Of a stretch of 64,000 bases of DNA, positions 1 through 64,000 are shown in pieces. The first letter of the stretch is position 1, and each line of letters opens with the position of its first letter. Location: assembly GCA_947497245.1 (NCBI GenBank), contig CANMFO010000003.1:248001-312000 (forward strand). The letters run 5' to 3'. Below the pieces are notes generated by a model, which worked only from the letters and a program-made list of their open reading frames with translations, was not told the origin of the DNA and made no database searches. The DNA comes from an uncultured Flavobacteriaceae bacterium (GTDB taxonomy: Bacteria; Bacteroidota; Bacteroidia; Flavobacteriales; Flavobacteriaceae). Both the position numbers and the translations under genes were made by a program.

Positions 1-639
1 CGCTGCCATGAGGAGGATATTGGTAAGGTTGGCGAATCGGGTATAGCTATCGTACCTTCTCCAAACCCCCAGGATCAAAAGCACCGCGCCCAATGCCAAA
101 AACTGTCCGACCTCGACCCCAAGGTTGAAACCGAGGAGGTTTACAAAAAGGCCTTCCTTATCAAATTTAAACTCCTGAAGTTTGGTCGCCAGCCCAAAGC
201 CGTGAAACAATCCAAAGATCAACACGGCAATCTTAGTGTTGGGTTGTTTTCCAAAAAACCGTTCAAACCCCCCTAAATTATCAAATCCCTTATAGACAAT
301 GGACAGGGCGATAATGGCGTCGATCAAATAGGCATTAACGTTGATATCGGCCATAACACCGAACAAGAGGGTGAGGCTATGGCCCAGGGTAAAAAAGCTG
401 ACATAGAGCAGGATTTCACGGGTTCTGTACAAAAAGAAGATGACCCCCACCAGAAAGAGCAGATGGTCATAGCCCGTGATCATATGCTTTGCTCCTATGT
501 AGAGAAATGGACCAAAGGCAATGCCCTTGTTCCCCATTAAAAAAGACTGTGTTTCCCCATCGACGCCATGACCGTATGCGGTCGCCGAAAGGAAGCAAAG
601 GGCTAGTAGGAGGAAGGGCCTTGCTATATTTTTGTACAT
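1..639 (-). CDS. HupE/UreJ-type membrane protein, 3' end cut by window
   Basis: The reading frame runs without a stop from an ATG at 639 to the window edge, so 213 residues are visible and the C-terminus is missing. After a signal-like N-terminus (MYKNIARPFLLLALCF, then a likely cleavage near AYG), the protein shows HMITGYDHLLFLVG, a hydrophobic FFTLGHSLTLLFG segment and GLFHGFGLA. These His-containing membrane motifs are typical of the HupE/UreJ_2 family. Relatives with characterised function are linked to nickel or cobalt uptake, but in Bacteroidota most members are uncharacterised and the substrate here is unknown. The gene lies 13 bp downstream of a small lipoprotein gene on the same strand and is probably cotranscribed with it. 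Confidence 0.8.
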   Translation of the reverse strand, partial: MYKNIARPFLLLALCFLSATAYGHGVDGETQSFLMGNKGIAFGPFLYIGAKHMITGYDHLLFLVGVIFFLYRTREILLYVSFFTLGHSLTLLFGVMADINVNAYLIDAIIALSIVYKGFDNLGGFERFFGKQPNTKIAVLIFGLFHGFGLATKLQEFKFDKEGLFVNLLGFNLGVEVGQFLALGAVLLILGVWRRYDSYTRFANLTNILLMAA

Positions 640-652
640 GGGTTGCCGTACA

Positions 653-889
653 TTAGTGTGCGTGGCCATGCTCCTTTACCTGTTGAAGGCTATCCAACTT
701 TCTTTTTTCCGCTTCCGCCGCCGCCTCTGCCTCCTCCATTGCTGCTTCATCCGTAACGGTTTCCGTTTCGGTGGCAGCCTCCATTTTCGGGGTTTCGGCT
801 TCTTGCACCTCTTTTTTCTTTTGTTCCCCGCAGGCGGTAAATAGCCCGATGGTCAAAATGGCTGTGATCATCAATTTTCTAAAAGTCAT
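653..889 (-). CDS. Small lipoprotein with His-containing tail
   Basis: This is a 78-residue protein. A Lys/Arg N-terminus and hydrophobic stretch end in LFTAC, a lipobox-like site, so it is predicted to be lipid-anchored. The mature part is a Glu/Ala-rich, probably helical segment (AAMEEAEAAAEAEKRKLD) and ends in HGHAH. No known family is recognised. It is the first gene of a likely two-gene unit with the HupE/UreJ-like gene 13 bp downstream. The terminal histidines next to a possible metal transporter suggest metal binding, but this is inference only. The low-complexity mature region means homology would be hard to detect. Confidence 0.65.
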   Translation of the reverse strand: MTFRKLMITAILTIGLFTACGEQKKKEVQEAETPKMEAATETETVTDEAAMEEAEAAAEAEKRKLDSLQQVKEHGHAH

Positions 890-1048
890 GCTTCGTTGAT
901 TGTAAAATGGGTTGTTCTTTTTTCTAAGATACGGATTTTTTGATGCACTTAGGGAATCCAGACCTGTTGGAGGAGAGCCCTGTTTTGTATGGGCAATTCG
1001 CCCTAGGGACCTGTCCTTCCCAAAGGGATTCTTGTTTCTTAGACTAGA

Positions 1049-1573
1049 TCAGGGCCTTTTTAGTCCGAAATCGTACGGGGTATCGATGATTCGTTTGATC
1101 GTTGCAATTTGTCCGCAATGCCACATGAGGTGTTTGATGTTCCAATCCAGAGCTTCAAATTTGGTTTTTGCGACCGGATGGGGCATTTTTGTCGGTTCCA
1201 CCTTGTTTTGCAATTCTTGGAGGGGCAATGATCGCAATACTTCCAACGATTTTCCCTGCATGAACAGCAAATGGGCGCGCAACTCTGCGGAATCTGTTTT
1301 TCCGACCAGGTCCTTCGGCAAGGTATCGAAACTGCACATTTTGGTATACTGCCGTAAATCCAGTTTTTCCATGATATCGGGGATGTGCCCGACAGTGGTC
1401 ATGATCGAGTGGTAGTAGATGCTGATGATCTGGTGCCCCACCTGCCAACTTACATTCGATTCCAGACCCTTCGCAATGGTGTCCCATTTTTTTTCCGGTA
1501 CGGCATCGATCATCTTTATCAGCCATTGGTGGGCATTTTCGGTCTGTTTGACCAGCATTTCGATTTCGTTCAT
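1049..1573 (-). CDS. DinB-like protein
   Basis: A 174-residue protein that fits the DinB/YfiT four-helix fold. It opens with an amphipathic helix (EIEMLVKQTENAHQWL), has the first His region in SWQVGHQIISIYYHS and a C-terminal metal-site segment LMWHCGQIATIKR. DinB-fold proteins usually bind a divalent metal through three histidines, and many act as thiol-dependent transferases, but most are uncharacterised. There is no signal peptide, so it is cytoplasmic. It follows the molybdenum hydroxylase large subunit by 72 bp on the same strand, and no strong terminator is visible between them. It is one of three unrelated-looking DinB-like proteins in the window. Confidence 0.8.
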   Translation of the reverse strand: MNEIEMLVKQTENAHQWLIKMIDAVPEKKWDTIAKGLESNVSWQVGHQIISIYYHSIMTTVGHIPDIMEKLDLRQYTKMCSFDTLPKDLVGKTDSAELRAHLLFMQGKSLEVLRSLPLQELQNKVEPTKMPHPVAKTKFEALDWNIKHLMWHCGQIATIKRIIDTPYDFGLKRP

Positions 1574-1645
1574 ATTGGGCTATTTAGAAAGCACTCCAAC
1601 AAGCTTATTGCCTGCAATATCGATTATAAAAATACCAAGATGTCC

Positions 1646-3865
1646 TTAATTGCTATGGGATATCGAAGCGTATTTTTTTTCCCGATCCGCACTGTTCAAA
1701 ACTTCCAACACCCGATCCGGTGTAAAAGGGAGATGCCGCAGGGCTTTCCCCGTCAGGCGCAAAAAAGCGTTGGCGATGGCACAGGCCACCAAGGGGGTTC
1801 CCGATTCTCCCACGCCCTGGGGGTGTTCGGTGGAGGGAATCATTTCGGTCTCAATGCTTTCGGGAATATCTTCCATTCGCAGGAGGGGGTAGTCATGAAA
1901 ATTGGATTGTTGCACCTGCCCTTCCGCTATGGTTATACGTTCCTTGAGCACACTGCTCATCCCCATTAGTATACCGCCTTCCATTTGCGCCCTTACATTG
2001 TCGGGCTGAACGATCACCCCGGCATCCAGGGCATTCCAGAAATGGTGTACCTTGATTTTTCCCGTTTCACGATTCACGGAAATTTCACAGACGGCCGTAC
2101 TTAGCGTTCCACTTCGCTCCAAAAAGGCCAATCCTTTGGCCCTCCCTTCCACAGCGGGGCCGTTCCATTTCGACATGATCGCTGCTTTCTCCAAGGTAGC
2201 CAGGGCACGGGGCGCATTCCGCATCAATGTCCTGCGAAGGGCCAAAGGGTCGATTCCCTGATCTAGGGCGATTCCGTCCAATAGGCACTCAATGGCATAT
2301 TTATTGGGAGCATGGCCCACAGATCTCCAATGCTTCAATCGAATTCCATGGGAAACTTCCTTCCACTCCGCATATTGGTTCGGAATGTCGTAGTAGTTGT
2401 TTTTGATACCGCTGGCGACCAAATTACCCCCATCGCCTATTATACTGTGCGATAATCCGGTGATATTCCCCTTGGCATCCGTACTTGCGCTCAAGCGCTG
2501 TAACGTCTGGGGCCGAAAAGCGCCGTAGGTCAGGTCGTCTTCCCTGGTCCAGAGCAACTTTACCGGACGCCCTGGTATTTCTTGGGCGAGAAGGGCACAT
2601 TCGGTGACGAAATCGGTCATGCTTCTACGGCCGAAACCTCCTCCCAAATACTGCAGATTGATCTTTACGGCCTCAGGCGGAATCCCCAAGACCTTGGGTA
2701 CGCCCAGTTTTTCATCAAAGCCTTGTTGGCTGCCTACCCAGACTTCCGCACTTTGCCTGTCCGTGGCAACCTGTACCACCGCGTTCAAGGGTTCCATTTG
2801 TGCATGGTAGACATAGTCGTTCTTAAAATCGGCCCGGTAGGTCTTGGCGGCGGACCGAAACGCCTTTTTTACGTTTCCGATCTCCGTAAGCACCTTGCCC
2901 TTTGTTTTCTTTTCGGCATGTTTTTCGTAAACGGCAAAAACATCTTTAGAATTGAACCCGCCCGTTTGGCCATGCTCCCAATCGATTTCCAAGCGTTTTT
3001 TGACCTCCAAAGCCCGTTCCAAGGTGGTCGCCACGATTCCGATGGCGTGGTCCATAGGGAGTATTTTGAGCACCCCGTCCATCGCCAATATAGAGGCCTT
3101 GTTCTTCAAGGCGGGCCTGGCCCCGTGAATGGCACCCCTTTCCAGTACCGCATAGACCATATTGGGCAATCGGATATCTATGGCAAATTGGGCACTTCCA
3201 TTGACTTTTTCAGGGATCTCCGTACGTGCCACAGACTTCCCGATCAACCTAAAGTCCGCGGGGTCTTTCAACCCTTTTTCGTTAAAATCAGGAAGGATCT
3301 CGGGGACTTCCAAGAAGGGAACGATCTCCCCGTAGCTTGCGCTTAATCCCTGCTCGGGATGGACCACTTTTCCAATTTTGGTGGTCAGTTCCCCAATTGG
3401 AACCTTCCATAGCTTGGCCGCACTATGCAATATTATATGGCGCGCTTGGGCCCCGGCTTTTCGCATCAGGGAATAATAGCCCGTGGTGACCCGGCTCCCT
3501 GCCGACAGCATGACCTTTCTACTGGCTCCCCAGCCCTCCGACCCGTAAATGTCGGATTCCTGTGGTGAAAAGATAACTTGGACCATCGACCAGTCCGCAT
3601 CCATTTCCTCTGCGAAGATCACAGGAAGGGAAGTCATGGACCCCTGGCCCATTTCTGCCGCAGGATTGTAGATCGTGAGCTGCCCATCTTCCGAAAGCTG
3701 TACCCATGCGGTAAGTGGCTGTTTGGACAACTGCTCCCCGATCTTTTTCCTGTCCGCGCAGGACAAGGCAATGGGCAATAGTCCGGAAACCCCAACAAAA
3801 AGGGCCATCCCACTGGAGGTTTTTAGGAACTGTCTTCTGCTGGCGGATCTTGTGCTAGGGTTCAT
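1646..3865 (-). CDS. Molybdopterin-binding large subunit of an aldehyde/isoquinoline oxidoreductase (IorB type)
   Basis: A 739-residue protein of the xanthine oxidase superfamily, in the form without fused FAD and Fe-S domains. Residues 9-15 (SRRQFLK), followed by a hydrophobic stretch, form a twin-arginine signal, so the folded cofactor-loaded enzyme is exported. The molybdopterin domains are recognisable from QYLGGGFGRRS and PVKLLWTREDD. Near the C-terminus GVGESGTPLVACA carries the glutamate that acts as catalytic base in this superfamily. The 2Fe-2S subunit is encoded 30 bp upstream, giving the usual small-large pair. Such enzymes hydroxylate aldehydes or N-heterocycles and pass electrons through the Fe-S clusters, often to a cytochrome c. 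A c-type cytochrome gene lies nearby (4557-5036). The substrate cannot be told from sequence. Confidence 0.92.
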   Translation of the reverse strand: MNPSTRSASRRQFLKTSSGMALFVGVSGLLPIALSCADRKKIGEQLSKQPLTAWVQLSEDGQLTIYNPAAEMGQGSMTSLPVIFAEEMDADWSMVQVIFSPQESDIYGSEGWGASRKVMLSAGSRVTTGYYSLMRKAGAQARHIILHSAAKLWKVPIGELTTKIGKVVHPEQGLSASYGEIVPFLEVPEILPDFNEKGLKDPADFRLIGKSVARTEIPEKVNGSAQFAIDIRLPNMVYAVLERGAIHGARPALKNKASILAMDGVLKILPMDHAIGIVATTLERALEVKKRLEIDWEHGQTGGFNSKDVFAVYEKHAEKKTKGKVLTEIGNVKKAFRSAAKTYRADFKNDYVYHAQMEPLNAVVQVATDRQSAEVWVGSQQGFDEKLGVPKVLGIPPEAVKINLQYLGGGFGRRSMTDFVTECALLAQEIPGRPVKLLWTREDDLTYGAFRPQTLQRLSASTDAKGNITGLSHSIIGDGGNLVASGIKNNYYDIPNQYAEWKEVSHGIRLKHWRSVGHAPNKYAIECLLDGIALDQGIDPLALRRTLMRNAPRALATLEKAAIMSKWNGPAVEGRAKGLAFLERSGTLSTAVCEISVNRETGKIKVHHFWNALDAGVIVQPDNVRAQMEGGILMGMSSVLKERITIAEGQVQQSNFHDYPLLRMEDIPESIETEMIPSTEHPQGVGESGTPLVACAIANAFLRLTGKALRHLPFTPDRVLEVLNSADREKKYASISHSN

Positions 3866-3895
3866 TTCCCATGGTTTTTGAGTGAATACAACTGC

Positions 3896-4369
3896 TCATT
3901 TTTTGGCAAGCCGGTTCTTTGATGCCAACTGAATGGCCTCGACAATGCGGAGATAGGTTCCGCAGCGGCATAGATTTCCGTTCATATAGCTTTGGATATC
4001 TTTCCGACTGGGTTCCGGATTTTCGTTGAGCAACGCAACGGCCTGCATAATCTGCCCAGATTGGCAATAACCGCATTGTGGGGCCTGCGCTTCGATCCAA
4101 GCTTTTTGTACCGGATGATCGCCCGCTTCCGATAATCCTTCAATGGTGGTTATTTTTTGGTTCTCGGTCAGACCGTCGACAGTGAGGGTACAGGCCCTCA
4201 TGGGGCGGTCGTCCACATGTATGGTACAGGCCCCGCATTGAGCTATGCCGCACCCATACTTTGTTCCGGTGAGCCCAAGGTGTTCACGCAATACCCAAAG
4301 CAGGGAAGTGCCCTCGGTCACTTCGACCTGTTGTTTTTCATCGTTTATGTTAAAGGTGTACGCGGCCAT
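3896..4369 (-). CDS. 2Fe-2S subunit of the molybdenum hydroxylase (IorA type)
   Basis: This 157-residue subunit carries two 2Fe-2S clusters. The plant-type ferredoxin cluster is bound by CGIAQCGACT and a following cysteine (MRACT). The helical second cluster is bound by CGYCQSGQIM and CRCGTYLRI. I take the ATG at 4369 (MAAYTFNIND) as the start, because the 16 extra residues from an upstream ATG at 4417 look like untranslated leader and relatives begin at this point. There is no signal peptide, so it presumably travels through Tat as a hitchhiker with the large subunit, whose gene is 30 bp downstream. A near-perfect 28-nt palindrome sits 7 bp upstream of the start codon. Confidence 0.92.
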   Translation of the reverse strand: MAAYTFNINDEKQQVEVTEGTSLLWVLREHLGLTGTKYGCGIAQCGACTIHVDDRPMRACTLTVDGLTENQKITTIEGLSEAGDHPVQKAWIEAQAPQCGYCQSGQIMQAVALLNENPEPSRKDIQSYMNGNLCRCGTYLRIVEAIQLASKNRLAKK

Positions 4370-4376
4370 CTGCTGG

Positions 4377-4404
4377 TTCGGTATTTTACCGTTAAAGTAC
4401 CGAA
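4377..4404. promoter_or_regulatory. 28-nt imperfect palindrome, candidate operator
   Basis: Two adjacent 14-nt arms pair at 12 of 14 positions. The core arms read CGGTATTTTACC and GTTAAAGTACCG. The palindrome ends 7 bp before the start codon of the 2Fe-2S subunit gene at 4369. It has no T-tract, so it is more likely a dimeric regulator site or an mRNA hairpin at the ribosome entry site than a terminator. No cognate regulator is encoded next to it. Confidence 0.45.
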
Positions 4405-4492
4405 AAAGCCAAAGCAAGGCAAATCGCGAATACAGGAAGTGGTTTGGTGGTAGAGCAAGAGCGGGAATGTCCCGACTAGGGATATGGATAGC

Positions 4493-4529
4493 AAAAATGC
4501 CGTTGTCCCAGCTATTCCGGACAACGGCA
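4493..4529 (-). terminator. Rho-independent terminator after the cytochrome c gene
   Basis: A perfect 11-bp stem (TGCCGTTGTCC pairing with GGACAACGGCA, 10-nt loop) is followed on the minus strand by a run of five T. It lies 28 bp past the stop codon of the cytochrome c gene and separates that unit from the molybdenum hydroxylase genes. Confidence 0.85.
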
Positions 4530-4556
4530 TGTCAAATTATTCTGTTGTAAAAGGAA

Positions 4557-5036
4557 CTAAAACGTCCTAAGATACTCCGCTACCGCCCGAGTTTCCTCAT
4601 CGGTCAGGTTTTGGTTGAGCATGATGGCGTTGTTGTATTCCTTTAAGAGGGCCTTGGCGATCGGATCTTCCTTTAGCATGACATCCGGGTTGCTGATCAT
4701 GTTCATTACCCAAGCCGGACTTCTTCTTTCGTAGATCCCCTTTAGAGCCGGGCCGATCATACGCTGCTCCGCCATATGGCAAGCCACACAAATTGCATTG
4801 AACTTGGCTTCTCCGGCCGCCGCCATTTCCGTATTGATGTCGGCATCAAAAGAGATGTCCTTAAATGGACCCACACCGTCGTTGTCCATATCTACTGGAA
4901 CGCCTTCGGACGCCTCAACAGCCTTGGATTCCTTTTTGGTGCGGTTCATTTCAAAACCTTCTTTCTTTTCTTCTTTTTTTTCGCCACAGCTCCCAATCAA
5001 GGCAGCAATTGCCAAAATGCCCAATATTTTTTTCAT
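4557..5036 (-). CDS. Class I c-type cytochrome lipoprotein
   Basis: A 159-residue protein starting at the ATG at 5036. Upstream in-frame codons run into the neighbouring gene, and the chosen start gives a clean lipoprotein signal MKKILGILAIAALIGSC. A charged linker follows, then a monohaem cytochrome c domain with the haem motif CVACH, a candidate axial methionine in AEQRMIGPALKG or a later segment, and a C-terminal LTDEETRAVAEYLRTF helix. It should sit in the periplasm, tethered to a membrane by lipid, and move electrons between a dehydrogenase and the respiratory chain. It is the last gene of a leftward block and is followed by a strong terminator. It could be the acceptor for the neighbouring IorAB enzyme, although the terminator implies separate transcripts. 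Confidence 0.88.
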   Translation of the reverse strand: MKKILGILAIAALIGSCGEKKEEKKEGFEMNRTKKESKAVEASEGVPVDMDNDGVGPFKDISFDADINTEMAAAGEAKFNAICVACHMAEQRMIGPALKGIYERRSPAWVMNMISNPDVMLKEDPIAKALLKEYNNAIMLNQNLTDEETRAVAEYLRTF

Positions 5037-5077
5037 GTTGATCGATTTTAGGCCACTAATATAAGGAATAGGGAGGT

Positions 5078-6040
5078 TTATTTTAAACTGCTCAGAAAGT
5101 TTATTGCCCTTTTTTCGGTATAATACGTATTTCCTGACCCATAAAAACCCACATGCCCCCCATACTTGGGAACTTCCAAATAAAGGTTTGCATTTTCCTC
5201 CGCTTCCTTGAAGGGATAGCATTCCGGCCCCAGAAAAGAATCGTTGGCGGCATTGATGATCAAGGTGGGAATGTTGATATTGGGCAAAAATTGCAGGGAA
5301 CTACATTGTTCATAATAATCCAAAGCGTCCTTAAACCCATGGGCCCGGCTGGTATATATATCATCAAAGTCCTTAAGGGTGATGACGTTTTTTATATCGG
5401 CATCGGAAATCTTTTCCGGGAACAACCGTTGTTTGGCACGTAGTTTTTGGATCAGGTGTTTTTTGAACCGCCTGGCGTACAAAGCATTTTTGAAGGTCAA
5501 CAATTGTTTCAGCGAACTGTGCAACTGACAGGGTACGGAGATGGCGACGGCACCCTTGATCTCTGGGGGAACCTTCCTTTCCTCCCCTAAAAATTTCAAG
5601 GCCATATTGCCTCCCAAACTGAATCCCTTGATGTATATTTCTGAATAGCTCCTGGTCTTAAGAATTCGGTGTATGACCGCTTCCAGATCTTCCGTAGCAC
5701 CGGAATGGTATGAGCGATAGGTCCGATTGGTCTCCCCGCTGCATCCCCTGAAATTAACGGCACAGGCGTCGAATCCGGCAGCATTGAACGCTTTGGCACT
5801 TCCGGAAATATAGGCCCGCTGGGCATTGCCCTCCAAGCCGTGCAAAAGAACAATTGCCCTGGAGGTGGGTTTTGGGGAAGGGCTCCAATCGAGGTCCAAA
5901 AAATCCCCGTCGGGCAAGGGCAAGCGTTCCCGCTCTTGGACCACACCGTCGACCTTCCGGACCAGGCCGGAATAGATGGTGGAAAGATGTCCGTTCTTAA
6001 AAAAAAAGGGCGGATCGTAATCCGATCGGAGCAGCGGCAT
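5078..6040 (-). CDS. Alpha/beta hydrolase of the YheT family
   Basis: A 320-residue alpha/beta hydrolase. The YheT signature is visible in the N-terminal KNGHLSTIYSGLVRK, the oxyanion-side VLLHGLEGN, the nucleophile elbow GFSLGG (Ser141), the acid segment NAANDSFLGPE and the catalytic histidine in GGHVGFYG. Family members are cytoplasmic esterases of unknown natural substrate. Its start codon overlaps the stop codon of the bestrophin gene by one base (TGATG), implying translational coupling. The cytochrome c gene follows after 41 bp. Confidence 0.88.
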   Translation of the reverse strand: MPLLRSDYDPPFFFKNGHLSTIYSGLVRKVDGVVQERERLPLPDGDFLDLDWSPSPKPTSRAIVLLHGLEGNAQRAYISGSAKAFNAAGFDACAVNFRGCSGETNRTYRSYHSGATEDLEAVIHRILKTRSYSEIYIKGFSLGGNMALKFLGEERKVPPEIKGAVAISVPCQLHSSLKQLLTFKNALYARRFKKHLIQKLRAKQRLFPEKISDADIKNVITLKDFDDIYTSRAHGFKDALDYYEQCSSLQFLPNINIPTLIINAANDSFLGPECYPFKEAEENANLYLEVPKYGGHVGFYGSGNTYYTEKRAINFLSSLK

Positions 6041-7044
6041 CAGTACAGAATATGGTCCTTTGGCTTCACCTTTTCTGGCAGCTTGCTTTCGTCCAGCATG
6101 TCCCTGAGATCAATTTCAATGGTTCGGCACAAGGCGGTCATGGGTACATCGTTGAGCCTTCCTTCGAAAGGATCTTCACTATTGCTCCCCACTTTTTCCA
6201 TAGTCGTGAAAATCCAGGAGATCAATACGGAAAAAGGGACCATAAGCCCCAGAAATACTTGTTGCTGAGATGGAGTGCGCAACTCTTTGATCTCTGACTC
6301 AAAAACAGAAAGCAGTCCAAATGGAAGCAGTAGGACGAAAATCCAGGTGAACAAGGTACTAAAATAGGCATATTGCCGGGGAAAAGGGGTGTTCTTAATT
6401 CGTTCGCACCGCCCCTGTAGGTTGTAGAGTTCCTCCAGGACATTGTGGAAGACCTGCTTGTCGAACTCTGTGATCTTTCCTTCGCCGAGCAATTTTTTAA
6501 GATGGAGGCCCTGGTTTTTCACCAAGTGGGTGGCCACGTTTTTCCGGTTCTCCAGATCGGCGTCTTCCTCCGGGCTCAAAAAAGAATCCAGACCGGCACA
6601 GACGGGATTTCGCTCCCCATGACGATCGAAGAGCCGTTCTACCGATCTGTTTTCCTTGATGGAAAAGGAAGTGGGTTGGCGCAATTGGATGCGCAAGGCA
6701 TTGATCCAGGCCAGATGCCTGTAGATAAGAACCCTTTTGGTTTCATGGTCGTCCTCGACAAAACTCAGTACGTTGTTGGCCCAGGTCCGGGAATAGTTCA
6801 CGATACCGCCCCATATTTTTCGAGCTTCCCAAAAACGGTCATAGCTCTGGCTGTTCTTAAAACCGATATAAAAGGCCACCGCAATTCCAATGACCGTAAG
6901 GGGTTGAAAGGGAACGTCGATATGTTTCCAATCCAGAAAATAGTATGCGGCAAAGATACTCGCGGCCCATAGTGTAAAAAACACTAGGTTTTTCCATGCA
7001 TATCGCAAGATAATGCCCCAGCTGATATTGCGTTTTATGTACAT
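6040..7044 (-). CDS. Bestrophin-family membrane channel
   Basis: A 334-residue membrane protein of the bestrophin / UPF0187 family. It begins with MYIKRNISWGIILRYAWK, has two early transmembrane segments (about 20-40 and 45-65), and the conserved family stretch FKNSQSYDRFWEARKIWGG with RTWAN just after. Two further hydrophobic segments occur near 230-270. Bacterial members form pentameric ion channels, and studied ones conduct cations or anions depending on the pore residues, so selectivity is uncertain here. The gene sits between a nitronate monooxygenase gene (20 bp upstream) and the YheT hydrolase gene (1-base overlap), in one apparent transcription unit. Confidence 0.9.
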   Translation of the reverse strand: MYIKRNISWGIILRYAWKNLVFFTLWAASIFAAYYFLDWKHIDVPFQPLTVIGIAVAFYIGFKNSQSYDRFWEARKIWGGIVNYSRTWANNVLSFVEDDHETKRVLIYRHLAWINALRIQLRQPTSFSIKENRSVERLFDRHGERNPVCAGLDSFLSPEEDADLENRKNVATHLVKNQGLHLKKLLGEGKITEFDKQVFHNVLEELYNLQGRCERIKNTPFPRQYAYFSTLFTWIFVLLLPFGLLSVFESEIKELRTPSQQQVFLGLMVPFSVLISWIFTTMEKVGSNSEDPFEGRLNDVPMTALCRTIEIDLRDMLDESKLPEKVKPKDHILY

Positions 7045-7064
7045 TGTATTTCTCTCGGTTTATA

Positions 7065-8039
7065 TTATCTGGGATAGGTCTCCAACAATTGGGTCTGCGC
7101 TTCAATGGCTGCTTTGAACTCCGATTTCAGTTGATCCACCAAATCGGCGACCGGTATATTGTCCTCGATCAGGGCCGAACCCTGCCCTGCGGACCAGATG
7201 GTCTTCCACGCTTTGGCCTCCGTGTCCAATTCCTTTCCAAAATCAATTTTGGTGTCTTTTTTTAAATCATCCTCGGTAAGCCCCGCGGCCCTTAAACTGG
7301 CGCCCAGGAAATTGGCATGTACCCCGGATATCGCGGCGGTATAGACCACATCGCTGGCCCCAGCGTCAATGATCATTTTTCGATATTCTTCCGGGGCCTT
7401 GCTCTCCGTTGTGTTGATGAACCGGGTGCCCATATAGGCCAGGTCCGCTCCCATCTGTAAAGCAGAGGCTATGTCGCGGCCCGTGCCGATGCACCCGGAA
7501 AGGATGATGGTCTTGTGGAAGAATTTTTTGATTTCCGCCACCAAGGTCATCGGGTTGATGGTGCCCGCATGGCCGCCGGCTCCAGCAGCGACCAGTATCA
7601 GACCGTCCACACCTGCCTCTTGGGCCTTTTCCGCATGGCGTTTTTTGATAATGTCGTGGAATACGAGCCCGCCATAGCCGTGAATGGCATCCACTACCAT
7701 GGAAACCGCCCCCAGCGAAGTTATTACAATGGGCACTCGGTGTTTGACACATATTTTGATATCGGCTTCCAATCTTGGATTGGTCGGGTGTACAATGAGA
7801 TTGACCCCGAACGGGGCCGCCTTTTTGCCGGTCTCTGACTCAAATTTTTGAAGTTCGGATTTTATTTCCACCAACCATTCCTCGAAACCCTCGCTGCTGC
7901 GCTGGTTCAAGGCGGGAAACGTGCCTACGATGCCATTTTTACAGCATTCTATTACCAGTTTGGGACCGGAAATCAGAAACATGGGAGCCGCTATGGCCGG
8001 TAACGATAGCTCTTGGATAAAGGAAGGTTTTTGACTCAT
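7065..8039 (-). CDS. FMN-dependent nitronate monooxygenase / 2-nitropropane dioxygenase family
   Basis: A 324-residue TIM-barrel flavoprotein. Typical elements are the N-terminal LPAIAAPMFLISGPKLV, the phosphate-binding VAAGAGGHAG containing the family histidine, the ILSGCIGTGRDIASALQMGAD segment that holds the FMN phosphate, and MGTRFINTTES. The family oxidises alkyl nitronates such as propionate 3-nitronate to aldehydes and nitrite. Some members are instead NADH:quinone reductases or enoyl-ACP reductases, so the exact reaction is not certain. It starts a leftward block with the bestrophin and hydrolase genes and is divergent from a thioesterase gene. Confidence 0.88.
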   Translation of the reverse strand: MSQKPSFIQELSLPAIAAPMFLISGPKLVIECCKNGIVGTFPALNQRSSEGFEEWLVEIKSELQKFESETGKKAAPFGVNLIVHPTNPRLEADIKICVKHRVPIVITSLGAVSMVVDAIHGYGGLVFHDIIKKRHAEKAQEAGVDGLILVAAGAGGHAGTINPMTLVAEIKKFFHKTIILSGCIGTGRDIASALQMGADLAYMGTRFINTTESKAPEEYRKMIIDAGASDVVYTAAISGVHANFLGASLRAAGLTEDDLKKDTKIDFGKELDTEAKAWKTIWSAGQGSALIEDNIPVADLVDQLKSEFKAAIEAQTQLLETYPR

Positions 8040-8125
8040 GGCACGGTTTTACAGAAATTAAAACTAAGGATAAATTTTTGGGGCGGGATACGCCCGCTTT
8101 GCCAAAACTATGGTATTTTTACGAC

Positions 8126-8143
8126 TCCTATGCATGCATAGGA
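8126..8143. promoter_or_regulatory. 18-bp perfect palindrome between divergent genes
   Basis: TCCTATGCATGCATAGGA is its own reverse complement. It ends 15 bp upstream of the ATG of the thioesterase gene (8159) and lies 87 bp upstream of the divergent nitronate monooxygenase start. The position suits an operator or an activator site. No T-run follows, so it is not a terminator. Confidence 0.45.
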
Positions 8144-8158
8144 TAATAATTGGACCCA

Positions 8159-8644
8159 ATGTACCTAAAAAAATTTGAAATCCGTTGGAGCGATGTGGAC
8201 GCCAACCGACATTTGGCCAATTCGGCCTATATCAACTACATGGCCCATACCCGGATGAGCTATTTGGCCGAAAGGGGTTTCGACCAGAAAACGATGGCCA
8301 GGTATCAAATGGGTCCCGTGGTATTCCATGAGCACATGTACTATTTTAAGGAGGTTTTTCCAGGAAGGCCCGTTCGGGTTTCGATGGAGGTGGTGGGCCT
8401 TAGCGAAGATGGAAAATTCTTCGAGTTCCGGCATGATTTCTATGATGATTCGGGACGGAATTTTGCCCATTGTGAAATGATGGGCGCTTGGATGGATTTG
8501 AGGACCAGAACGCTGATCGGTTTGCCAAAAGAGTTGATGACCGCGTTTGATAAGGAGAAAAAAGCGGAGGGCTTTCGCGTGCTGACCAAGAAAGATACCA
8601 GAAAGTTCGCCAAGGCACCCAAAGATATGGTCCCCCCCGTCTAG
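8159..8644 (+). CDS. Hotdog-fold acyl-CoA thioesterase (4HBT family)
   Basis: A 161-residue hotdog protein. The catalytic region IRWSDVDANRHLANSAY matches the 4-hydroxybenzoyl-CoA thioesterase family, with the active-site Asp in the SDVDANRH motif, followed by the long hotdog helix YINYMAHTRMSYLAE. Such enzymes hydrolyse acyl-CoA or acyl-ACP thioesters in the cytoplasm, and the acyl chain specificity cannot be read here. I chose the ATG at 8159 rather than the in-frame TTG at 8150, because relatives begin with MYxKxFEIRW and the ATG is better placed after the palindrome. The gene ends 22 bp from the convergent EamA transporter gene. Confidence 0.87.
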   Translation: MYLKKFEIRWSDVDANRHLANSAYINYMAHTRMSYLAERGFDQKTMARYQMGPVVFHEHMYYFKEVFPGRPVRVSMEVVGLSEDGKFFEFRHDFYDDSGRNFAHCEMMGAWMDLRTRTLIGLPKELMTAFDKEKKAEGFRVLTKKDTRKFAKAPKDMVPPV

Positions 8645-8666
8645 GGGAAAACCAAATAGAGGCAAA

Positions 8667-9563
8667 TTATCTTAGCTGTGGCCTGGGTTTTTTGCTCGAC
8701 AAATAAACGCCCAACAAGACCAAACAGGCAGCGAGTATTTTGATCAATGTAAGACGGTCTTGGCCCATGGCCATGGCAAACACAATCCCGATTAGGGGTT
8801 GTACATATACGAAGGCGCTCAAAGTGGATGCCCTCAATTGGGTGAGGGCAAAAATGTTGAATAGGTAGGTGCAAAAGGTAGTGCCAATGACCACGAAGGC
8901 GATTCCCCCCGCTGCATCCAACGGTAATCGGCTCCATTGGATGTCGATAAGCTGGGAATATCCGAATGGTAGACAAATGAAGATTCCAATGGTGAACAAC
9001 CATTTCATAAAAGTAAACGGATGGTATTTTTCCAAGAGTTTTTTTGCCCCAATGAGGTAAGATCCATAGAAGACCGAGTTCATCAATATTAGGAAATTCC
9101 CCAAGGGAATGTTGGGAGCGTCCATGCGTACTTCGGCCCCGAACAAAATCAATCCCAAAGCCCCTAAAAGCCCGATACCTATGCCAAAGACTTTCCGCTT
9201 GGAAATATATTCCTTGATGATCACTGCGGATAAGATCAGCACGATAATGGGGGTGGTCGTCACCAGGACCGCGCTGTTGATTGGGGTTGAAAGCGCCAGC
9301 CCTTGGAAGAAAACGAGCATGTTCGCCCCCATGCCCAAAAGGGCACAGACCAGCATTCGTGGATAGTCCTTCCTATCGATTTTTTCTTTCGGACCAAAAA
9401 CGGAGATTGCCCAGAATAGGACGGAAGCCCCGATGACCCGTAGCATGATAAACCCAAAGGGCTGCACATGGGTCGGCATGACACCCTTGGCAATGGTATG
9501 GTTGAGTCCATAAATTGTGGTAGCTCCAATAGCAGCGAATATGGCCAGGGTACGTCTACTCAA
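8667..9563 (-). CDS. EamA/DMT-family transporter, TTG start coupled to upstream gene
   Basis: About 298 residues with ten predicted membrane helices and two EamA repeats (first half near IFAAIGATTIYGLNHTIAKG, second half near GNFLILMNSVFYGSYLIGAKKLL... with the usual V-x-P-L-x-G segment YVQPLIGIVFA). Members export metabolites or drugs, and the substrate is unknown. An ATG at 9632 would give 23 extra highly charged residues and a 73-bp overlap with the ArsC-like gene. I prefer the TTG at 9563, which forms a TTGA overlap of 4 bp with the upstream stop and starts the protein at MSRRTLAIF, as in relatives. Translation is therefore probably coupled to the preceding gene. Confidence 0.82.
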   Translation of the reverse strand: MSRRTLAIFAAIGATTIYGLNHTIAKGVMPTHVQPFGFIMLRVIGASVLFWAISVFGPKEKIDRKDYPRMLVCALLGMGANMLVFFQGLALSTPINSAVLVTTTPIIVLILSAVIIKEYISKRKVFGIGIGLLGALGLILFGAEVRMDAPNIPLGNFLILMNSVFYGSYLIGAKKLLEKYHPFTFMKWLFTIGIFICLPFGYSQLIDIQWSRLPLDAAGGIAFVVIGTTFCTYLFNIFALTQLRASTLSAFVYVQPLIGIVFAMAMGQDRLTLIKILAACLVLLGVYLSSKKPRPQLR

Positions 9564-9913
9564 GAATGAAGTGCTTGTTTGCCGGCCTCTACGACCTTTT
9601 TGGCGTTTCCGATAAAAATTTGACCGTCGCACAAAAGTACCGGGCGTTTTAAGAACGTATAGTGTTCCAAGATCAGTGCCTTGTAATCGGCTTCGGAGAG
9701 TTGCTTTTCATGCAGCCCCTTTTCGCGGAACAGGCGGGCCCTTTTGCTGAACAATGCTTGATAGCTTCCGGCCAGTTGGTGCATTTCCTCCACTTGCCGG
9801 CTTGTCAAGGGTTCCGTTTTAATGTCCTGCAAAACGACACTGTCCAGTGGCCCTAGTTCATTCAAGATACGCTTGCAGGTATCGCAGCTGCTGAGGTGGT
9901 AAATTTTTTTCAT
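9560..9913 (-). CDS. ArsC/Spx-family thioredoxin-fold protein
   Basis: A 117-residue thioredoxin-fold protein with the redox motif CDTC (Cys10 and Cys13) right after the first strand, and LKRPVLLCDGQIFIG, which corresponds to the conserved RP-containing strand of the ArsC family. Arsenate reductases of this family use one N-terminal cysteine; a CxxC version is common in the YffB/Spx-like group, whose members often lack arsenate activity. The neighbourhood has no arsenite efflux gene, so arsenate reduction is only one possibility. The EamA transporter gene overlaps its stop codon by 4 bp. Confidence 0.82.
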   Translation of the reverse strand: MKKIYHLSSCDTCKRILNELGPLDSVVLQDIKTEPLTSRQVEEMHQLAGSYQALFSKRARLFREKGLHEKQLSEADYKALILEHYTFLKRPVLLCDGQIFIGNAKKVVEAGKQALHS

Positions 9914-10056
9914 GCCCGACTTGGTTCCGTTATGGTTTTAGTTTTTCGATATGGTCGGAGGCCCCATTTTCCTTTTGTGCCTCCTGATCTCAAATGTGTT
10001 TTCCAAAGGGCCACCATTGGTTTTCGACCCGTGGGATCTTCGACAAAAGTAGCATT

Positions 10057-10095
10057 TCAAAAAGGAACCGGCCCCTTTTTTGGAAACCGGTTTTT
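10057..10095 (-). terminator. Terminator after the racemase gene
   Basis: AACCGG (10066-10071) pairs with CCGGTT (10087-10092), with further G-C and G-U pairs inside. On the minus strand the stem is followed by a CCTTTTTG run. It lies a few bases past the stop codon of the racemase gene. Confidence 0.6.
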
Positions 10096-10098
10096 ATG

Positions 10099-10806
10099 TT
10101 ATTCGCCCAATGCCATGTCGACCGCTTTCTCGGCATGGATCCGCGTGGTGTTGAAAGTGGGAACCGCTACCTCCGAATCCGGAATTAAAATGGGCAGCTC
10201 CGTACAGCCCAAAATAACCCCTTCGGCCCCGCGTTCGATCAGGTTCCTTATTTGTTGGAGGCCAATCTGTTTTGAAGCTTCCGTAAACTTTCCCTTGACC
10301 AGTTCCTTATATATGATATCGTGTATTGCCTGTCTTTCGCCCTCGGACGGAACGAGTACCTCCAGGCCATAGGTGTCTTCCAGGATCTTGGTGTAAAAAT
10401 CCTTTTCCATGGTGAACTTGGTGCCCAAAAGGCCCACCTTCCCCAAGTTTTTTTTCTGCACCGCTTCCCCAGTGGCGTCCGCTATGTGCAAAAAGGGAAT
10501 GCCCACGGCATCGGTGATCGCGGTACTCACCAGGTGGATCGTGTTGGTACACAAAAGAACCATGTCGGCACCGGCCCTTTCCAGGTTCTTCGCATTTTCT
10601 GACATGATCTGCCCAATTTCGTCCCAACCATCGTTGAAGGACAGCCTTTCGATCTCCGCAAAATCCACGGTGGCCATGATGCTCTTTGCCGAATGGGAGC
10701 CTCCCAGGCGATCTCGAGTGATCTCGTTGGTGTACTGGTAGTAGACTTTTGAGGATTCCCAACTCATTCCTCCGATCATTCCTATTGTTTTCATTTCTTG
10801 TGCCAT
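10099..10806 (-). CDS. Aspartate/glutamate racemase family protein
   Basis: A 235-residue cofactor-independent racemase. It shows MKTIGMIGGMSWESS at the N-terminus, the first catalytic cysteine in LLCTNTIH (Cys86) and the second in ILGCTELP (Cys201). The two-cysteine, two-lobed pattern is that of the broad-specificity YgeA-like amino acid racemases, which use one thiol as base and the other as acid. Translation may start at the ATG at 10806 or four codons later at 10794 (MKTIGMIGG). The protein has no signal and should act in the cytoplasm, for example in supply or breakdown of D-amino acids. A terminator follows directly. Confidence 0.9.
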   Translation of the reverse strand: MAQEMKTIGMIGGMSWESSKVYYQYTNEITRDRLGGSHSAKSIMATVDFAEIERLSFNDGWDEIGQIMSENAKNLERAGADMVLLCTNTIHLVSTAITDAVGIPFLHIADATGEAVQKKNLGKVGLLGTKFTMEKDFYTKILEDTYGLEVLVPSEGERQAIHDIIYKELVKGKFTEASKQIGLQQIRNLIERGAEGVILGCTELPILIPDSEVAVPTFNTTRIHAEKAVDMALGE

Positions 10807-10844
10807 GTCTTAGTATGGTATTTATTTGCTAAAATTACTTGCGA

Positions 10845-10985
10845 TTATTTCGTTTTGGACATTTCCTCAGCCCCGGGAATGCTTATGGATGAAATCCATC
10901 TTATAAAGGACCATCTGCGGCCCGGGCGCTCTTTGTTGACAGGATAGTGGCAGTCTTCCAGTGTGCATTCGATAGAATCTTTCAT
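10845..10985 (-). CDS. Possible 46-residue cysteine-containing microprotein
   Basis: A short open frame beginning MKDSIECTLEDCHYPVNK. It has cysteines at positions 7 and 12, a His, a basic Trp-containing middle (RRWSFIRW) and a charged C-terminus. It lies 59 bp downstream of an ArsR-type regulator gene on the same strand and 38 bp upstream of the racemase start, which fills an otherwise empty gap. I do not recognise a family. The two cysteines and the regulator next door would fit a small metal- or thiol-responsive protein, but that is speculation and the frame may be chance. Confidence 0.35.
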   Translation of the reverse strand: MKDSIECTLEDCHYPVNKERPGRRWSFIRWISSISIPGAEEMSKTK

Positions 10986-11044
10986 TTTTTTCTGTTTTAA
11001 TATTTACATTTCGCAAAATGTCGATTTGTTATTCACAAAAAAAA

Positions 11045-11347
11045 TTACAAATCTTTACCAAGGGTTTCAATATAGGATTCAATGACTTTCTCGTTTCTCT
11101 TATAGTATGTCCATTTCCCATGTCGCGTGGGAATGATCAAGCTGGCATTTTGCATGGCCGTGAGAAAGGTGGAAATCGTCGATTGCGATAGGCCCGCCTT
11201 GTCCTGGATGTATCCCACGCAGACCCCGTCATCAAAGTGATCAATATCTTTGTGGGGCGGAAAATTGGACTCCGGATCTTTTAGCCATTTTAGGATATCG
11301 ACCCGGGTCTTATTGGACAATACTTTGCTGACCTCAATGATGTTCAT
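11045..11347 (-). CDS. ArsR-family winged-helix regulator
   Basis: A 100-residue DNA-binding protein with an ArsR-type winged helix. It opens with EVSKVLSNKTRVDILKWL, has the recognition region AGLSQSTISTFLTAMQNASL and the wing RHGKWTYYKRNEK. One cysteine (VCVGYIQDK) precedes the recognition helix, but the classical CxC metal-binding motif of ArsR/SmtB sensors is absent, so the signal is unknown. It is divergent from a DinB-like gene, and a perfect inverted repeat lies in the shared promoter region, suggesting autoregulation and control of the neighbour. Confidence 0.85.
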   Translation of the reverse strand: MNIIEVSKVLSNKTRVDILKWLKDPESNFPPHKDIDHFDDGVCVGYIQDKAGLSQSTISTFLTAMQNASLIIPTRHGKWTYYKRNEKVIESYIETLGKDL

Positions 11348-11372
11348 AGGGCAAAGATATAAATATATTTAA

Positions 11373-11392
11373 ATATCTAGAATAATAGATAT
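11373..11392. promoter_or_regulatory. Inverted repeat, likely ArsR-family operator
   Basis: ATATCTA and TAGATAT form a perfect 7-bp inverted repeat with a 6-nt spacer (GAATAA), 26 bp upstream of the ArsR-type gene start and 33 bp upstream of the divergent DinB-like start. A further palindrome, ATATTTAAATAT, overlaps its left side. ArsR-family dimers typically bind AT-rich inverted repeats of this size. Confidence 0.5.
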
Positions 11393-11424
11393 GTTATTTT
11401 TTCTATAATGCTAAAAACTTTGAT

Positions 11425-11892
11425 TTGGAAAGCACCTTCGATATCACCCTAAAAAACCGCGAGGTACTGTACCGTATCTTGACCGCTACCCCGAAGGAGC
11501 AACTTCTGGCCATCCCAAAAGGGTATAGGAACAGCATATGGTGGAACATGGCCCATGTGGTGGTGACCCAGCAGCTTTTGGTCTATAAAAACAGTGGGCT
11601 CTCCATGCACGTTTCCACGGAGCTGGTCGATAAATTTAGAAAAGGAACGGTGCCCGATGGCTTGTCCAGGGACGAGGAAATGGAAGAGGTCAAGGCGAAT
11701 TTGTTTCGGAGTGTCGACCGTATGCGGGAGGACTATCAAGGCGGTCTTTTTAAAACATATAATGGATTTACTACCAGTTTGGGCGTTGCCATAAAAAATG
11801 TGGAGGAGGCCATTGCCTTCAACCTATTTCATGAGGGCTTGCATTTGGGAACGATCCTTTCCCTGAGAAAAATGCTAAAAGCACCGAGCTAA
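11425..11892 (+). CDS. DinB-like protein, TTG start
   Basis: A 155-residue DinB-fold protein. The family metal site is visible in IWWNMAHVVVTQQLLVY (first histidine) and in FNLFHEGLHLGTILSLRK, where two further histidines lie. No in-frame ATG exists near the N-terminus, so the TTG at 11425 (MESTFDITLKNREVL) is the most likely start, which agrees with the usual N-terminus of flavobacterial relatives. It is cytoplasmic and its function is unknown. It is divergent from the ArsR-type gene and probably under its control. Its 3' end overlaps the convergent DUF3298 gene by 4 bp. Confidence 0.8.
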   Translation: MESTFDITLKNREVLYRILTATPKEQLLAIPKGYRNSIWWNMAHVVVTQQLLVYKNSGLSMHVSTELVDKFRKGTVPDGLSRDEEMEEVKANLFRSVDRMREDYQGGLFKTYNGFTTSLGVAIKNVEEAIAFNLFHEGLHLGTILSLRKMLKAPS

Positions 11893-12632
11893 GATTTCAC
11901 TTTGGCGGCCAAATAGGGTTTTACCTCTTTGAACGGGAGCATCAGGACAATGGGGCCGTCGGCATAGGCGGCCACCTCGTAGGGGTTGTACAGCAGTTTT
12001 ACCCCTTCTTCCGTAAAACCGATGTTCTCGGGGAGATGGAAGCTGTCCCTTTCGAACATCAGCCCGGTATGGTTGATCGATTTGTCGCTGGGAATGGCTT
12101 CCTGCTCCCGGAATTTTACCTCCGCAAATTGCTCAAAATCTTCCTGGTTCTTAAAAAGCTGCCAGTTCTCAAGTTCCTTTCCCTTTTTCTTGTCAAAATT
12201 CAAAAACCGTTTGGAACTGTATCCGTGGGCCCCTCCGGTAAATATGTACGAATTGAGTTCAATGGTGAGCAGCGCGGCATCTTCATATACCAGCTCGCCC
12301 TTAATATCGGCTTCCCACCCTGCCGGCTCGTCGGCGAACGCATTTTTAAGTTCCAGATATCCCTTGTTGAACGAAACAATGGCACTGTCTATGGTCGATA
12401 CGTCCATTCCGTCATCGAAATGCAGTAGGGAAATAATCTCTTCCTCTATCGCACCATTGATGGTTTGGGCAAATTTGGTCCCATCCAGGGCCTTGGGCAA
12501 GTTGATGGAAACTTCCGGACAGTCGGCACAATCTTTTTTGTCCAAAACCAAGGGCTCGAAAGTAAGCTTATGGTCTTTTTTGCAACCAACAAGCAATAAA
12601 AAAAGAAGTAAATGGGGTATTCCAACTTTCAT
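11889..12632 (-). CDS. DUF3298/DUF4163 lipoprotein
   Basis: A 247-residue lipoprotein. The ATG at 12632 gives MKVGIPHLLLFLLLVGC, a good lipobox; an upstream ATG at 12692 only adds a basic extension. Residues from about 40 on fit the paired DUF4163 / DUF3298 fold: LELNSYIFTGGAHGYSSKR (written here in part: YIFTGGAHGY), a lysine-rich strand, then FTEEGVKLLYNPYEVAAYADGP. The fold is shared with the RsiV anti-sigma ectodomain that binds lysozyme, but this protein has no sigma partner nearby and its role is unknown. It should sit on a membrane facing the periplasm. It converges on the DinB-like gene with a 4-bp overlap. Confidence 0.8.
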   Translation of the reverse strand: MKVGIPHLLLFLLLVGCKKDHKLTFEPLVLDKKDCADCPEVSINLPKALDGTKFAQTINGAIEEEIISLLHFDDGMDVSTIDSAIVSFNKGYLELKNAFADEPAGWEADIKGELVYEDAALLTIELNSYIFTGGAHGYSSKRFLNFDKKKGKELENWQLFKNQEDFEQFAEVKFREQEAIPSDKSINHTGLMFERDSFHLPENIGFTEEGVKLLYNPYEVAAYADGPIVLMLPFKEVKPYLAAKVKS

Positions 12633-12664
12633 AGGGATTCGGATTGCGGTAAAAAACGCCAAGA

Positions 12665-12695
12665 TTGTACGCTTCCAAAGATAACGATACATTTG
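12665..12695 (+). promoter_or_regulatory. Bacteroidota-type promoter for the cystathionine gamma-synthase gene
   Basis: TTG at 12665-12667, a 20-nt spacer and TACATTTG at 12688-12695 match the Bacteroidota consensus (-33 TTG/TTTG, -7 TAnnTTTG). Transcription would start near 12702, giving a leader of about 12 nt before the ATG at 12714. Confidence 0.5.
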
Positions 12696-12713
12696 TGGGA
12701 ATAATTATAAAGA

Positions 12714-13868
12714 ATGAGCGAAAAAAAGTTAAAATTCAACAGCAGGGCCATCCATGGAGGGCAACGACCCGATAAGGCCTACGGAGCCGTCATGCCTCCG
12801 ATCTATCAAACATCCACCTATGCACAGACCACTCCCGGAGCACACCAGGGATTTGAGTACTCCCGAAGTGCCAACCCGACGAGAACGGCCTTGGAGAACA
12901 GTTTGGCCAGTATTGAAAACGGTAACTACGGCTTGGCGTTTGCTAGCGGTCTGGCCGCAATCGATGCTGTGATAAAACTCTTGGAACCGGGTGATGAAGT
13001 GGTTTCGACCAATGACCTTTATGGGGGAAGCTATCGTTTGTTTCGACAGGTTTTTGAGAAATTTGGCATTTCGTTCCGTTTTATAGGAATGCAGAATGCG
13101 GATACCATAGGGGACCATATCAACGAAAAAACCAAGTTGATCTGGGTAGAGACGCCGACCAATCCGATGATGAACGTCATCGATATAAGGGCCGTTTCCG
13201 ACTTGGCCAAAAAACACAATTTGTTACTGGCGGTCGACAATACCTTCGCCACCCCTTATTTACAGACGCCTTTGGATATGGGGGCCGACATCGTAATGCA
13301 CTCTGCCACGAAATACCTTGGTGGACATAGCGATGTGGTAGTGGGCGCCCTAGTGGTGAAAGACAAGGCGTTGGCCGATCAATTGTATTTTCTACAGAAT
13401 GCCAGTGGAGCGGTCTGCGGCCCGATGGACAGCTTTTTAACGCTACGGGGGATAAAGACCCTGCACGTTCGCATGCAGCGGCATTGTGAAAATGGCCGGG
13501 TGGTGGCCGAATATCTGGCCGGGCACCCAAAAGTGGAAAAAGTATATTGGCCCGGGTTCAAGGATCATCCCAACCATGATATTGCCAAAAACCAAATGCG
13601 GGATTTTGGAGGTATGATTTCCTTCGTCCCCAAGGGAAGCGGCTATGCCGATGCCATTAAAATTGTTGAAAAACTTCGACTGTTTACCTTGGCGGAATCC
13701 CTTGGAGGAGTGGAAAGTTTGGCGGGGCACCCCGCCAGCATGACCCATGCCAGCATTCCAAAAGAAGAGCGGGAAAAAAGCGGTGTTGTGGATTCCCTGA
13801 TCCGTCTAAGTGTGGGTATAGAGGATGCCGATGATCTGATTGCCGATTTGGAACAGGCCATAGGATAA
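12714..13868 (+). CDS. Cystathionine gamma-synthase / gamma-lyase family PLP enzyme
   Basis: A 384-residue PLP enzyme of the Cys/Met metabolism family. Substrate and cofactor elements are clear: the YSRSANPTR segment near residue 50, LAFASGLAAIDAV, VETPTNPMMNV, and the PLP lysine in HSATKYLGGHSD (Lys200). The late segment ESLGGVESLAGHPASMTH is typical of cystathionine gamma-synthases and gamma-lyases. These cytoplasmic enzymes join O-acyl-homoserine to cysteine or split cystathionine; sequence reading alone does not separate the two, so no symbol is given. It is transcribed alone, divergent from the DUF3298 gene. Confidence 0.9.
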   Translation: MSEKKLKFNSRAIHGGQRPDKAYGAVMPPIYQTSTYAQTTPGAHQGFEYSRSANPTRTALENSLASIENGNYGLAFASGLAAIDAVIKLLEPGDEVVSTNDLYGGSYRLFRQVFEKFGISFRFIGMQNADTIGDHINEKTKLIWVETPTNPMMNVIDIRAVSDLAKKHNLLLAVDNTFATPYLQTPLDMGADIVMHSATKYLGGHSDVVVGALVVKDKALADQLYFLQNASGAVCGPMDSFLTLRGIKTLHVRMQRHCENGRVVAEYLAGHPKVEKVYWPGFKDHPNHDIAKNQMRDFGGMISFVPKGSGYADAIKIVEKLRLFTLAESLGGVESLAGHPASMTHASIPKEEREKSGVVDSLIRLSVGIEDADDLIADLEQAIG

Positions 13869-13987
13869 ACTTTTTATCGAATTTTGAAAAAAGCGGTTTT
13901 TAATTATAAAAATAACATAATTTTGCCTCAATGTTGTAAATTCAACAAAATGAAACCCTGAGAATGGTCGAAAGACCAAACAGTTAA

Positions 13988-15349
<1,362 letters not shown>

Positions 15350-15380
15350 GGATACGTGATCGGGAATACGGGGTGCCAAT

Positions 15381-15401
15381 AAAGACCTACAGGTCTTTTT
15401 T
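15381..15401. terminator. Terminator after gdhA
   Basis: AAAGACC (15381-15387) pairs perfectly with GGTCTTT (15392-15398) across a TACA loop, followed by a T-run to 15401. It lies 31 bp after the gdhA stop codon. The remaining 190 bp to the recO promoter contain no gene that I can support. Confidence 0.8.
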
Positions 15402-15564
15402 GAAGCCATAAAACCGCTACGGGGGCGCATGGGATTCACCGTCCCCCCAACGATAGGCCCGGCATTTCCGATTTGGGACCCTCCACCTATAAGGAAGGAT
15501 CAACGGTTGATTTCCCGGTAGGCTTGCTTTTACGGGCCTTGCCTTAAATCTTGGTCTTGGTTTC

Positions 15565-15597
15565 TTGACTCCATTTTCCCCGATCGACCTATCTTTG
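15565..15597 (+). promoter_or_regulatory. Bacteroidota-type promoter for recO
   Basis: TTG at 15565-15567, a 22-nt spacer and TATCTTTG at 15590-15597 match the Bacteroidota -33/-7 pattern. The expected leader before the recO ATG at 15618 is about 14 nt. Confidence 0.45.
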
Positions 15598-15617
15598 TTC
15601 CAAACCCGACCGTACCG

Positions 15618-16337
15618 ATGCAGGTTACCACCAAGGCCATAGTGCTCTCCTCCCTAAAATATGGCGATACCAGCCTTATCGTCAAGGCGTTTACGGCATC
15701 CGAGGGTATAAAATCATATTTGTTGAAAGGGGTTTTGACGGCCAAAAAAGGAAAGCTGAAGGCGGCTTATTTTCAGCCACTGATGCAGCTCGAACTGGTG
15801 GCCAACCACCGCAACAAAGGCAGCCTGGAAAATATAAGGGAGGCCAAGGTGGCGTACCACTACCAATCTTTCCATACCGACATCGTTAAAAACGCCATGA
15901 CCCTTTTTTTAGCTGAAATGTTGGGGAACAGCATTCATGAAGAAGAACAGAACCATGGCCTTTTCGAATTCCTGCAAGCCGCCCTACAATGGTTGGACGC
16001 ACATGACGATATCGCAAACTTCCATATCTTTTTTTTATTGGAACTTACCAAATACCTCGGCTTTTACCCGGATACGAGTGGATTGGAAACCGGGAACTTC
16101 GATCTGCTCGAAGGGGAATTTACCAACACCCCGTCCTTGAACCCAATGATCACTGGGGAGAATTTAAATTACTTCAAACAACTTTTGGGCATAAATTTTG
16201 ATAAGGTTAATACCGTCAGAATGAAGAAAACCAACCGTCAAGACCTCTTGAAATCCCTGGTTCTGTATTTTGAATTACATTTGCAGGGATTTCGAAAACC
16301 CAAATCCCTTGCCGTTTTAAATGAAGTTTTCAGCTAG
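15618..16337 (+). CDS. recO: DNA repair protein RecO
   Basis: A 239-residue protein with the RecO layout: an N-terminal OB-fold (MQVTTKAIVLSSLKYGDTSLIVKAFTASEG, with the basic KKGKLKAAYFQPL surface) and a helical C-terminal part. RecO binds single-stranded DNA and SSB and, with RecR, loads RecA at gaps during recombinational repair. The zinc-binding cysteines found in some RecO proteins are absent, as in other Bacteroidota members. The stop codon lies inside the first codons of the following receptor gene (17-bp overlap if that gene starts at 16321), so the two are probably cotranscribed. Confidence 0.9.
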   Translation: MQVTTKAIVLSSLKYGDTSLIVKAFTASEGIKSYLLKGVLTAKKGKLKAAYFQPLMQLELVANHRNKGSLENIREAKVAYHYQSFHTDIVKNAMTLFLAEMLGNSIHEEEQNHGLFEFLQAALQWLDAHDDIANFHIFFLLELTKYLGFYPDTSGLETGNFDLLEGEFTNTPSLNPMITGENLNYFKQLLGINFDKVNTVRMKKTNRQDLLKSLVLYFELHLQGFRKPKSLAVLNEVFS

Positions 16338-18744
16338 TATGCAACGGATAGTATATGTTCTTTCCTTTCTTTTTTTCCAGGCTCTTCCCGCCCAGGAGAT
16401 CACTATCCTGGATATCGATACAAAGGAACCCATTTTGAACGTTGCCGCTTACAATTTCGATAAATCAAAGACGGCGCTTTCCGATTTTGACGGCAAATGC
16501 GACCTATCGATCTTTGGACGGGACGAACGCATCACATTTAAGCATATCAGCTATCAGCTTAGACGAATTGGCAAGTCCCACATCTTAAGACATGGAAGCA
16601 AGCTTTTTCTGGTGATGAAGGCACAAGAATTGGATGAAGTGGTGATGTCGGTCTCCAAATGGGAACAGCAGAAAAAGGACGTTCCCCAAAAAATTGCCTC
16701 CATCAATGCCCTGCAGATTGCTTTTATCAGCCCCCAGACATCGGCCGATCTCTTGCAAAGCAGCGGTAAGGTTTTTGTCCAGAAAAGCCAATTGGGCGGT
16801 GGAAGCCCCATGATCAGGGGGTTTTCTGCCAATAGACTTTTGTTGTCCGTGGATGGGGTGCGTATGAACAACGCCATTTTTCGCGGGGGCAACCTGCAGA
16901 ATGTCATCTCCATAGATCCCTACACCATAAAGAACACGGAGGTCATTTTTGGCCCGGGGTCCGTAATCTACGGCAGTGACGCCATGGGGGGCGTCATGAA
17001 TTTTTATACCAAAGACCCCATGTTCGCCACGGCCGATAGTACCCAGGTTTCCGGCAATGCGAATTATCGGTTTTCATCTGCCAATGGGGAGAACACCGGG
17101 CATGTCGACCTTAACATCGGGCGGAAAAAATGGGCATATCTTACGAGTATTTCCTATAATAGTTTTGGCGACCTTACCATGGGGGAGCACGGCCCGGAGT
17201 CGTACTTGCGCCGCAACTATGTCCAGACGGTGAACGGGCAGGACCAAGTGGCATCCAACCCAGATCCCCGAAAGCAGCTCCCCACGGGCTATGATCAAAT
17301 CAATCTGATGCAAAAAATAGCCTTCAAACCCAACATCAATTGGCATTTTAAGCTAAATACCCACTATTCGGAATCCTCCGATTACTCCAGATATGATCGC
17401 CTGATCAGACCCAATGGGGACGGATTTCGATCGACCGAATGGCGGTACGGCCCCCAAAAGTGGTTCATGGGGAATTTCCAGGTAGACAAAAAGGGGAAAG
17501 GGCTCTTTTATGACGGACTGAAGATCACCACGGCCTATCAGCATTTTGAAGAGAGCCGGCACAGCCGTGCTTTCCAGGATCCCGATCGCTTTTCCACTAG
17601 GGAAAAGGTGGATGCCATTTCCCTCAATATCGACTTTGAGAACAAAAAGATCGGGGACCTAAGATTGTACTATGGGGGGGAGTATGTGTTCAATAGGGTC
17701 CATTCCACGGGGAGCCTAACGGACATCACCACCAATACGGTTTCCGCTGCGGCCTCCCGGTATCCCGACGGGGCCAGTTGGCAATCCCTGGCGGGCTATA
17801 TCAACGGGGAGTACAAGGCAAAGCCCAATTTCAGCCTGCTTGCAGGCCTTCGATATAGCCACGTGTGGATCGATGCCGATTTCTACAAGACGTTCTATCC
17901 TTTCCCGTTTGACCATGCCAACCTAAACAATGGGGCATTGACCGGCAGTTTGGGCTTCAGTTGGTTTCCCAGGGCAGATTTGCAAATCACCTGGAATGGT
18001 TCAACAGGTTTTCGTGCCCCCAATATTGACGATGTGGGAAAAATATTCGACTCCGAACCTGGAGCAGTGGTGGTGCCCAATCCCGATTTGGAGCCTGAGT
18101 ATGCGTACAACACGGAATTGGGGATACGGAAAAACTTTAAGGACAAGGTAGTGCTCAGGGGAGCCGCTTTCTATACCTATCTGGTCGATGCGCTGGTACG
18201 AAGGAGCTTTCTTTTCAACGGAGAATCACAAATCATGTACAACGGGGAACCGAGCGATGTGCAGGCCATTCAAAATGCCGCGAAGGCATATGTGTACGGT
18301 TTTGAATTGGGTCTGGATGCCTTCCTGACGGACAATCTTTCCCTGTCTTCCAACCTCACCCTGACCCAGGGCATCGAAGAAGAGGCGGACGGCACGGATT
18401 CCCCCGGGCGACACGTGGCGCCCACCTTTGGGGATTTTCATATCCTCTGGAAAAACCAAAAACTCAAAGCCGACCTTTTCCTGAACTACAATGGCGAAAT
18501 TGCCTTTGACGATTTGGCCCCCTCTGAGCGGAGTAAGGAATATATCTATGCATCGGATGTCAATGGAGATCCCTATTCCCCTTCGTGGTATACCTTGAAC
18601 TTTCGCTCGCAGTATGCCATTTCAAACACCCTGACCACGACGGTGAGCCTGGAGAACATGACCAATCAACGGTACCGTTCCTATTCTTCCGGAATAGTGG
18701 CGCCGGGAATCAACCTTGTTTTGGGGCTGGGATATCGGTTTTGA
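16321..18744 (+). CDS. TonB-dependent receptor, heme/hemoglobin-type
   Basis: An outer-membrane receptor of 807 residues. A signal peptide is followed by a short carboxypeptidase-regulatory-like domain (about 25-100), then the plug (SGKVFVQKSQLGGGSPMIRGF, GPGSVIYGSDAMGGVMNFY) and a 22-strand barrel ending in LVLGLGYRF. In the barrel GFRAPNIDDVGK and VVPNPDLEPE match the FRAP and NPDL motifs of heme and hemoglobin receptors, so heme or a heme protein is the likely ligand (family knowledge plus inference). The ATG at 16321 overlaps recO by 17 bp; an ATG at 16339 after the recO stop gives an equally good signal peptide. A strong terminator follows. Confidence 0.9.
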   Translation: MKFSASMQRIVYVLSFLFFQALPAQEITILDIDTKEPILNVAAYNFDKSKTALSDFDGKCDLSIFGRDERITFKHISYQLRRIGKSHILRHGSKLFLVMKAQELDEVVMSVSKWEQQKKDVPQKIASINALQIAFISPQTSADLLQSSGKVFVQKSQLGGGSPMIRGFSANRLLLSVDGVRMNNAIFRGGNLQNVISIDPYTIKNTEVIFGPGSVIYGSDAMGGVMNFYTKDPMFATADSTQVSGNANYRFSSANGENTGHVDLNIGRKKWAYLTSISYNSFGDLTMGEHGPESYLRRNYVQTVNGQDQVASNPDPRKQLPTGYDQINLMQKIAFKPNINWHFKLNTHYSESSDYSRYDRLIRPNGDGFRSTEWRYGPQKWFMGNFQVDKKGKGLFYDGLKITTAYQHFEESRHSRAFQDPDRFSTREKVDAISLNIDFENKKIGDLRLYYGGEYVFNRVHSTGSLTDITTNTVSAAASRYPDGASWQSLAGYINGEYKAKPNFSLLAGLRYSHVWIDADFYKTFYPFPFDHANLNNGALTGSLGFSWFPRADLQITWNGSTGFRAPNIDDVGKIFDSEPGAVVVPNPDLEPEYAYNTELGIRKNFKDKVVLRGAAFYTYLVDALVRRSFLFNGESQIMYNGEPSDVQAIQNAAKAYVYGFELGLDAFLTDNLSLSSNLTLTQGIEEEADGTDSPGRHVAPTFGDFHILWKNQKLKADLFLNYNGEIAFDDLAPSERSKEYIYASDVNGDPYSPSWYTLNFRSQYAISNTLTTTVSLENMTNQRYRSYSSGIVAPGINLVLGLGYRF

Positions 18745-18751
18745 GCATAAA

Positions 18752-18780
18752 AAAACCTGACCGAAACTCGGTCAGGTTTT
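18752..18780. terminator. Bidirectional terminator between convergent genes
   Basis: A perfect 13-bp stem (AAAACCTGACCGA pairing with TCGGTCAGGTTTT, 3-nt loop) with T-runs on both strands. It serves the TonB receptor gene on the plus strand and the small lipoprotein gene (18802-19164) on the minus strand. Confidence 0.9.
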
Positions 18781-18801
18781 CCCCGCTACTTGGCGGTTTT
18801 T

Positions 18802-19164
18802 TTAGTCCTTAACGGCCTCTTTGGCCTTGTCCGCTGCCTCTCCTGCAGCGTCTTTGATATCGGAGCCGACCTCTTTTGCCTTATCGGCTGCTTTTTCCGC
18901 AGCATCCTTCACGTCCCCAACGGCCTCACTGGCCGAGTCGATGGCATCTTCCGCAACCGCTTTTGCATCCTCGACGATCTCGGTAGCGTTTTCCACGGTT
19001 TCCCCAGCTTTTTCCAATGCCCCTTCTGCGGCCTCACCTACTTCCCCAATGGCATCGGTTGCCGTCTCGGAGGCCTCTTTGGCCTTGTCCGCAGCATCCC
19101 GGCAAGCGGTAAAGGAAAGGGTCAGGGCGGTCAGTAACAGCGTACTTAAAATTGCTTTTTTCAT
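18802..19164 (-). CDS. Alanine-rich helical repeat lipoprotein
   Basis: A 120-residue protein with a lipoprotein signal (MKKAILSTLLLTALTLSFTAC). The mature part is almost entirely Ala, Glu, Asp, Lys and Val in a helical heptad/11-mer-like pattern, with AADKAKE occurring three times. The pattern resembles LEA-type or YtxH-like stress proteins, but the composition is too simple for a family call. It is predicted to be a lipid-anchored amphipathic rod in the cell envelope. The gene stands alone between a bidirectional terminator and the ileS promoter. Confidence 0.75.
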   Translation of the reverse strand: MKKAILSTLLLTALTLSFTACRDAADKAKEASETATDAIGEVGEAAEGALEKAGETVENATEIVEDAKAVAEDAIDSASEAVGDVKDAAEKAADKAKEVGSDIKDAAGEAADKAKEAVKD

Positions 19165-19292
19165 TTTAAATGGTTTTAGTGTTTCATTGTTTTTAACTCC
19201 AAGATATACGTAACCCCGATCGATTTGGACGCTTTTTTCGATAAATATGGCCTGCGGTGCGTTTTGGAAGGTATTTCAAGGCCCCCAAAACC

Positions 19293-19321
19293 TTTGAATT
19301 CGTTCAAAATCCCTAATTTTG
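19293..19321 (+). promoter_or_regulatory. Bacteroidota-type promoter for ileS
   Basis: TTTG at 19293-19296, a 17-nt spacer and TAATTTTG at 19314-19321 match the -33 and -7 consensus fully. Transcription should start near 19327, leaving a leader of about 28 nt before the ATG at 19355. Confidence 0.6.
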
Positions 19322-19354
19322 CAGCCTTTAATCGTAGCATCAGAAGCTGTCCGT

Positions 19355-22300
19355 ATGAAGTTTGCAGAGTACAAAGGGCTGAACCTACCGAAAGTGGCTG
19401 GGGAGATTCTCCAATTTTGGAAGGAAAACCGAATTTTTGAGAAAAGCGTTTCCATCAGGGAGGGCAAGTCGTCGTATGTGTTCTATGAGGGTCCCCCGTC
19501 GGCAAATGGAATGCCGGGCATCCACCACGTCATGGCGCGCACCATCAAGGATATTTTCCCCCGCTACAGGACCATGAAAGGATTTCAGGTAGAACGAAGG
19601 GCGGGTTGGGATACCCACGGACTGCCCATAGAGCTCGGTGTTGAGAAAGAATTGGGAATTACCAAGGAGGATATCGGAAAGAAAATTTCGGTGGAAGCCT
19701 ACAATGCGGCCTGTAAAAAAGCGGTGATGCGCTATACCGATGTGTGGAACCGCATGACCGAACAGGTGGGCTATTGGGTGGATATGGACGATCCCTATAT
19801 CACCTATAAGCCCAAGTACATGGAGTCGGTTTGGTGGCTGCTGAAGCAGATCTACGATAAGGGCCTTATTTATAAAGGATACACTATTCAGCCCTATTCG
19901 CCCAAGGCAGGGACCGGACTGAGTTCCCATGAACTGAACCAACCGGGCACCTATCAGGATGTGACCGATACCACAGTGGTGGCGCAGTTCAAAGCGGTTG
20001 GGGACACCCTTCCGGATTCTTTACAAGACGAGGGAACGATATATTTTTTGGCATGGACGACGACTCCTTGGACGCTTCCTTCCAATACCGCACTGACCGT
20101 CGGGCCAAAGATCGATTATGTATTGGTCGAGACCTACAATCAGTACACCTTTGAGCCCATGAACGTGGTTTTGGCCAAAACTTTGGTCTCCAAACAGTTC
20201 GAAGGAAAATACAGTCAGGTAGGATCCAAGCCCGAGCTGTTGGAGTACAGTGCCGGAGACAAAAAAATACCGTTCTACATCGTTAAGGAAATTAAGGGAA
20301 GGGATCTGGTCGGGATCGAGTACGAACAGTTACTGCCCTATACCTTGCCCTACGAAAATGCCGAAAACGCCTTTCGGATCATAGCCGGGGATTTTGTGAC
20401 CACCGAGGATGGTACCGGAATCGTACACACCGCCCCTACCTTTGGTGCGGACGATGCCTTTGTGGCCAAACAGGCAGTTCCCGAAGTGCCTCCCATGCTG
20501 GTCCTGGACGCGAACAACAACCCAGTGCCCCTAGTGGATCTTCAGGGAAGGTTTCGTCCGGAGTTAAAAGAACTGGCGGGGAAATACGTAAAAAACGAAT
20601 ACTATGAAGAAGGCCAGGCCCCTGAAAGGTCGGTCGACGTGGAGATAGCCATCAGATTAAAGGAAGAGAACAAGGCCTTTAAGGTCGAAAAATATATGCA
20701 CAGTTACCCCAACTGTTGGCGGACCGATAAGCCCATACTGTACTATCCCTTGGACTCCTGGTTTATAAAGATCACGGATGTAAAGGACAGAATGTTCGAA
20801 TTGAACAAGCAAATCAACTGGAAGCCCAAATCCACAGGCGAAGGCCGGTTCGGAAACTGGTTGGCCAATGCAAACGACTGGAATTTATCGAGATCGAGGT
20901 ACTGGGGCATTCCATTGCCCATCTGGAGGACCGAGGACGGACAAGAGGAAACCATCATAGGGTCGGTCGCGGAACTGAAAACGGAAATGGCAAAGGCGGT
21001 GGAGGCGGATGTCTTGACAAAGGATATTTTTGAGGATTTTGTAGTGGGGGATCTTTCGGAAGAAAACTACGACAAAGTCGATCTGCACAAAAATATAGTG
21101 GACCAAATCGTTTTGGTGTCCCCATCCGGGAAGCCGATGCGGCGGGAAAGCGACTTGATCGATGTTTGGTTCGATAGTGGGTCTATGCCCTACGCCCAAT
21201 GGCATTATCCGTTCGAGAACAAGGACGTCATAGACCAGGGGACTACTTTTCCAGCCGATTTCATCGCCGAAGGTGTGGATCAGACCAGGGGGTGGTTTTA
21301 CACCCTTCATGCCATAGCGACCATGGTATTCGATTCCGTGGCCTACAAAAATGTGGTTTCCAACGGACTGGTGCTGGACCGGGAAGGCAAAAAAATGTCG
21401 AAGCGGCTGGGCAATGCCGTCGACCCTTTTGAGACCATTGACGAACATGGGGCCGATGCCACGAGGTGGTACATGATCAGCAATGCCAACCCATGGGACA
21501 ACCTGAAGTTCGACATTGAAGGCATCGTGGAGGTAAAGCGAAAGTTTTTCGGCACCTTGTACAACACCTATTCTTTCTTTGCGCTATATGCGAACATCGA
21601 TGGTTTTGCCTATACCGAGAAGGAGGTGCCCTTGAAGGACCGGCCGGAAATAGACCGGTGGATTTTGTCGGAACTGCACTCACTGGTCAAAACGGTCGAC
21701 CAGGCCTATGCGGATTATGAACCCACACGGGCCACACGGGCCATTTCGGATTATGTCCAAGAAAATTTGAGCAATTGGTACGTTCGTTTGTGCCGAAGGC
21801 GTTTCTGGAAAGGAGATTACCAAAAGGATAAAATATCGGCCTATCAGACGCTGTACACTTGCTTGCTGACGGTAGCGAAATTGGCCGCCCCGGTCGCCCC
21901 CTTTTTTATGGACCGCCTTTACAAAGATTTAACAGCGGCAACTAAAAATGAAACTTTTGAAAGTGTACATTTGTCGGAATTCCCTTTCTATGATTTGGCC
22001 ATAGTGGATCAGGAATTGGAAAGTAAGATGGAAAAGGCGCAGCAGATTTCTTCCCTGGTTTTGTCCATTCGGCAAAAGGAAAAGATAAAAGTGCGCCAGC
22101 CCCTTCAGAAGATCATGATCCCGGTTCTGGATAAGAAACAGAAACAGGAGATTGAAGCGGTGGCCGATCTCATCAAGTCGGAAGTGAACGTAAAGGAGGT
22201 GGAACTCCTCGACGATGCCTCCGGAATCTTGGTAAAGCAGATCAAGCCGAATTTTAAGGTCTTGGGCCCCAAGTATGGAAAGGAAATGAAGGCCATTGCC

Positions 22301-22753
22301 CAATCTGTACTGCGTTTTGGCCAGGAAGATATCCAAGAAATTGAGCAAAAGGGCGAAATATCCATTGAAATTGAAAATAAAACCATTATTTTACAGTTAC
22401 AGGATGTAGAGATTTCGTCTCAGGATATCGAGGGTTGGTTGGTGGCCAGCGCCGGCGCGATTACCGTTGCACTGGATGTCAGCATCAGCGAAGACCTTAG
22501 AAAAGAGGGTGTTGCAAGAGAATTGGTAAACCGAATCCAGAACCTGAGAAAGGACTCAGGTTTTGAGGTAACCGACAAAATCAACATAAAAATCCAAAAG
22601 GACGGGTTTGTTGAAAAGGCGGTCGAGAGCAATTTGAAGTACATTAAAACGGAAACCTTGACCGCGGAACTCAATTTTGAGGAAAATATGGAAGAAGGCA
22701 TGACAGTTGCCTTCGACGAAGTGAATACAAAATTATTTATTCAAAAACATTAA
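19355..22753 (+). CDS. ileS: Isoleucyl-tRNA synthetase with swapped HIGH motif (GIHH)
   Basis: A 1132-residue class I synthetase that charges tRNA-Ile. The ATG at 19355 (MKFAEYKGLNLPKVA) is chosen because the in-frame TTG further up lies at the promoter -7 element. The catalytic core, CP1 editing domain (WTTTPWTLPSNTAL) and KMSKR loop (EGKKMSKRLGNAVDP) are present, then the anticodon-binding helices and a C-terminal domain of the type found in eukaryote-like (type 2) IleRS, without the zinc-finger tail of type 1. The HIGH signature, expected after PPSANGMP, reads Gly55-Ile56-His57-His58, so the first and third positions are exchanged. It is the first gene of the ileS / dksA-like / lspA cluster and the only IleRS seen here. 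Confidence 0.96.
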   Translation: MKFAEYKGLNLPKVAGEILQFWKENRIFEKSVSIREGKSSYVFYEGPPSANGMPGIHHVMARTIKDIFPRYRTMKGFQVERRAGWDTHGLPIELGVEKELGITKEDIGKKISVEAYNAACKKAVMRYTDVWNRMTEQVGYWVDMDDPYITYKPKYMESVWWLLKQIYDKGLIYKGYTIQPYSPKAGTGLSSHELNQPGTYQDVTDTTVVAQFKAVGDTLPDSLQDEGTIYFLAWTTTPWTLPSNTALTVGPKIDYVLVETYNQYTFEPMNVVLAKTLVSKQFEGKYSQVGSKPELLEYSAGDKKIPFYIVKEIKGRDLVGIEYEQLLPYTLPYENAENAFRIIAGDFVTTEDGTGIVHTAPTFGADDAFVAKQAVPEVPPMLVLDANNNPVPLVDLQGRFRPELKELAGKYVKNEYYEEGQAPERSVDVEIAIRLKEENKAFKVEKYMHSYPNCWRTDKPILYYPLDSWFIKITDVKDRMFELNKQINWKPKSTGEGRFGNWLANANDWNLSRSRYWGIPLPIWRTEDGQEETIIGSVAELKTEMAKAVEADVLTKDIFEDFVVGDLSEENYDKVDLHKNIVDQIVLVSPSGKPMRRESDLIDVWFDSGSMPYAQWHYPFENKDVIDQGTTFPADFIAEGVDQTRGWFYTLHAIATMVFDSVAYKNVVSNGLVLDREGKKMSKRLGNAVDPFETIDEHGADATRWYMISNANPWDNLKFDIEGIVEVKRKFFGTLYNTYSFFALYANIDGFAYTEKEVPLKDRPEIDRWILSELHSLVKTVDQAYADYEPTRATRAISDYVQENLSNWYVRLCRRRFWKGDYQKDKISAYQTLYTCLLTVAKLAAPVAPFFMDRLYKDLTAATKNETFESVHLSEFPFYDLAIVDQELESKMEKAQQISSLVLSIRQKEKIKVRQPLQKIMIPVLDKKQKQEIEAVADLIKSEVNVKEVELLDDASGILVKQIKPNFKVLGPKYGKEMKAIAQSVLRFGQEDIQEIEQKGEISIEIENKTIILQLQDVEISSQDIEGWLVASAGAITVALDVSISEDLRKEGVARELVNRIQNLRKDSGFEVTDKINIKIQKDGFVEKAVESNLKYIKTETLTAELNFEENMEEGMTVAFDEVNTKLFIQKH

Positions 22754-22757
22754 GATT

Positions 22758-23141
22758 ATGGAGCAAGATTTGAAAGTTAGATATTCTGACAAGGATTTGG
22801 CCGATTTTAGAGCACTAATTGAGGATAAGATCGAAAAAGCAAAAAGCCATTTAGAACTTTTGAGAAGTGCCTATATGAACGATGGCAATAATGGCACCGA
22901 TGATACTTCGCCAACATTTAAGGCTTTTGAAGAGGGATCGGAGACGATGAGCAAGGAGGCGAACACCCAACTGGCCATCCGTCAGGAAAAATTCATCCGC
23001 GACCTTAAAAATGCTCTTCTTCGAATCGAGAACAAGACCTATGGAATCTGTCGGGTAACCGGTAAACTGATCAATAAGGAACGGTTGAAGCTCGTGCCGC
23101 ACGCCACTTTGAGCATAGAGGCCAAGAATATGCAGAAATAA
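22758..23141 (+). CDS. DksA/TraR-like protein with degenerate zinc finger
   Basis: A 127-residue protein 4 bp after ileS. The N-terminal two-thirds is a charged helical hairpin as in DksA (DKDLADFRALIEDKIEKAK, then EANTQLAIRQEKFIRDLKNAL). The C-terminal part keeps the DksA outline, TYGICRVTGKLINKERL, but only one of the four zinc cysteines remains: CxxC has become C-R-V-T and the second pair has become SIEA. DksA-type proteins enter the RNA polymerase secondary channel and modulate rRNA and stress promoters. This zinc-less form seems usual for Bacteroidota, next to ileS and lspA. Confidence 0.88.
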   Translation: MEQDLKVRYSDKDLADFRALIEDKIEKAKSHLELLRSAYMNDGNNGTDDTSPTFKAFEEGSETMSKEANTQLAIRQEKFIRDLKNALLRIENKTYGICRVTGKLINKERLKLVPHATLSIEAKNMQK

Positions 23142-23202
23142 GGGATAGCGAGCAAACAATAGGTAACAGGTCCGCTTGATATCCGTAAAATTATGAACAT
23201 AT

Positions 23203-23237
23203 AGACCTGCTTGGTTTTGGAGAAACCTTGCAGGTCT
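23203..23237 (+). terminator. Stem-loop after the dksA-like gene
   Basis: AGACCTGC (23203-23210) pairs with GCAGGTCT (23230-23237), with additional inner pairs GGTTT/AAACC. It is followed by CTTTAT, a weak T-tract, so it may attenuate rather than stop transcription before the DUF2807 and lspA genes. Confidence 0.5.
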
Positions 23238-23250
23238 CTTTATATCCGAT

Positions 23251-23871
23251 GTGAAAAAGGGATGCCTCGCCATACTGCTATTGACCGCCCACTTGGTGCC
23301 CGCCCAGAAAGTGGTCGAAAAAACTATGGTACATCCCGGGATTTCCTTTATCGGGATCGATGCCAACAATTGTTTCGATATTAGTTTGGACACTTTGGAC
23401 GGGAATGAAATGATCGTGGAGGCGAAGATCGATGGGGAATATAGCGAAGACCTTTTGGTCAAAATCAGGCAAGAAGGCAGCGCTATTTTGGTGGGCGCGG
23501 GCTTTCATCCCAATTTTACAGATCCCAATGATAAGCTGAGTGCCCACAAGGTGGTTTCAATTGCGTTGCGCGTGCAGCTTCCCCGATTTAAGAAAGTTGA
23601 ACTACAGGGCACTGGTTGCAATGTGGCGGTTTCCGGGAATTATGAAAGTTTAAAGGTCGACCTGGGCGATGGTAGATGTTATCTGAAGAATGTTTCCGAG
23701 ACCGTGGAGGTCCATACCCAAAGTGGTGATATTACCGTCTTGGGGTCGAATGCACAGATCATGGCCTCCAGCAAATTCGGAAAGGTCCAAAAAAACAATA
23801 TTCCCCCGGGAAACAACAAGTATACCTTGTCCACGGTCACTGGAAATATCCATCTGAGCAAAACCGAATAA
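23251..23871 (+). CDS. Secreted DUF2807 (adhesin head GIN-domain) protein, GTG start
   Basis: A 206-residue protein with a signal peptide (MKKGCLAILLLTAHLVPAQ) and a beta-rich body. Repeating short strands such as VELQGTGCNVAVSGNYESL and VEVHTQSGDITVLGSN fit the right-handed beta-helix of DUF2807 (GIN domain). Such proteins are exported to the periplasm or cell surface, with no assigned function. The GTG at 23251 is the only usable start; the overlapping ATG at 23249 is out of frame. The gene interrupts the otherwise conserved dksA-like / lspA neighbourhood and starts 14 bp after a stem-loop. Confidence 0.78.
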   Translation: MKKGCLAILLLTAHLVPAQKVVEKTMVHPGISFIGIDANNCFDISLDTLDGNEMIVEAKIDGEYSEDLLVKIRQEGSAILVGAGFHPNFTDPNDKLSAHKVVSIALRVQLPRFKKVELQGTGCNVAVSGNYESLKVDLGDGRCYLKNVSETVEVHTQSGDITVLGSNAQIMASSKFGKVQKNNIPPGNNKYTLSTVTGNIHLSKTE

Positions 23872-23903
23872 TATCGTTATTTTTGCCCATCTATACACAA
23901 ACC

Positions 23904-24569
23904 ATGAGTCTAAAAAAATCACTAGTCCTTATCTTTTTAATTTTGGTAATAGACCAATGGAGCAAGATCTATATCAAGACGCATTTCGTGCTCCAGGAGT
24001 CTGTGGAGATTTTCAGTTGGTTCAAGATACTTTTTATAGAAAACGAAGGTGCTGCCTGGGGGGCCAAGTTAAGTGATGTGCTGCCCATTTCGGATGGCAC
24101 CGGGAAGTTTATCCTGACCATTTTCAGGCTGTTCGCCATTTTTGGTATTGGATATTGGCTTTACGATATCGTAAGAAAGAAATCCAGTATGACCTATGTC
24201 CTAGCAGTTTCCTGCATTTTTGCAGGGGCCCTGGGAAATATCATCGACTCTGTCTTTTACGGGGTACTGTTCGATCATAGTAGCGGCCAAGTGGCCTCGC
24301 TCTTTGCCGAAGAGCCCTATGGAAGCCTTTTTTATGGAAAGGTGGTCGATATGCTATATTTCCCTATGGTCAACACCACATGGCCCGAGTGGGTGCCTTA
24401 TTTTGGAGGGGGCAACTTCAGTTTTTTTGACCCTGTCTTCAATATTGCGGATACGGCGATAAGTACGGGTGTGGGCATTTTGATCGTATTCAACAAAAAA
24501 GCTTTTGGAGACAAAAAGGAGGAAGATGATTCGCCCGCGGAAGTACGTCAAACGCCCTTGAACGAATAA
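23904..24569 (+). CDS. lspA: Lipoprotein signal peptidase (signal peptidase II)
   Basis: A 221-residue inner-membrane aspartic protease that removes the signal peptide from prolipoproteins after lipidation. Four membrane helices are visible. The catalytic aspartates are Asp115 in GNIIDSVFYG and Asp183 in FNIADTAIS, and the early helix contains VIDQWSK. The loop between the two catalytic motifs (about 121-175) is long, as in other Bacteroidota LspA. The ATG at 23904 is preferred over an in-frame TTG at 23883, which falls within a -7 element (TATTTTTG, 23878-23885). The many lipoproteins in the window are its clients. Its 3' end overlaps the convergent cyclo-ligase gene by 22 bp. Confidence 0.93.
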   Translation: MSLKKSLVLIFLILVIDQWSKIYIKTHFVLQESVEIFSWFKILFIENEGAAWGAKLSDVLPISDGTGKFILTIFRLFAIFGIGYWLYDIVRKKSSMTYVLAVSCIFAGALGNIIDSVFYGVLFDHSSGQVASLFAEEPYGSLFYGKVVDMLYFPMVNTTWPEWVPYFGGGNFSFFDPVFNIADTAISTGVGILIVFNKKAFGDKKEEDDSPAEVRQTPLNE

Positions 24570-25117
24570 ACTTTTTCTGGCGTTACACAGTAGTCCAAAC
24601 GTATATCGTGTGCTTCCGCGTCTATGGTTTCCGCTTCGGCCGTGAACAGCGAAACGCCCACTTTCACAACATCCGCCCGACATTCATTTAAAAAACGATC
24701 GTAAAAACCCTTGCCATACCCAATTCGATTTCCCTTGGTGTCAAAGGCCAATAGGGGAACGAAGACCACGTCCAGTTTGCGGGGCTCCACCTCTATGCCG
24801 TCGACGGGTTCGGGAATGCCCCATTGGTTTTTTTGGAGCTTCGTGCCATCGGTCAGCAAATAGTGTTTGAGCGTACTTTCATCAGAGACCTTTGGCAGCA
24901 CGATATTTTTGTCCTTGCCCTGTAATATCGATAAAACAAAGGAAGTGTCCACCTCGTTCTTTTCCGCAATGGGGAGAAATAGATGGTAGTACGTACCTTC
25001 CCAAATAGGTGTTTTCAGCAGCTGGTTGGCGATGCTCAAACTGGCATTTAGAAGGGATTGCCTAGAAATATCTTTCCGAAGGGCACTATAGTTCAATCGC
25101 AAATCTCTTTTAATCAT
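24548..25117 (-). CDS. 5-formyltetrahydrofolate cyclo-ligase
   Basis: A 189-residue cytoplasmic enzyme that converts 5-formyl-THF to 5,10-methenyl-THF with ATP. The N-terminal basic helix (MIKRDLRLNYSALRKDIS) contributes to ATP binding. WGIPEPVDG and the glycine-rich RIGYGKGFYDRFL loop are hallmark motifs, and the length matches the family. It is transcribed toward lspA and overlaps its end by 22 bp, so the two 3' ends share sequence. Confidence 0.93.
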   Translation of the reverse strand: MIKRDLRLNYSALRKDISRQSLLNASLSIANQLLKTPIWEGTYYHLFLPIAEKNEVDTSFVLSILQGKDKNIVLPKVSDESTLKHYLLTDGTKLQKNQWGIPEPVDGIEVEPRKLDVVFVPLLAFDTKGNRIGYGKGFYDRFLNECRADVVKVGVSLFTAEAETIDAEAHDIRLDYCVTPEKVYSFKGV

Positions 25118-25190
25118 GATTTTGGATTAAACGCTTAAGGAGGTGGGGGCTCTTTAAGATAGAATAAGTAGGAAGGTAACTTAAAATAGG

Positions 25191-25277
25191 CTACTCTTTC
25201 GCGACTACGTAATAGTAAATTTTGAAAAAGAGCATCAGAATTAAGTACGTCCCGAGTGTAATCAGGTACTTGTCCAT
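25191..25277 (-). CDS. Possible 28-residue single-helix membrane protein
   Basis: A short frame beginning with ATG at 25277 encodes MDKYLITLGTYLILMLFF followed by KIYYYVVAKE. Almost the whole peptide could form one transmembrane helix flanked by charged ends. It lies on the same strand as, and downstream of, nothing obvious, in a gene-free stretch upstream of the cyclo-ligase stop side. Such microproteins are often missed by gene callers. There is no homology evidence, and a chance hydrophobic frame in AT-rich DNA is possible. Confidence 0.35.
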   Translation of the reverse strand: MDKYLITLGTYLILMLFFKIYYYVVAKE

Positions 25278-25790
25278 GTTGCTATCAATTTTGATGGATT
25301 AAATATATGTAAAAAAACCGTTGAAAATACTATCAAAGGTCACTTTTCATCGATGAAATGCACAATTTTAAGATTTTCGACTTTAAATTGCCTTGATGAT
25401 TTGATAACATATAAGAAGAAAATGGGGTGTAATATGCTGATATTCAAACAAATAATTTTGAAAAGAAGAGCGTATTCCCTATTTTTTTGTTTTTTTAGGG
25501 TTTTTCTTACTTTATGGTTTTTTTTCGTACAATTTAACAAATCGTGGGCTTTTGTTGTAAATCGAACGGTATTTTGCCCGTGCCATGCGGGAAATCGAAC
25601 TCTCTACGGAGCCCTTTTTTTCATTTTGATGGGGCAGGTCCAAAACGTTCTTGCCTTGAAATAATCGGATTTTTGAACAAGAGATCAGGAACTTTCACAA
25701 AGGGGGGTTAAAAACAAAAAATTGCTGGGTGCTTTTGTAAAAACGCAGTAATTTAACTCAGTAAACCATTTTATAAGCTACCACACAATA
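25278..25790. other. AT-rich intergenic stretch before uvrC
   Basis: This 513-bp stretch is much richer in A and T than its surroundings. It holds two overlapping frames on opposite strands (about 25340-25664) whose products are low-complexity Phe/Leu/Lys strings without motifs, so I do not call genes. It presumably contains the uvrC promoter, but no full TTTG plus TAnnTTTG pair with proper spacing was found. Confidence 0.5.
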
Positions 25791-27578
25791 ATGCCCCAAG
25801 TACCCATTGAAGTTCAGTTGAGTACCTTGCCCAACAATCCCGGGGTATACCAATTTTATGATTCGGAGGACAAGATTTTATATGTCGGCAAGGCCAAGAA
25901 CCTAAAAAAAAGGGTGGCCTCCTATTTTACCAAGAACCATGAATACGGGAAGACCCGTGTACTGGTCAAAAAAATTAGATTGATCAAGCATATCGTGGTG
26001 CCCACGGAGTCCGATGCACTCCTGTTGGAGAACAACCTGATCAAAAAATACCGTCCAAGGTACAACGTACTGCTGAAGGACGACAAATCGTACCCTTGGA
26101 TATGTATTAAGAAAGAACGTTTCCCCAGAATTTTTCCCACCAGAAAATTGATACGGGACGGCTCGGAGTATTTTGGCCCGTACACGAGCATGAAGACCGT
26201 ACGGACCCTTCTCGATTTGGTCAGGAGCGTATATCCATTGCGCACCTGCAACTACGACCTTGCACAGGGCAAGATAGACGCGGGCAAGTTCAAGTCCTGT
26301 CTGGAATATCACCTGGGCAATTGCAAGGCCCCTTGCGAAGGACTTCAAAATGCAGAGGAATACCACCGACAGATCGATGATATCCGGCAGATCATAAAAG
26401 GAAACTTCAAATCCTCCTTACAGTACTTCAAGCATCGGATGAAGGCACTGTCCGGGGAAATGAAGTTCGAGGAGGCCCAAAGGATCAAGGACAAGATCGA
26501 TATTCTGGAAAACTACCAGGCCAAATCAACTATCGTCAACCCCAAGATCAACAATGTGGACGTATTTTCCATAATTTCCGACGAGGTCTTTGCCTATGTG
26601 AACTTTTTGCAATTGTCGCATGGGTCGATTGTTCGTTCCCATACCATGGAAATCAAAAAGAAACTCGACGAACAGGACCAAGATCTGCTGCAATTGGCCA
26701 TTGTGGAAATTAGGCAGCGCTTTGGTTCGCAGTCCAGGGAACTGTACCTTCCCTTCGATCTGGCGATAGGGGCAGATTTGAAAGTTACCGTACCCCGATT
26801 GGGGGACAAAAGAAAAATTTTGGAGCTGAGTGAGCGCAACGCGAAATTCTTCAGACAGGAACGCTTTAAACAGATCAAGATCATTGATCCGGACCGGCAC
26901 ACGAACCGGATCATGGCCCAGATGAAGACCGATATCAGACTATCCGAGGAACCACGGCATATAGAGTGTTTCGATAACAGCAACATTCAGGGCAGCAATC
27001 CCGTGGCGGCCTGTGTCGTCTTTAAGGACGGAAAGCCCTCCAAAAAGGAATACCGCCATTACAATATTAAAACGGTCGATGGCCCCGACGACTTTGCCTC
27101 TATGGAGGAGGTCGTGTTCCGACGGTACAAAAGATTGGTCGAAGAAGCCGAACCCCTGCCGCAGCTCATCGTAATAGATGGGGGCAAAGGGCAGTTGACA
27201 TCTGCTTTAAAAAGTCTGGATGTTCTTGGGCTCCGGGGAAAGATAGCCATTATCGGCATTGCCAAGCGATTGGAGGAAATTTATTTCCCCGAAGATCCCA
27301 TTCCCCTTTATTTGGATAAGAAGTCGGAAAGCCTTAAGATCATCCAACAGTTGCGAAACGAGGCCCATCGATTTGGGATTACCTTGCATCGGAACAAAAG
27401 AAGCAAGGCGGCGATTAATTCAGAATTGGAGCAGATCGAAGGCGTGGGCCGGAAAACGGCCCAAGACCTTTTAAAGCGGTTTAAGTCCGTCAAGCGGATC
27501 AAGGCGGCCCCTTTGGAGATCCTGGCGGAAACGGTAGGAATGGCCAAGGCAAAAAAAATTTATGAAACATTTCACTAA
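25791..27578 (+). CDS. uvrC: Excinuclease ABC subunit C
   Basis: A 595-residue nucleotide-excision-repair endonuclease. The N-terminal GIY-YIG domain reads NNPGVYQFYDSEDKILYVGKA, a cysteine cluster lies near 160-180 (CLEYHLGNCKAPCEG), the UVR/UvrB-binding helix is at about 215-240, and the C-terminal RNase H-like nuclease is marked by HIECFDNSNIQGSNPVA. Two HhH motifs at the end (IEGVGRKTAQDLLKRF, TVGMAKAKKIYE) bind DNA. It cuts both sides of a lesion after UvrA/UvrB loading. The patatin gene follows by 21 bp. Confidence 0.96.
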   Translation: MPQVPIEVQLSTLPNNPGVYQFYDSEDKILYVGKAKNLKKRVASYFTKNHEYGKTRVLVKKIRLIKHIVVPTESDALLLENNLIKKYRPRYNVLLKDDKSYPWICIKKERFPRIFPTRKLIRDGSEYFGPYTSMKTVRTLLDLVRSVYPLRTCNYDLAQGKIDAGKFKSCLEYHLGNCKAPCEGLQNAEEYHRQIDDIRQIIKGNFKSSLQYFKHRMKALSGEMKFEEAQRIKDKIDILENYQAKSTIVNPKINNVDVFSIISDEVFAYVNFLQLSHGSIVRSHTMEIKKKLDEQDQDLLQLAIVEIRQRFGSQSRELYLPFDLAIGADLKVTVPRLGDKRKILELSERNAKFFRQERFKQIKIIDPDRHTNRIMAQMKTDIRLSEEPRHIECFDNSNIQGSNPVAACVVFKDGKPSKKEYRHYNIKTVDGPDDFASMEEVVFRRYKRLVEEAEPLPQLIVIDGGKGQLTSALKSLDVLGLRGKIAIIGIAKRLEEIYFPEDPIPLYLDKKSESLKIIQQLRNEAHRFGITLHRNKRSKAAINSELEQIEGVGRKTAQDLLKRFKSVKRIKAAPLEILAETVGMAKAKKIYETFH

Positions 27579-27599
27579 AATGAACGACCAATACACAAT

Positions 27600-29867
27600 A
27601 TGAGGAAACTACTCCTATACCCATATGTCATATTGTTCGGGCTGATGGCCATGTCCCAGGAGCCCAATGACAATGAGCGCCTGAAAGTTGGGGTAGTGCT
27701 CAGCGGCGGCGGCGCAAAGGGAATGGCGCACATCGGCACTTTAAAGGTCATTGAGGAGGCGGGCGTAAAGATCGATTACATTGGGGGCACCAGCATGGGT
27801 GCCGTGGTAGGGGCGCTCTACGCTTCGGGCTATTCCGCCATCGAACTCGATTCCATCTTTGAAAATGTGGATTTCAATACCTTGATCCAGGACAACCTTC
27901 CGCGAAGTGCCAAAACCTTCTACGAAAAGGAGGATTCCGAGCGATACGCGCTTACACTTCCCTTCGATAAATTCAAATTGACCGTGCCGCAGGCATTTTC
28001 AGGGGGCCAGAACGTGTACAACGAATTGGTACGCTTGCTCTACCATGTCAAGGATATTGATGATTTTGACCAATTGCCCATTCCTTTCGTTTGCATTGCC
28101 ACCAATGCCGAAACGGGCAAGGAGGTAGTGCTCGACAGGGGCTATCTGCCCGAAGTGGTCATGGCCAGTGCGGCCTTGCCATCGCTTTTTGAACCGGCCA
28201 ATATAGACGACCGGACCTTGATCGACGGAGGAGTGGTCAACAATTACCCTATTGACCATGTGAAGGACATGGGAGCGGATGTCATCATTGGCTCCGATGT
28301 GCAACATGGACTTTCGAGCAAAGACCAACTCTCATCGGCCACCGAAATCCTGCAACAGGTCAACAACTATAGGACCGTTGCGGCCATGGAGGACAAGGCA
28401 AAGCGGACCGATATCTACATCAGGCCGGCCATAGAGGAGTACTCCCTGATCGATTTTGAGGCGTACCGTGAAATTATCGATACTGGCGAAAAGGCAGCAA
28501 GGGAATCCTTCGATGAATTGAAAAAACTCTTCCAGTTTCAGAACATTGAAAGGATGCCCGTACAGTCCGTGGCCGTCCAGGATACCCTAATGGTCAACCG
28601 CTTGCTCATTACCGGCGACGCCGACAACTATACCCGCGGCTATGTGAAGGGAAAGTTGCGCTTCGATTTGGGCAAGAAGATCACTTTTGAAAAATTACAG
28701 CAGGGAATCAGCAACCTTTCCGCTACCGGGAATTTCAAGACCATCCGATACAAGCTTAACCATAACGAAATAGGTGAGGACCTTTCGTTGAGGCTTACCG
28801 AAACACGGCACAAGACCTTTTTGAGGCTTGGGGCCCATTACGACGACCTTTACAAAAGTGCAGCTTTGGTAAATATCACCCGCAAGAACTTTTTGATGAG
28901 GGACGATGTGTCGTCGATTGACTTCATGTTGGGCGACAACGTGCGGTACAACTTCCAGTACTACGTGGATAAGGGATCGTATTGGAGCTTTGGCTTGAAT
29001 TCAAGGTTCAACGCATTTGAGAAGGAAATTGATTTTGGACTGATTCGAAGCAATTTTGAAATCCCACAAGGATTGAATGTCAACAGCCTGAACTTGGACG
29101 TTACCGACTTTACCAATCAAATATATGTGCAGACCGTGCTTCGCGAGGAATTTTCGTTTACCACGGGAGTGGAATACAAATTTTTGAAGTACAGTACCCG
29201 GACCCTGGGCGCACTGGCCGAAGAGGATGCCGTGAACAATCTAAAAATGGAAGATGGCCGGACACTGTTCGAAAAAAGTAGTTTCTACAGTGCGTTCGGA
29301 CAACTGAGGCTCGACACCTACGATGACCGATATTTTCCCACACGGGGACTATATTTTAAAGGGGATTTCCATTTTTACGTGATCTCCTCGGATTTCAATG
29401 AAAATTTCAAGGAATTTTCGATTTCGAGGGCCCGTTTGGGCACTGCCTTTCCACTGTTTGGGAACCTGTCTCTTAACTTGGAGACGGAAGGAGGCTTTAA
29501 ACTAGGGACTTCCAATGTGACCTCATTTGATTTTGTTCTGGGGGGATATGGCACCGATCTCATCAACAATTTTGTGCCTTTTTATGGATACGATTTCCTA
29601 TCACTTCCCGGGAACAGCTATGTCAAGGTATATGGGAGGCTCGACCTCGAATTTGCGCGAAAGAACCATTTGCTGCTCTCGGCAAATTATGCCAACGTGG
29701 AGGACGATCTTTTTAGAACGGGCGAATGGTTTACCGATCCCGACTTTTCAGGATATGGTGTGGGCTACGGCTGGGAGTCTTTTCTAGGCCCCGTACAGGT
29801 AATCTATTCCTGGTCTCCAGAAGGTAAGACCAGTAATTTCTTTTTTAGCGTGGGCTATTGGTTTTGA
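27600..29867 (+). CDS. Patatin-like phospholipase fused to an outer-membrane beta-barrel
   Basis: A 755-residue protein with a signal peptide, a patatin domain, a POTRA-like linker and a C-terminal barrel of the BamA/TamA type. In the patatin part SGGGAKGMAHIG forms the oxyanion hole, GGTSMG contains the nucleophile serine, and LIDGGVVNNYP carries the catalytic aspartate. The linker near residues 325-400 has a single POTRA-like beta-alpha pattern, and the barrel ends in SNFFFSVGYWF, as expected for a Bam client. The architecture matches PlpD-type autotransporters (type Vd), in which the lipase is displayed or released at the surface. It may be cotranscribed with uvrC, 21 bp upstream. Confidence 0.9.
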   Translation: MRKLLLYPYVILFGLMAMSQEPNDNERLKVGVVLSGGGAKGMAHIGTLKVIEEAGVKIDYIGGTSMGAVVGALYASGYSAIELDSIFENVDFNTLIQDNLPRSAKTFYEKEDSERYALTLPFDKFKLTVPQAFSGGQNVYNELVRLLYHVKDIDDFDQLPIPFVCIATNAETGKEVVLDRGYLPEVVMASAALPSLFEPANIDDRTLIDGGVVNNYPIDHVKDMGADVIIGSDVQHGLSSKDQLSSATEILQQVNNYRTVAAMEDKAKRTDIYIRPAIEEYSLIDFEAYREIIDTGEKAARESFDELKKLFQFQNIERMPVQSVAVQDTLMVNRLLITGDADNYTRGYVKGKLRFDLGKKITFEKLQQGISNLSATGNFKTIRYKLNHNEIGEDLSLRLTETRHKTFLRLGAHYDDLYKSAALVNITRKNFLMRDDVSSIDFMLGDNVRYNFQYYVDKGSYWSFGLNSRFNAFEKEIDFGLIRSNFEIPQGLNVNSLNLDVTDFTNQIYVQTVLREEFSFTTGVEYKFLKYSTRTLGALAEEDAVNNLKMEDGRTLFEKSSFYSAFGQLRLDTYDDRYFPTRGLYFKGDFHFYVISSDFNENFKEFSISRARLGTAFPLFGNLSLNLETEGGFKLGTSNVTSFDFVLGGYGTDLINNFVPFYGYDFLSLPGNSYVKVYGRLDLEFARKNHLLLSANYANVEDDLFRTGEWFTDPDFSGYGVGYGWESFLGPVQVIYSWSPEGKTSNFFFSVGYWF

Positions 29868-30098
29868 GATTCTTAACAGCGAATCCCATTCTTTTTCCCG
29901 ATATTTGCAGCACTATGCTACAGTTCAGAATTGATATAACCGCCCATCTCCGGGCCATGTGGTAGATGGTCCCGTTTTCCGTCCTCCCGCCCTGGCAGCA
30001 CCCGGGGCCGGCCGAACGGAATTTGCTTTTGGCGCTCGGATTGGATGCGCCCAGTTTGTTAGTTTTTAATCCTCGTACAATCAATTCAAAAAAAAATC

Positions 30099-31241
30099 AT
30101 GTCAACATCAGATAATACATCATTGCAACTGCCCTTGGAAAACCCGTCGGCAGAAGATTTTCTTCCCCTATTGGGAACGGATCATATAGAACTGTACGTG
30201 GGAAATGCCAAACAGGCCGCCCACTATTATATGTCGGCCTGGGGCTTTCAACCTTTGGCCTACGCAGGCCTGGAAACCGGACTAAAAGACAAGGTGTCCT
30301 ACGTGGTGGAACAAGGCAAGATTCGTTTGGTCCTTACCTCCCCCTTGAAATCGGGAGGGGACATCAACCGACATATCGATGCCCATGGCGATGGGGTAAA
30401 GACCATTGCGCTTTGGGTGGACGACGCCAGCAAAAGTTACAGGGAGACCACCCATCGGGGCGCTAAAAGTTACTTCGCCCCGAGGACCCTATCCGATGAT
30501 CAGGGGGATGTGGTGCTCTCGGGGATACACACCTATGGGGAAACGGTACATGTTTTTGTGGAACGGTCCAATTACAAAGGCACCTTTATGCCCGGATACC
30601 GAAAGTGGGAGCCACATTACCGGCCTGTGGATGTCGGCCTCAAGTACGTCGACCATATGGTCGGAAATGTCGGTTGGAACGAGATGGACAAATGGTGCGA
30701 GTTCTACGCCAAGGTCATGGGTTTTGCACAATTGGTCTCCTTCGATGACAAGGATATTTCCACGGAATACACAGCTTTGATGAGCAAGGTGATGAGCAAT
30801 GGCAACGGCCGTATTAAATTTCCCATCAACGAGCCCGCCGATGGCAGGAAAAAATCGCAGATCGAGGAATATATAGAGTTTTATAATGGAGCGGGGGTGC
30901 AGCACATGGCTCTGGCCACGGATAACATCATTGAAACCGTTACGGCCCTTCGCGATAGGGGAGTTGAGTTTTTGAAAGTCCCGTCCACCTACTACGATGA
31001 TGTTCTCGACAGGGTCGGCGAGATCGATGAGGAACTGAATTCCTTGGGCGATCTGGGCATACTGATCGACAGGGACGATGAGGGGTACCTGCTCCAAATA
31101 TTCACCAAGCCCATTCTAGACCGTCCTACCATGTTCATCGAGATCATCCAGCGAAAAGGGGCAAAATCGTTTGGAAAGGGAAACTTCAAGGCGTTGTTCG
31201 AATCCATTGAAAGGGAACAGGCGTCCAGGGGAACACTCTGA
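30099..31241 (+). CDS. hppD: 4-Hydroxyphenylpyruvate dioxygenase
   Basis: A 380-residue non-haem iron enzyme that converts 4-hydroxyphenylpyruvate to homogentisate in tyrosine breakdown. The facial triad is visible as His186 (KYVDHMVGNV), His269 (GVQHMALAT) and Glu348 (TMFIEIIQRKG). Two vicinal-oxygen-chelate halves and the C-terminal helix needed to close the site (GNFKALFESIEREQ) are present. With kynA just downstream it points to catabolism of aromatic amino acids. The 230 bp upstream are partly GC-rich (29940-30060) and hold no gene that I can support. Confidence 0.95.
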   Translation: MSTSDNTSLQLPLENPSAEDFLPLLGTDHIELYVGNAKQAAHYYMSAWGFQPLAYAGLETGLKDKVSYVVEQGKIRLVLTSPLKSGGDINRHIDAHGDGVKTIALWVDDASKSYRETTHRGAKSYFAPRTLSDDQGDVVLSGIHTYGETVHVFVERSNYKGTFMPGYRKWEPHYRPVDVGLKYVDHMVGNVGWNEMDKWCEFYAKVMGFAQLVSFDDKDISTEYTALMSKVMSNGNGRIKFPINEPADGRKKSQIEEYIEFYNGAGVQHMALATDNIIETVTALRDRGVEFLKVPSTYYDDVLDRVGEIDEELNSLGDLGILIDRDDEGYLLQIFTKPILDRPTMFIEIIQRKGAKSFGKGNFKALFESIEREQASRGTL

Positions 31242-31471
31242 GGTCGGGGAACCAGGACAGCTTGTAGGCTACGGTATTCGAATTCGGCCAGACCTACGCT
31301 ACCATTGAAAAACACGATAAAATGCCTTCAAGGGTATTTGACGGGTTTTTTTGAGCGGGTCCCATCGCTAAAATTCTTAACATTTTGCCAAATATGTCCT
31401 ACAATTATAAATATGTGTTAAGAGAATAGTTAAAGTCCGTTAAAAGGGCTTACCACCTTGGGATCATGCCT

Positions 31472-31479
31472 TAAATTTG
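31472..31479 (+). promoter_or_regulatory. -7 promoter element in front of the small-RNA candidate
   Basis: TAAATTTG matches the Bacteroidota -7 consensus exactly, but the -33 side is poor. A second, slightly imperfect promoter (TTTG 31384-31387, 20-nt spacer, TAAATATG 31408-31415) lies further upstream and could drive a longer transcript. Confidence 0.4.
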
Positions 31480-31484
31480 TATCA

Positions 31485-31588
31485 GTAAGGGGTGGTTCCC
31501 TTACAACTTTAAGTATTGGTTTTTCATAATTTAAAGTTTGGTTGGTTATTTAGGAAAAGCCCTGATGTTTCATCAGGGCTTTTTTTTG
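31485..31588 (+). ncRNA. Candidate small RNA with three hairpins
   Basis: Within a 455-bp gene-free gap lie three consecutive perfect stems. Stem 1 pairs GTAAGGG (31485-31491) with CCCTTAC (31498-31504). Stem 2 pairs AACTTTAA (31505-31512) with TTAAAGTT (31531-31538). Stem 3 is a strong terminator at 31555-31587. A -7 element sits just upstream, so a transcript of about 100 nt is predicted. No coding frame of note lies within it. The rest of the gap (31242-31470 and 31590-31696) shows no gene. A 5' leader or attenuator for the DUF3108 gene is an alternative; membership of a known flavobacterial RNA family such as 6S-Flavo could not be checked. Confidence 0.5.
31555..31587 (+). terminator. Strong terminator ending the small-RNA candidate
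   Basis: AAAAGCCCTGATG pairs with CATCAGGGCTTTT across a TTT loop and continues into a run of T. It lies 110 bp upstream of the DUF3108 gene and more than 300 bp after hppD, so it is more likely to end an independent transcript than hppD itself. Confidence 0.9.
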
Positions 31589-31696
31589 TGTCTTGGCCAA
31601 AATGACACAATACTTTGGAATAATATTTGTTTTATTAACGATACGTTAAAATAGTTATATGTACTGTTTTACTAATTTTACAATGAATATCGCGCT

Positions 31697-32488
31697 ATGA
31701 AAAAGCTTTGCATCATACTTTTCCTGCTTGCCAGCCAGTTCGGGGCCGCCCAGAACGGGGGGGATCGGAGCGAATCTGTGTTTAAGCCCGGGGAGTGGTT
31801 AAAGTTCCGGATGCACTATGGGATTCTGAATGCCAGCTATGCCACACTTCATGTAAAAACCGATGTAATTGACGATGTTCCTGTTTACCATGTGGTCGGA
31901 AAAGGGAAGACCACCGGATGGGCCAGTATTTTTTTCAAGGTAGATGACACCTATGAGAGTTATTTTGGACAGGAAGACGGCAGGCCGTATAAATTTATAC
32001 GGAAGATATCCGAAGGGGGCTACACCAAGGATATCGAGATCAATTTTGATCACGAGAAAGATCTGGCGATCCTGAACGATAAGAAAAACAAGAAAAAACT
32101 GAATTTTGACCTTCAGGACAGTATCCAGGACCTCATTTCTGCATTTTACTATCTGAGGAACAACTACAAACCCGAAGACCTGGTCGTTGGCGAGGCGGTC
32201 AACCTAAAGATGTTGTACGATGATGATGGTGTATTCGACTTCAAACTCAAATATTTGGGCACGGAAATCGTTAAAACCAAATTTGGTAAGGTAGAATGTT
32301 ATAAATTTAGACCTTTGGTGCAGTCCGGCAGGGTTTTCAAAGAACAGGAAAGCCTCTCGTTATGGGTCTCGTCCGACAACAACCGGATTCCGATCAGGAT
32401 CAAGGCCGATTTGGCCGTCGGAGCCATTAAGGCAGACCTTGATGCGTACAACGGACTCAAGCACCAGTTCAAAATAATAATGGACTAG
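31697..32488 (+). CDS. Exported DUF3108 protein
   Basis: A 263-residue protein with a signal peptide (MKKLCIILFLLASQFGAAQ). The mature part is a beta-sandwich-like DUF3108 domain. Characteristic stretches are FKPGEWLKFRMHYGILNASY near the start and the late SLWVSSDNNRIPIRIKADLAVGAIK (given here in part: LWVSSDNNRIPIRI). Members are periplasmic and have no known function. It starts the close series DUF3108 - kynA - M23 peptidase (gaps of 7 bp each), which suggests one transcript, though the kynA product is cytoplasmic and functionally unrelated. Confidence 0.85.
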   Translation: MKKLCIILFLLASQFGAAQNGGDRSESVFKPGEWLKFRMHYGILNASYATLHVKTDVIDDVPVYHVVGKGKTTGWASIFFKVDDTYESYFGQEDGRPYKFIRKISEGGYTKDIEINFDHEKDLAILNDKKNKKKLNFDLQDSIQDLISAFYYLRNNYKPEDLVVGEAVNLKMLYDDDGVFDFKLKYLGTEIVKTKFGKVECYKFRPLVQSGRVFKEQESLSLWVSSDNNRIPIRIKADLAVGAIKADLDAYNGLKHQFKIIMD

Positions 32489-32495
32489 CGTTTAG

Positions 32496-33458
32496 ATGAA
32501 CAACAAAGAGTATATCGAATCCCAAATTTCAAAACTTGAAGAAAAATACAAGGATTCGGGCCAAGACCTAAGCTCCTATTTAGATGGTCTCCTCTACCAA
32601 CGTTACCTTACCTACTGGGACTATATCCACCTGGACACCCTTCTGAGCATACAAGTGCCGAGAACGTATTTCCCCGATGAGGAAATATTCATCATGTACC
32701 ACCAGATTACCGAACTGTACTTCAAGTTGATCTTGCACGAACAAAAGCAGATCGTGGACGACAAATCACAGAATGTTGATTTTCTGATTGAAAAGATCAG
32801 AAGGATCAATAGTTACTACCAGGCCCTGATATCTTCCTTCAGCATTATGATCAAGGGCATGGAGCGCGAGCAGTTCTTGCGGTATAGGATGGCACTGCTG
32901 CCATCGAGCGGGTTTCAATCGGCGCAGTACAGAATGATAGAGATCTACGCCACCCCCTTGGAGAATTTGGTGCACCACAGTGAACGCGACGGGTTTTCGT
33001 CCGAAAACGCCATTGAGGAATTGTACGAACACATCTATTGGAAAAAAGGGGCGACCGATATCAGCACAGGGGAGAAGACGCTGACCTTAAAACAATTTGA
33101 GTACCGGTATACCCCGCGGCTGATCCGAATAGCCAAGCAAGTAAGGACCAGCACCATTTACCATAAATTCCTGCTATTGCCAGTGGAAAAAAAAGATAAT
33201 AAAGCACTGATTGAAGCGTTAAAGACTCTGGACCTCAACGCGAACGTGAACTGGCCTTTGATGCATATGGGCTCGGCACATCGCTATCTGGGGAAGGACA
33301 AAGAGGAAATCAATGCCACAGGGGGCACAAATTGGAAGGAATACCTGCCGCCAAGTTTTCAAAAAGTGGTATTTTTTCCAGAATTATATTCCAATCAAGA
33401 GTTAAATAATTGGGGAAAGCAATGGGTAGACCATATCTTTAACCCGGAAAAAGAGTAG
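32496..33458 (+). CDS. kynA: Tryptophan 2,3-dioxygenase
   Basis: A 320-residue haem enzyme that opens the indole ring of tryptophan to N-formylkynurenine. The family is clear from TYWDYIHLDTLLSIQ near the N-terminus, EIFIMYHQITELYFKLILHE with substrate-binding residues, the RYRMALLPSSGFQSAQYR helix, and the proximal-His region MHMGSAHRYLG. It is a cytoplasmic, all-helical tetramer. It starts 7 bp after the DUF3108 gene and ends 7 bp before the M23 peptidase gene. Together with hppD it indicates aromatic amino acid catabolism; no other kynurenine-pathway gene is in the window. Confidence 0.94.
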   Translation: MNNKEYIESQISKLEEKYKDSGQDLSSYLDGLLYQRYLTYWDYIHLDTLLSIQVPRTYFPDEEIFIMYHQITELYFKLILHEQKQIVDDKSQNVDFLIEKIRRINSYYQALISSFSIMIKGMEREQFLRYRMALLPSSGFQSAQYRMIEIYATPLENLVHHSERDGFSSENAIEELYEHIYWKKGATDISTGEKTLTLKQFEYRYTPRLIRIAKQVRTSTIYHKFLLLPVEKKDNKALIEALKTLDLNANVNWPLMHMGSAHRYLGKDKEEINATGGTNWKEYLPPSFQKVVFFPELYSNQELNNWGKQWVDHIFNPEKE

Positions 33459-33465
33459 CGTAAAG

Positions 33466-34752
33466 ATGAATAAATATTGGGGCATTTTTATATTGATCGT
33501 GGTTTTTGCGTCCTGTAAGGATAAAAAGCTATCGGAACCCGTAAAAAAGGAAATCGCCGAAGTCACCAAAGTGGTGCAAAAAGTGACCGCCAAACAGTTC
33601 GGGTTCAACCTGGACGATTTTAAGGTAAAGATAGATACGGTTAAATACGGTGATAGCTTTGGGGAACTGATGTTGCAGCACAAGGTCGATTATCCCAAGA
33701 TTGCCAAAATCTCCCAGGAATATAGAGATACCTTCGACGTACGGAGGATCCGGGTAGGCAAGCCCTACATGATATTGCAATCAAAGGACACTTCGGGGAC
33801 TGCCCAAGTGTTCATCTATGAAAACGACGCCATCAATTATACGGTGGTCGACCTTCGCGACAGTGTTACCGCGTACAAGGATAAGAGGAAAGTGAAATAT
33901 GTAGAACGCGAGGCTTCAGGGATAATCGAGACCTCACTGTCCGAGGCCATCTTGGATCAAGGGATCGATTACAATGTTACCAACAACCTGTCCGAGGTGT
34001 ACGCCTGGACGATCGACTTTTTTCGCCTTCAAAAAGGAGACAAATTTAAGGTCATCTATAAGGAAAAGTATATCAACGATTCGATCTACGCCGGTGCCGG
34101 ACCCATTGAATCGGCCTATTTTGAGCACAACGGAAAGCCGATCTATGCCTTTGCATACGAAAACGATTCCCTCAAACGTATTGTGGATTATTTTGACGAA
34201 GAGGCCAACAACCTTAGGAGGACCTTCCTAAGGGCACCCGTTCAATTCAGTAGGATATCATCCCGGTACAACCTGAAAAGAAGGATCCGTTATTACGGCA
34301 ACAGGATCAGGCCGCACCGGGGTACGGATTACGCGGCTCCGGTGGGAACCCCAATTTTGGCGACCGCCGATGGCACGGTGACCGAATCTACACGAAGGGG
34401 TGGGAACGGCAAATACGTGAAAATAAGACATAACGGCAAATATTCCACCCAATACCTGCACATGAAAAAACAGAAGGTGAAAAGGGGCGAGTTTGTACGC
34501 CAGGGCGATGTGATCGGATGGATCGGAATGACCGGGAACACCAGTGGCCCCCATGTGTGCTATCGTTTTTGGAGAAATGGCCGACAAGTGGACCCTCTTA
34601 GGGAAGAACTGCCCCAGGCCGAACCGCTTGCCGAACCTTTAAGGCCGGACTATTTTGCCTATATAGCCCCCAAAAGAATTCAGCTCGATTGCATTGAATA
34701 CCCCGAGCGCCCCACAGAGGACGAAGGGGAATTGCTTACATTGAATCAATAG
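33466..34752 (+). CDS. M23-family peptidoglycan metallopeptidase lipoprotein
   Basis: A 428-residue envelope protein with a lipoprotein signal (MNKYWGIFILIVVFASC). The N-terminal half is a charged region followed by an OapA/LysM-adjacent-type domain (AYVNFL-like beta segments around QVFIYENDAINYTVVDL). The C-terminal LytM (M23) domain has all zinc and catalytic residues: RPHRGTDYAAP (His and Asp), YLHMKKQ and GPHVCYRF. Such enzymes cut peptidoglycan cross-links, or act as divisome activators when inactive. This one appears active. It is the last gene of the tight series that starts at 31697. Confidence 0.9.
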   Translation: MNKYWGIFILIVVFASCKDKKLSEPVKKEIAEVTKVVQKVTAKQFGFNLDDFKVKIDTVKYGDSFGELMLQHKVDYPKIAKISQEYRDTFDVRRIRVGKPYMILQSKDTSGTAQVFIYENDAINYTVVDLRDSVTAYKDKRKVKYVEREASGIIETSLSEAILDQGIDYNVTNNLSEVYAWTIDFFRLQKGDKFKVIYKEKYINDSIYAGAGPIESAYFEHNGKPIYAFAYENDSLKRIVDYFDEEANNLRRTFLRAPVQFSRISSRYNLKRRIRYYGNRIRPHRGTDYAAPVGTPILATADGTVTESTRRGGNGKYVKIRHNGKYSTQYLHMKKQKVKRGEFVRQGDVIGWIGMTGNTSGPHVCYRFWRNGRQVDPLREELPQAEPLAEPLRPDYFAYIAPKRIQLDCIEYPERPTEDEGELLTLNQ

Positions 34753-34864
34753 CACAATTGTACCGATTTTGCCTAGCGTTCCCGATTTTGCGGGATAATG
34801 GTTACTTTTGCCTCCTCCCAAAGCGGAAAATGGCATATGAAACTAAAATCCCAAAAATCACCAA

Positions 34865-36502
34865 ATGGCAATACAGAACACCGACCCCACCACTACCACG
34901 GCATGGAAAAGACTCCAGGAACATTACAAGGCCACCAGGGCGGTCCCAATTAGGGCACTTTTCGACACCGACCCCCATAGGGCGGATACGTTCAGCTTGG
35001 TGTGGAACGATTTTTTGGTCGATTTCTCCAAAAATAAGGTTAGCGGGGAAACCCTCCGATTGTTGTACCAGCTCTCCGATGAAGTTGGCCTAAAGGAGTC
35101 CATTCAAAAATATTTTGGAGGGGATCCCATTAACCAAACGGAAGGCCGTGCCGTGCTCCATACGGCACTTCGGGCAAAACGATCCGATACGGTCCTGGTC
35201 GATGGCGCGAATGTGGTGCCCGAGGTATATCGGGTAAAGGAACATATCAAGACCTTTGCCGAAGCGGTGCTCTCGGGGGCAAAAAAGGGCTATACGGGAA
35301 AGGCTTTTACCACCGTGGTGAACATAGGTATTGGCGGTTCCGACCTCGGTCCTGCCATGGTGACCGAGGCGCTGAGGTTTTACAAAAATCACCTGAATGT
35401 CCATTTCGTAAGCAATATAGATGGTGATCATGTCCAAGAAGTGCTACGGGAACTGGACCCGGAGACCACGCTCTTCATTGTGGTGTCCAAAACCTTTACG
35501 ACCCAAGAGACCCTTAGCAATGCCATGACCATTAAAAAATGGTTCTTGAAACATGCGGGCCGTGAAGATATTGCAAAACACTTTGCCGCCGTTTCGACCA
35601 ATACCGAGAGAATTGCCGAATTCGGGATATCCCAGGAAAATGTCTTTCCCATGTGGGATTGGGTGGGCGGTCGCTTTTCGTTATGGAGCGCGGTCGGATT
35701 GTCGATAGCCCTGGCCGTGGGCTACGACCATTTCGATGCACTGCTAATGGGCGCCAATAGTATGGACGAACATTTCAAAACCGCCGATTTTGATCAAAAT
35801 ATTCCGGTGATCCTAGCGCTATTGAGCGTATGGTACAACAATTTTCATGGTACGGAGACCGAGGCCATCATTCCCTATACCCAGTATTTGAGCCGTTTTT
35901 CGGCCTATCTGCAGCAAGGGATAATGGAAAGCAATGGGAAGAGTGTCGACAGGAACGGCAAGCGGGTCGGTTACCAGACCGGAACCATCATTTGGGGAGA
36001 ACCTGGCACCAATTCACAGCATGCGTTCTTTCAATTGATACACCAGGGCACCAAATTGATTCCGGTCGATTTCATAGGGTACAAAAAATCGCTGCACGGC
36101 GAAACGGACCACCACAACAAGTTAATGGCCAATTTCTTCGCCCAGACCGAGGCCCTGATGAACGGCAAGACCGCTGAAGAGGTACGGAATGAGCTGGAAG
36201 CCGAAAACATGCCCGAGAACGAACTGTCGTCCCTGATGCCCTTTAAGGTTTTTGAAGGGAACAAACCCACGAACACCATCTTGATCGATAGGCTTACGCC
36301 CAAAAGCCTCGGGGCTTTGATTGCCCTGTACGAACATAAGATCTTTGTGCAGGGGGTGATCTGGAACATCTTTAGTTATGACCAATGGGGCGTTGAGCTC
36401 GGCAAACAACTGGCAGGGAGTACCCTAAAGGACATTCAGAATTCACAAATAGGTGATCACGATGCCTCGACCCTGCGGCTTTTGCAGGCTTTTAAGAATT
36501 AA
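34865..36502 (+). CDS. pgi: Glucose-6-phosphate isomerase
   Basis: A 545-residue enzyme, full length for the long bacterial type, interconverting glucose-6-phosphate and fructose-6-phosphate. Sugar-phosphate motifs are [15 protein letters not shown] and [13 protein letters not shown]. The two family signatures follow: [20 protein letters not shown] and [18 protein letters not shown], with the catalytic histidine and lysine segments toward the end ([15 protein letters not shown]). A -7 element TACTTTTG occurs at 34803-34810, without a well-spaced -33. It is transcribed alone. Confidence 0.96.
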
Positions 36503-36557
36503 GCTGATACTTTCCAAATTTTTGATAAAATCTAACAACTTCATGTTTTTCAGTATA

Positions 36558-36585
36558 TTGCCCTGCTAAATTTATGTTAAATTTG
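36558..36585 (+). promoter_or_regulatory. Bacteroidota-type promoter for the TonB receptor gene
   Basis: TTG at 36558-36560, a 17-nt spacer and TAAATTTG at 36578-36585 match the consensus. Transcription would start near 36592, giving a leader of about 80 nt before the ATG at 36674. Confidence 0.5.
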
Positions 36586-36673
36586 CCGGACTAATTTAAC
36601 ATTTAGATAATGCCGAGGTGTGTAGAATGACGCACTTTTGCGAGAAATAGCACAAACGAAAAAACACGAAAAC

Positions 36674-39418
36674 ATGAGACAGAAGTATTTCGCAATTTTG
36701 ACGTTTTTGATGACGGCGGTTGCATTTTCACAGGGAACGATCACCGGAACGATTGTGGACGGAGATCTGGGCGGCCCGCTTCCAGGGGCAAATGTATGGG
36801 TAGATGGCACCGACAACGGGGTTTCTGCAGATTTTGATGGTAATTTTTCCATTGAGGTGGCTTCGGAAACAGGGGTTTTGGTGATATCTTATATTGGTTT
36901 TACCACAAAGAAAGTCCCGTTCTCCTCTACGGGAAGCATGGGGTCGATCGCGCTAATGCCTGATGCCGAAGAGCTCGAAGGGGTAATCGTGACCGGAATC
37001 CTTGACATAGCCAAAGATCGGGAAACCCCCGTGGCGGTATCCACCATCAGGGCCGCCCAGATACAGGAAAAACTGGGGTCCCAGGAGTTTCCGGAGATTT
37101 TAAGGTCGACACCCTCGGTCTACGCTACAAAAACTGGTGGCGGTTATGGCGACGGGAGGGTCAACATTCGCGGTTTTGATTCCCAGAACACGGCAGTGAT
37201 GATCAATGGTATCCCCATCAACGATATGGAAAACGGACGTGTTTTCTGGAGCAACTGGGCCGGGTTGAGCGATGTCACCACGGCCATGCAGGTACAAAGG
37301 GGTCTTGGCTCTTCAAAATTGGCCATTTCCTCCGTCGGTGGAACGATAAACATCATTACGAAATCCACCGAAAGGGAACAAGGGGGAGCTGTATCCCTGA
37401 GTGGCGGCAACGACGGTTACCTTAAGACCAACGTGGCCTATAACACCGGTAAAATGGAAAATGGTTTTGCGGCCTCCCTGTTATTGGGAAGAACCGCGGG
37501 AGACGGGTACATAAACGGAACTTCTTTTGAAGGGTTCAACTATTTCCTTGGGTTCGGATACGAGCCCAATGAAAGGCACAATTTTCAATTTATGTTCACT
37601 GGGGCCCCGCAGGTACACAACCAAAGAACCACCAGTTTCTTCAATACGGCCACACTTGCACAGTACCTGGAGTTTGGAAAAAAATACAACCTTAACCAAG
37701 GCACTTTGAACGGTGAGGAATTTGGGATACGAAGGAATTTTTACCATAAGCCTGTTGCCTCCCTTAACTGGGAATGGAAGGTGAGCCAAAAATCTACGTT
37801 ATCATCTTCGGTCTATGCCTCTTTTGGCCGAGGGGGCGGAACGGGCGATATCGGAAGACTGGACGGCAAATTCGCCAGCGATTCCAGACTACGGGACAAC
37901 AACGGTAATTTTTTATACGATGCCATAGCGGCCTCCAATGGGGGTGCCTTGACCGAGTTCAACGGTTTTTCCTATGGAAACACCATTGATCCCTATACCA
38001 ATTCCTTTATTGTGAACGATGACAGCCTTGGGGATTTTGGTGACGGAAGCGCAAATGATCTACCAGGGGTCGTTCGAAGAAACGGGATCATCAGGAGGGC
38101 CTCCCTGAATTCCCACAACTGGTTCGGGGCCATCGCCAACTTTCATACCGACGCCACTGAAAACTTTAGCTATGACTTGGGGATCGACCTGAGAAGCTAT
38201 AAGGGAATCCACTACAGAAGGGTGGATGATCTACTGGGCGCCGATGGTTACCGGGATAACGACAATGTCAACGACCGGTTCAATGTGGTTACCCAGGAGA
38301 ATGAATCCGATCTGGCGGGATTGTGGAATGTCTTCCGCAGTATTGACGATGATGAGAAAATCGACTACTACAACGACGGCCTGGTTCGATGGTTCGGTGC
38401 TTTCGGACAAATGGAGTACAAGAACGAGGTAGTTTCCGCCTTTGTCCAGGCCGGGGTTTCCCAACAGGGCTTCAAAAGAATCGATTATTTCACCTATTTG
38501 GATTCTGACCCGCAACGTGAAACGGATTGGGAGAATATTTTTGGCGGGAACATCAAAGGGGGCCTGAACGTGAACATCAACCAGGCCAACAACGTTTTCG
38601 TGAATGCGGGATACTATTCAAAACAACCCTTGTTCGATGCGGTTTATATTGATTTTGCGAACAATTTGAATCCAGACCTTGCCAACGAAAAAATTCTTGG
38701 GGTCGAAGTGGGATACGGCTTGCGGCTCGATAATTTCAGGGCAAAAATCAACCTGTACCGTACCTCATGGAAAGATAGGTTCCAGAGTTTGGACATTGAG
38801 ACTCCCGCCGGAGACGAAGGTACCGCCAATATCAATGGTATCGAACAGATCCATAAGGGAATTGAGATGGAGGCGGATTACCGTGCTTCCCCTTTTCTCA
38901 GTTTCAGGGGAATGCTTTCCCTGGGCGATTGGGAATATGCCGGGAATGCCAGTGGTGCCGCTTTGGATGATGACAGGAATGTTATCGATCCGGAGGTTAC
39001 CCTATATTTGGATGAAATCAAGGTAGGCGATGCCGCCCAGTTCACCTCCAACTTGGAAATGGTCATCAGACCGACGGAGGATTTAAAAATGAGTGCCAAT
39101 TGGTTCACTGCATCAAAATTGTACGCTTTTCTACAGCCCGAGGATTTTGATAGCCCGGACAATGATGGATCACTGCGATTACCGACCTACAATTTGTTCG
39201 ATGCAGGCGCCTATTACACCTTTGATCTTGGGGGATCCAGTAGAATCGGTTTGGCCGTGAACGTCAACAACCTTTTCAACACCCAGTATATTGCAGAGTC
39301 CTTGACCAATACGCACCTGGGTGACACCGATGTGGCGTTCAATGGCATTTCAACCAGGAACAAAGCCTTTTTTGGGTTTGGAAGGACTTGGAACGCCAGT
39401 ATCCGCTACAATTTCTAG
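36674..39418 (+). CDS. TonB-dependent receptor with carboxypeptidase-regulatory domain
   Basis: A 914-residue outer-membrane receptor. The ATG at 36674 gives the signal peptide MRQKYFAILTFLMTAVAFSQ; the upstream frame from 36638 is unlikely to be translated. A CarboxypepD_reg-like domain follows (about 20-100, GTITGTIVDGDLGGPLPGAN). The plug contains VNIRGFDSQNTAVMINGIP and a WSNWAGLSD segment, typical of a receptor subfamily common in marine Flavobacteriia, and the barrel ends in NASIRYNF. The ligand is unknown. The receptor at 41859-44585 shares the same plug layout. It is followed by a clear terminator, so it is a single-gene transcript. Confidence 0.9.
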   Translation: MRQKYFAILTFLMTAVAFSQGTITGTIVDGDLGGPLPGANVWVDGTDNGVSADFDGNFSIEVASETGVLVISYIGFTTKKVPFSSTGSMGSIALMPDAEELEGVIVTGILDIAKDRETPVAVSTIRAAQIQEKLGSQEFPEILRSTPSVYATKTGGGYGDGRVNIRGFDSQNTAVMINGIPINDMENGRVFWSNWAGLSDVTTAMQVQRGLGSSKLAISSVGGTINIITKSTEREQGGAVSLSGGNDGYLKTNVAYNTGKMENGFAASLLLGRTAGDGYINGTSFEGFNYFLGFGYEPNERHNFQFMFTGAPQVHNQRTTSFFNTATLAQYLEFGKKYNLNQGTLNGEEFGIRRNFYHKPVASLNWEWKVSQKSTLSSSVYASFGRGGGTGDIGRLDGKFASDSRLRDNNGNFLYDAIAASNGGALTEFNGFSYGNTIDPYTNSFIVNDDSLGDFGDGSANDLPGVVRRNGIIRRASLNSHNWFGAIANFHTDATENFSYDLGIDLRSYKGIHYRRVDDLLGADGYRDNDNVNDRFNVVTQENESDLAGLWNVFRSIDDDEKIDYYNDGLVRWFGAFGQMEYKNEVVSAFVQAGVSQQGFKRIDYFTYLDSDPQRETDWENIFGGNIKGGLNVNINQANNVFVNAGYYSKQPLFDAVYIDFANNLNPDLANEKILGVEVGYGLRLDNFRAKINLYRTSWKDRFQSLDIETPAGDEGTANINGIEQIHKGIEMEADYRASPFLSFRGMLSLGDWEYAGNASGAALDDDRNVIDPEVTLYLDEIKVGDAAQFTSNLEMVIRPTEDLKMSANWFTASKLYAFLQPEDFDSPDNDGSLRLPTYNLFDAGAYYTFDLGGSSRIGLAVNVNNLFNTQYIAESLTNTHLGDTDVAFNGISTRNKAFFGFGRTWNASIRYNF

Positions 39419-39439
39419 ACCATATGATTTAAATGGGAG

Positions 39440-39466
39440 CCCCGACCTGACCGTCGGGGTTTTTTT
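39440..39466 (+). terminator. Terminator after the TonB receptor gene
   Basis: CCCCGAC (39440-39446) pairs with GTCGGGG (39453-39459) across a 6-nt loop, followed by seven T. It lies 21 bp after the receptor stop codon. Confidence 0.88.
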
Positions 39467-39508
39467 ATGCCCAAAATTCATTACTTTTAGGTGCTTAAAT
39501 CCAAAATT

Positions 39509-39946
39509 ATGTATGAAACCGTACTGAATGTCCATTCATATTTGGCCTATGTGGTATTGGCCGTTCTCTTCTTGGCCGTTGCCAACGCCCTTATGGGGCT
39601 GGTGGGCAATAAGGTGTTCAACCTACAAAAAGACTATCGGCTGAGCCTATTTACTTTGATCCTATCGCATATTCAATTGGTGGTGGGACTCATTCTGTTC
39701 TTTGTTTCCACAAACGGGCTAAAGGCCATACAGACTTTGGGCATGGGCGGCTTGAATGCCCCCTCGCGACTACTGGCCGTAGAACATCCCTTTATCAATA
39801 TCATTGCCATTGTTTTCATTACCATCGGCTGGTCGCGCCATAAAAAGTTTATGGAGGGAAAGAAAAAATTCAAGAGCATCGCCATTTTTTATGGCCTGGG
39901 ACTACTGTGCATCCTTAGCCGGATTCCATGGGAACAATGGTTTTAA
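39509..39946 (+). CDS. Four-helix membrane protein, cytochrome b-like
   Basis: A 145-residue membrane protein with four predicted helices. The ATG at 39509 (MYETVLNVHSYLAYVVL) is preferred to the in-frame GTG at 39491. Histidines sit within or next to three helices (NVHSYLAY, LSHIQLVVG, VEHPFINI), which is the pattern expected for haem ligands in small b-type cytochromes, and the gene is generally annotated that way in Flavobacteriia. A haem role is inference from the histidine spacing. It is 43 bp after the receptor terminator and appears to be transcribed alone. Confidence 0.72.
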   Translation: MYETVLNVHSYLAYVVLAVLFLAVANALMGLVGNKVFNLQKDYRLSLFTLILSHIQLVVGLILFFVSTNGLKAIQTLGMGGLNAPSRLLAVEHPFINIIAIVFITIGWSRHKKFMEGKKKFKSIAIFYGLGLLCILSRIPWEQWF

Positions 39947-40040
39947 CCAATGGGATTTGGGCCATTCCTGCCCAAATACTCCTTTAAATTTCTCCAAAAG
40001 CAACACGATCGAACAACAACCCACTCAATAACAACGTATT

Positions 40041-40631
40041 ATGAAAAAAATTCTATTCCTGGCAGCAATCCTTTTTTCAACCCTTGTGGTTTCTCAAAAA
40101 AAATCCCTTTTTAATGGAAAGGACCTCAGTGGCTGGACCATCTATGGCACTGAAAAATGGTATGTGGAGGACGGCCTCCTGGTCTGTGAAAGTGGCCCCG
40201 ATGCAAAATATGGATATTTGGGCACCAAGGAGCACTACAAAAATTTTGTGCTGACATTGGAATTCAAACAAGAAGCCAATGGCAATAGCGGTATTTTTAT
40301 TCGTTCGACCGTCGACGGCACCAAAGTAAGCGGCTGGCAGGTAGAGGTAGCCCCTCCTGGACACAATACCGGAGGCGTTTACGAATCGTATGGCCGCGGA
40401 TGGCTGATCAAACCCATTCCAGAGAAGGACAGCGCGCTCAAAATGGGCGAATGGAACCAGATGAAAATAAAAGTGGACGGAGACACCGTGGCCTCATGGC
40501 TCAATGGTACCGAAATGATCACCATTACCGATAAAAAGATCGGGGCCGGTGAAGGGGGCATTGCCCTCCAGATCCATGACGGAGGTGGGATCAAGGTCAA
40601 GTGGCGGAATATCCAGGTCACCGAACTGTAG
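40041..40631 (+). CDS. Secreted DUF1080 (concanavalin-like) protein
   Basis: A 196-residue exported protein: signal peptide MKKILFLAAILFSTLVVSQ, then a single DUF1080 domain, now often named 3-keto-disaccharide hydrolase. Family features are KKSLFNGKDLSGWTIYG, NFVLTLEFKQEANGNSGIFIRS and the C-terminal GGIKVKWRNIQVTEL. The fold is a concanavalin-like beta-sandwich that binds or cleaves glycosides. It lies tail to tail with the nuclease gene (45 bp gap). Whether it belongs functionally to the nuclease/receptor locus is not clear. Confidence 0.87.
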   Translation: MKKILFLAAILFSTLVVSQKKSLFNGKDLSGWTIYGTEKWYVEDGLLVCESGPDAKYGYLGTKEHYKNFVLTLEFKQEANGNSGIFIRSTVDGTKVSGWQVEVAPPGHNTGGVYESYGRGWLIKPIPEKDSALKMGEWNQMKIKVDGDTVASWLNGTEMITITDKKIGAGEGGIALQIHDGGGIKVKWRNIQVTEL

Positions 40632-40676
40632 CGGTTCACGGCCGCTGGTCGAAAGCACTGGTCGCACAAGGGAGCG

Positions 40677-41720
40677 TCAGGGGACGATTTCTTTGATCAG
40701 GCAAGCGTACACCGGCAGGTGGTCGCTAAAGCCACCAGTGTAGTTCCCGCCCGCGTAGGTCCGGAATGGATAGCCCTTGTACGGTCCCTTTTGGGTAATC
40801 AAATAGGAAGGCCCAAAAATGCCCGCTTTCCAAAATCGGTACCGCCCCTTTTCCGAATGGACCAGATTGGCGGTGAAGAAAATCTGATCGAAAAGGTACC
40901 ATTGATCCCGATAGGCAAGTGACCCAGCGCCCATTTTAAAAAGCTTTTCCATTGGATTGAAGAGTGCACCGACTTGTAGATCGCTTTTCTTACCTTGGGT
41001 CCGCAACACCTTTTTTAATGAATCATCGACAGGATTGTCGTTTAGATCTCCCATACTAATGATTTTCGCGCTCACGTCCAACCTGGTGATCGAATCTATG
41101 ATCCGGCTGTTCAGCTTTGCAGCGGCCAATCGATTGGGTTTGCTGCGCGATTCCCCCCCGCTTCTGGAAGGCCAATGGTTGATGATCACATGTAGGGGCT
41201 CATTGTCCAACAACCCGCCCACGACAAGCTGGTCACGGGTATAGTTCCGCTCGCCATCCCCATCGATCAGTAATAGCCTTGGACTTTCGAAGGAAGTGGG
41301 AAGGAAAACGGATTTTTTATAAAGCAGTGCAACATCGATACCGCGCCGGTCGGGTGAGTCAAAATGAACGATGCCGTACCCTTTGTCCCGCAAAATTGGG
41401 CGGTCGATCAGTTCCTCGACCACCTGTTGGTTCTCCACTTCGCATAGCCCTATAAGATCCGGTGACGTCCCGCTCACCTCTTTTCCTATTTCCGAGAGCA
41501 CTTTGGAAATGTTGTCCAATTTTCGTCGGTAACGCGCTTTGGTCCAGCGATCTTTGCCCAAGGGGGTACGGTCATCATCGAAGGTGAGTGAATCGTTCTG
41601 GGTGTCGAAAAGGTTTTCAACATTGTAGAAGGCGATGGTCCGGATGCGGTATTCCCCTTGGGCCCCCAAAAGCTGATAGGTCAATAGAAATACAGTTGAA
41701 AAAAGCATTTTGATGTACAT
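40677..41720 (-). CDS. Secreted EEP-family (endonuclease/exonuclease/phosphatase) nuclease
   Basis: A 347-residue exported protein. From the ATG at 41720 (alternative 41708) it has a signal peptide ending near LLGAQG. The EEP fold is complete: FYNVENLFD (Asn33), CEVEN (Glu94), RRGIDVALLY, the catalytic-site His182 in INHWPSR, Asp225/Asn227 in MGDLNDNP and Asp333/His334 in SDHLPVY. These are the metal-binding and catalytic residues of DNase I-like nucleases and phosphodiesterases, so it should be active outside the cytoplasm. It is divergent from a TonB receptor gene, with an inverted repeat between them. Extracellular DNA or RNA is the most likely substrate (inference). Confidence 0.88.
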   Translation of the reverse strand: MYIKMLFSTVFLLTYQLLGAQGEYRIRTIAFYNVENLFDTQNDSLTFDDDRTPLGKDRWTKARYRRKLDNISKVLSEIGKEVSGTSPDLIGLCEVENQQVVEELIDRPILRDKGYGIVHFDSPDRRGIDVALLYKKSVFLPTSFESPRLLLIDGDGERNYTRDQLVVGGLLDNEPLHVIINHWPSRSGGESRSKPNRLAAAKLNSRIIDSITRLDVSAKIISMGDLNDNPVDDSLKKVLRTQGKKSDLQVGALFNPMEKLFKMGAGSLAYRDQWYLFDQIFFTANLVHSEKGRYRFWKAGIFGPSYLITQKGPYKGYPFRTYAGGNYTGGFSDHLPVYACLIKEIVP

Positions 41721-41776
41721 TCCTTTGGAAAGGCTTGGCTCCGATATTCGGGATGGCCACAAGTTAAATTCCTAAT

Positions 41777-41793
41777 CTGCAAGTATCTTGCAG
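41777..41793. promoter_or_regulatory. Inverted repeat between the nuclease and receptor genes
   Basis: CTGCAAG and CTTGCAG form a perfect 7-bp inverted repeat around TAT, 57 bp upstream of the nuclease start and 66 bp upstream of the receptor start. A -7 element TACATTTG for the receptor follows at 41804-41811. The position suits a site that controls both divergent genes. Confidence 0.45.
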
Positions 41794-41858
41794 TTTGCCC
41801 ATTTACATTTGGCACGAACCGGGCGCGATCTGTTCCTGAATAATTGTTGTCATTTAAA

Positions 41859-44585
41859 ATGCGTTTTCTATTCGGTATATGCACCTCCGTTCTCTTTTTT
41901 TCCTTTTTGGAAGCACAAGAGGGATCAGTTATAAAGGGAAAGGTCCTGAACAGTAGGACCAAGGGAGAAATAGGCTCGTATACGCTATCTATGGAAAAAA
42001 GTGCCCTGCCTGCAAAAATCGATTCCAAGGGCGTATTTGTGCTGACCACCACTTTGGTGGGGAATCATACCTTGATCATTTCCGCACCCGACTTTATCAC
42101 GAAACGCATTCCGGTCCATCTGGAAAATACGGTATTGGATTTGGGCACGGTATATTTGGAAAGGGATGTTATCCTGGAGAATGCCGACAACCTGATTACC
42201 CTGACCGATGCCGATTTAAACGATGAGGAAAGCGCCTCAATGGCTTCGGGGATGTTACAGGCCACCCGTGACGTGCTTTTAAAACGGGCGGCCTTTGATT
42301 TTGGCCAGGCCTTCTTTCGCGTCCGTGGCTACGATGCCCAAAATGGAAACGTAATGATCAACGGCATTCCCATGAACAAGTTGTTGGATGGTCGGCCACA
42401 ATGGAACAACTGGGGCGGACTAAACGACCTTACTAGGAACCAGCGGTTCACGAACGGTCTGCAAGCCTCCGATCATACCTTCGGGGGCGTTCTGGGAAAT
42501 ACCAATATTGATGTACGGCCATCCGGGCTTCGCCCGGGGCTTCGGTTGTCTTCCTCGGTATCCAATCGCACGTATACGGGTCGGTTGATGGCGACCTATG
42601 GTTCGGGTGTCCGGAAAAACGGATTGGCTTATGGCCTTTCTGCATCGAGAAGATGGGCAAAGCAAGGCTATATCGATGGGACACTGTATGATGCCTTTTC
42701 GCTCTTTGTCGGGTTGGAATATCCGATCAATACAAAAAGCAGCCTCAACCTGACCGGAATTTTTGCTTCCAACAGAAGAGGGCGTTCCGCAGCGATTGCC
42801 CAAGAGGTATTTGAATTGGCGGGCAGGCGCTACAATCCATATTGGGGGGAGCAAAATGGGGAGATTAGAAATTCCAGGGAGCGGAAAATTAAAGAACCCA
42901 TGGTGTTGCTGAACTACTTTTATAGCTCGGATCGTTTTGCCCTGAACTCTGGAATTTCCTATCAGTCAGGGAGACGTTCAAAGAGCAGGTTGGGGTATTA
43001 CGATGCGCCCAACCCGGATCCCACCTACCACCGGTATTTGCCCAGCTTTTACATCAATAGTCCATTTGGGGCAAATTTCAGCAGTGCGAATCTGGCCAAG
43101 GAAGGTTTTTTGCGAAACCCACAGCTTCATTGGAACACCCTTTATACGGCCAACTCGGAACGAACGGCTTATATTCTGTACCAGGATGTTGTCGGCGATC
43201 AAAGCCTGACACTGAACACCATCGGCAACTATAGGACCAATGATCGGCTTCAGGTAGATTTTGGGGCAACCTATACAAGTTTGGTCTCGCAAAATTATGC
43301 CCAGATCGAGGATTTGTTGGGGGGAGACCACCATTTGGATATCGACCCCTTTTCAAACACCAGGAACGACCTGAACTCTGGGGAAAAGCGAGTGGATGGG
43401 GATATTTTTGGATATCGGTATCGAATGAACGCTTCCCGCTTAAACAGCTTTGCGCAAATCCGGCTGAATCTGGATAAATGGCAAGCATTTGCTGCGGGAA
43501 GCTATGGTACGGCCCATTATCAAAGGGACGGTCTCTTCCAAAATGAACGCTTCCCGGAGAATTCCATGGGAAAAAGTGGAGTAGTGGGCTTTTCAACCTA
43601 TGGGGTCAAAGGGGGGCTTACCCATAGGATTACGGGAAGGCACTGGGCCGTGTTGCACGGAGCATTGCTGACGCGACCACCCACTTTGCAAAATGTGTTC
43701 ATCAATCCAAGGGAGAACAATACGGTGGTTCCCCATATTCAGAAGATGACCCTTTCCAGCCTAGACCTGAATTATTTTATCCGCCTACCAAGCGTAACAG
43801 GTCGGATCAGCGGTTTTTACACCCGCTTTCAAAATGCCACCGATATCAATTTCTTCTTTGTCGATTCGGGCCTGGGATCGGATTTTGTCCAAGAAGTGCT
43901 TACCGATTTGGACAAATTGCACATGGGAATCGAGTTGGGAATGGAATTCCAGCCATCATCCACCGTCAAACTTTCAGCGGTCGCTTCCCTTGGAAAATAT
44001 TTGTATGCCAGCAACCCCGGGGTATCCATCAATTTTGATACCGCCAACACCGAAGAGGGACGGATCGGCCTGGAGGGAAACGCGGATTTGGGTGTGGCCA
44101 AAATAAAGGACTATAAATTGGCACAGGGCCCACAGCGGGGATTTGCGCTAGGGGTGGAATATCGCGACCCCAAATACTGGTGGCTGGGGGTTACGGCCAA
44201 TTATCTAGCAAACAACTATGCCCATATTTCCACCATCAAAAGGACCCAGAGTTTTCTATTGGATCCGGAGACCGGACAAAGTTTTCCAAGGGTTGACGAA
44301 AAAGGCCTAAGCCAGCTTTTGGCCCAAAAACCCTTGGAAAACTTTTACTTGTTGAATCTGGTGGGCGGAAAGTCCTGGCTCAGGAAAGGAAAGTATATCA
44401 GCATCTTTGGGAGCATCAACAATGCACTCGAAGCCCGGTTCAGGACAGGGGGGTATGAACAGAACCGAAAGGGAAATTTTGGGGCATCACGAAAGGACAA
44501 CCTAAGTGGTACGCCCTCTTTCGCACCAAAGTATTGGTACGGCTATGGAAGAACCTATTTTTTGAACCTGGCATTTAGTTTTTGA
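41859..44585 (+). CDS. TonB-dependent receptor next to nuclease and lamin-tail lipoprotein
   Basis: A 908-residue receptor. The ATG at 41859 (MRFLFGICTSVLFFSFLEAQ) gives a good signal peptide. A carboxypeptidase-regulatory domain occupies about 22-100, the plug carries RVRGYDAQNGNVMINGIPMN and WNNWGGLND, and a large barrel ends in LNLAFSF. The plug layout is the same as in the receptor at 36674, but overall the two differ. It is divergent from the secreted nuclease and is followed 70 bp later by the DUF5689/lamin-tail lipoprotein, which could act as its surface partner much as SusD does for SusC. Nucleotide or nucleic-acid fragments are the suggested cargo (inference). Confidence 0.88.
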   Translation: MRFLFGICTSVLFFSFLEAQEGSVIKGKVLNSRTKGEIGSYTLSMEKSALPAKIDSKGVFVLTTTLVGNHTLIISAPDFITKRIPVHLENTVLDLGTVYLERDVILENADNLITLTDADLNDEESASMASGMLQATRDVLLKRAAFDFGQAFFRVRGYDAQNGNVMINGIPMNKLLDGRPQWNNWGGLNDLTRNQRFTNGLQASDHTFGGVLGNTNIDVRPSGLRPGLRLSSSVSNRTYTGRLMATYGSGVRKNGLAYGLSASRRWAKQGYIDGTLYDAFSLFVGLEYPINTKSSLNLTGIFASNRRGRSAAIAQEVFELAGRRYNPYWGEQNGEIRNSRERKIKEPMVLLNYFYSSDRFALNSGISYQSGRRSKSRLGYYDAPNPDPTYHRYLPSFYINSPFGANFSSANLAKEGFLRNPQLHWNTLYTANSERTAYILYQDVVGDQSLTLNTIGNYRTNDRLQVDFGATYTSLVSQNYAQIEDLLGGDHHLDIDPFSNTRNDLNSGEKRVDGDIFGYRYRMNASRLNSFAQIRLNLDKWQAFAAGSYGTAHYQRDGLFQNERFPENSMGKSGVVGFSTYGVKGGLTHRITGRHWAVLHGALLTRPPTLQNVFINPRENNTVVPHIQKMTLSSLDLNYFIRLPSVTGRISGFYTRFQNATDINFFFVDSGLGSDFVQEVLTDLDKLHMGIELGMEFQPSSTVKLSAVASLGKYLYASNPGVSINFDTANTEEGRIGLEGNADLGVAKIKDYKLAQGPQRGFALGVEYRDPKYWWLGVTANYLANNYAHISTIKRTQSFLLDPETGQSFPRVDEKGLSQLLAQKPLENFYLLNLVGGKSWLRKGKYISIFGSINNALEARFRTGGYEQNRKGNFGASRKDNLSGTPSFAPKYWYGYGRTYFLNLAFSF

Positions 44586-44655
44586 TTTCAAGAAAAAATC
44601 AACATCAAGCTGCCCGGAGCACCGTCAAAGGATCTTCAAGACAAAGTGGAACAAT

Positions 44656-46023
44656 ATGGCTCGAACGCTAAAAATGGGAAAAAGTGTTGTATTCGCCGGG
44701 TTGGCACTGCTCGGTTGTGTCAAAGACCAAAATTTCGATTCGTTGGGTCCCAGTTGCAATACCGATTGGATCGTCAATGCCACCTTTGCCCAGGTGAAGG
44801 GGCTCTACCATGACAAAACAGTCCAAATACAACAAGATTGGGTCATAGAGGGCCATGTTGTTTCTTCCGATGAAGCGGGCAATTTTTTTGGAACACTGTA
44901 TTTTCAGGATAGACCGACCGACCCGACCGAAGGCTTTAAAATAGAGATAGATATGTCCGATTCCCATTTATTGTTTCCGGTTGGAGGCAAAATTCTTGTA
45001 CGTGTAAAAGGGCTGTATTTGGGGAAGAGCAAGGGTGTTTTTAAACTCGGAGGGGTGTTCACCTCATTTGGGAGTGAATCCGTCGGACGCTTGCCGGTTT
45101 CCGCTGTCGGCGAGCATATCGTGGTTTCCTGTGGCGGTAAGGCAATAATTGAACCGACCGTCTTGGATATGGAGGACCTTTCTGAAAACTTGACGAACAC
45201 TTTGGTTCGTTTGGTCAATATGGAAATTTTGGAGAAGGAACTGGGCTTGGCATTTGCCTCTGGAGACAGGGAGACAGATCGGACCCTGATCGACTGCAAC
45301 GACCGAAGAATGATTTTGAGGAACAGCGGTTTTTCTGATTTCCACTCGGAGCGCCTGCCCGAGGGCAATGGAAGCATTTCTGGAGTGCTGACCCGGGAAA
45401 ATGACCGATATTATTTGATCGTTCGCAATTTGGAGGACATTGGTTTCAACGGGGAACGGTGCGAAGAATTGATCGATGAGTTTACATCGACCTCGCTCTT
45501 TATTTCCGAATTGGCCGATCCCAACAACAACAGCGCTGCCCGTTTTGTGGAATTTTACAATGCAGATAGGGCACCCCTGTCGCTGAAGGGTTGGACACTA
45601 CGACGCTATACCAATGCCAATATGGAGCCAAGCTCGACCATTGACCTGTCCGGACTTACGATCCAGGCAGAAAGCACCTTGGTCATCTCACCCAATGCCC
45701 TGGAGTTTGAAGCGGTGTACGGCTTTGCACCCGATTTGGGAGTGGGGACCAACAGTCCTGCCGACTCCAACGGGGATGATAATCTGGAGTTGGTGGATCC
45801 CTTTGGAACCGTGATCGACATTTTTGGGAAAGTGGGCGAGGACGGCTCGGGCACCAACCACGAATTTGAGGATGGGAGGGCCGTCAGGAATCCGGGCATT
45901 GCCCGTGCAAACGACACCTATACCTTTAGCGAATGGACAATTTACAACGATTCTGGCAAATCGGGAACGCTCGAACAGCCCCAAAATGCCCCAGAGGATT
46001 TTACCCCGGGAAGACACCACTAG
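44656..46023 (+). CDS. Lipoprotein with DUF5689 and lamin-tail domains
   Basis: A 455-residue lipoprotein (lipobox GLALLGC, Cys21). Residues about 40-265 form a DUF5689 region. Its strand pattern (WVIEGHVVSSDEAGNFFGT, then GGKILVRVKGLYLGKSKG, and later GSISGVLTRENDRYYLIV) looks like OB-fold modules. Residues about 280-420 form a lamin-tail (LTD) domain: LFISELADPNNNSAARFVEF, LSLKGWTLRRY and the late GTVIDIFGK. Lamin-tail plus OB modules also occur in large secreted nucleases of the ExeM type, where they accompany an EEP nuclease domain. Here that nuclease is a separate gene on the other side of the receptor. The protein itself has no catalytic motif that I can see. Confidence 0.85.
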   Translation: MARTLKMGKSVVFAGLALLGCVKDQNFDSLGPSCNTDWIVNATFAQVKGLYHDKTVQIQQDWVIEGHVVSSDEAGNFFGTLYFQDRPTDPTEGFKIEIDMSDSHLLFPVGGKILVRVKGLYLGKSKGVFKLGGVFTSFGSESVGRLPVSAVGEHIVVSCGGKAIIEPTVLDMEDLSENLTNTLVRLVNMEILEKELGLAFASGDRETDRTLIDCNDRRMILRNSGFSDFHSERLPEGNGSISGVLTRENDRYYLIVRNLEDIGFNGERCEELIDEFTSTSLFISELADPNNNSAARFVEFYNADRAPLSLKGWTLRRYTNANMEPSSTIDLSGLTIQAESTLVISPNALEFEAVYGFAPDLGVGTNSPADSNGDDNLELVDPFGTVIDIFGKVGEDGSGTNHEFEDGRAVRNPGIARANDTYTFSEWTIYNDSGKSGTLEQPQNAPEDFTPGRHH

Positions 46024-46033
46024 ATAAAACCCG

Positions 46034-46067
46034 ATAAAAAACCCCGCGATCCAATGGAGGCGGGGTT
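46034..46067 (-). terminator. Terminator for the exported DinB gene
   Basis: AACCCCGC (46040-46047) pairs with GCGGGGTT (46060-46067). On the minus strand the stem runs into a T-rich stretch, so it ends the gene at 46090-46701. On the plus strand there is no T-run, but it may still slow transcription from the lamin-tail gene. Confidence 0.75.
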
Positions 46068-46089
46068 GGATATGCTATCCATAGCGAAA

Positions 46090-46701
46090 CTATTCCTTCG
46101 GAAAATCGGCATGGGCGATCACCTCTTCCATCTGCGCCACATGGCGTTCGGTATGGCCCGAAATGAACAACAGTATCTGTAGGCCGTCGATAGTGCCAAA
46201 AGGCAATTGGCCATAGTGGTTTCTTAGATCGTCCTGGGTACTTTTAAGGTAGGAGATATGGGCATCGCGCGCAGCGGTAAAGGCCTTAAGGGTCTCTTTG
46301 GATGAACCGAACTTGCCAGAGGGCTCAAAAGCCTCTCCGGTTTTTACTTTTTTCTCTCGGCTGGTGATAATGCCCATGAGCGCTTTATCCGACATCTTGA
46401 CCGAGTCCCTTTTCGTTGGATCGGCAGGCGTCTGCAACGCCCCTTCGAGCATACCTCCGATTATCCCTTCGGAAATGGCGAGATGCTCAACACATTCTGC
46501 CACGGACCATGATTCCGGGGTGGCCTTGAAATTCAATTGGGCCTCGCTCAGCCCCTTTACGGTATTGGTCAAACGATCCCGGGTCTTGATCAGCTCTGTA
46601 ACGGCCATTTCCCTTTCCACATCCGTAAGTCCTGTGTTCAGGATACCAAATCCTAGAAGTGCATATGTCAATGCGAGTACTGGAAGTATAAGCTTTTTCA
46701 T
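46090..46701 (-). CDS. Exported DinB-like protein
   Basis: A 203-residue DinB-fold protein with an N-terminal signal sequence (MKKLILPVLALTYALLGFG) from the ATG at 46701; the longer frame from 46749 is unlikely. The DinB pattern is clear from WSVAECVEHLAISEG (first histidine region) and LLFISGHTERHVAQMEEVI (the second and third). Export of a DinB-fold protein is known in Bacteroidota, but its role is unknown. It differs strongly from the two cytoplasmic DinB-like proteins in the window. A terminator follows, and a 10-bp inverted repeat lies upstream. Confidence 0.82.
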   Translation of the reverse strand: MKKLILPVLALTYALLGFGILNTGLTDVEREMAVTELIKTRDRLTNTVKGLSEAQLNFKATPESWSVAECVEHLAISEGIIGGMLEGALQTPADPTKRDSVKMSDKALMGIITSREKKVKTGEAFEPSGKFGSSKETLKAFTAARDAHISYLKSTQDDLRNHYGQLPFGTIDGLQILLFISGHTERHVAQMEEVIAHADFPKE

Positions 46702-46769
46702 GTCGTTGGATTTATGGGCGTTCTGGATACACCCGCGGTTACTGTTCAAATATACGAATCCTATTGGCC

Positions 46770-46798
46770 CATTAAATGGTCAAAACAGCCATTTAATG
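46770..46798. repeat. 10-bp perfect inverted repeat between DinB and katG genes
   Basis: CATTAAATGG and CCATTTAATG are perfect complements around a 9-nt loop. The repeat is 69 bp upstream of the exported DinB gene and 46 bp beyond the katG terminator, so it fits an operator of the DinB promoter better than a terminator. No T-run follows. Confidence 0.5.
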
Positions 46799-46843
46799 AG
46801 GTATTTTGGGCCATGTTCCTGGGATGGATCGTCGCAGGGATGC

Positions 46844-46877
46844 AAAAAAAAGGTGGTCCGTTCATCGGACCACCTTT
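46844..46877 (-). terminator. Terminator after katG
   Basis: AAAGGTGGTCCG pairs perfectly with CGGACCACCTTT (12 bp, 5-nt loop), and the minus strand then runs into eight T. It lies 36 bp past the katG stop codon. Confidence 0.92.
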
Positions 46878-46913
46878 CAATCTTAAAGAACCAATTTGGT
46901 AGCAAGGCAACAT

Positions 46914-49371
<2,458 letters not shown>

Positions 49372-49461
49372 ATGGGGCAAAAACCAAAAAGAGCGGGGCA
49401 TCCGGCAAGTTTCATTAACTTTGACCGGATTCAAAAACCCGATCGCATATATTTAGCCAAG

Positions 49462-49941
49462 ATGGACAATACCGAAACCTTCTTTACCGAAATACGCAAC
49501 GGTGACCTTGTAGCGGTGGCCCGCATGATTTCAGAACATGCGGAGTGGGTCAACGCAAAAGATCAAAGGGGATCGACCCCTTTGATCCTGGCTGCCTACT
49601 ATGGCCACGGGGACATGGTCGATCTGTTGTTGGACAAAGGGGCACGAATCGACGAAAAGGATTCTTCGGGGAATACCGCCCTAATGGGGGTATGTTTTAA
49701 GGGATTTACGGCCCTGGCCAAAAACCTTATCGAGAAAGGAGCCAATGTAAATGAGCACAGTGCCATGGGGGCTACCTGTTTGATCTATGCCGCTACCTTC
49801 AACAGGGTGGAGATTGCCGAATTGCTGATAGGCCATGGGGCAGATACCTCGGCCAAAGATGGTAGGGGGAACACCGCCTTGGAGCATGCGAGGATGCAGG
49901 GAACTCCCGAATTGATCCAACTACTCGAGGCCCAAAATTAG
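49462..49941 (+). CDS. Ankyrin-repeat protein facing katG
   Basis: A 159-residue protein starting at the ATG at 49462 (MDNTETFFTEIRNGD); the longer open frame from 49024 overlaps katG and is not credible. It consists of about four ankyrin repeats, e.g. GSTPLILAAYYGHGDMVDLL, GNTALMGVCFKGFTALAKNL and GNTALEHARMQGTPELIQLL. There is no signal peptide. In other bacteria (AnkB beside katA in Pseudomonas) a small ankyrin protein next to a catalase gene supports catalase activity. The pairing here is with katG rather than katA, so a similar role is inference. It ends 14 bp from a convergent SemiSWEET gene. Confidence 0.88.
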   Translation: MDNTETFFTEIRNGDLVAVARMISEHAEWVNAKDQRGSTPLILAAYYGHGDMVDLLLDKGARIDEKDSSGNTALMGVCFKGFTALAKNLIEKGANVNEHSAMGATCLIYAATFNRVEIAELLIGHGADTSAKDGRGNTALEHARMQGTPELIQLLEAQN

Positions 49942-49955
49942 TTTCCCTGATCGTA

Positions 49956-50261
49956 CTACCCGATTCCCCCTGGGATATCGGTTCCCTTTTTTTTTGGATT
50001 TTTGTTGAAAATATCACGAATCATAAAGGCTAGAATGATTCCGGCCAGGACAAGGGTTACCAGGTTGCCCACAATAATGGGTGTCTGGGCATTGAGCATC
50101 CCATATATCAACCATAAAAGTACTCCGGTCACAAACAACAGGTACATGGGAAATGAAAGGCTTCCGGTATCTTTCGTCCGGATGGTCTTGATTGCCTGGG
50201 GGAGAAAACTGGTGGTGGTCAATACCGCCGCAAAATTTCCAATTATCGCTATAAGGTCCAT
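49956..50261 (-). CDS. SemiSWEET-type sugar transporter
   Basis: A 101-residue protein with three membrane helices, the size of a bacterial SemiSWEET half-transporter. The PQ-loop motif SFLPQAIKTIRTKD lies after the first helix, and SLSFPMYLLFVTGVLLWLIYG (in part: FVTGVLLWLIYG) covers the second, with an Asn in the substrate position of helix 3 (IIVGNLVTLV). Such proteins dimerise to carry small sugars down a gradient. The C-terminal lysine tail is cytoplasmic. It is convergent with the ankyrin gene. Confidence 0.88.
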   Translation of the reverse strand: MDLIAIIGNFAAVLTTTSFLPQAIKTIRTKDTGSLSFPMYLLFVTGVLLWLIYGMLNAQTPIIVGNLVTLVLAGIILAFMIRDIFNKNPKKKGTDIPGGIG

Positions 50262-50463
50262 TTTTTAATTTTTAAGTAGGTTTATGCAATTTAAGGGACA
50301 AATCTCCGTATTATGGCAGACATCCACTACAACAGAATTTTCAGATAAGTGCGCTATATTGCCCCCAATGGGCCGCTAACGCTTAAAAAGAAGTTAAATT
50401 TGGACACTTGTTGGATTAAAAGAGAAGAGGCACACCAAAAAAAGGACCAAAAATCAAGATCAA

Positions 50464-51087
50464 ATGACCACCCCGAACGAACTGGAACTGATAAAACGGG
50501 TCAAGGCCCTGTCAGAAATTGGTATGGTATATGCCGTTAACGGCTACGATCGCGAGCGCTATGAGGAGCTTAGGCAGATCAGTCTAAAGTTGATGGAGCG
50601 CATTTCCGGGCAATCTTTAAAGGTTTTGGAGGATTTCTTTATGCCGGCCGTCGATTACCCCACGGTCAAGGTCGATGTACGGGCCTTTGTGCTGAACCAG
50701 GAAGGTCAGATTTTGATGGCCAAGGAAAGTGTGGACGGGAAATGGGCACTTCCCGGAGGGTGGGCCGATGTGGGGGATACCCCTTCAGAAGCGGTGATCA
50801 AGGAAATTTTGGAGGAAACGGGACTTACCGCTGAAGTGCAGCGATTGTTGGCGGTATATGACAAAAAGTGCCACGCCCATCCGCCACAGCCATTTTATGT
50901 CTATAAAATGGTGTTCCTTTGTAAGGTGGACGGAGGGACTTTGAATCCTGGTTTTGACATGCAGGCAGCGGCATATTTTTCGTTGGACCAGCTTCCCGAA
51001 CTGTCGGAAGACCGCATTTTGGAATCGCAACTGGAGCACTTGTTCCAATTGACAAAAAACAATGGTGTAGAAGTGTATTTTGATTGA
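50464..51087 (+). CDS. Nudix hydrolase with NUDIX_N domain
   Basis: A 207-residue protein. The first 60 residues (ELELIKRVKALSEIGMVYA) form the helical NUDIX_N domain, and the rest is a Nudix fold. The Nudix box reads GWADVGD, TPSEAVI, KEILEETGL: the first acidic residue of the consensus is Asp instead of Glu and Arg is Lys, while the two metal-binding glutamates are kept, so activity is likely. Relatives hydrolyse ADP-ribose or similar nucleoside diphosphate derivatives. It is 9 bp upstream of the omega-amidase gene and is probably cotranscribed with it. The 200 bp upstream hold no gene that I can support. Confidence 0.88.
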   Translation: MTTPNELELIKRVKALSEIGMVYAVNGYDRERYEELRQISLKLMERISGQSLKVLEDFFMPAVDYPTVKVDVRAFVLNQEGQILMAKESVDGKWALPGGWADVGDTPSEAVIKEILEETGLTAEVQRLLAVYDKKCHAHPPQPFYVYKMVFLCKVDGGTLNPGFDMQAAAYFSLDQLPELSEDRILESQLEHLFQLTKNNGVEVYFD

Positions 51088-51096
51088 TTGCATACG

Positions 51097-51873
51097 ATGG
51101 ACAAAAAATTAAGGGTAGCACTGATCCAGAGTTCTTTGGTTTGGGAAAATCCAGAGCGGAACCGGACAGACTTTTCCAAAAAAATGGAGGCCATATCACC
51201 GGATGTGGACCTGATCGTACTCCCGGAAATGTTCACGACCGGCTTTACGATGTCTCCTTTTAACCTGGATGGGGCGGAAGGGCAAAAGACCTTGTCGTGG
51301 ATGCTGCAAAAGGCACAGGAAAAAAATGCGGCCTTGATCGGGAGTGTTCCTTTCTTGGAAGATGGGGACTACACCAATCGGCTTTTTTTTGTGGCACCCG
51401 ACGGGAGTTCCCATCAATATGATAAAAGACATACGTTTACCTTGGCCGGAGAAGATAAAATCTACAGGGCCGGGACCGAAAGGTTGATAGTGGATTTCAG
51501 GGGATTCAGGATTTGCCCCATGGTCTGTTACGACCTGCGCTTTCCGGTCTGGGCCCGAAATACGGCGTCGTACGATGTACTGCTCTATGTGGCCAACTGG
51601 CCTAAACCAAGAATTACCGCATGGGACACGCTGTTAAGGGCACGGGCCATTGAAAATATGGCCTACTGCATCGGGGTGAACCGGATAGGTAGGGATGGGG
51701 CGGGGCACGAATACCCTGGGCATTCCGCGGTTTACGACGTGCTGGGACAACCCCTGGCCTTTTCCCGGACAGCCGAAATAGTATATGCCACCCTTTCCGC
51801 CGAGCATGTTCGGGATACCAGGCGCAAGCTCAAATTTCTGGAAGACCGGGACGATTTCAATCTGCAAGGATAA
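51097..51873 (+). CDS. Nitrilase-family omega-amidase (YafV/NIT2 type)
   Basis: A 258-residue carbon-nitrogen hydrolase starting at the ATG at 51097. The catalytic triad is Glu44 (IVLPEMFTTGF), Lys110 (YDKRHTF) and Cys144 (PMVCYDLRFP). The short length and the absence of extensions fit the YafV/NIT2 branch, which hydrolyses 2-oxoglutaramate and 2-oxosuccinamate made as by-products of transamination. It is cytoplasmic. It follows the Nudix gene by 9 bp, and its 3' end overlaps the convergent Ig-like lipoprotein gene by 17 bp. Confidence 0.9.
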   Translation: MDKKLRVALIQSSLVWENPERNRTDFSKKMEAISPDVDLIVLPEMFTTGFTMSPFNLDGAEGQKTLSWMLQKAQEKNAALIGSVPFLEDGDYTNRLFFVAPDGSSHQYDKRHTFTLAGEDKIYRAGTERLIVDFRGFRICPMVCYDLRFPVWARNTASYDVLLYVANWPKPRITAWDTLLRARAIENMAYCIGVNRIGRDGAGHEYPGHSAVYDVLGQPLAFSRTAEIVYATLSAEHVRDTRRKLKFLEDRDDFNLQG

Positions 51874-53470
51874 AGGTCTCGTTCTTTTCCCAATTGGCAC
51901 GCATTTCTATCGGTACCGGATAATAGGCCACTTTTTCCGGCTGCAGTCTCTGCAGGTAGTTTCCGGTATCCCATTTCCCATTGTTATTGGCATCGAATAT
52001 TATCCTTACCAGATAGGTGGCGGGCTCAATATTGTTGAATTCGAATAGCTGTTCTTCAAGGGCACGGATTTCCTGTTTGGTTTCCCCTTTTTCATCGGTC
52101 AACTGCAAGATCAATGGATAGGTCACGGCTCCGGTGAGGGTCATTCGTAGATTGGCGTAATCGGCCGGACTTTTGGTCGCTAGGCGATACCTAAGGGTAT
52201 CGTTGGTCACTCCGAAAAAATCGGTGATGGCTCCCGGGAGGAGCCCAATGGTATAGTTCTGATTGGGTTCAACACCAAAGTCAAAATCGATTTTATTGTC
52301 CAAGCTGTCCAAACCTACCACAAAGTCGACCGCCAAGGAATCTTGGTCCATGATGCTTATTTGGGTGGAATCGAGTTGGTCCAGGGGCGTGTTGGCCGCA
52401 ATGTGGAACGCTTGGTTAAAATCGTAATCGCCCCGAAAGTTAGGGGTCAGAATCAAGGAGTCGATCCCAACTTTTCGGGTCTTCACCGTAAAGGTGTCGA
52501 TAAGCTTGAGTTTTTCGTTGGTCACCGTAAAAATGATCGAATCGGCTTCATAGGGGGTCAGCCAGTAGTTCAAGGTGTCCTTTTCGCGTTCCTTGAGCAC
52601 CTTGGTACGGACGGTATCGGGCAAGGGATGTAGCGGGGCAATTTCCACATGTTTCCCATCCCCATAGTACCCAAAGGCGATTTTGTTTTTGGCGGCATAA
52701 CTGGGTACGGAAACACTGTAGTCCGTAATCTCTCGAAAGAGGGTCAACAAATAAATGGAGTCCGTAGGTAGGGAAATGGTGTCCTCGACAAATCCGATTT
52801 TGTCGGTATTCTGGTCAAAGATATTGTTCTTGGCCTGGTCCTTGACGGCGAACAGGGCGTATTTTCCCTCCTTGATATTGTTCAAGGTAAAAATGATCGT
52901 ACTGTCGAGCGTATTGGTAATGTAGTTTGGAGGTCTTTGATAGATGGTGGAGTCGGTATAGGCGCTGTCTATCTCGTACAACATGACACTGATGAACTCA
53001 TCGGCCTCTTTGGCAAAGGCATCTTTCACCACACCCTGCAGGGTCAGGGAATCGATATAGCTTCCGGTCGAAAACACATAGGTGAGGAAGCTGTTCGGAT
53101 TTCCCTCGTTGTTGTCCACGATGCTCTGTCCGAAATTCAGCGTATAGGTGGTGTTCTCCTTTAAAGTGTCCTTTATTTTGATTTCGACAAATTTATTGGT
53201 CCCCCCTTGGGGCGTAATTTCGGGAAGGTATTTCAAAGGGGGGGAAACGATCAGCTGTTCTTGGAGCTTTTCCAATTTGATGTATTCATCGAAATACAGC
53301 CTTATTCTAGTGGCGTCAAAGTCAATGGTCATATTATCGGGCTCGGCCTTGATCAATTGTGGGGGGGTCAGATCTTTTGGCCCTCCTGTGGGGGTTCCCC
53401 TTTTGGCACATTGCAACAATGCGGAGACCATGAAAAACACAAAGACTCCCGCTAAAACACGTCTTACCAT
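51857..53470 (-). CDS. Large Ig-like (Big_5) lipoprotein
   Basis: A 537-residue envelope lipoprotein (signal MVRRVLAGVFVFFMVSALLQC). The N-terminal mature part (about 25-135) is a Big_5 SbsA-type Ig-like domain: PTGGPKDLTPPQLIKAEP, the LYFDEYIKLEKLQEQL segment and FGQSIVDNNEGNP. Further beta domains follow, and the last 80 residues (TYLVRIIFDANNNGKWDTG) resemble a Cna-B/transthyretin-like fold. The family is widespread in Bacteroidota and usually annotated Ig-like domain-containing, without known function. It converges on the omega-amidase gene with a 17-bp overlap. Confidence 0.87.
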   Translation of the reverse strand: MVRRVLAGVFVFFMVSALLQCAKRGTPTGGPKDLTPPQLIKAEPDNMTIDFDATRIRLYFDEYIKLEKLQEQLIVSPPLKYLPEITPQGGTNKFVEIKIKDTLKENTTYTLNFGQSIVDNNEGNPNSFLTYVFSTGSYIDSLTLQGVVKDAFAKEADEFISVMLYEIDSAYTDSTIYQRPPNYITNTLDSTIIFTLNNIKEGKYALFAVKDQAKNNIFDQNTDKIGFVEDTISLPTDSIYLLTLFREITDYSVSVPSYAAKNKIAFGYYGDGKHVEIAPLHPLPDTVRTKVLKEREKDTLNYWLTPYEADSIIFTVTNEKLKLIDTFTVKTRKVGIDSLILTPNFRGDYDFNQAFHIAANTPLDQLDSTQISIMDQDSLAVDFVVGLDSLDNKIDFDFGVEPNQNYTIGLLPGAITDFFGVTNDTLRYRLATKSPADYANLRMTLTGAVTYPLILQLTDEKGETKQEIRALEEQLFEFNNIEPATYLVRIIFDANNNGKWDTGNYLQRLQPEKVAYYPVPIEMRANWEKNETFILAD

Positions 53471-53561
53471 TGTTGAAAACTTCAGTTGGACAAAGAAACG
53501 ATTTATTTGGAAATTCGGCGAAACCTTTGGCGCGCGACCATCATAAAGATATGTTATTTTC

Positions 53562-54275
53562 TCAGCTCAGGGGCACTACGGCCATACTGACGATGTATAT
53601 GGAGGCACCCGGGATCTGGGCAAGCGTTTTGGCACAGGTTTCCATGGTCGCCCCGGTGGTGATCACGTCATCGACCAAGAGCAGGTTCTTGTTTTTCAAG
53701 TTGTTGGCGCCCGAGAGTCTATACAGCGGTCTGTTGCCCTGCCATCTGCCGATTCGGCCCTTTTTGGTCTGTGTTTTGGTGTTGGCGGTCTTCACCAAAA
53801 CGGTCGGGGCATACTCGGCATTTAGGTAATGGGCCAATTTTTTGGCAAATCGGGCCACTTGGTTGTACCCCCTTTGTCTCAACCTTCTGCGATGGAGCGG
53901 TACGGGGATTACGCAATCGATCCCGTGGTCCAGGGCCTTTTCCTCCAGCAACAACTGTCCGTACCAATCCCCTAGGAAATCCCCGATCTGCTCCTGGTTT
54001 TTGTACTTCAAATGATGGATAAGGCGCTGTACGGTGCTGCTTTCCCTAAAAAAGAGGAACGAACTTGCTTTTTTAACATCAATTCGTCCATAAAATATAC
54101 GGTCTATCGGGTTTTCAGCGTTAAGTGTATACTCGGTGAATGGCAGATCGTTTCGACAAACGGTACATAGGTGTTGTTCTCCCCTATATAAACGGGCATT
54201 ACATCCAAAACACACTTTGGGCAGTATAACCGTATTGATATCATTTAGTATATTTGAAATCTTGGATAATAGCAA
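53562..54275 (-). CDS. ComF-type phosphoribosyltransferase-like protein
   Basis: A 237-residue protein with an N-terminal zinc-binding double-CxxC module (Cys22, Cys25, Cys37, Cys40: VCFGCNARL and HLCTVCRND) and a C-terminal phosphoribosyltransferase fold ending in the PRPP loop LLLVDDVITTGATMETC. ComF/GntX proteins are linked to DNA uptake for transformation or to DNA processing, but a biochemical reaction is not established. The membrane-bound coiled-coil gene at 54318 is divergent, 42 bp away. Confidence 0.9.
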   Translation of the reverse strand: MLLSKISNILNDINTVILPKVCFGCNARLYRGEQHLCTVCRNDLPFTEYTLNAENPIDRIFYGRIDVKKASSFLFFRESSTVQRLIHHLKYKNQEQIGDFLGDWYGQLLLEEKALDHGIDCVIPVPLHRRRLRQRGYNQVARFAKKLAHYLNAEYAPTVLVKTANTKTQTKKGRIGRWQGNRPLYRLSGANNLKNKNLLLVDDVITTGATMETCAKTLAQIPGASIYIVSMAVVPLS

Positions 54276-54317
54276 ATCTTAACACATTAATTGCCTACTT
54301 AAAGCCTACAATGTTTG

Positions 54318-55214
54318 ATGGAAGGTCAAGATAAGAAATTCAACTATAATTTAGTGCTTGCTGCCCTGGTGGCCGTGATTTTGGGCATTCTAATAGCCTT
54401 TTATTACAGCTATGCGCAATCCAAGACCCAAATCAATTATTTGGAGCAGGAGAAATCACTGTTGATCAAGGATCTTACCATTATGAAAGCCGATGTGGAC
54501 CGTTTGACCGCACTTAGCGAAGTGAGCGATATCGAATTGCAAAATTCGAAATACAGGGTGCAGCAGTTATTGGATTCCGTGGGCAGGTTGAACTTCACGG
54601 TTGAAAGGTTGCGGGAATACAAATCGGAACTTCGGAGATTGGAGGCCAAGAATGACAGCCTCAAGCTCAAGAACAACTTCCTGAAGTACAACAATATGCT
54701 CCTCAGCGACAAATATGAGGAAACCAGAAAACAGATCGAGGAACTTCGGGGCAAGAGCAGTTCCCTTGCCGAAGCCGAGGCACTGCAGCGCAAAAAGATA
54801 CAGGAACTCAACAAACAGCTCAGGATCAAAAGCTATCTAAAGGTTCCGAACTCCCAGGGGAATGGATTTCGACTTAGGGGCGGTAAGCCCATACAGACCA
54901 ATAAGGCCTCCACAATAGAAAAGCTTAGGGGATGTGCCACTATTGCAGCGGATGCAACGGCTAGAAACACGGAAAAGATAATCTACTTCCAATTTTTGAG
55001 CCCCACTATGCAGATCATCGAGGACAATGCCAATACGATTACGGTCAATGGAAACGTGTACAGCAAGCGCAAGCAGTTTATCTTTGATGGTGAAGAGACC
55101 CAGATCTGCGATTTTGTGACCGTACCACAGGGATCCCTGGAAAGGGGCACCTATACCTTGAACGTTTTTGAGGACGAACGACTCTTGTCTTCCTCTGAAT
55201 TCCAGCTGAAATAA
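54318..55214 (+). CDS. Membrane-anchored coiled-coil protein with beta C-terminus
   Basis: A 298-residue protein whose start I place at the ATG at 54318; the TTG just before it is less likely. Residues about 12-33 form one membrane helix (YNLVLAALVAVILGILIAF), and about 38-170 form a long coiled coil with many leucine-spaced glutamates and lysines. The C-terminal about 110 residues are beta-rich (IIYFQFLSPTMQIIEDNANT, GTYTLNVFEDERLL). Topology suggests a cytoplasmic N-terminus and a periplasmic coiled coil plus domain. I do not recognise a family name. It resembles envelope or cell-division scaffold proteins in outline only. Confidence 0.75.
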   Translation: MEGQDKKFNYNLVLAALVAVILGILIAFYYSYAQSKTQINYLEQEKSLLIKDLTIMKADVDRLTALSEVSDIELQNSKYRVQQLLDSVGRLNFTVERLREYKSELRRLEAKNDSLKLKNNFLKYNNMLLSDKYEETRKQIEELRGKSSSLAEAEALQRKKIQELNKQLRIKSYLKVPNSQGNGFRLRGGKPIQTNKASTIEKLRGCATIAADATARNTEKIIYFQFLSPTMQIIEDNANTITVNGNVYSKRKQFIFDGEETQICDFVTVPQGSLERGTYTLNVFEDERLLSSSEFQLK

Positions 55215-55251
55215 TTTGTAGATTTCTGATCGCTCTCTTAGGGTAAAATTC

Positions 55252-55259
55252 TATTTTTG
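55252..55259 (+). promoter_or_regulatory. -7 element four bases from the glyS start codon
   Basis: TATTTTTG matches the Bacteroidota -7 consensus exactly. It ends 4 bp before the glyS ATG at 55264, so transcription starting at the usual distance would begin at or next to the start codon and yield a leaderless message. A clear -33 element at proper spacing is not seen. Confidence 0.45.
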
Positions 55260-55263
55260 CCCA

Positions 55264-56808
55264 ATGGCAAATCAAGAAGATATTTTTAAGAAGGTCGTGT
55301 CCCATGCCAAGGAGTATGGATACGTGGTCCAATCCAGCGAAATTTACGATGGCCTGAGCGCGGTCTATGACTATGCCCAGAATGGTGCTGAACTCAAGAA
55401 AAATATTCGGGAATACTGGTGGAGGGCCATGGTACAGCTCAATGGGAACATTGTGGGTATCGATGCCGCCATTTTTATGCACCCGACTACCTGGAAAGCT
55501 TCGGGCCACGTTGATGCCTTCAACGACCCCCTGATCGACAACAAGGACTCCAAAAAAAGATATAGGGCCGATGTGTTGGTCGAGGACCACACCGCCAAGA
55601 TCGAGGCCAAAATCGAAAAGGAAGTGGCAAAGGCCGCCAAACGCTTCGGGGATGCCTTCGACAAGGAGCAATTTCTGGCCACCAGTCCAAGGGTGGTCGC
55701 CTATCGGGAGAAAATAGATACCATATTAAAACGATTGGGCAGGTCCTTGGAAAATGAAGATTTGGCCGATGTCAAGGCACTGATAGAGGAATTGGAAATC
55801 GCATGCCCCCTATCGGGATCCAAAAATTGGACCGATGTAAAACAGTTCAATCTGATGTTTGGTACCAAACTGGGCGCTTCCGCCGATAGTGCCATGGACC
55901 TGTACCTAAGACCGGAAACTGCCCAGGGCATATTTGTCAACTTTCTGAACGTTCAGAAGACAGGCCGAATGAAGATCCCGTTCGGGATAGCACAGACCGG
56001 TAAGGCCTTTCGAAACGAGATCGTGGCCCGACAGTTTATTTTCAGAATGCGGGAATTTGAACAAATGGAGATGCAGTTCTTCATTAAACCGGGCACCCAG
56101 CAACAATGGTACGAGACCTGGAAGCAAAACCGCATGAAATGGCACCTGTCCCTAGGTATGGGCAACGAAAACTACCGTTTCCACGACCATGAAAAATTAG
56201 CGCATTATGCCGATGCCGCAACTGATATTGAGTTCAAGTTCCCCTTTGGGTTCAAAGAACTGGAGGGCATCCATTCGCGGACCGATTTTGATTTGGGCGC
56301 CCATGAAAAATATTCTGGCAAGAAATTGCAGTATTTCGATCCTGAAATGAACGAAAGTTACGTACCCTACGTGATCGAGACTTCCATCGGACTCGACCGC
56401 ATGTTCCTGGCCATCTTCTCCCATTCGCTCCGAGAGGAGGAATTGGAAAACGGTACCACAAGAACGGTCCTCAAATTACCGGCCGTGCTCGCTCCCACCA
56501 AAGCAGCGGTGCTTCCCTTGGTCAAAAAGGATGGCCTGCCCGAACTGGCGCATCAGATCATCGATGCCCTAAAGTGGGATTTTAACGTAATCTATGATGA
56601 GAAGGACGCTGTGGGCAGAAGGTACAGGAGACAGGATGCCAATGGAACCCCGTTCTGCGTTACCGTGGACCATCAGAGCTTGGAAGATCAGACGGTCACC
56701 ATCCGTCATAGGGACAATATGGAGCAGCAACGGGTCGCCATTTCCGAGGTGGGGGAGATCATAGCCCGGGAGGTGGATATGAAGACCTGGTTGATGGAGA
56801 TGGCGTAG
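55264..56808 (+). CDS. glyS: Glycyl-tRNA synthetase, single-chain (alpha2) type
   Basis: A 514-residue class II synthetase of the dimeric type (not the bacterial alpha/beta tetramer). Motif-like stretches include the glycine-pocket RPETAQGIFVNFLNV, motif 2 around IAQTGKAFRNEI and FRMREFEQMEMQFF, motif 3 in the ETSIGLDRMFLAIF segment, and a C-terminal anticodon-binding domain (VLAPTKAAVLPLVKKDGL). It charges tRNA-Gly. The start at 55264 is firm because the N-terminus MANQEDIFKKVV is highly conserved. The very close -7 element suggests a leaderless mRNA. Confidence 0.96.
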   Translation: MANQEDIFKKVVSHAKEYGYVVQSSEIYDGLSAVYDYAQNGAELKKNIREYWWRAMVQLNGNIVGIDAAIFMHPTTWKASGHVDAFNDPLIDNKDSKKRYRADVLVEDHTAKIEAKIEKEVAKAAKRFGDAFDKEQFLATSPRVVAYREKIDTILKRLGRSLENEDLADVKALIEELEIACPLSGSKNWTDVKQFNLMFGTKLGASADSAMDLYLRPETAQGIFVNFLNVQKTGRMKIPFGIAQTGKAFRNEIVARQFIFRMREFEQMEMQFFIKPGTQQQWYETWKQNRMKWHLSLGMGNENYRFHDHEKLAHYADAATDIEFKFPFGFKELEGIHSRTDFDLGAHEKYSGKKLQYFDPEMNESYVPYVIETSIGLDRMFLAIFSHSLREEELENGTTRTVLKLPAVLAPTKAAVLPLVKKDGLPELAHQIIDALKWDFNVIYDEKDAVGRRYRRQDANGTPFCVTVDHQSLEDQTVTIRHRDNMEQQRVAISEVGEIIAREVDMKTWLMEMA

Positions 56809-56957
56809 GCATCATAGGTGGCCCGTCATTCTTCCGGGACCGTTTTGATCACCATTACCAATCTTTTGGTGCTGACATTCGCCCTGCTTCAGACCTTGGG
56901 AATCCTTAAATATCCGAAGGGCTTGGAAACCGCTTCGGAATAAAACCAAAAACGGCA

Positions 56958-57584
56958 ATGTCCATTTTGAACAGACTTGCATCGGCCTCCGGGCGGAGGG
57001 ACGAGGTCCCAAATCGGGAATTGGCCCGGGAAATTGTATCCAACGGGAGCAAAAGGGCCATTGGGGAACTGGTGGAAAATTTGAACAATGGAAACAAGGC
57101 CGTCCAAAACGATTGTATCAAGGTGCTTTATGAGGTCGGGGAACTGAAGCCGATCTTGATCGTTCCCTATACCTCGAATTTTTTGGCCTTGTTGGCCCAA
57201 AAGAACAATCGCCTGCAATGGGGGGGAATGATCGCCTTGAACTGCATTGTAAAAGAAAGGCCCGGTTTGATCTACGCGAACCTTCCAAAGATTTTGGAAG
57301 CTGCTGACACGGGTTCTGTCATTACCAAAGACCATACATTGAACATTTTAATGGCCCTAACGGCGATACCCAAGTACGGGGGAAGCACTTTTGAATTGTT
57401 GCGGGAACAACTGCTCAAAAGTTCGGTCAATCAATTTCCGATGTACGCGGAACGAAGTGCGGCGGTAATTACGGAAAAGAACAAAAAGGCCTTTTTGGAA
57501 GTGCTCGATCTTCGGCTGGAAACCATTGAAAAGGAAAGCGCCCGGAAACGGATCGAAAAAATACAAAGAAAACTTACCAAATGA
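56958..57584 (+). CDS. HEAT/ARM-like helical repeat protein
   Basis: A 208-residue, mainly helical protein. Pairs of helices repeat about every 40 residues (e.g. REIVSNGSKRAIGELVENL, FLALLAQKNNRLQWGGMIAL, LNILMALTAIPKYGG), which suggests a HEAT or armadillo-like solenoid. There is no signal peptide or catalytic motif, so a protein-binding role in the cytoplasm is likely. Function unknown. It lies 150 bp after glyS, with no gene in between, and is followed by a short terminator. Confidence 0.72.
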   Translation: MSILNRLASASGRRDEVPNRELAREIVSNGSKRAIGELVENLNNGNKAVQNDCIKVLYEVGELKPILIVPYTSNFLALLAQKNNRLQWGGMIALNCIVKERPGLIYANLPKILEAADTGSVITKDHTLNILMALTAIPKYGGSTFELLREQLLKSSVNQFPMYAERSAAVITEKNKKAFLEVLDLRLETIEKESARKRIEKIQRKLTK

Positions 57585-57600
57585 ACCCGATCGGGTTTTT
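57584..57600 (+). terminator. Short terminator after the HEAT-like gene
   Basis: AACCC (57584-57588) and GGGTT (57593-57597) pair around GATC, followed by TTTT. The whole 14-nt unit is a perfect palindrome, so it may also end the convergent receptor gene. The stem is short and only moderately stable. Confidence 0.5.
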
Positions 57601-57611
57601 CGCCGTTCCCC

Positions 57612-59690
57612 TTATAACTGGACGCCCAATCGCAAACTTCCGTAAAAGTTCCTGGCATCGCCCGGATAAAAGTACCGGGGTTCGTTTCCACCGAAGCCCT
57701 GCGTATTGATCAGCACCGACTGGGCATAGACCTCATCGAATACATTGTTGATTCCAAAATCGACCCCTACCGTAAAATGTTCGGAAAGCTTTTTGAGATA
57801 GCCCATACGGGTATGGAAGACGGTAAAGGGTTCGCTGTAAAGGGTATTTGCATTGGTCAGGGGAATATCGCTTACATGGTGGTGGGTAGTGTTCCAATAA
57901 AAATCCTCGAACAAACGGAACTGCAGCCCCGCGGTCCGTCGCTGTTTGGGAACCCCCGTGAGCGGGTTTCCGGAGAAATCATTGTCGCCATCGACAAACG
58001 TAACGAACGAATGGTCCGTCAGGGTAAAGTTTACAAAAGGGGTGAACTGTATTCTTGGGGCAATGTTCCAGGAATAGTTCATGGCAATTTCCAGGCCCCT
58101 GTGTCTTGTCTTCCCGGCATTTTTACCAACAAACTGGTCATCGCCTATGCGTTCCGCTACCAAAAGGTTCTTGATGTCCATTTGATATAGGGCAAGGTTT
58201 GCCGTGAACCGGCCCTCGTCAAGATGGAGGCTGGTGCCCAATTCGTAATTGGTTCCCGTTTCTTGGGCGATATCCGGATTGATTACGCCATCGGGGGTCA
58301 GGGTCTCCTCCAAAGTCGGGTTCGAAAACCCTCTGCTGACATTGGCATAGAGTTGGTGTTTTTCGGAAAAAGAATAATGGAGGTTCAGACTGGGCAGTAC
58401 GATGGCCTTGAAATTCCTGTTGGCACTTTTGTTTTCAATCCCCGTATTGAAGGTGTCGCGGTAGTCGTAGCGGGTCTTGTTGATATTGAGGCCCAGCTGA
58501 GCTGAAAAAGCTTCCGAAATGGGGAGCAGCAAAGTCCCAAAGGCGTTCCATTGGTCCCTGAATTCCTTGTTCTCGGCAAATTGGTCCCCCTGCAAGCTTC
58601 CATTGCCCTCATTGTCCTGATAGAGGTTTGCAAATTCGCCCCAATGGTATTCATCCTTGTACAGTTCGGCCCCAAAGTTGTAGTTCGCCGCGTTCCCGGA
58701 AAATTGAAAGTTCCCTGAAAAGCGCGTGCGCAATCCAAAGCCATTGGTAAACTCGTCCAAAATTCCAAAAGGACGTGCCTCATAGTGGTCGAGATAGGTG
58801 TAGAAGAAGCTGGTCGAGTTTTCAAATTTATCGTTGAAGGTATGCGAATAGTTCAGTCCCAAAAGGGAATAGTTATTGGCTTCAAAACCTTGGGAAACCC
58901 GCCAGGTAAAGGTGGCTTGCCTGGGGTCTTCGGCAAAAGCGGTCGCCCCGAGCGAACTGGGAATCTGTGCGGTATAATCAATATGGTTTACGAGCAGGGC
59001 TATTTTGTCCTTTGGGCTAATTTGATACGACATGTTCAGCAGTAGGCCATCGCGATCAAAATGGTTGTTCTGGCGATAGCCATCGGTTTGCATATGTCCA
59101 TATTGCAGGCCCAATCGCAATTTCCCATCGAAGTGGTTGAAGGAAAGACTGTTTTTCAATAAGCCAAAAGAACCTACGGTAAGGTTGTTGGAAAGGTTGG
59201 TAGATAGGCCGAGCGCTTCCTTTGGGTTTAGAATGATCGCCCCGCCAAGATTGGCCCCGAAAGCGGTCCCTTTTGGACCTTTTATCACTTCAACCTGGCT
59301 TAGGTGCTCCAGGTCATAGGCCTCGATGGTAGAAAGACCGGATCCGTCGGTAATTGGAATATCATTGTAGTACATGCGCAGTTTGTCCGTGCCGAAAAGG
59401 GTACGCGCTCCCACGCCCCGAACGGTTATACGATTGGTGTTCAAGGCTCCCGAGAACACATATACCCCTGGGATCTGGTTCATGGAGGCAACCAGGGAAA
59501 CCGGACTGTAGTTCTGAAAAACCTTCGCGCTGATGACATCGGAGGAAACGATACCGCTGGCGTTCTTGGTCTTGAGTGCATCCAATAGGACAATCTCGTC
59601 CAACTGGGTGATACTGTCTTTTTGAATGGGGTCTTGGGCCAGGGCCGTTCCAAGGAACAGCAAGACCATAGGGAAGCAAAAGCCTTTCAT
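57612..59690 (-). CDS. TonB-dependent receptor, siderophore/FecA-like
   Basis: A 692-residue receptor from the ATG at 59690 (signal MKGFCFPMVLLFLGTALAQ); seven upstream codons from 59711 are dispensable. No carboxypeptidase-regulatory domain precedes the plug. A possible TonB box lies at DEIVLLD. The plug includes ITVRGVGARTLFGTDKLRMY and IEVIKGPKGTAFGANLGGA (in part: KGPKGTAFGANLGG), and the barrel ends in YGSLRLGVQL. Compact length and plug style resemble siderophore or ferric-citrate receptors, but the ligand is not certain. A small outer-membrane protein gene lies 108 bp upstream on the same strand. Confidence 0.87.
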   Translation of the reverse strand: MKGFCFPMVLLFLGTALAQDPIQKDSITQLDEIVLLDALKTKNASGIVSSDVISAKVFQNYSPVSLVASMNQIPGVYVFSGALNTNRITVRGVGARTLFGTDKLRMYYNDIPITDGSGLSTIEAYDLEHLSQVEVIKGPKGTAFGANLGGAIILNPKEALGLSTNLSNNLTVGSFGLLKNSLSFNHFDGKLRLGLQYGHMQTDGYRQNNHFDRDGLLLNMSYQISPKDKIALLVNHIDYTAQIPSSLGATAFAEDPRQATFTWRVSQGFEANNYSLLGLNYSHTFNDKFENSTSFFYTYLDHYEARPFGILDEFTNGFGLRTRFSGNFQFSGNAANYNFGAELYKDEYHWGEFANLYQDNEGNGSLQGDQFAENKEFRDQWNAFGTLLLPISEAFSAQLGLNINKTRYDYRDTFNTGIENKSANRNFKAIVLPSLNLHYSFSEKHQLYANVSRGFSNPTLEETLTPDGVINPDIAQETGTNYELGTSLHLDEGRFTANLALYQMDIKNLLVAERIGDDQFVGKNAGKTRHRGLEIAMNYSWNIAPRIQFTPFVNFTLTDHSFVTFVDGDNDFSGNPLTGVPKQRRTAGLQFRLFEDFYWNTTHHHVSDIPLTNANTLYSEPFTVFHTRMGYLKKLSEHFTVGVDFGINNVFDEVYAQSVLINTQGFGGNEPRYFYPGDARNFYGSLRLGVQL

Positions 59691-59798
59691 GTATTGTTTA
59701 TAAGGCTCCAAAAATAGGAAATAAAGGTTCTAGATCGACAAGCCCTGCCCAAGAAAGTTTTGGGTTCTCCCAAATCGGGCCCCGATGCCGAGGGAACG

Positions 59799-60317
59799 CT
59801 AAAACCGGAATCCCACAGATAGCCCGGCCCGGTACATGAAGGTATCCAGAAAAGGTTCATTGCCCAAGTTCCGGCCCAATCCCGCATGTACCTCCAGTGA
59901 AAATTTCTGGCTACGGGTCACCCATTTATTGCCTATTCCCAAGCCAAGGGCCAAGGTGGCGTAGTCCGTATTGCGGGTGCTTGGAGCACTGTCCGCGGAC
60001 TGGTCCTCCCCGGTATGGTACAATCCAAATGCCTCGGCAAAAAAGCCACTTCTCGGGGCAAAACCAAAGTAGGCCCTGAAGTTGGGACCAATGCCGAAAT
60101 TTCCATTGTAGTCCGTTGCGTCATTGTCAAAATAAATCGTTCCGCCAATGCTGGTGTCCTCGCTAAAGAAATACTCATAGGATCCCTCTACCGAGGTATT
60201 GGCCAAAAAAAGTCCAATGTTGAACTTTAATTCGTTGTTGTTCCCGAATCTCGGATAGGCCTGGGCGCTTAAAATGTAGCTGCCCAAAAGGGCCAAAATG
60301 AAGAATGGTGCTTTCAT
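59799..60317 (-). CDS. Small outer-membrane beta-barrel protein
   Basis: A 172-residue protein with a signal peptide (MKAPFFILALLGSYILSAQA) and alternating hydrophobic/polar strands typical of an eight-stranded barrel (YEYFFSEDTSIGGTIYF, FGIGPNFRAYFGFAP, FSLEVHAGLGRNLG). It ends in GLSVGFRF, an aromatic C-terminus suited to BAM insertion. It is not clearly OmpA or OmpW, and its function is unknown. It lies between the Nudix-type regulator gene (72 bp upstream) and a TonB receptor gene, all on the minus strand; the 72-bp gap shows no terminator that I can see. Confidence 0.8.
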   Translation of the reverse strand: MKAPFFILALLGSYILSAQAYPRFGNNNELKFNIGLFLANTSVEGSYEYFFSEDTSIGGTIYFDNDATDYNGNFGIGPNFRAYFGFAPRSGFFAEAFGLYHTGEDQSADSAPSTRNTDYATLALGLGIGNKWVTRSQKFSLEVHAGLGRNLGNEPFLDTFMYRAGLSVGFRF

Positions 60318-60389
60318 TGAATGGGAGATTTATTTTGCTTGGAGCAATTAACGTTCCAAACTGGGCCGGGAATGAAATTTGTCATAGGA

Positions 60390-61190
60390 TCAAAAGGAGA
60401 AGCCGATCCCCTTTTGGACCAGGGTGTCGTATTTGGACCGGTCAAAGCTGTAAAGGTAGGGTGCTTTGTTCGCGGCGCCCGTCATTTGTTTTTCATGGCG
60501 CACCAAAATGTCGAGGGCCAACATTTTTCGTTGAAAATTGCTGCGTTCCAAGGGTCTTGCCAAAATGGCCTCGTACAATTTCTGCAGTGCTCGCATGGTA
60601 AACTTTTGGGGAAGGAGCGAGATGCCGATAGGGAGGTAGTTGAGATGTATTCGGAGCTGTTCCAGGGCCTTTTCCAGAATTTCGTTGTGATCCGCCAAAA
60701 GTTGCGGCACGTCATCCAAGGCCCACCACTCGCACGACTCGCTCAGAAAATCCGGGTTCGGATCTGTTCGCCGAAGATCCACCAGGGCAAAATAACCCGT
60801 GGTCACAAACCGCTTGGTAAACCAACCAAAATCCAATTCCTTGTTTTCCATGGGGATCTTCTCTAAAATACGCCGCATCGTGGCCATCTCTTCCGGACGG
60901 TGTTCGCCATTTCTTCCGGCACTTCCAAAGGTGTAGAATTGCCTTAAAAAGATGGAAGTCAGCCCCGTACGCTCCTCAAGGACCCGATGCGCCGCTTGGT
61001 CCATACCTTCCATTTTGTGGATGTATCCGCCCGGCAGGGACCAGATGTCCTCAAATTTCCACTTCAGCAACAATACCTTTAGTTCCTCTTGGTCATAGCC
61101 CAGAATGACACAATCTATGGAGTTCTCCTGCAAAAATTCCCCTAGACGGTTTTCAAGGGCATGGATTCCCTGAATTTTCTTTTCGGTCAT
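60390..61190 (-). CDS. Nudix-domain transcriptional regulator (NrtR-like)
   Basis: A 266-residue protein with an N-terminal Nudix fold and a C-terminal winged-helix domain (FTMRALQKLYEAILARPLERS... with NFQRKMLALDILVR). This is the layout of the NrtR family, of which several Bacteroidota members regulate sugar-use genes. The Nudix box starts normally (GYIHKME) but continues RVLEERTGL: the consensus RExxEExG is changed at two glutamates (Val70, Arg74), so hydrolysis is probably lost and the domain is used for sensing. It is divergent from a GH3 glycosidase gene, with repeated operator-like motifs between them. Confidence 0.85.
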   Translation of the reverse strand: MTEKKIQGIHALENRLGEFLQENSIDCVILGYDQEELKVLLLKWKFEDIWSLPGGYIHKMEGMDQAAHRVLEERTGLTSIFLRQFYTFGSAGRNGEHRPEEMATMRRILEKIPMENKELDFGWFTKRFVTTGYFALVDLRRTDPNPDFLSESCEWWALDDVPQLLADHNEILEKALEQLRIHLNYLPIGISLLPQKFTMRALQKLYEAILARPLERSNFQRKMLALDILVRHEKQMTGAANKAPYLYSFDRSKYDTLVQKGIGFSF

Positions 61191-61206
61191 TGGACAAAGA
61201 TAATAT

Positions 61207-61260
61207 TTATTGTATCGTTATGACAAAATAAAATTTTTCACTATTATTGTGTCAAAATAA
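61207..61260. promoter_or_regulatory. Candidate operators of the Nudix-type regulator
   Basis: Two related sites lie between the divergent genes. TTATTGT occurs at 61207-61213 and 61244-61250, and TGACAAAATAA / TGTCAAAATAA at 61221-61231 and 61250-61260. The second pair overlaps to form a near-palindrome, TTATTGTGTCAAAATAA, with 6 of 7 arm positions matching. The duplication and position suit binding by the adjacent regulator. Confidence 0.5.
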
Positions 61261-61271
61261 CTAAATAACAG

Positions 61272-63233
61272 ATGAAAAAACTTCTGAAAATCTTAAAATA
61301 CGCTGTGTTGTCCATTATCGGGATACTGGTTGTCATTGTTTTGGTAGTGTATCTGAAAATGGCAAACAGCTCTAAAAACAATATGGCCCTTTTGGGAGAC
61401 GAGGCCCCCACGCTCAGGCACAATGGCACGCCCTATAGGGATCTCAACAAAAATGGAAAATTGGATGTTTATGAGGATCCGAATGCCAGCCCGGAAGACC
61501 GGGCGAACGATCTGGTCGACCAGATGAACCTGGAGGAAAAAGCAGGGGCAATGTTCGTAACCATGATCGGAACCACCCCTGACGGAGAACCAATGGAAAA
61601 ACCCATTCTATCTTCCGATCCAATAAATATCATCATGTCCTTTATGCTGCCATCCAACTCGGAGATGATCGCAAGGAAGAAGATGAATAGCTTCAACATC
61701 CTGGCGACATTGGATGCCGAACGCTATGCAAAATACAACAATACGGTCCAAAAAATAGCGGAACGTACCAGGCTGGGAATTCCAATTACCCTGGCCACCG
61801 ACCCCCGTCACGGTACGGAAAACAATCCGGGGGCTTCGCTGTTCACCCCGTCCTTCTCGCAATGGCCAAGTTCTCTGGGGCTGGCGGCGACCAGGGATAC
61901 ATTGTTGGTAAGGGATTTTGGCGATATCGCACGACAAGAGTATACGGCCGTGGGCTTTCGGTTGGCCCTTCATCCGATGGCCGATCTGGCAACAGAACCG
62001 CGTTGGGGAAGGACAAACGGGACATTTGGGGAAGATGCCCACCTTTCCGCTTTAATGACCAAGGCATATGTTTTGGGCTTTCAGGGCGATTCGCTTACCA
62101 AGACCAGTGTAGCCTGCATGACCAAGCATTTTTCCGGCGGCGGGCCCCAAGAAAAAGGAGAGGACGCACATTTTCCGTACGGTCGCGAACAGGTTTATCC
62201 CGGAGATAATTTTGATTATCATGTAATTCCATTTACCGAAGGTGCCTTTGCGGCCAAAACCGCCCAGATAATGCCGTATTATGGGATTCCAGTGGATCAA
62301 ACCAGCGAAAATGTCGCCTTCGGGTTCAACAGGGAAATCATCACCACGCTGCTACGGGATTCCCTTAAGTTTAAAGGGGTCGTCTGCACCGATTGGAACA
62401 TCATCACCGATTCCAAAATGGGCGAGGGCCGGGCATGGGGCGTGGAAGATCTGTCATATAAACAAAGGGTAAAAAAGGTGCTCGATGCCGGATGCGACCA
62501 ATTTGGGGGCGAAAATGTGCCCGAACTGATTGTCGAACTGGTCAATGAAGGGCAGATAAGCAAAGCGCGTATCGATATTTCGGTAAAACGGATTCTTTTG
62601 GACAAATTTAGATTGGGCTTATTTGATGACCCTTATGTGGACCGGGAAGAGGCAACTAAAATTGCGGGTAAAAAAGAATTCCGGGATAAGGGAAAAATTG
62701 CACAGGCCAAATCGATGGTCCTGCTAAAGAACGATAAGGTGCTGCCCTTGGAGAAAGGCACCAAAGTCTATGCTGAAGGAATGTTGAACCCGCAGGCGAT
62801 CGACCGATATGGAAGTCTGGTCAGTGACCCCGAGGACGCCGATGTGGTGCTGACCAGGATAAGCACACCTTTTGACGAACGAAGCGACTATTTTTTGGAG
62901 AGTTTCTTCCACCAGGGCAGATTGTACTACAACGATGGGGAAAAGAACAAGATTTTGGATTTGATCGAACAAAAGCCGTCCATAGTCGTTGTGAACCTGG
63001 AACGCCCGGCCATACTTACAGATATTGACAAGGCCAGCGGAGCACTGTTTGGGGAATTTGGCACCAGTGACGAAGTGCTGGCGGAAGTGCTCTTTGGCCA
63101 GACCGCGCCGTCCGGAAAACTGCCCTTTGAACTGCCTTCTTCCTGGGAGGCCGTGGAGCATCAGAAGGAAGACGTTCCCTATGATTCCAAAAATCCATTA
63201 TATCCCTTCGGACATGGACTGTCATATGATTGA
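61272..63233 (+). CDS. Membrane-anchored glycoside hydrolase family 3
   Basis: A 653-residue GH3 enzyme. Residues about 8-30 form a membrane anchor (AVLSIIGILVVIVLVVYL), placing the enzyme in the periplasm. DLNKNGKLDVYE (57-68) is a canonical EF-hand-like calcium loop. The (beta/alpha)8 domain contains RLGIPITLATDPRHGT, TEPRWGRTNGTFGED and KHFSGGGPQEKGED, and the nucleophile Asp374 in GVVCTDWN. The second domain ends with the usual PLYPFGHGLSYD. Substrates are probably beta-glucosides or related sugars; specificity is unknown. It is divergent from the Nudix-type regulator, the likely controller. Confidence 0.93.
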   Translation: MKKLLKILKYAVLSIIGILVVIVLVVYLKMANSSKNNMALLGDEAPTLRHNGTPYRDLNKNGKLDVYEDPNASPEDRANDLVDQMNLEEKAGAMFVTMIGTTPDGEPMEKPILSSDPINIIMSFMLPSNSEMIARKKMNSFNILATLDAERYAKYNNTVQKIAERTRLGIPITLATDPRHGTENNPGASLFTPSFSQWPSSLGLAATRDTLLVRDFGDIARQEYTAVGFRLALHPMADLATEPRWGRTNGTFGEDAHLSALMTKAYVLGFQGDSLTKTSVACMTKHFSGGGPQEKGEDAHFPYGREQVYPGDNFDYHVIPFTEGAFAAKTAQIMPYYGIPVDQTSENVAFGFNREIITTLLRDSLKFKGVVCTDWNIITDSKMGEGRAWGVEDLSYKQRVKKVLDAGCDQFGGENVPELIVELVNEGQISKARIDISVKRILLDKFRLGLFDDPYVDREEATKIAGKKEFRDKGKIAQAKSMVLLKNDKVLPLEKGTKVYAEGMLNPQAIDRYGSLVSDPEDADVVLTRISTPFDERSDYFLESFFHQGRLYYNDGEKNKILDLIEQKPSIVVVNLERPAILTDIDKASGALFGEFGTSDEVLAEVLFGQTAPSGKLPFELPSSWEAVEHQKEDVPYDSKNPLYPFGHGLSYD

Positions 63234-63305
63234 TTCTTAAAATGGGGCCGTGAAAATGCCCGATGGTGGATTGCATTTCCTATTTTTGGATTAAAATTAT
63301 TCAGT

Positions 63306-64000
63306 TTGAAAATAGTATCGTACAATGTAAACGGCATTCGGGCCGCAGTGGGAAAGGGTTTTTTGGAATGGCTGCAAACGGTCGATCCCGATGTGGTATG
63401 CCTACAAGAGATCAAGGCGCAGGAAGACCAATTGGACCTGTCCCTTTTCGAGAAAGCGGGCTATGCCCATAATTACTGGTACAGTGCACAAAAGAAAGGG
63501 TACAGTGGAGTGGCCATCCTTTCCAAGACAGTGCCCGACCATGTGGAATTTGGTACGGGAATCGAGTACATGGATTTCGAGGGAAGGAACCTCCGGGCCG
63601 ATTATGGTGATGTCTCCGTTATGAGCATGTACCTGCCCTCCGGCACCAATTTGGAGCGTTTGGACTTCAAATTAAAATATATGGCGGATCTGCAGAAATA
63701 CGTCGACCGACTTAGGCAGGAGAGACCCAACCTTATCGTATTGGGCGATTACAACATTTGCCATCGGGCCATCGATATCCACGACCCGGTACGCAACAAG
63801 AATGTTTCCGGATTTCTGCCCGTGGAGCGGGAATGGATCGGCAAGTTCATGGACAGCGGGTTTATCGATAGCTTCAGGCACTTCAACAAAGAACCGGACC
63901 ACTATACCTGGTGGAGCTATAGGGCCAATGCCAGGAACAACAACAAAGGTTGGCGCTTGGACTACGGGATGGTCAGCCGGTCTTTGGAAGCACGGTTAAG
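63306..64000 (+). CDS. xth: Exodeoxyribonuclease III, 3' end cut by window
   Basis: About 231 residues of an Xth/ExoA AP endonuclease, open to the window edge. Motifs: SYNVNGIRAAV (metal-site Asn), VVCLQEIKAQ (catalytic Glu), SGVAILSK, and LGDYNICHRAIDIHDP (Asp/Asn pair). The C-terminal SDH motif lies beyond the window. The start is a TTG at 63306 (MKIVSYNVNG); no in-frame ATG is near it. A -7 element TATTTTTG lies at 63281-63288. The enzyme cuts DNA at abasic sites and trims 3' ends in base-excision repair. It shares the EEP fold with the secreted nuclease at 40677 but has no signal peptide. Confidence 0.93.
   Translation, partial: MKIVSYNVNGIRAAVGKGFLEWLQTVDPDVVCLQEIKAQEDQLDLSLFEKAGYAHNYWYSAQKKGYSGVAILSKTVPDHVEFGTGIEYMDFEGRNLRADYGDVSVMSMYLPSGTNLERLDFKLKYMADLQKYVDRLRQERPNLIVLGDYNICHRAIDIHDPVRNKNVSGFLPVEREWIGKFMDSGFIDSFRHFNKEPDHYTWWSYRANARNNNKGWRLDYGMVSRSLEARL

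Follow-up and report, generated by a model that had tools for sequence, protein, structure and literature searches.

A GIHH signature in the type 2 isoleucyl-tRNA synthetase of an uncultured Flavobacteriaceae bacterium and its distribution in the Bacteroidota

Introduction

The HIGH motif of class I aminoacyl-tRNA synthetases is a textbook constant. In the isoleucyl-tRNA synthetase (IleRS) considered here the corresponding stretch reads Gly-Ile-His-His, and this raises the questions whether the deviation is real, whether it is peculiar to the organism and what it would mean for the sensitivity of the enzyme to mupirocin. The gene is located in a window of 64,000 nucleotides, i.e. the whole stretch of DNA analysed (contig CANMFO010000003.1, positions 248,001 to 312,000), from an uncultured, marine-type Flavobacteriaceae bacterium of the phylum Bacteroidota.

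An exchange of this kind with retained function is a real surprise, already published in 2023. The census of type 2 enzymes (IleRS2) given in the main text of Brkic et al. (2023; PMC10485003) comprises 86 proteins with a G/AXHH and 77 with an HXGH motif. According to the same text, exchanging the motif shifts the Ki of mupirocin about 175- to 820-fold while the enzyme is still active, which confirms the link between GxHH and very strong mupirocin resistance in type 2 IleRS to which an earlier note on this DNA had pointed. The terms "Bacteroidetes" and "Bacteroidota" are absent from that main text, and words beginning with Bacteroid from the main text of PMC4861432; the published IleRS2 tree very probably includes members of the phylum. 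What is added here is scale, a modest step: the exchange appears to be fixed, ancestral and present in single copy in those members of the Bacteroidota that were read.

The ileS gene and its signature

The product of the open frame (Table 1) scores 999.5 bits against the curated equivalog family TIGR00392 (cut-off 621.4 bits), which identifies it as an IleRS, and comprises the Pfam domains tRNA-synt_1, Anticodon_1 and DUF5915. The KMSKR loop is intact and the conserved motifs of the editing domain are found in the translation, in line with the earlier note. The stretch WTTTPWTLPSN is the conserved threonine-rich motif of class I editing domains, and DGTGIVHTAPTFGADD is the conserved editing-domain motif with an acidic pair.

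Table 1 Positions in the window of the ileS gene, of the motifs and domains of its product and of neighbouring genes
Feature	Position	Strand	Remarks
recO	15618-16337		before ileS
TonB-dependent receptor	16321-18744		before ileS
Upstream in-frame TTG, possible start of ileS	19319	+	protein would be 12 residues longer
ileS, type 2 IleRS, 1132 aa	19355..22753	+	ATG-started open frame; TIGR00392; PDB matches
Gly-Ile-His-His replacing the class I HxGH signature	19517..19528	+	residues 55-58; codons GGC ATC CAC CAC
WTTTPWTLPSN, editing domain	20054..20086	+	residues 234-244
DGTGIVHTAPTFGADD (pattern GTGIVHTAP..G.DD), editing domain	20408..20455	+	residues 352-367
HYPFE, type 2 (eukaryote-like) IleRS signature	21203..21217	+	residues 617-621; signature according to PMC4861432
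Leu672, position of PmIleRS2 His582 / PmIleRS1 Phe586	21368..21370	+	alignment
KMSKR loop, second class I signature, intact	21392..21406	+	residues 680-684
C-terminal DUF5915 domain (PF19302)	22166..22747	+	Pfam scan
DksA/TraR-type zinc-finger protein	22758-23141		after ileS
lspA	23883-24569		after ileS

The reading of GIHH behind PPSANGMP proved right to the exact coordinates; the local sequence is PPSANGMP-GIHH-VMAR, with the motif at residues 55-58 of the ATG-started protein. The type 2 enzyme of Priestia megaterium (IleRS2) can be aligned over the whole of EGPPSANGMP-GIHH-VMARTIKD with no gap, and GIHH is placed opposite H54-V55-G56-H57 (8c8u, 8c8v) as well as opposite the GVHH of the mutant chain 8c8w, the top-scoring PDB match, again with no gap. 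It follows from this ungapped fit that no normal HxGH is displaced elsewhere in the protein: GIHH itself occupies the HxGH position. As the aligned signature begins with Gly and has His as its third residue, the enzyme belongs to the G/AXHH group. Two other class I synthetases of the same genome whose signature was read are canonical, ValRS with HMGH and LeuRS with HVGH.

That GIHH merely reflects an assembly or sequencing error is virtually inconceivable. The nearest relative fetched, from Maribacter (protein 84% identical), has an identical motif context, GxHH was found in every relative read, and an alignment of 197 sequences from the phylum, with that of the window among them, shows no variation at motif positions 1, 3 and 4; this invariance excludes chance or a sequencing error as the source.

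The best PDB matches, covering residues 18-1120, are the P. megaterium IleRS2 structures (8c8u, 8c8v, 8c9d) together with the GVHH mutant 8c8w. The P. megaterium enzyme differs in its natural motif (HVGH), in its His582, which corresponds to Leu672 here, and in length, the window IleRS being 100 aa longer (1132 versus 1032) with insertions spread over the alignment. Both the adenine and mupirocin adjoin the position of PmIleRS2 His582/PmIleRS1 Phe586 (PMC10485003, main text), and with Leu672 in place of this His the active-site geometry may differ from that of the solved structures. The motif was placed on the solved structures by sequence alignment. An AlphaFold2 model, for which the window IleRS was aligned with 27 close relatives (28 rows), has a mean pLDDT of 60, with values below 50 at residues 32-97 and 629-689, which contain both signatures.

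A Pfam scan of 11 proteins encoded in the neighbourhood, the IleRS being one of them, gave no mobile-element or antibiotic-synthesis families; the protein encoded at 23251-23871 is without a Pfam match.

Assignment to type 2

HYPFE is a eukaryote-like signature, and NKIL is, next to Tyr-59 and SSL, one of the type 1 signatures (PMC4861432, main text). The type 2 mark HYPFE is present in the window IleRS at residue 617 and the type 1 NKIL stretch behind the signature is absent, the sequence there being VMARTIKD versus ALNKVLKD and ALNKILKD in two type 1-like rows. A tree of 33 rows was rooted with the organism's own ValRS as outgroup, whose branch is long, as are those of several rows. In this tree the type 2 rows, the window included, form a group with support values of 97/94, and five type 1 rows stand apart (100/100). 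The 15 rows from the Bacteroidota are grouped with 98/99, and the window IleRS adjoins that of Maribacter; among the deep type 2 branches no firm order emerges. Judged by HYPFE, the lack of NKIL and the tree, the enzyme is of type 2 (eukaryote-like).

The closest known counterparts are the G/AXHH type 2 enzymes of Streptomyces griseus and Deinococcus radiodurans, which share the exchange of positions 1 and 3, the KMSK loop, the editing motifs and the housekeeping role. They belong to other phyla and their kinetics have been measured, whereas the window IleRS is known from its sequence.

Distribution of GxHH in the phylum

The word "rewritten" in the earlier note suggests a peculiarity of the organism. 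Such a view does not hold, since GxHH occurs in 80/80 named flavobacterial loci (59 GIHH, 21 GVHH) and in 146/146 readable genomes of the phylum. The named loci are the best 80 of 593 stretches, nearly all of them titled Flavobacteriaceae or their genera; they were kept apart from the 146 genomes, with which they may share species.

The genomes come from two samples. In the first, all 117 other genomes of the phylum have GxHH, 116 of them in an open frame (85 GIHH, 31 GVHH); together with the organism's own genome this sample covers 67 genera and 30 family groups. In the 117th (G067) the frame is interrupted by a TAG, and GVHH was read in a stretch of it that is free of stops. The second sample, a hunt for exceptions, consisted of 29 genomes: a larger draw had brought in 25 new family groups, each represented here by at least one genome, and three others were added. 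Each of the 28 genomes with a match showed GxHH (24 GIHH, 2 GVHH, 1 GLHH, 1 GMHH); G179 is the one genome without a match. Including the window's genome, the count amounts to 146/146 readable genomes and 55/55 family groups of the larger draw, and is confined to these 146 genomes of that draw.

The presence of the exchange in every member read speaks for ancient inheritance. As far as the sequences go, the motif was handed down by a shared ancestor, and an encounter of the species with mupirocin cannot be read from it; most likely the exchange predates the divergence of the phylum's IleRS and was retained thereafter. The term "hyper-resistant", which had been proposed for this organism, would thus describe the IleRS of the phylum and is silent on any special history of the species.

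Copy number

Eight matches were obtained in the organism's own genome (5.25 Mb in 34 contigs, 99.91% complete), but only one lies above the family cut-off. Of the seven below it, three were scanned and proved to belong to ValRS, LeuRS and MetRS, of which they are parts. The statement that this is the only ileS seen in the window therefore holds for the whole assembly, in which the search for a second ileS gave none; that a further copy was lost in a gap is improbable.

The same picture was obtained for the phylum. Exactly one match at E <= 1e-120 was found in each of the 118 genomes of the first sample, for which seven candidates per genome were scored (six in one genome). In the larger draw of 395 genomes, with two candidates scored in each, 390 have one match at this threshold, five have none and no genome has two. 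Four of the matchless five are 77-88% complete; the fifth is G179, which is given as 100% complete and is without an ileS match even at E <= 1e-100, perhaps through assembly loss or a broken gene. Two partial matches were found in 3 of the 29 genomes picked for family-group coverage. In G193 and G258 both are neighbours within one frame; in G283 they lie at the ends of two contigs and their profile ranges overlap, as expected from either a split gene or two copies. An intact second ileS was seen in none of the three samples (118, 395 and 29 genomes). In G067 (locus L181) the sole ileS match of the genome carries the in-frame TAG, which may stem from an error, decay or recoding.

MupA and MupB are acquired second genes for related IleRS. 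The window IleRS reaches 744.1 and 756.9 bits with their models (NF000257, NF000258), far under the curated cut-offs of 1900 bits, and thus lies outside both families; the staphylococcal plasmid MupA is about 36% identical to it. Unlike these acquired genes, the window ileS is the only one found in its genome. We hold with high confidence that its product is an ordinary housekeeping enzyme, the only IleRS found, of type 2 and with the naturally exchanged G/AXHH motif in the sense of Brkic et al. (2023).

IleRS of phages and plasmids

GxHH is also present in 3 of 26 loci on viral contigs that encode relatives of the enzyme, namely L213 (15.8-kb contig), L215 (31.7 kb) and L217 (430 kb). No terminase was matched on the contigs of L213 and L215, which are perhaps pieces of host DNA. 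On the contig of L217 (IMGVR_UViG_3300044796_000657; 430,229 b) a 945-aa IleRS with GIHH is encoded at 3471-6305, flanked by genes for a glutamate/leucine dehydrogenase-like protein and an RtcB ligase. This contig has a terminase match (PF03237, E 4e-11), a family which also matches 6 of 14 control cell genomes, and a match to the T4-type major capsid protein (PF07068, E 5e-27), which is found in 0/14 controls. On the basis of both matches it is most likely the genome of a large tailed phage or part of one. A phage-borne IleRS with GIHH could sustain isoleucine charging when the host enzyme is blocked.

The L217 protein matches phrog_12710 (903 positions, listed with unknown function) with E 4e-158, and by this sequence match the family looks like a phage isoleucyl-tRNA synthetase family. 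Four of the 26 matched records for IleRS in the phage collection were read and have canonical signatures (HIGH, HIGH, HVGH, HLGH). One of these four, an Acinetobacter phage record with ribF-ileS-lspA, looks like bacterial chromosome.

Two plasmid cases were noted. Four Riemerella records of about 100 kb labelled as plasmids (NZ_CP072187.1, NZ_CP081938.1, NZ_CP081930.1, NZ_CP081932.1) contain a full-length ileS whose product is 66-67% identical to that of the window; they are either real plasmids with an additional ileS or mislabelled pieces of the chromosome. Plasmid pTML1 of Pseudoalteromonas sp. SANK 73390 (locus L210), a thiomarinol producer, encodes a type 2 IleRS with HHGH, where positions 1, 3 and 4 are canonical and the second residue is His, and with Ile at the adenine-wall position, that of PmIleRS2 His582.

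Expected consequences for mupirocin binding

The G/AXHH enzymes that have been measured come from other phyla, and their data are given here as in the main texts of the two papers. The Ki of the D. radiodurans ALHH enzyme falls from 6.6 mM to 8.1 uM once the motif is made canonical, and GVHH put into two canonical enzymes raises it from 0.20 to 35 uM and from 1.08 to 460 uM, with kcat and KM altered up to about 10-fold (PMC10485003). For the S. griseus enzyme a Ki of about 10 mM is reported (PMC4861432). The values for G/AXHH enzymes vary widely, from 35 and 460 uM in the engineered to 6.6 and about 10 mM in the natural proteins.

In the structures, the third His occupies the place of the first, which is permitted in type 2 enzymes because the tip of the helix is shifted; a clash with mupirocin was modelled in silico by the authors and is not seen in a structure (PMC10485003, main text). 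Transferred to the window IleRS, the mechanism would be as follows. The tip of helix alpha1 would be shifted as in the published structures of type 2 enzymes, and His57, at the third position, would supply the catalytic imidazole that normally comes from the first His, leaving the ATP adenine undisturbed. Binding of mupirocin would bring the motif back towards the adenine, and after this back-shift the third His would clash with the nonanoic part and the ring of mupirocin. Inhibition would then be expected only at high micromolar to millimolar mupirocin.

An enzyme of type 2 with the same exchange, encoded by the only ileS found, must work in the cell, and by analogy with the measured enzymes its insensitivity to mupirocin is expected at the level of the target. 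On the same analogy the inference of mupirocin resistance is reasonable for the window IleRS, and for the phylum it leads to the prediction of an intrinsic, target-level insensitivity. Among the matches listed in the literature searches, neither biochemistry of this or any other IleRS of the phylum nor, judged by title and start of the abstract, a measured mupirocin susceptibility of a member was found. Of two genome reports, one names the isoleucyl-tRNA synthetase gene of a flavobacterium as a predicted mupirocin determinant (PMC10835994) and the other lists mupirocin among the resistances predicted from a flavobacterial genome (PMC5714932), the passages concerned giving predictions and no measured values, which indicates that such genes are already flagged by annotation pipelines.

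Persistence of the exchange

Since GxHH raises the resistance of the enzymes tested (PMC10485003, main text), one might suppose that neighbours producing antibiotics akin to mupirocin selected for the motif in this species or in its close kin. Relatives of mupirocin do exist at sea, where the sea-water plasmid of Pseudoalteromonas SANK 73390 carries its own type 2 ileS. However, that marine enzyme is itself of the canonical pattern (HHGH), and the motif is invariant in 146/146 readable genomes of the phylum from 55 family groups. This constancy disfavours selection at the level of the species, which we regard as very improbable; selection, if any, most likely acted at or before the ancestor of the phylum.

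A serious possibility, to which we give somewhat less than an even chance, is that the exchange is inherited and nearly neutral or locked in: a return by way of the single-change forms GxGH or HxHH would be poor, and the motif would persist with or without mupirocin. No intermediate or revertant was seen among the 146 genomes, and by the logic of the sequence neither codon exchange is possible with fewer than two base changes. A natural ALHH enzyme is reported to match the catalytic efficiency of canonical type 2 enzymes, but a reversion to HVGH is reported for Thermus, which leaves the way back open (PMC10485003, main text). Such a lock-in concerns the reason why the motif is kept and is compatible with a mupirocin-insensitive enzyme.

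On the 33-row tree the origins of GxHH amount to three changes at the fewest, with a single origin possible, and other phyla enter only via plasmid records and viral contigs; in the published tree GxHH arose at least twice (PMC10485003, main text). Going further, we propose, with about equal weight for and against, that the exchange was fixed in the ancestor of the phylum and is unreverted in the sampled descendants, so that the single IleRS of the whole phylum would be insensitive to mupirocin at the target level by descent and not because of exposure to the drug. In this reading the GxHH enzyme of at least one large phage would allow isoleucine charging to continue in a host whose own IleRS is inhibited. 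The phylum is a natural place to ask whether the motif is kept by antibiotic pressure, lock-in or catalytic benefit.

The idea that the exchange requires Leu at the adenine-wall position was rejected, because both residues, Leu and His, occur with both motifs. Of the 197 sequences of the phylum, all with GxHH, 169 have Leu and 28 have His at the site corresponding to PmIleRS2 His582; the 28 rows with His are all GVHH and fall into three family groups (f13, f15, f26). Thermus thermophilus, whose motif is HVGH (PMC10485003, main text), has Leu at this position. Among further enzymes from outside the phylum, the two with GxHH have Leu; of the three with HxGH, two have His and one has Ile. Among the loci on viral contigs, the GIHH enzyme of L217 has His and the HxGH enzymes of L214 and L218 have Leu.
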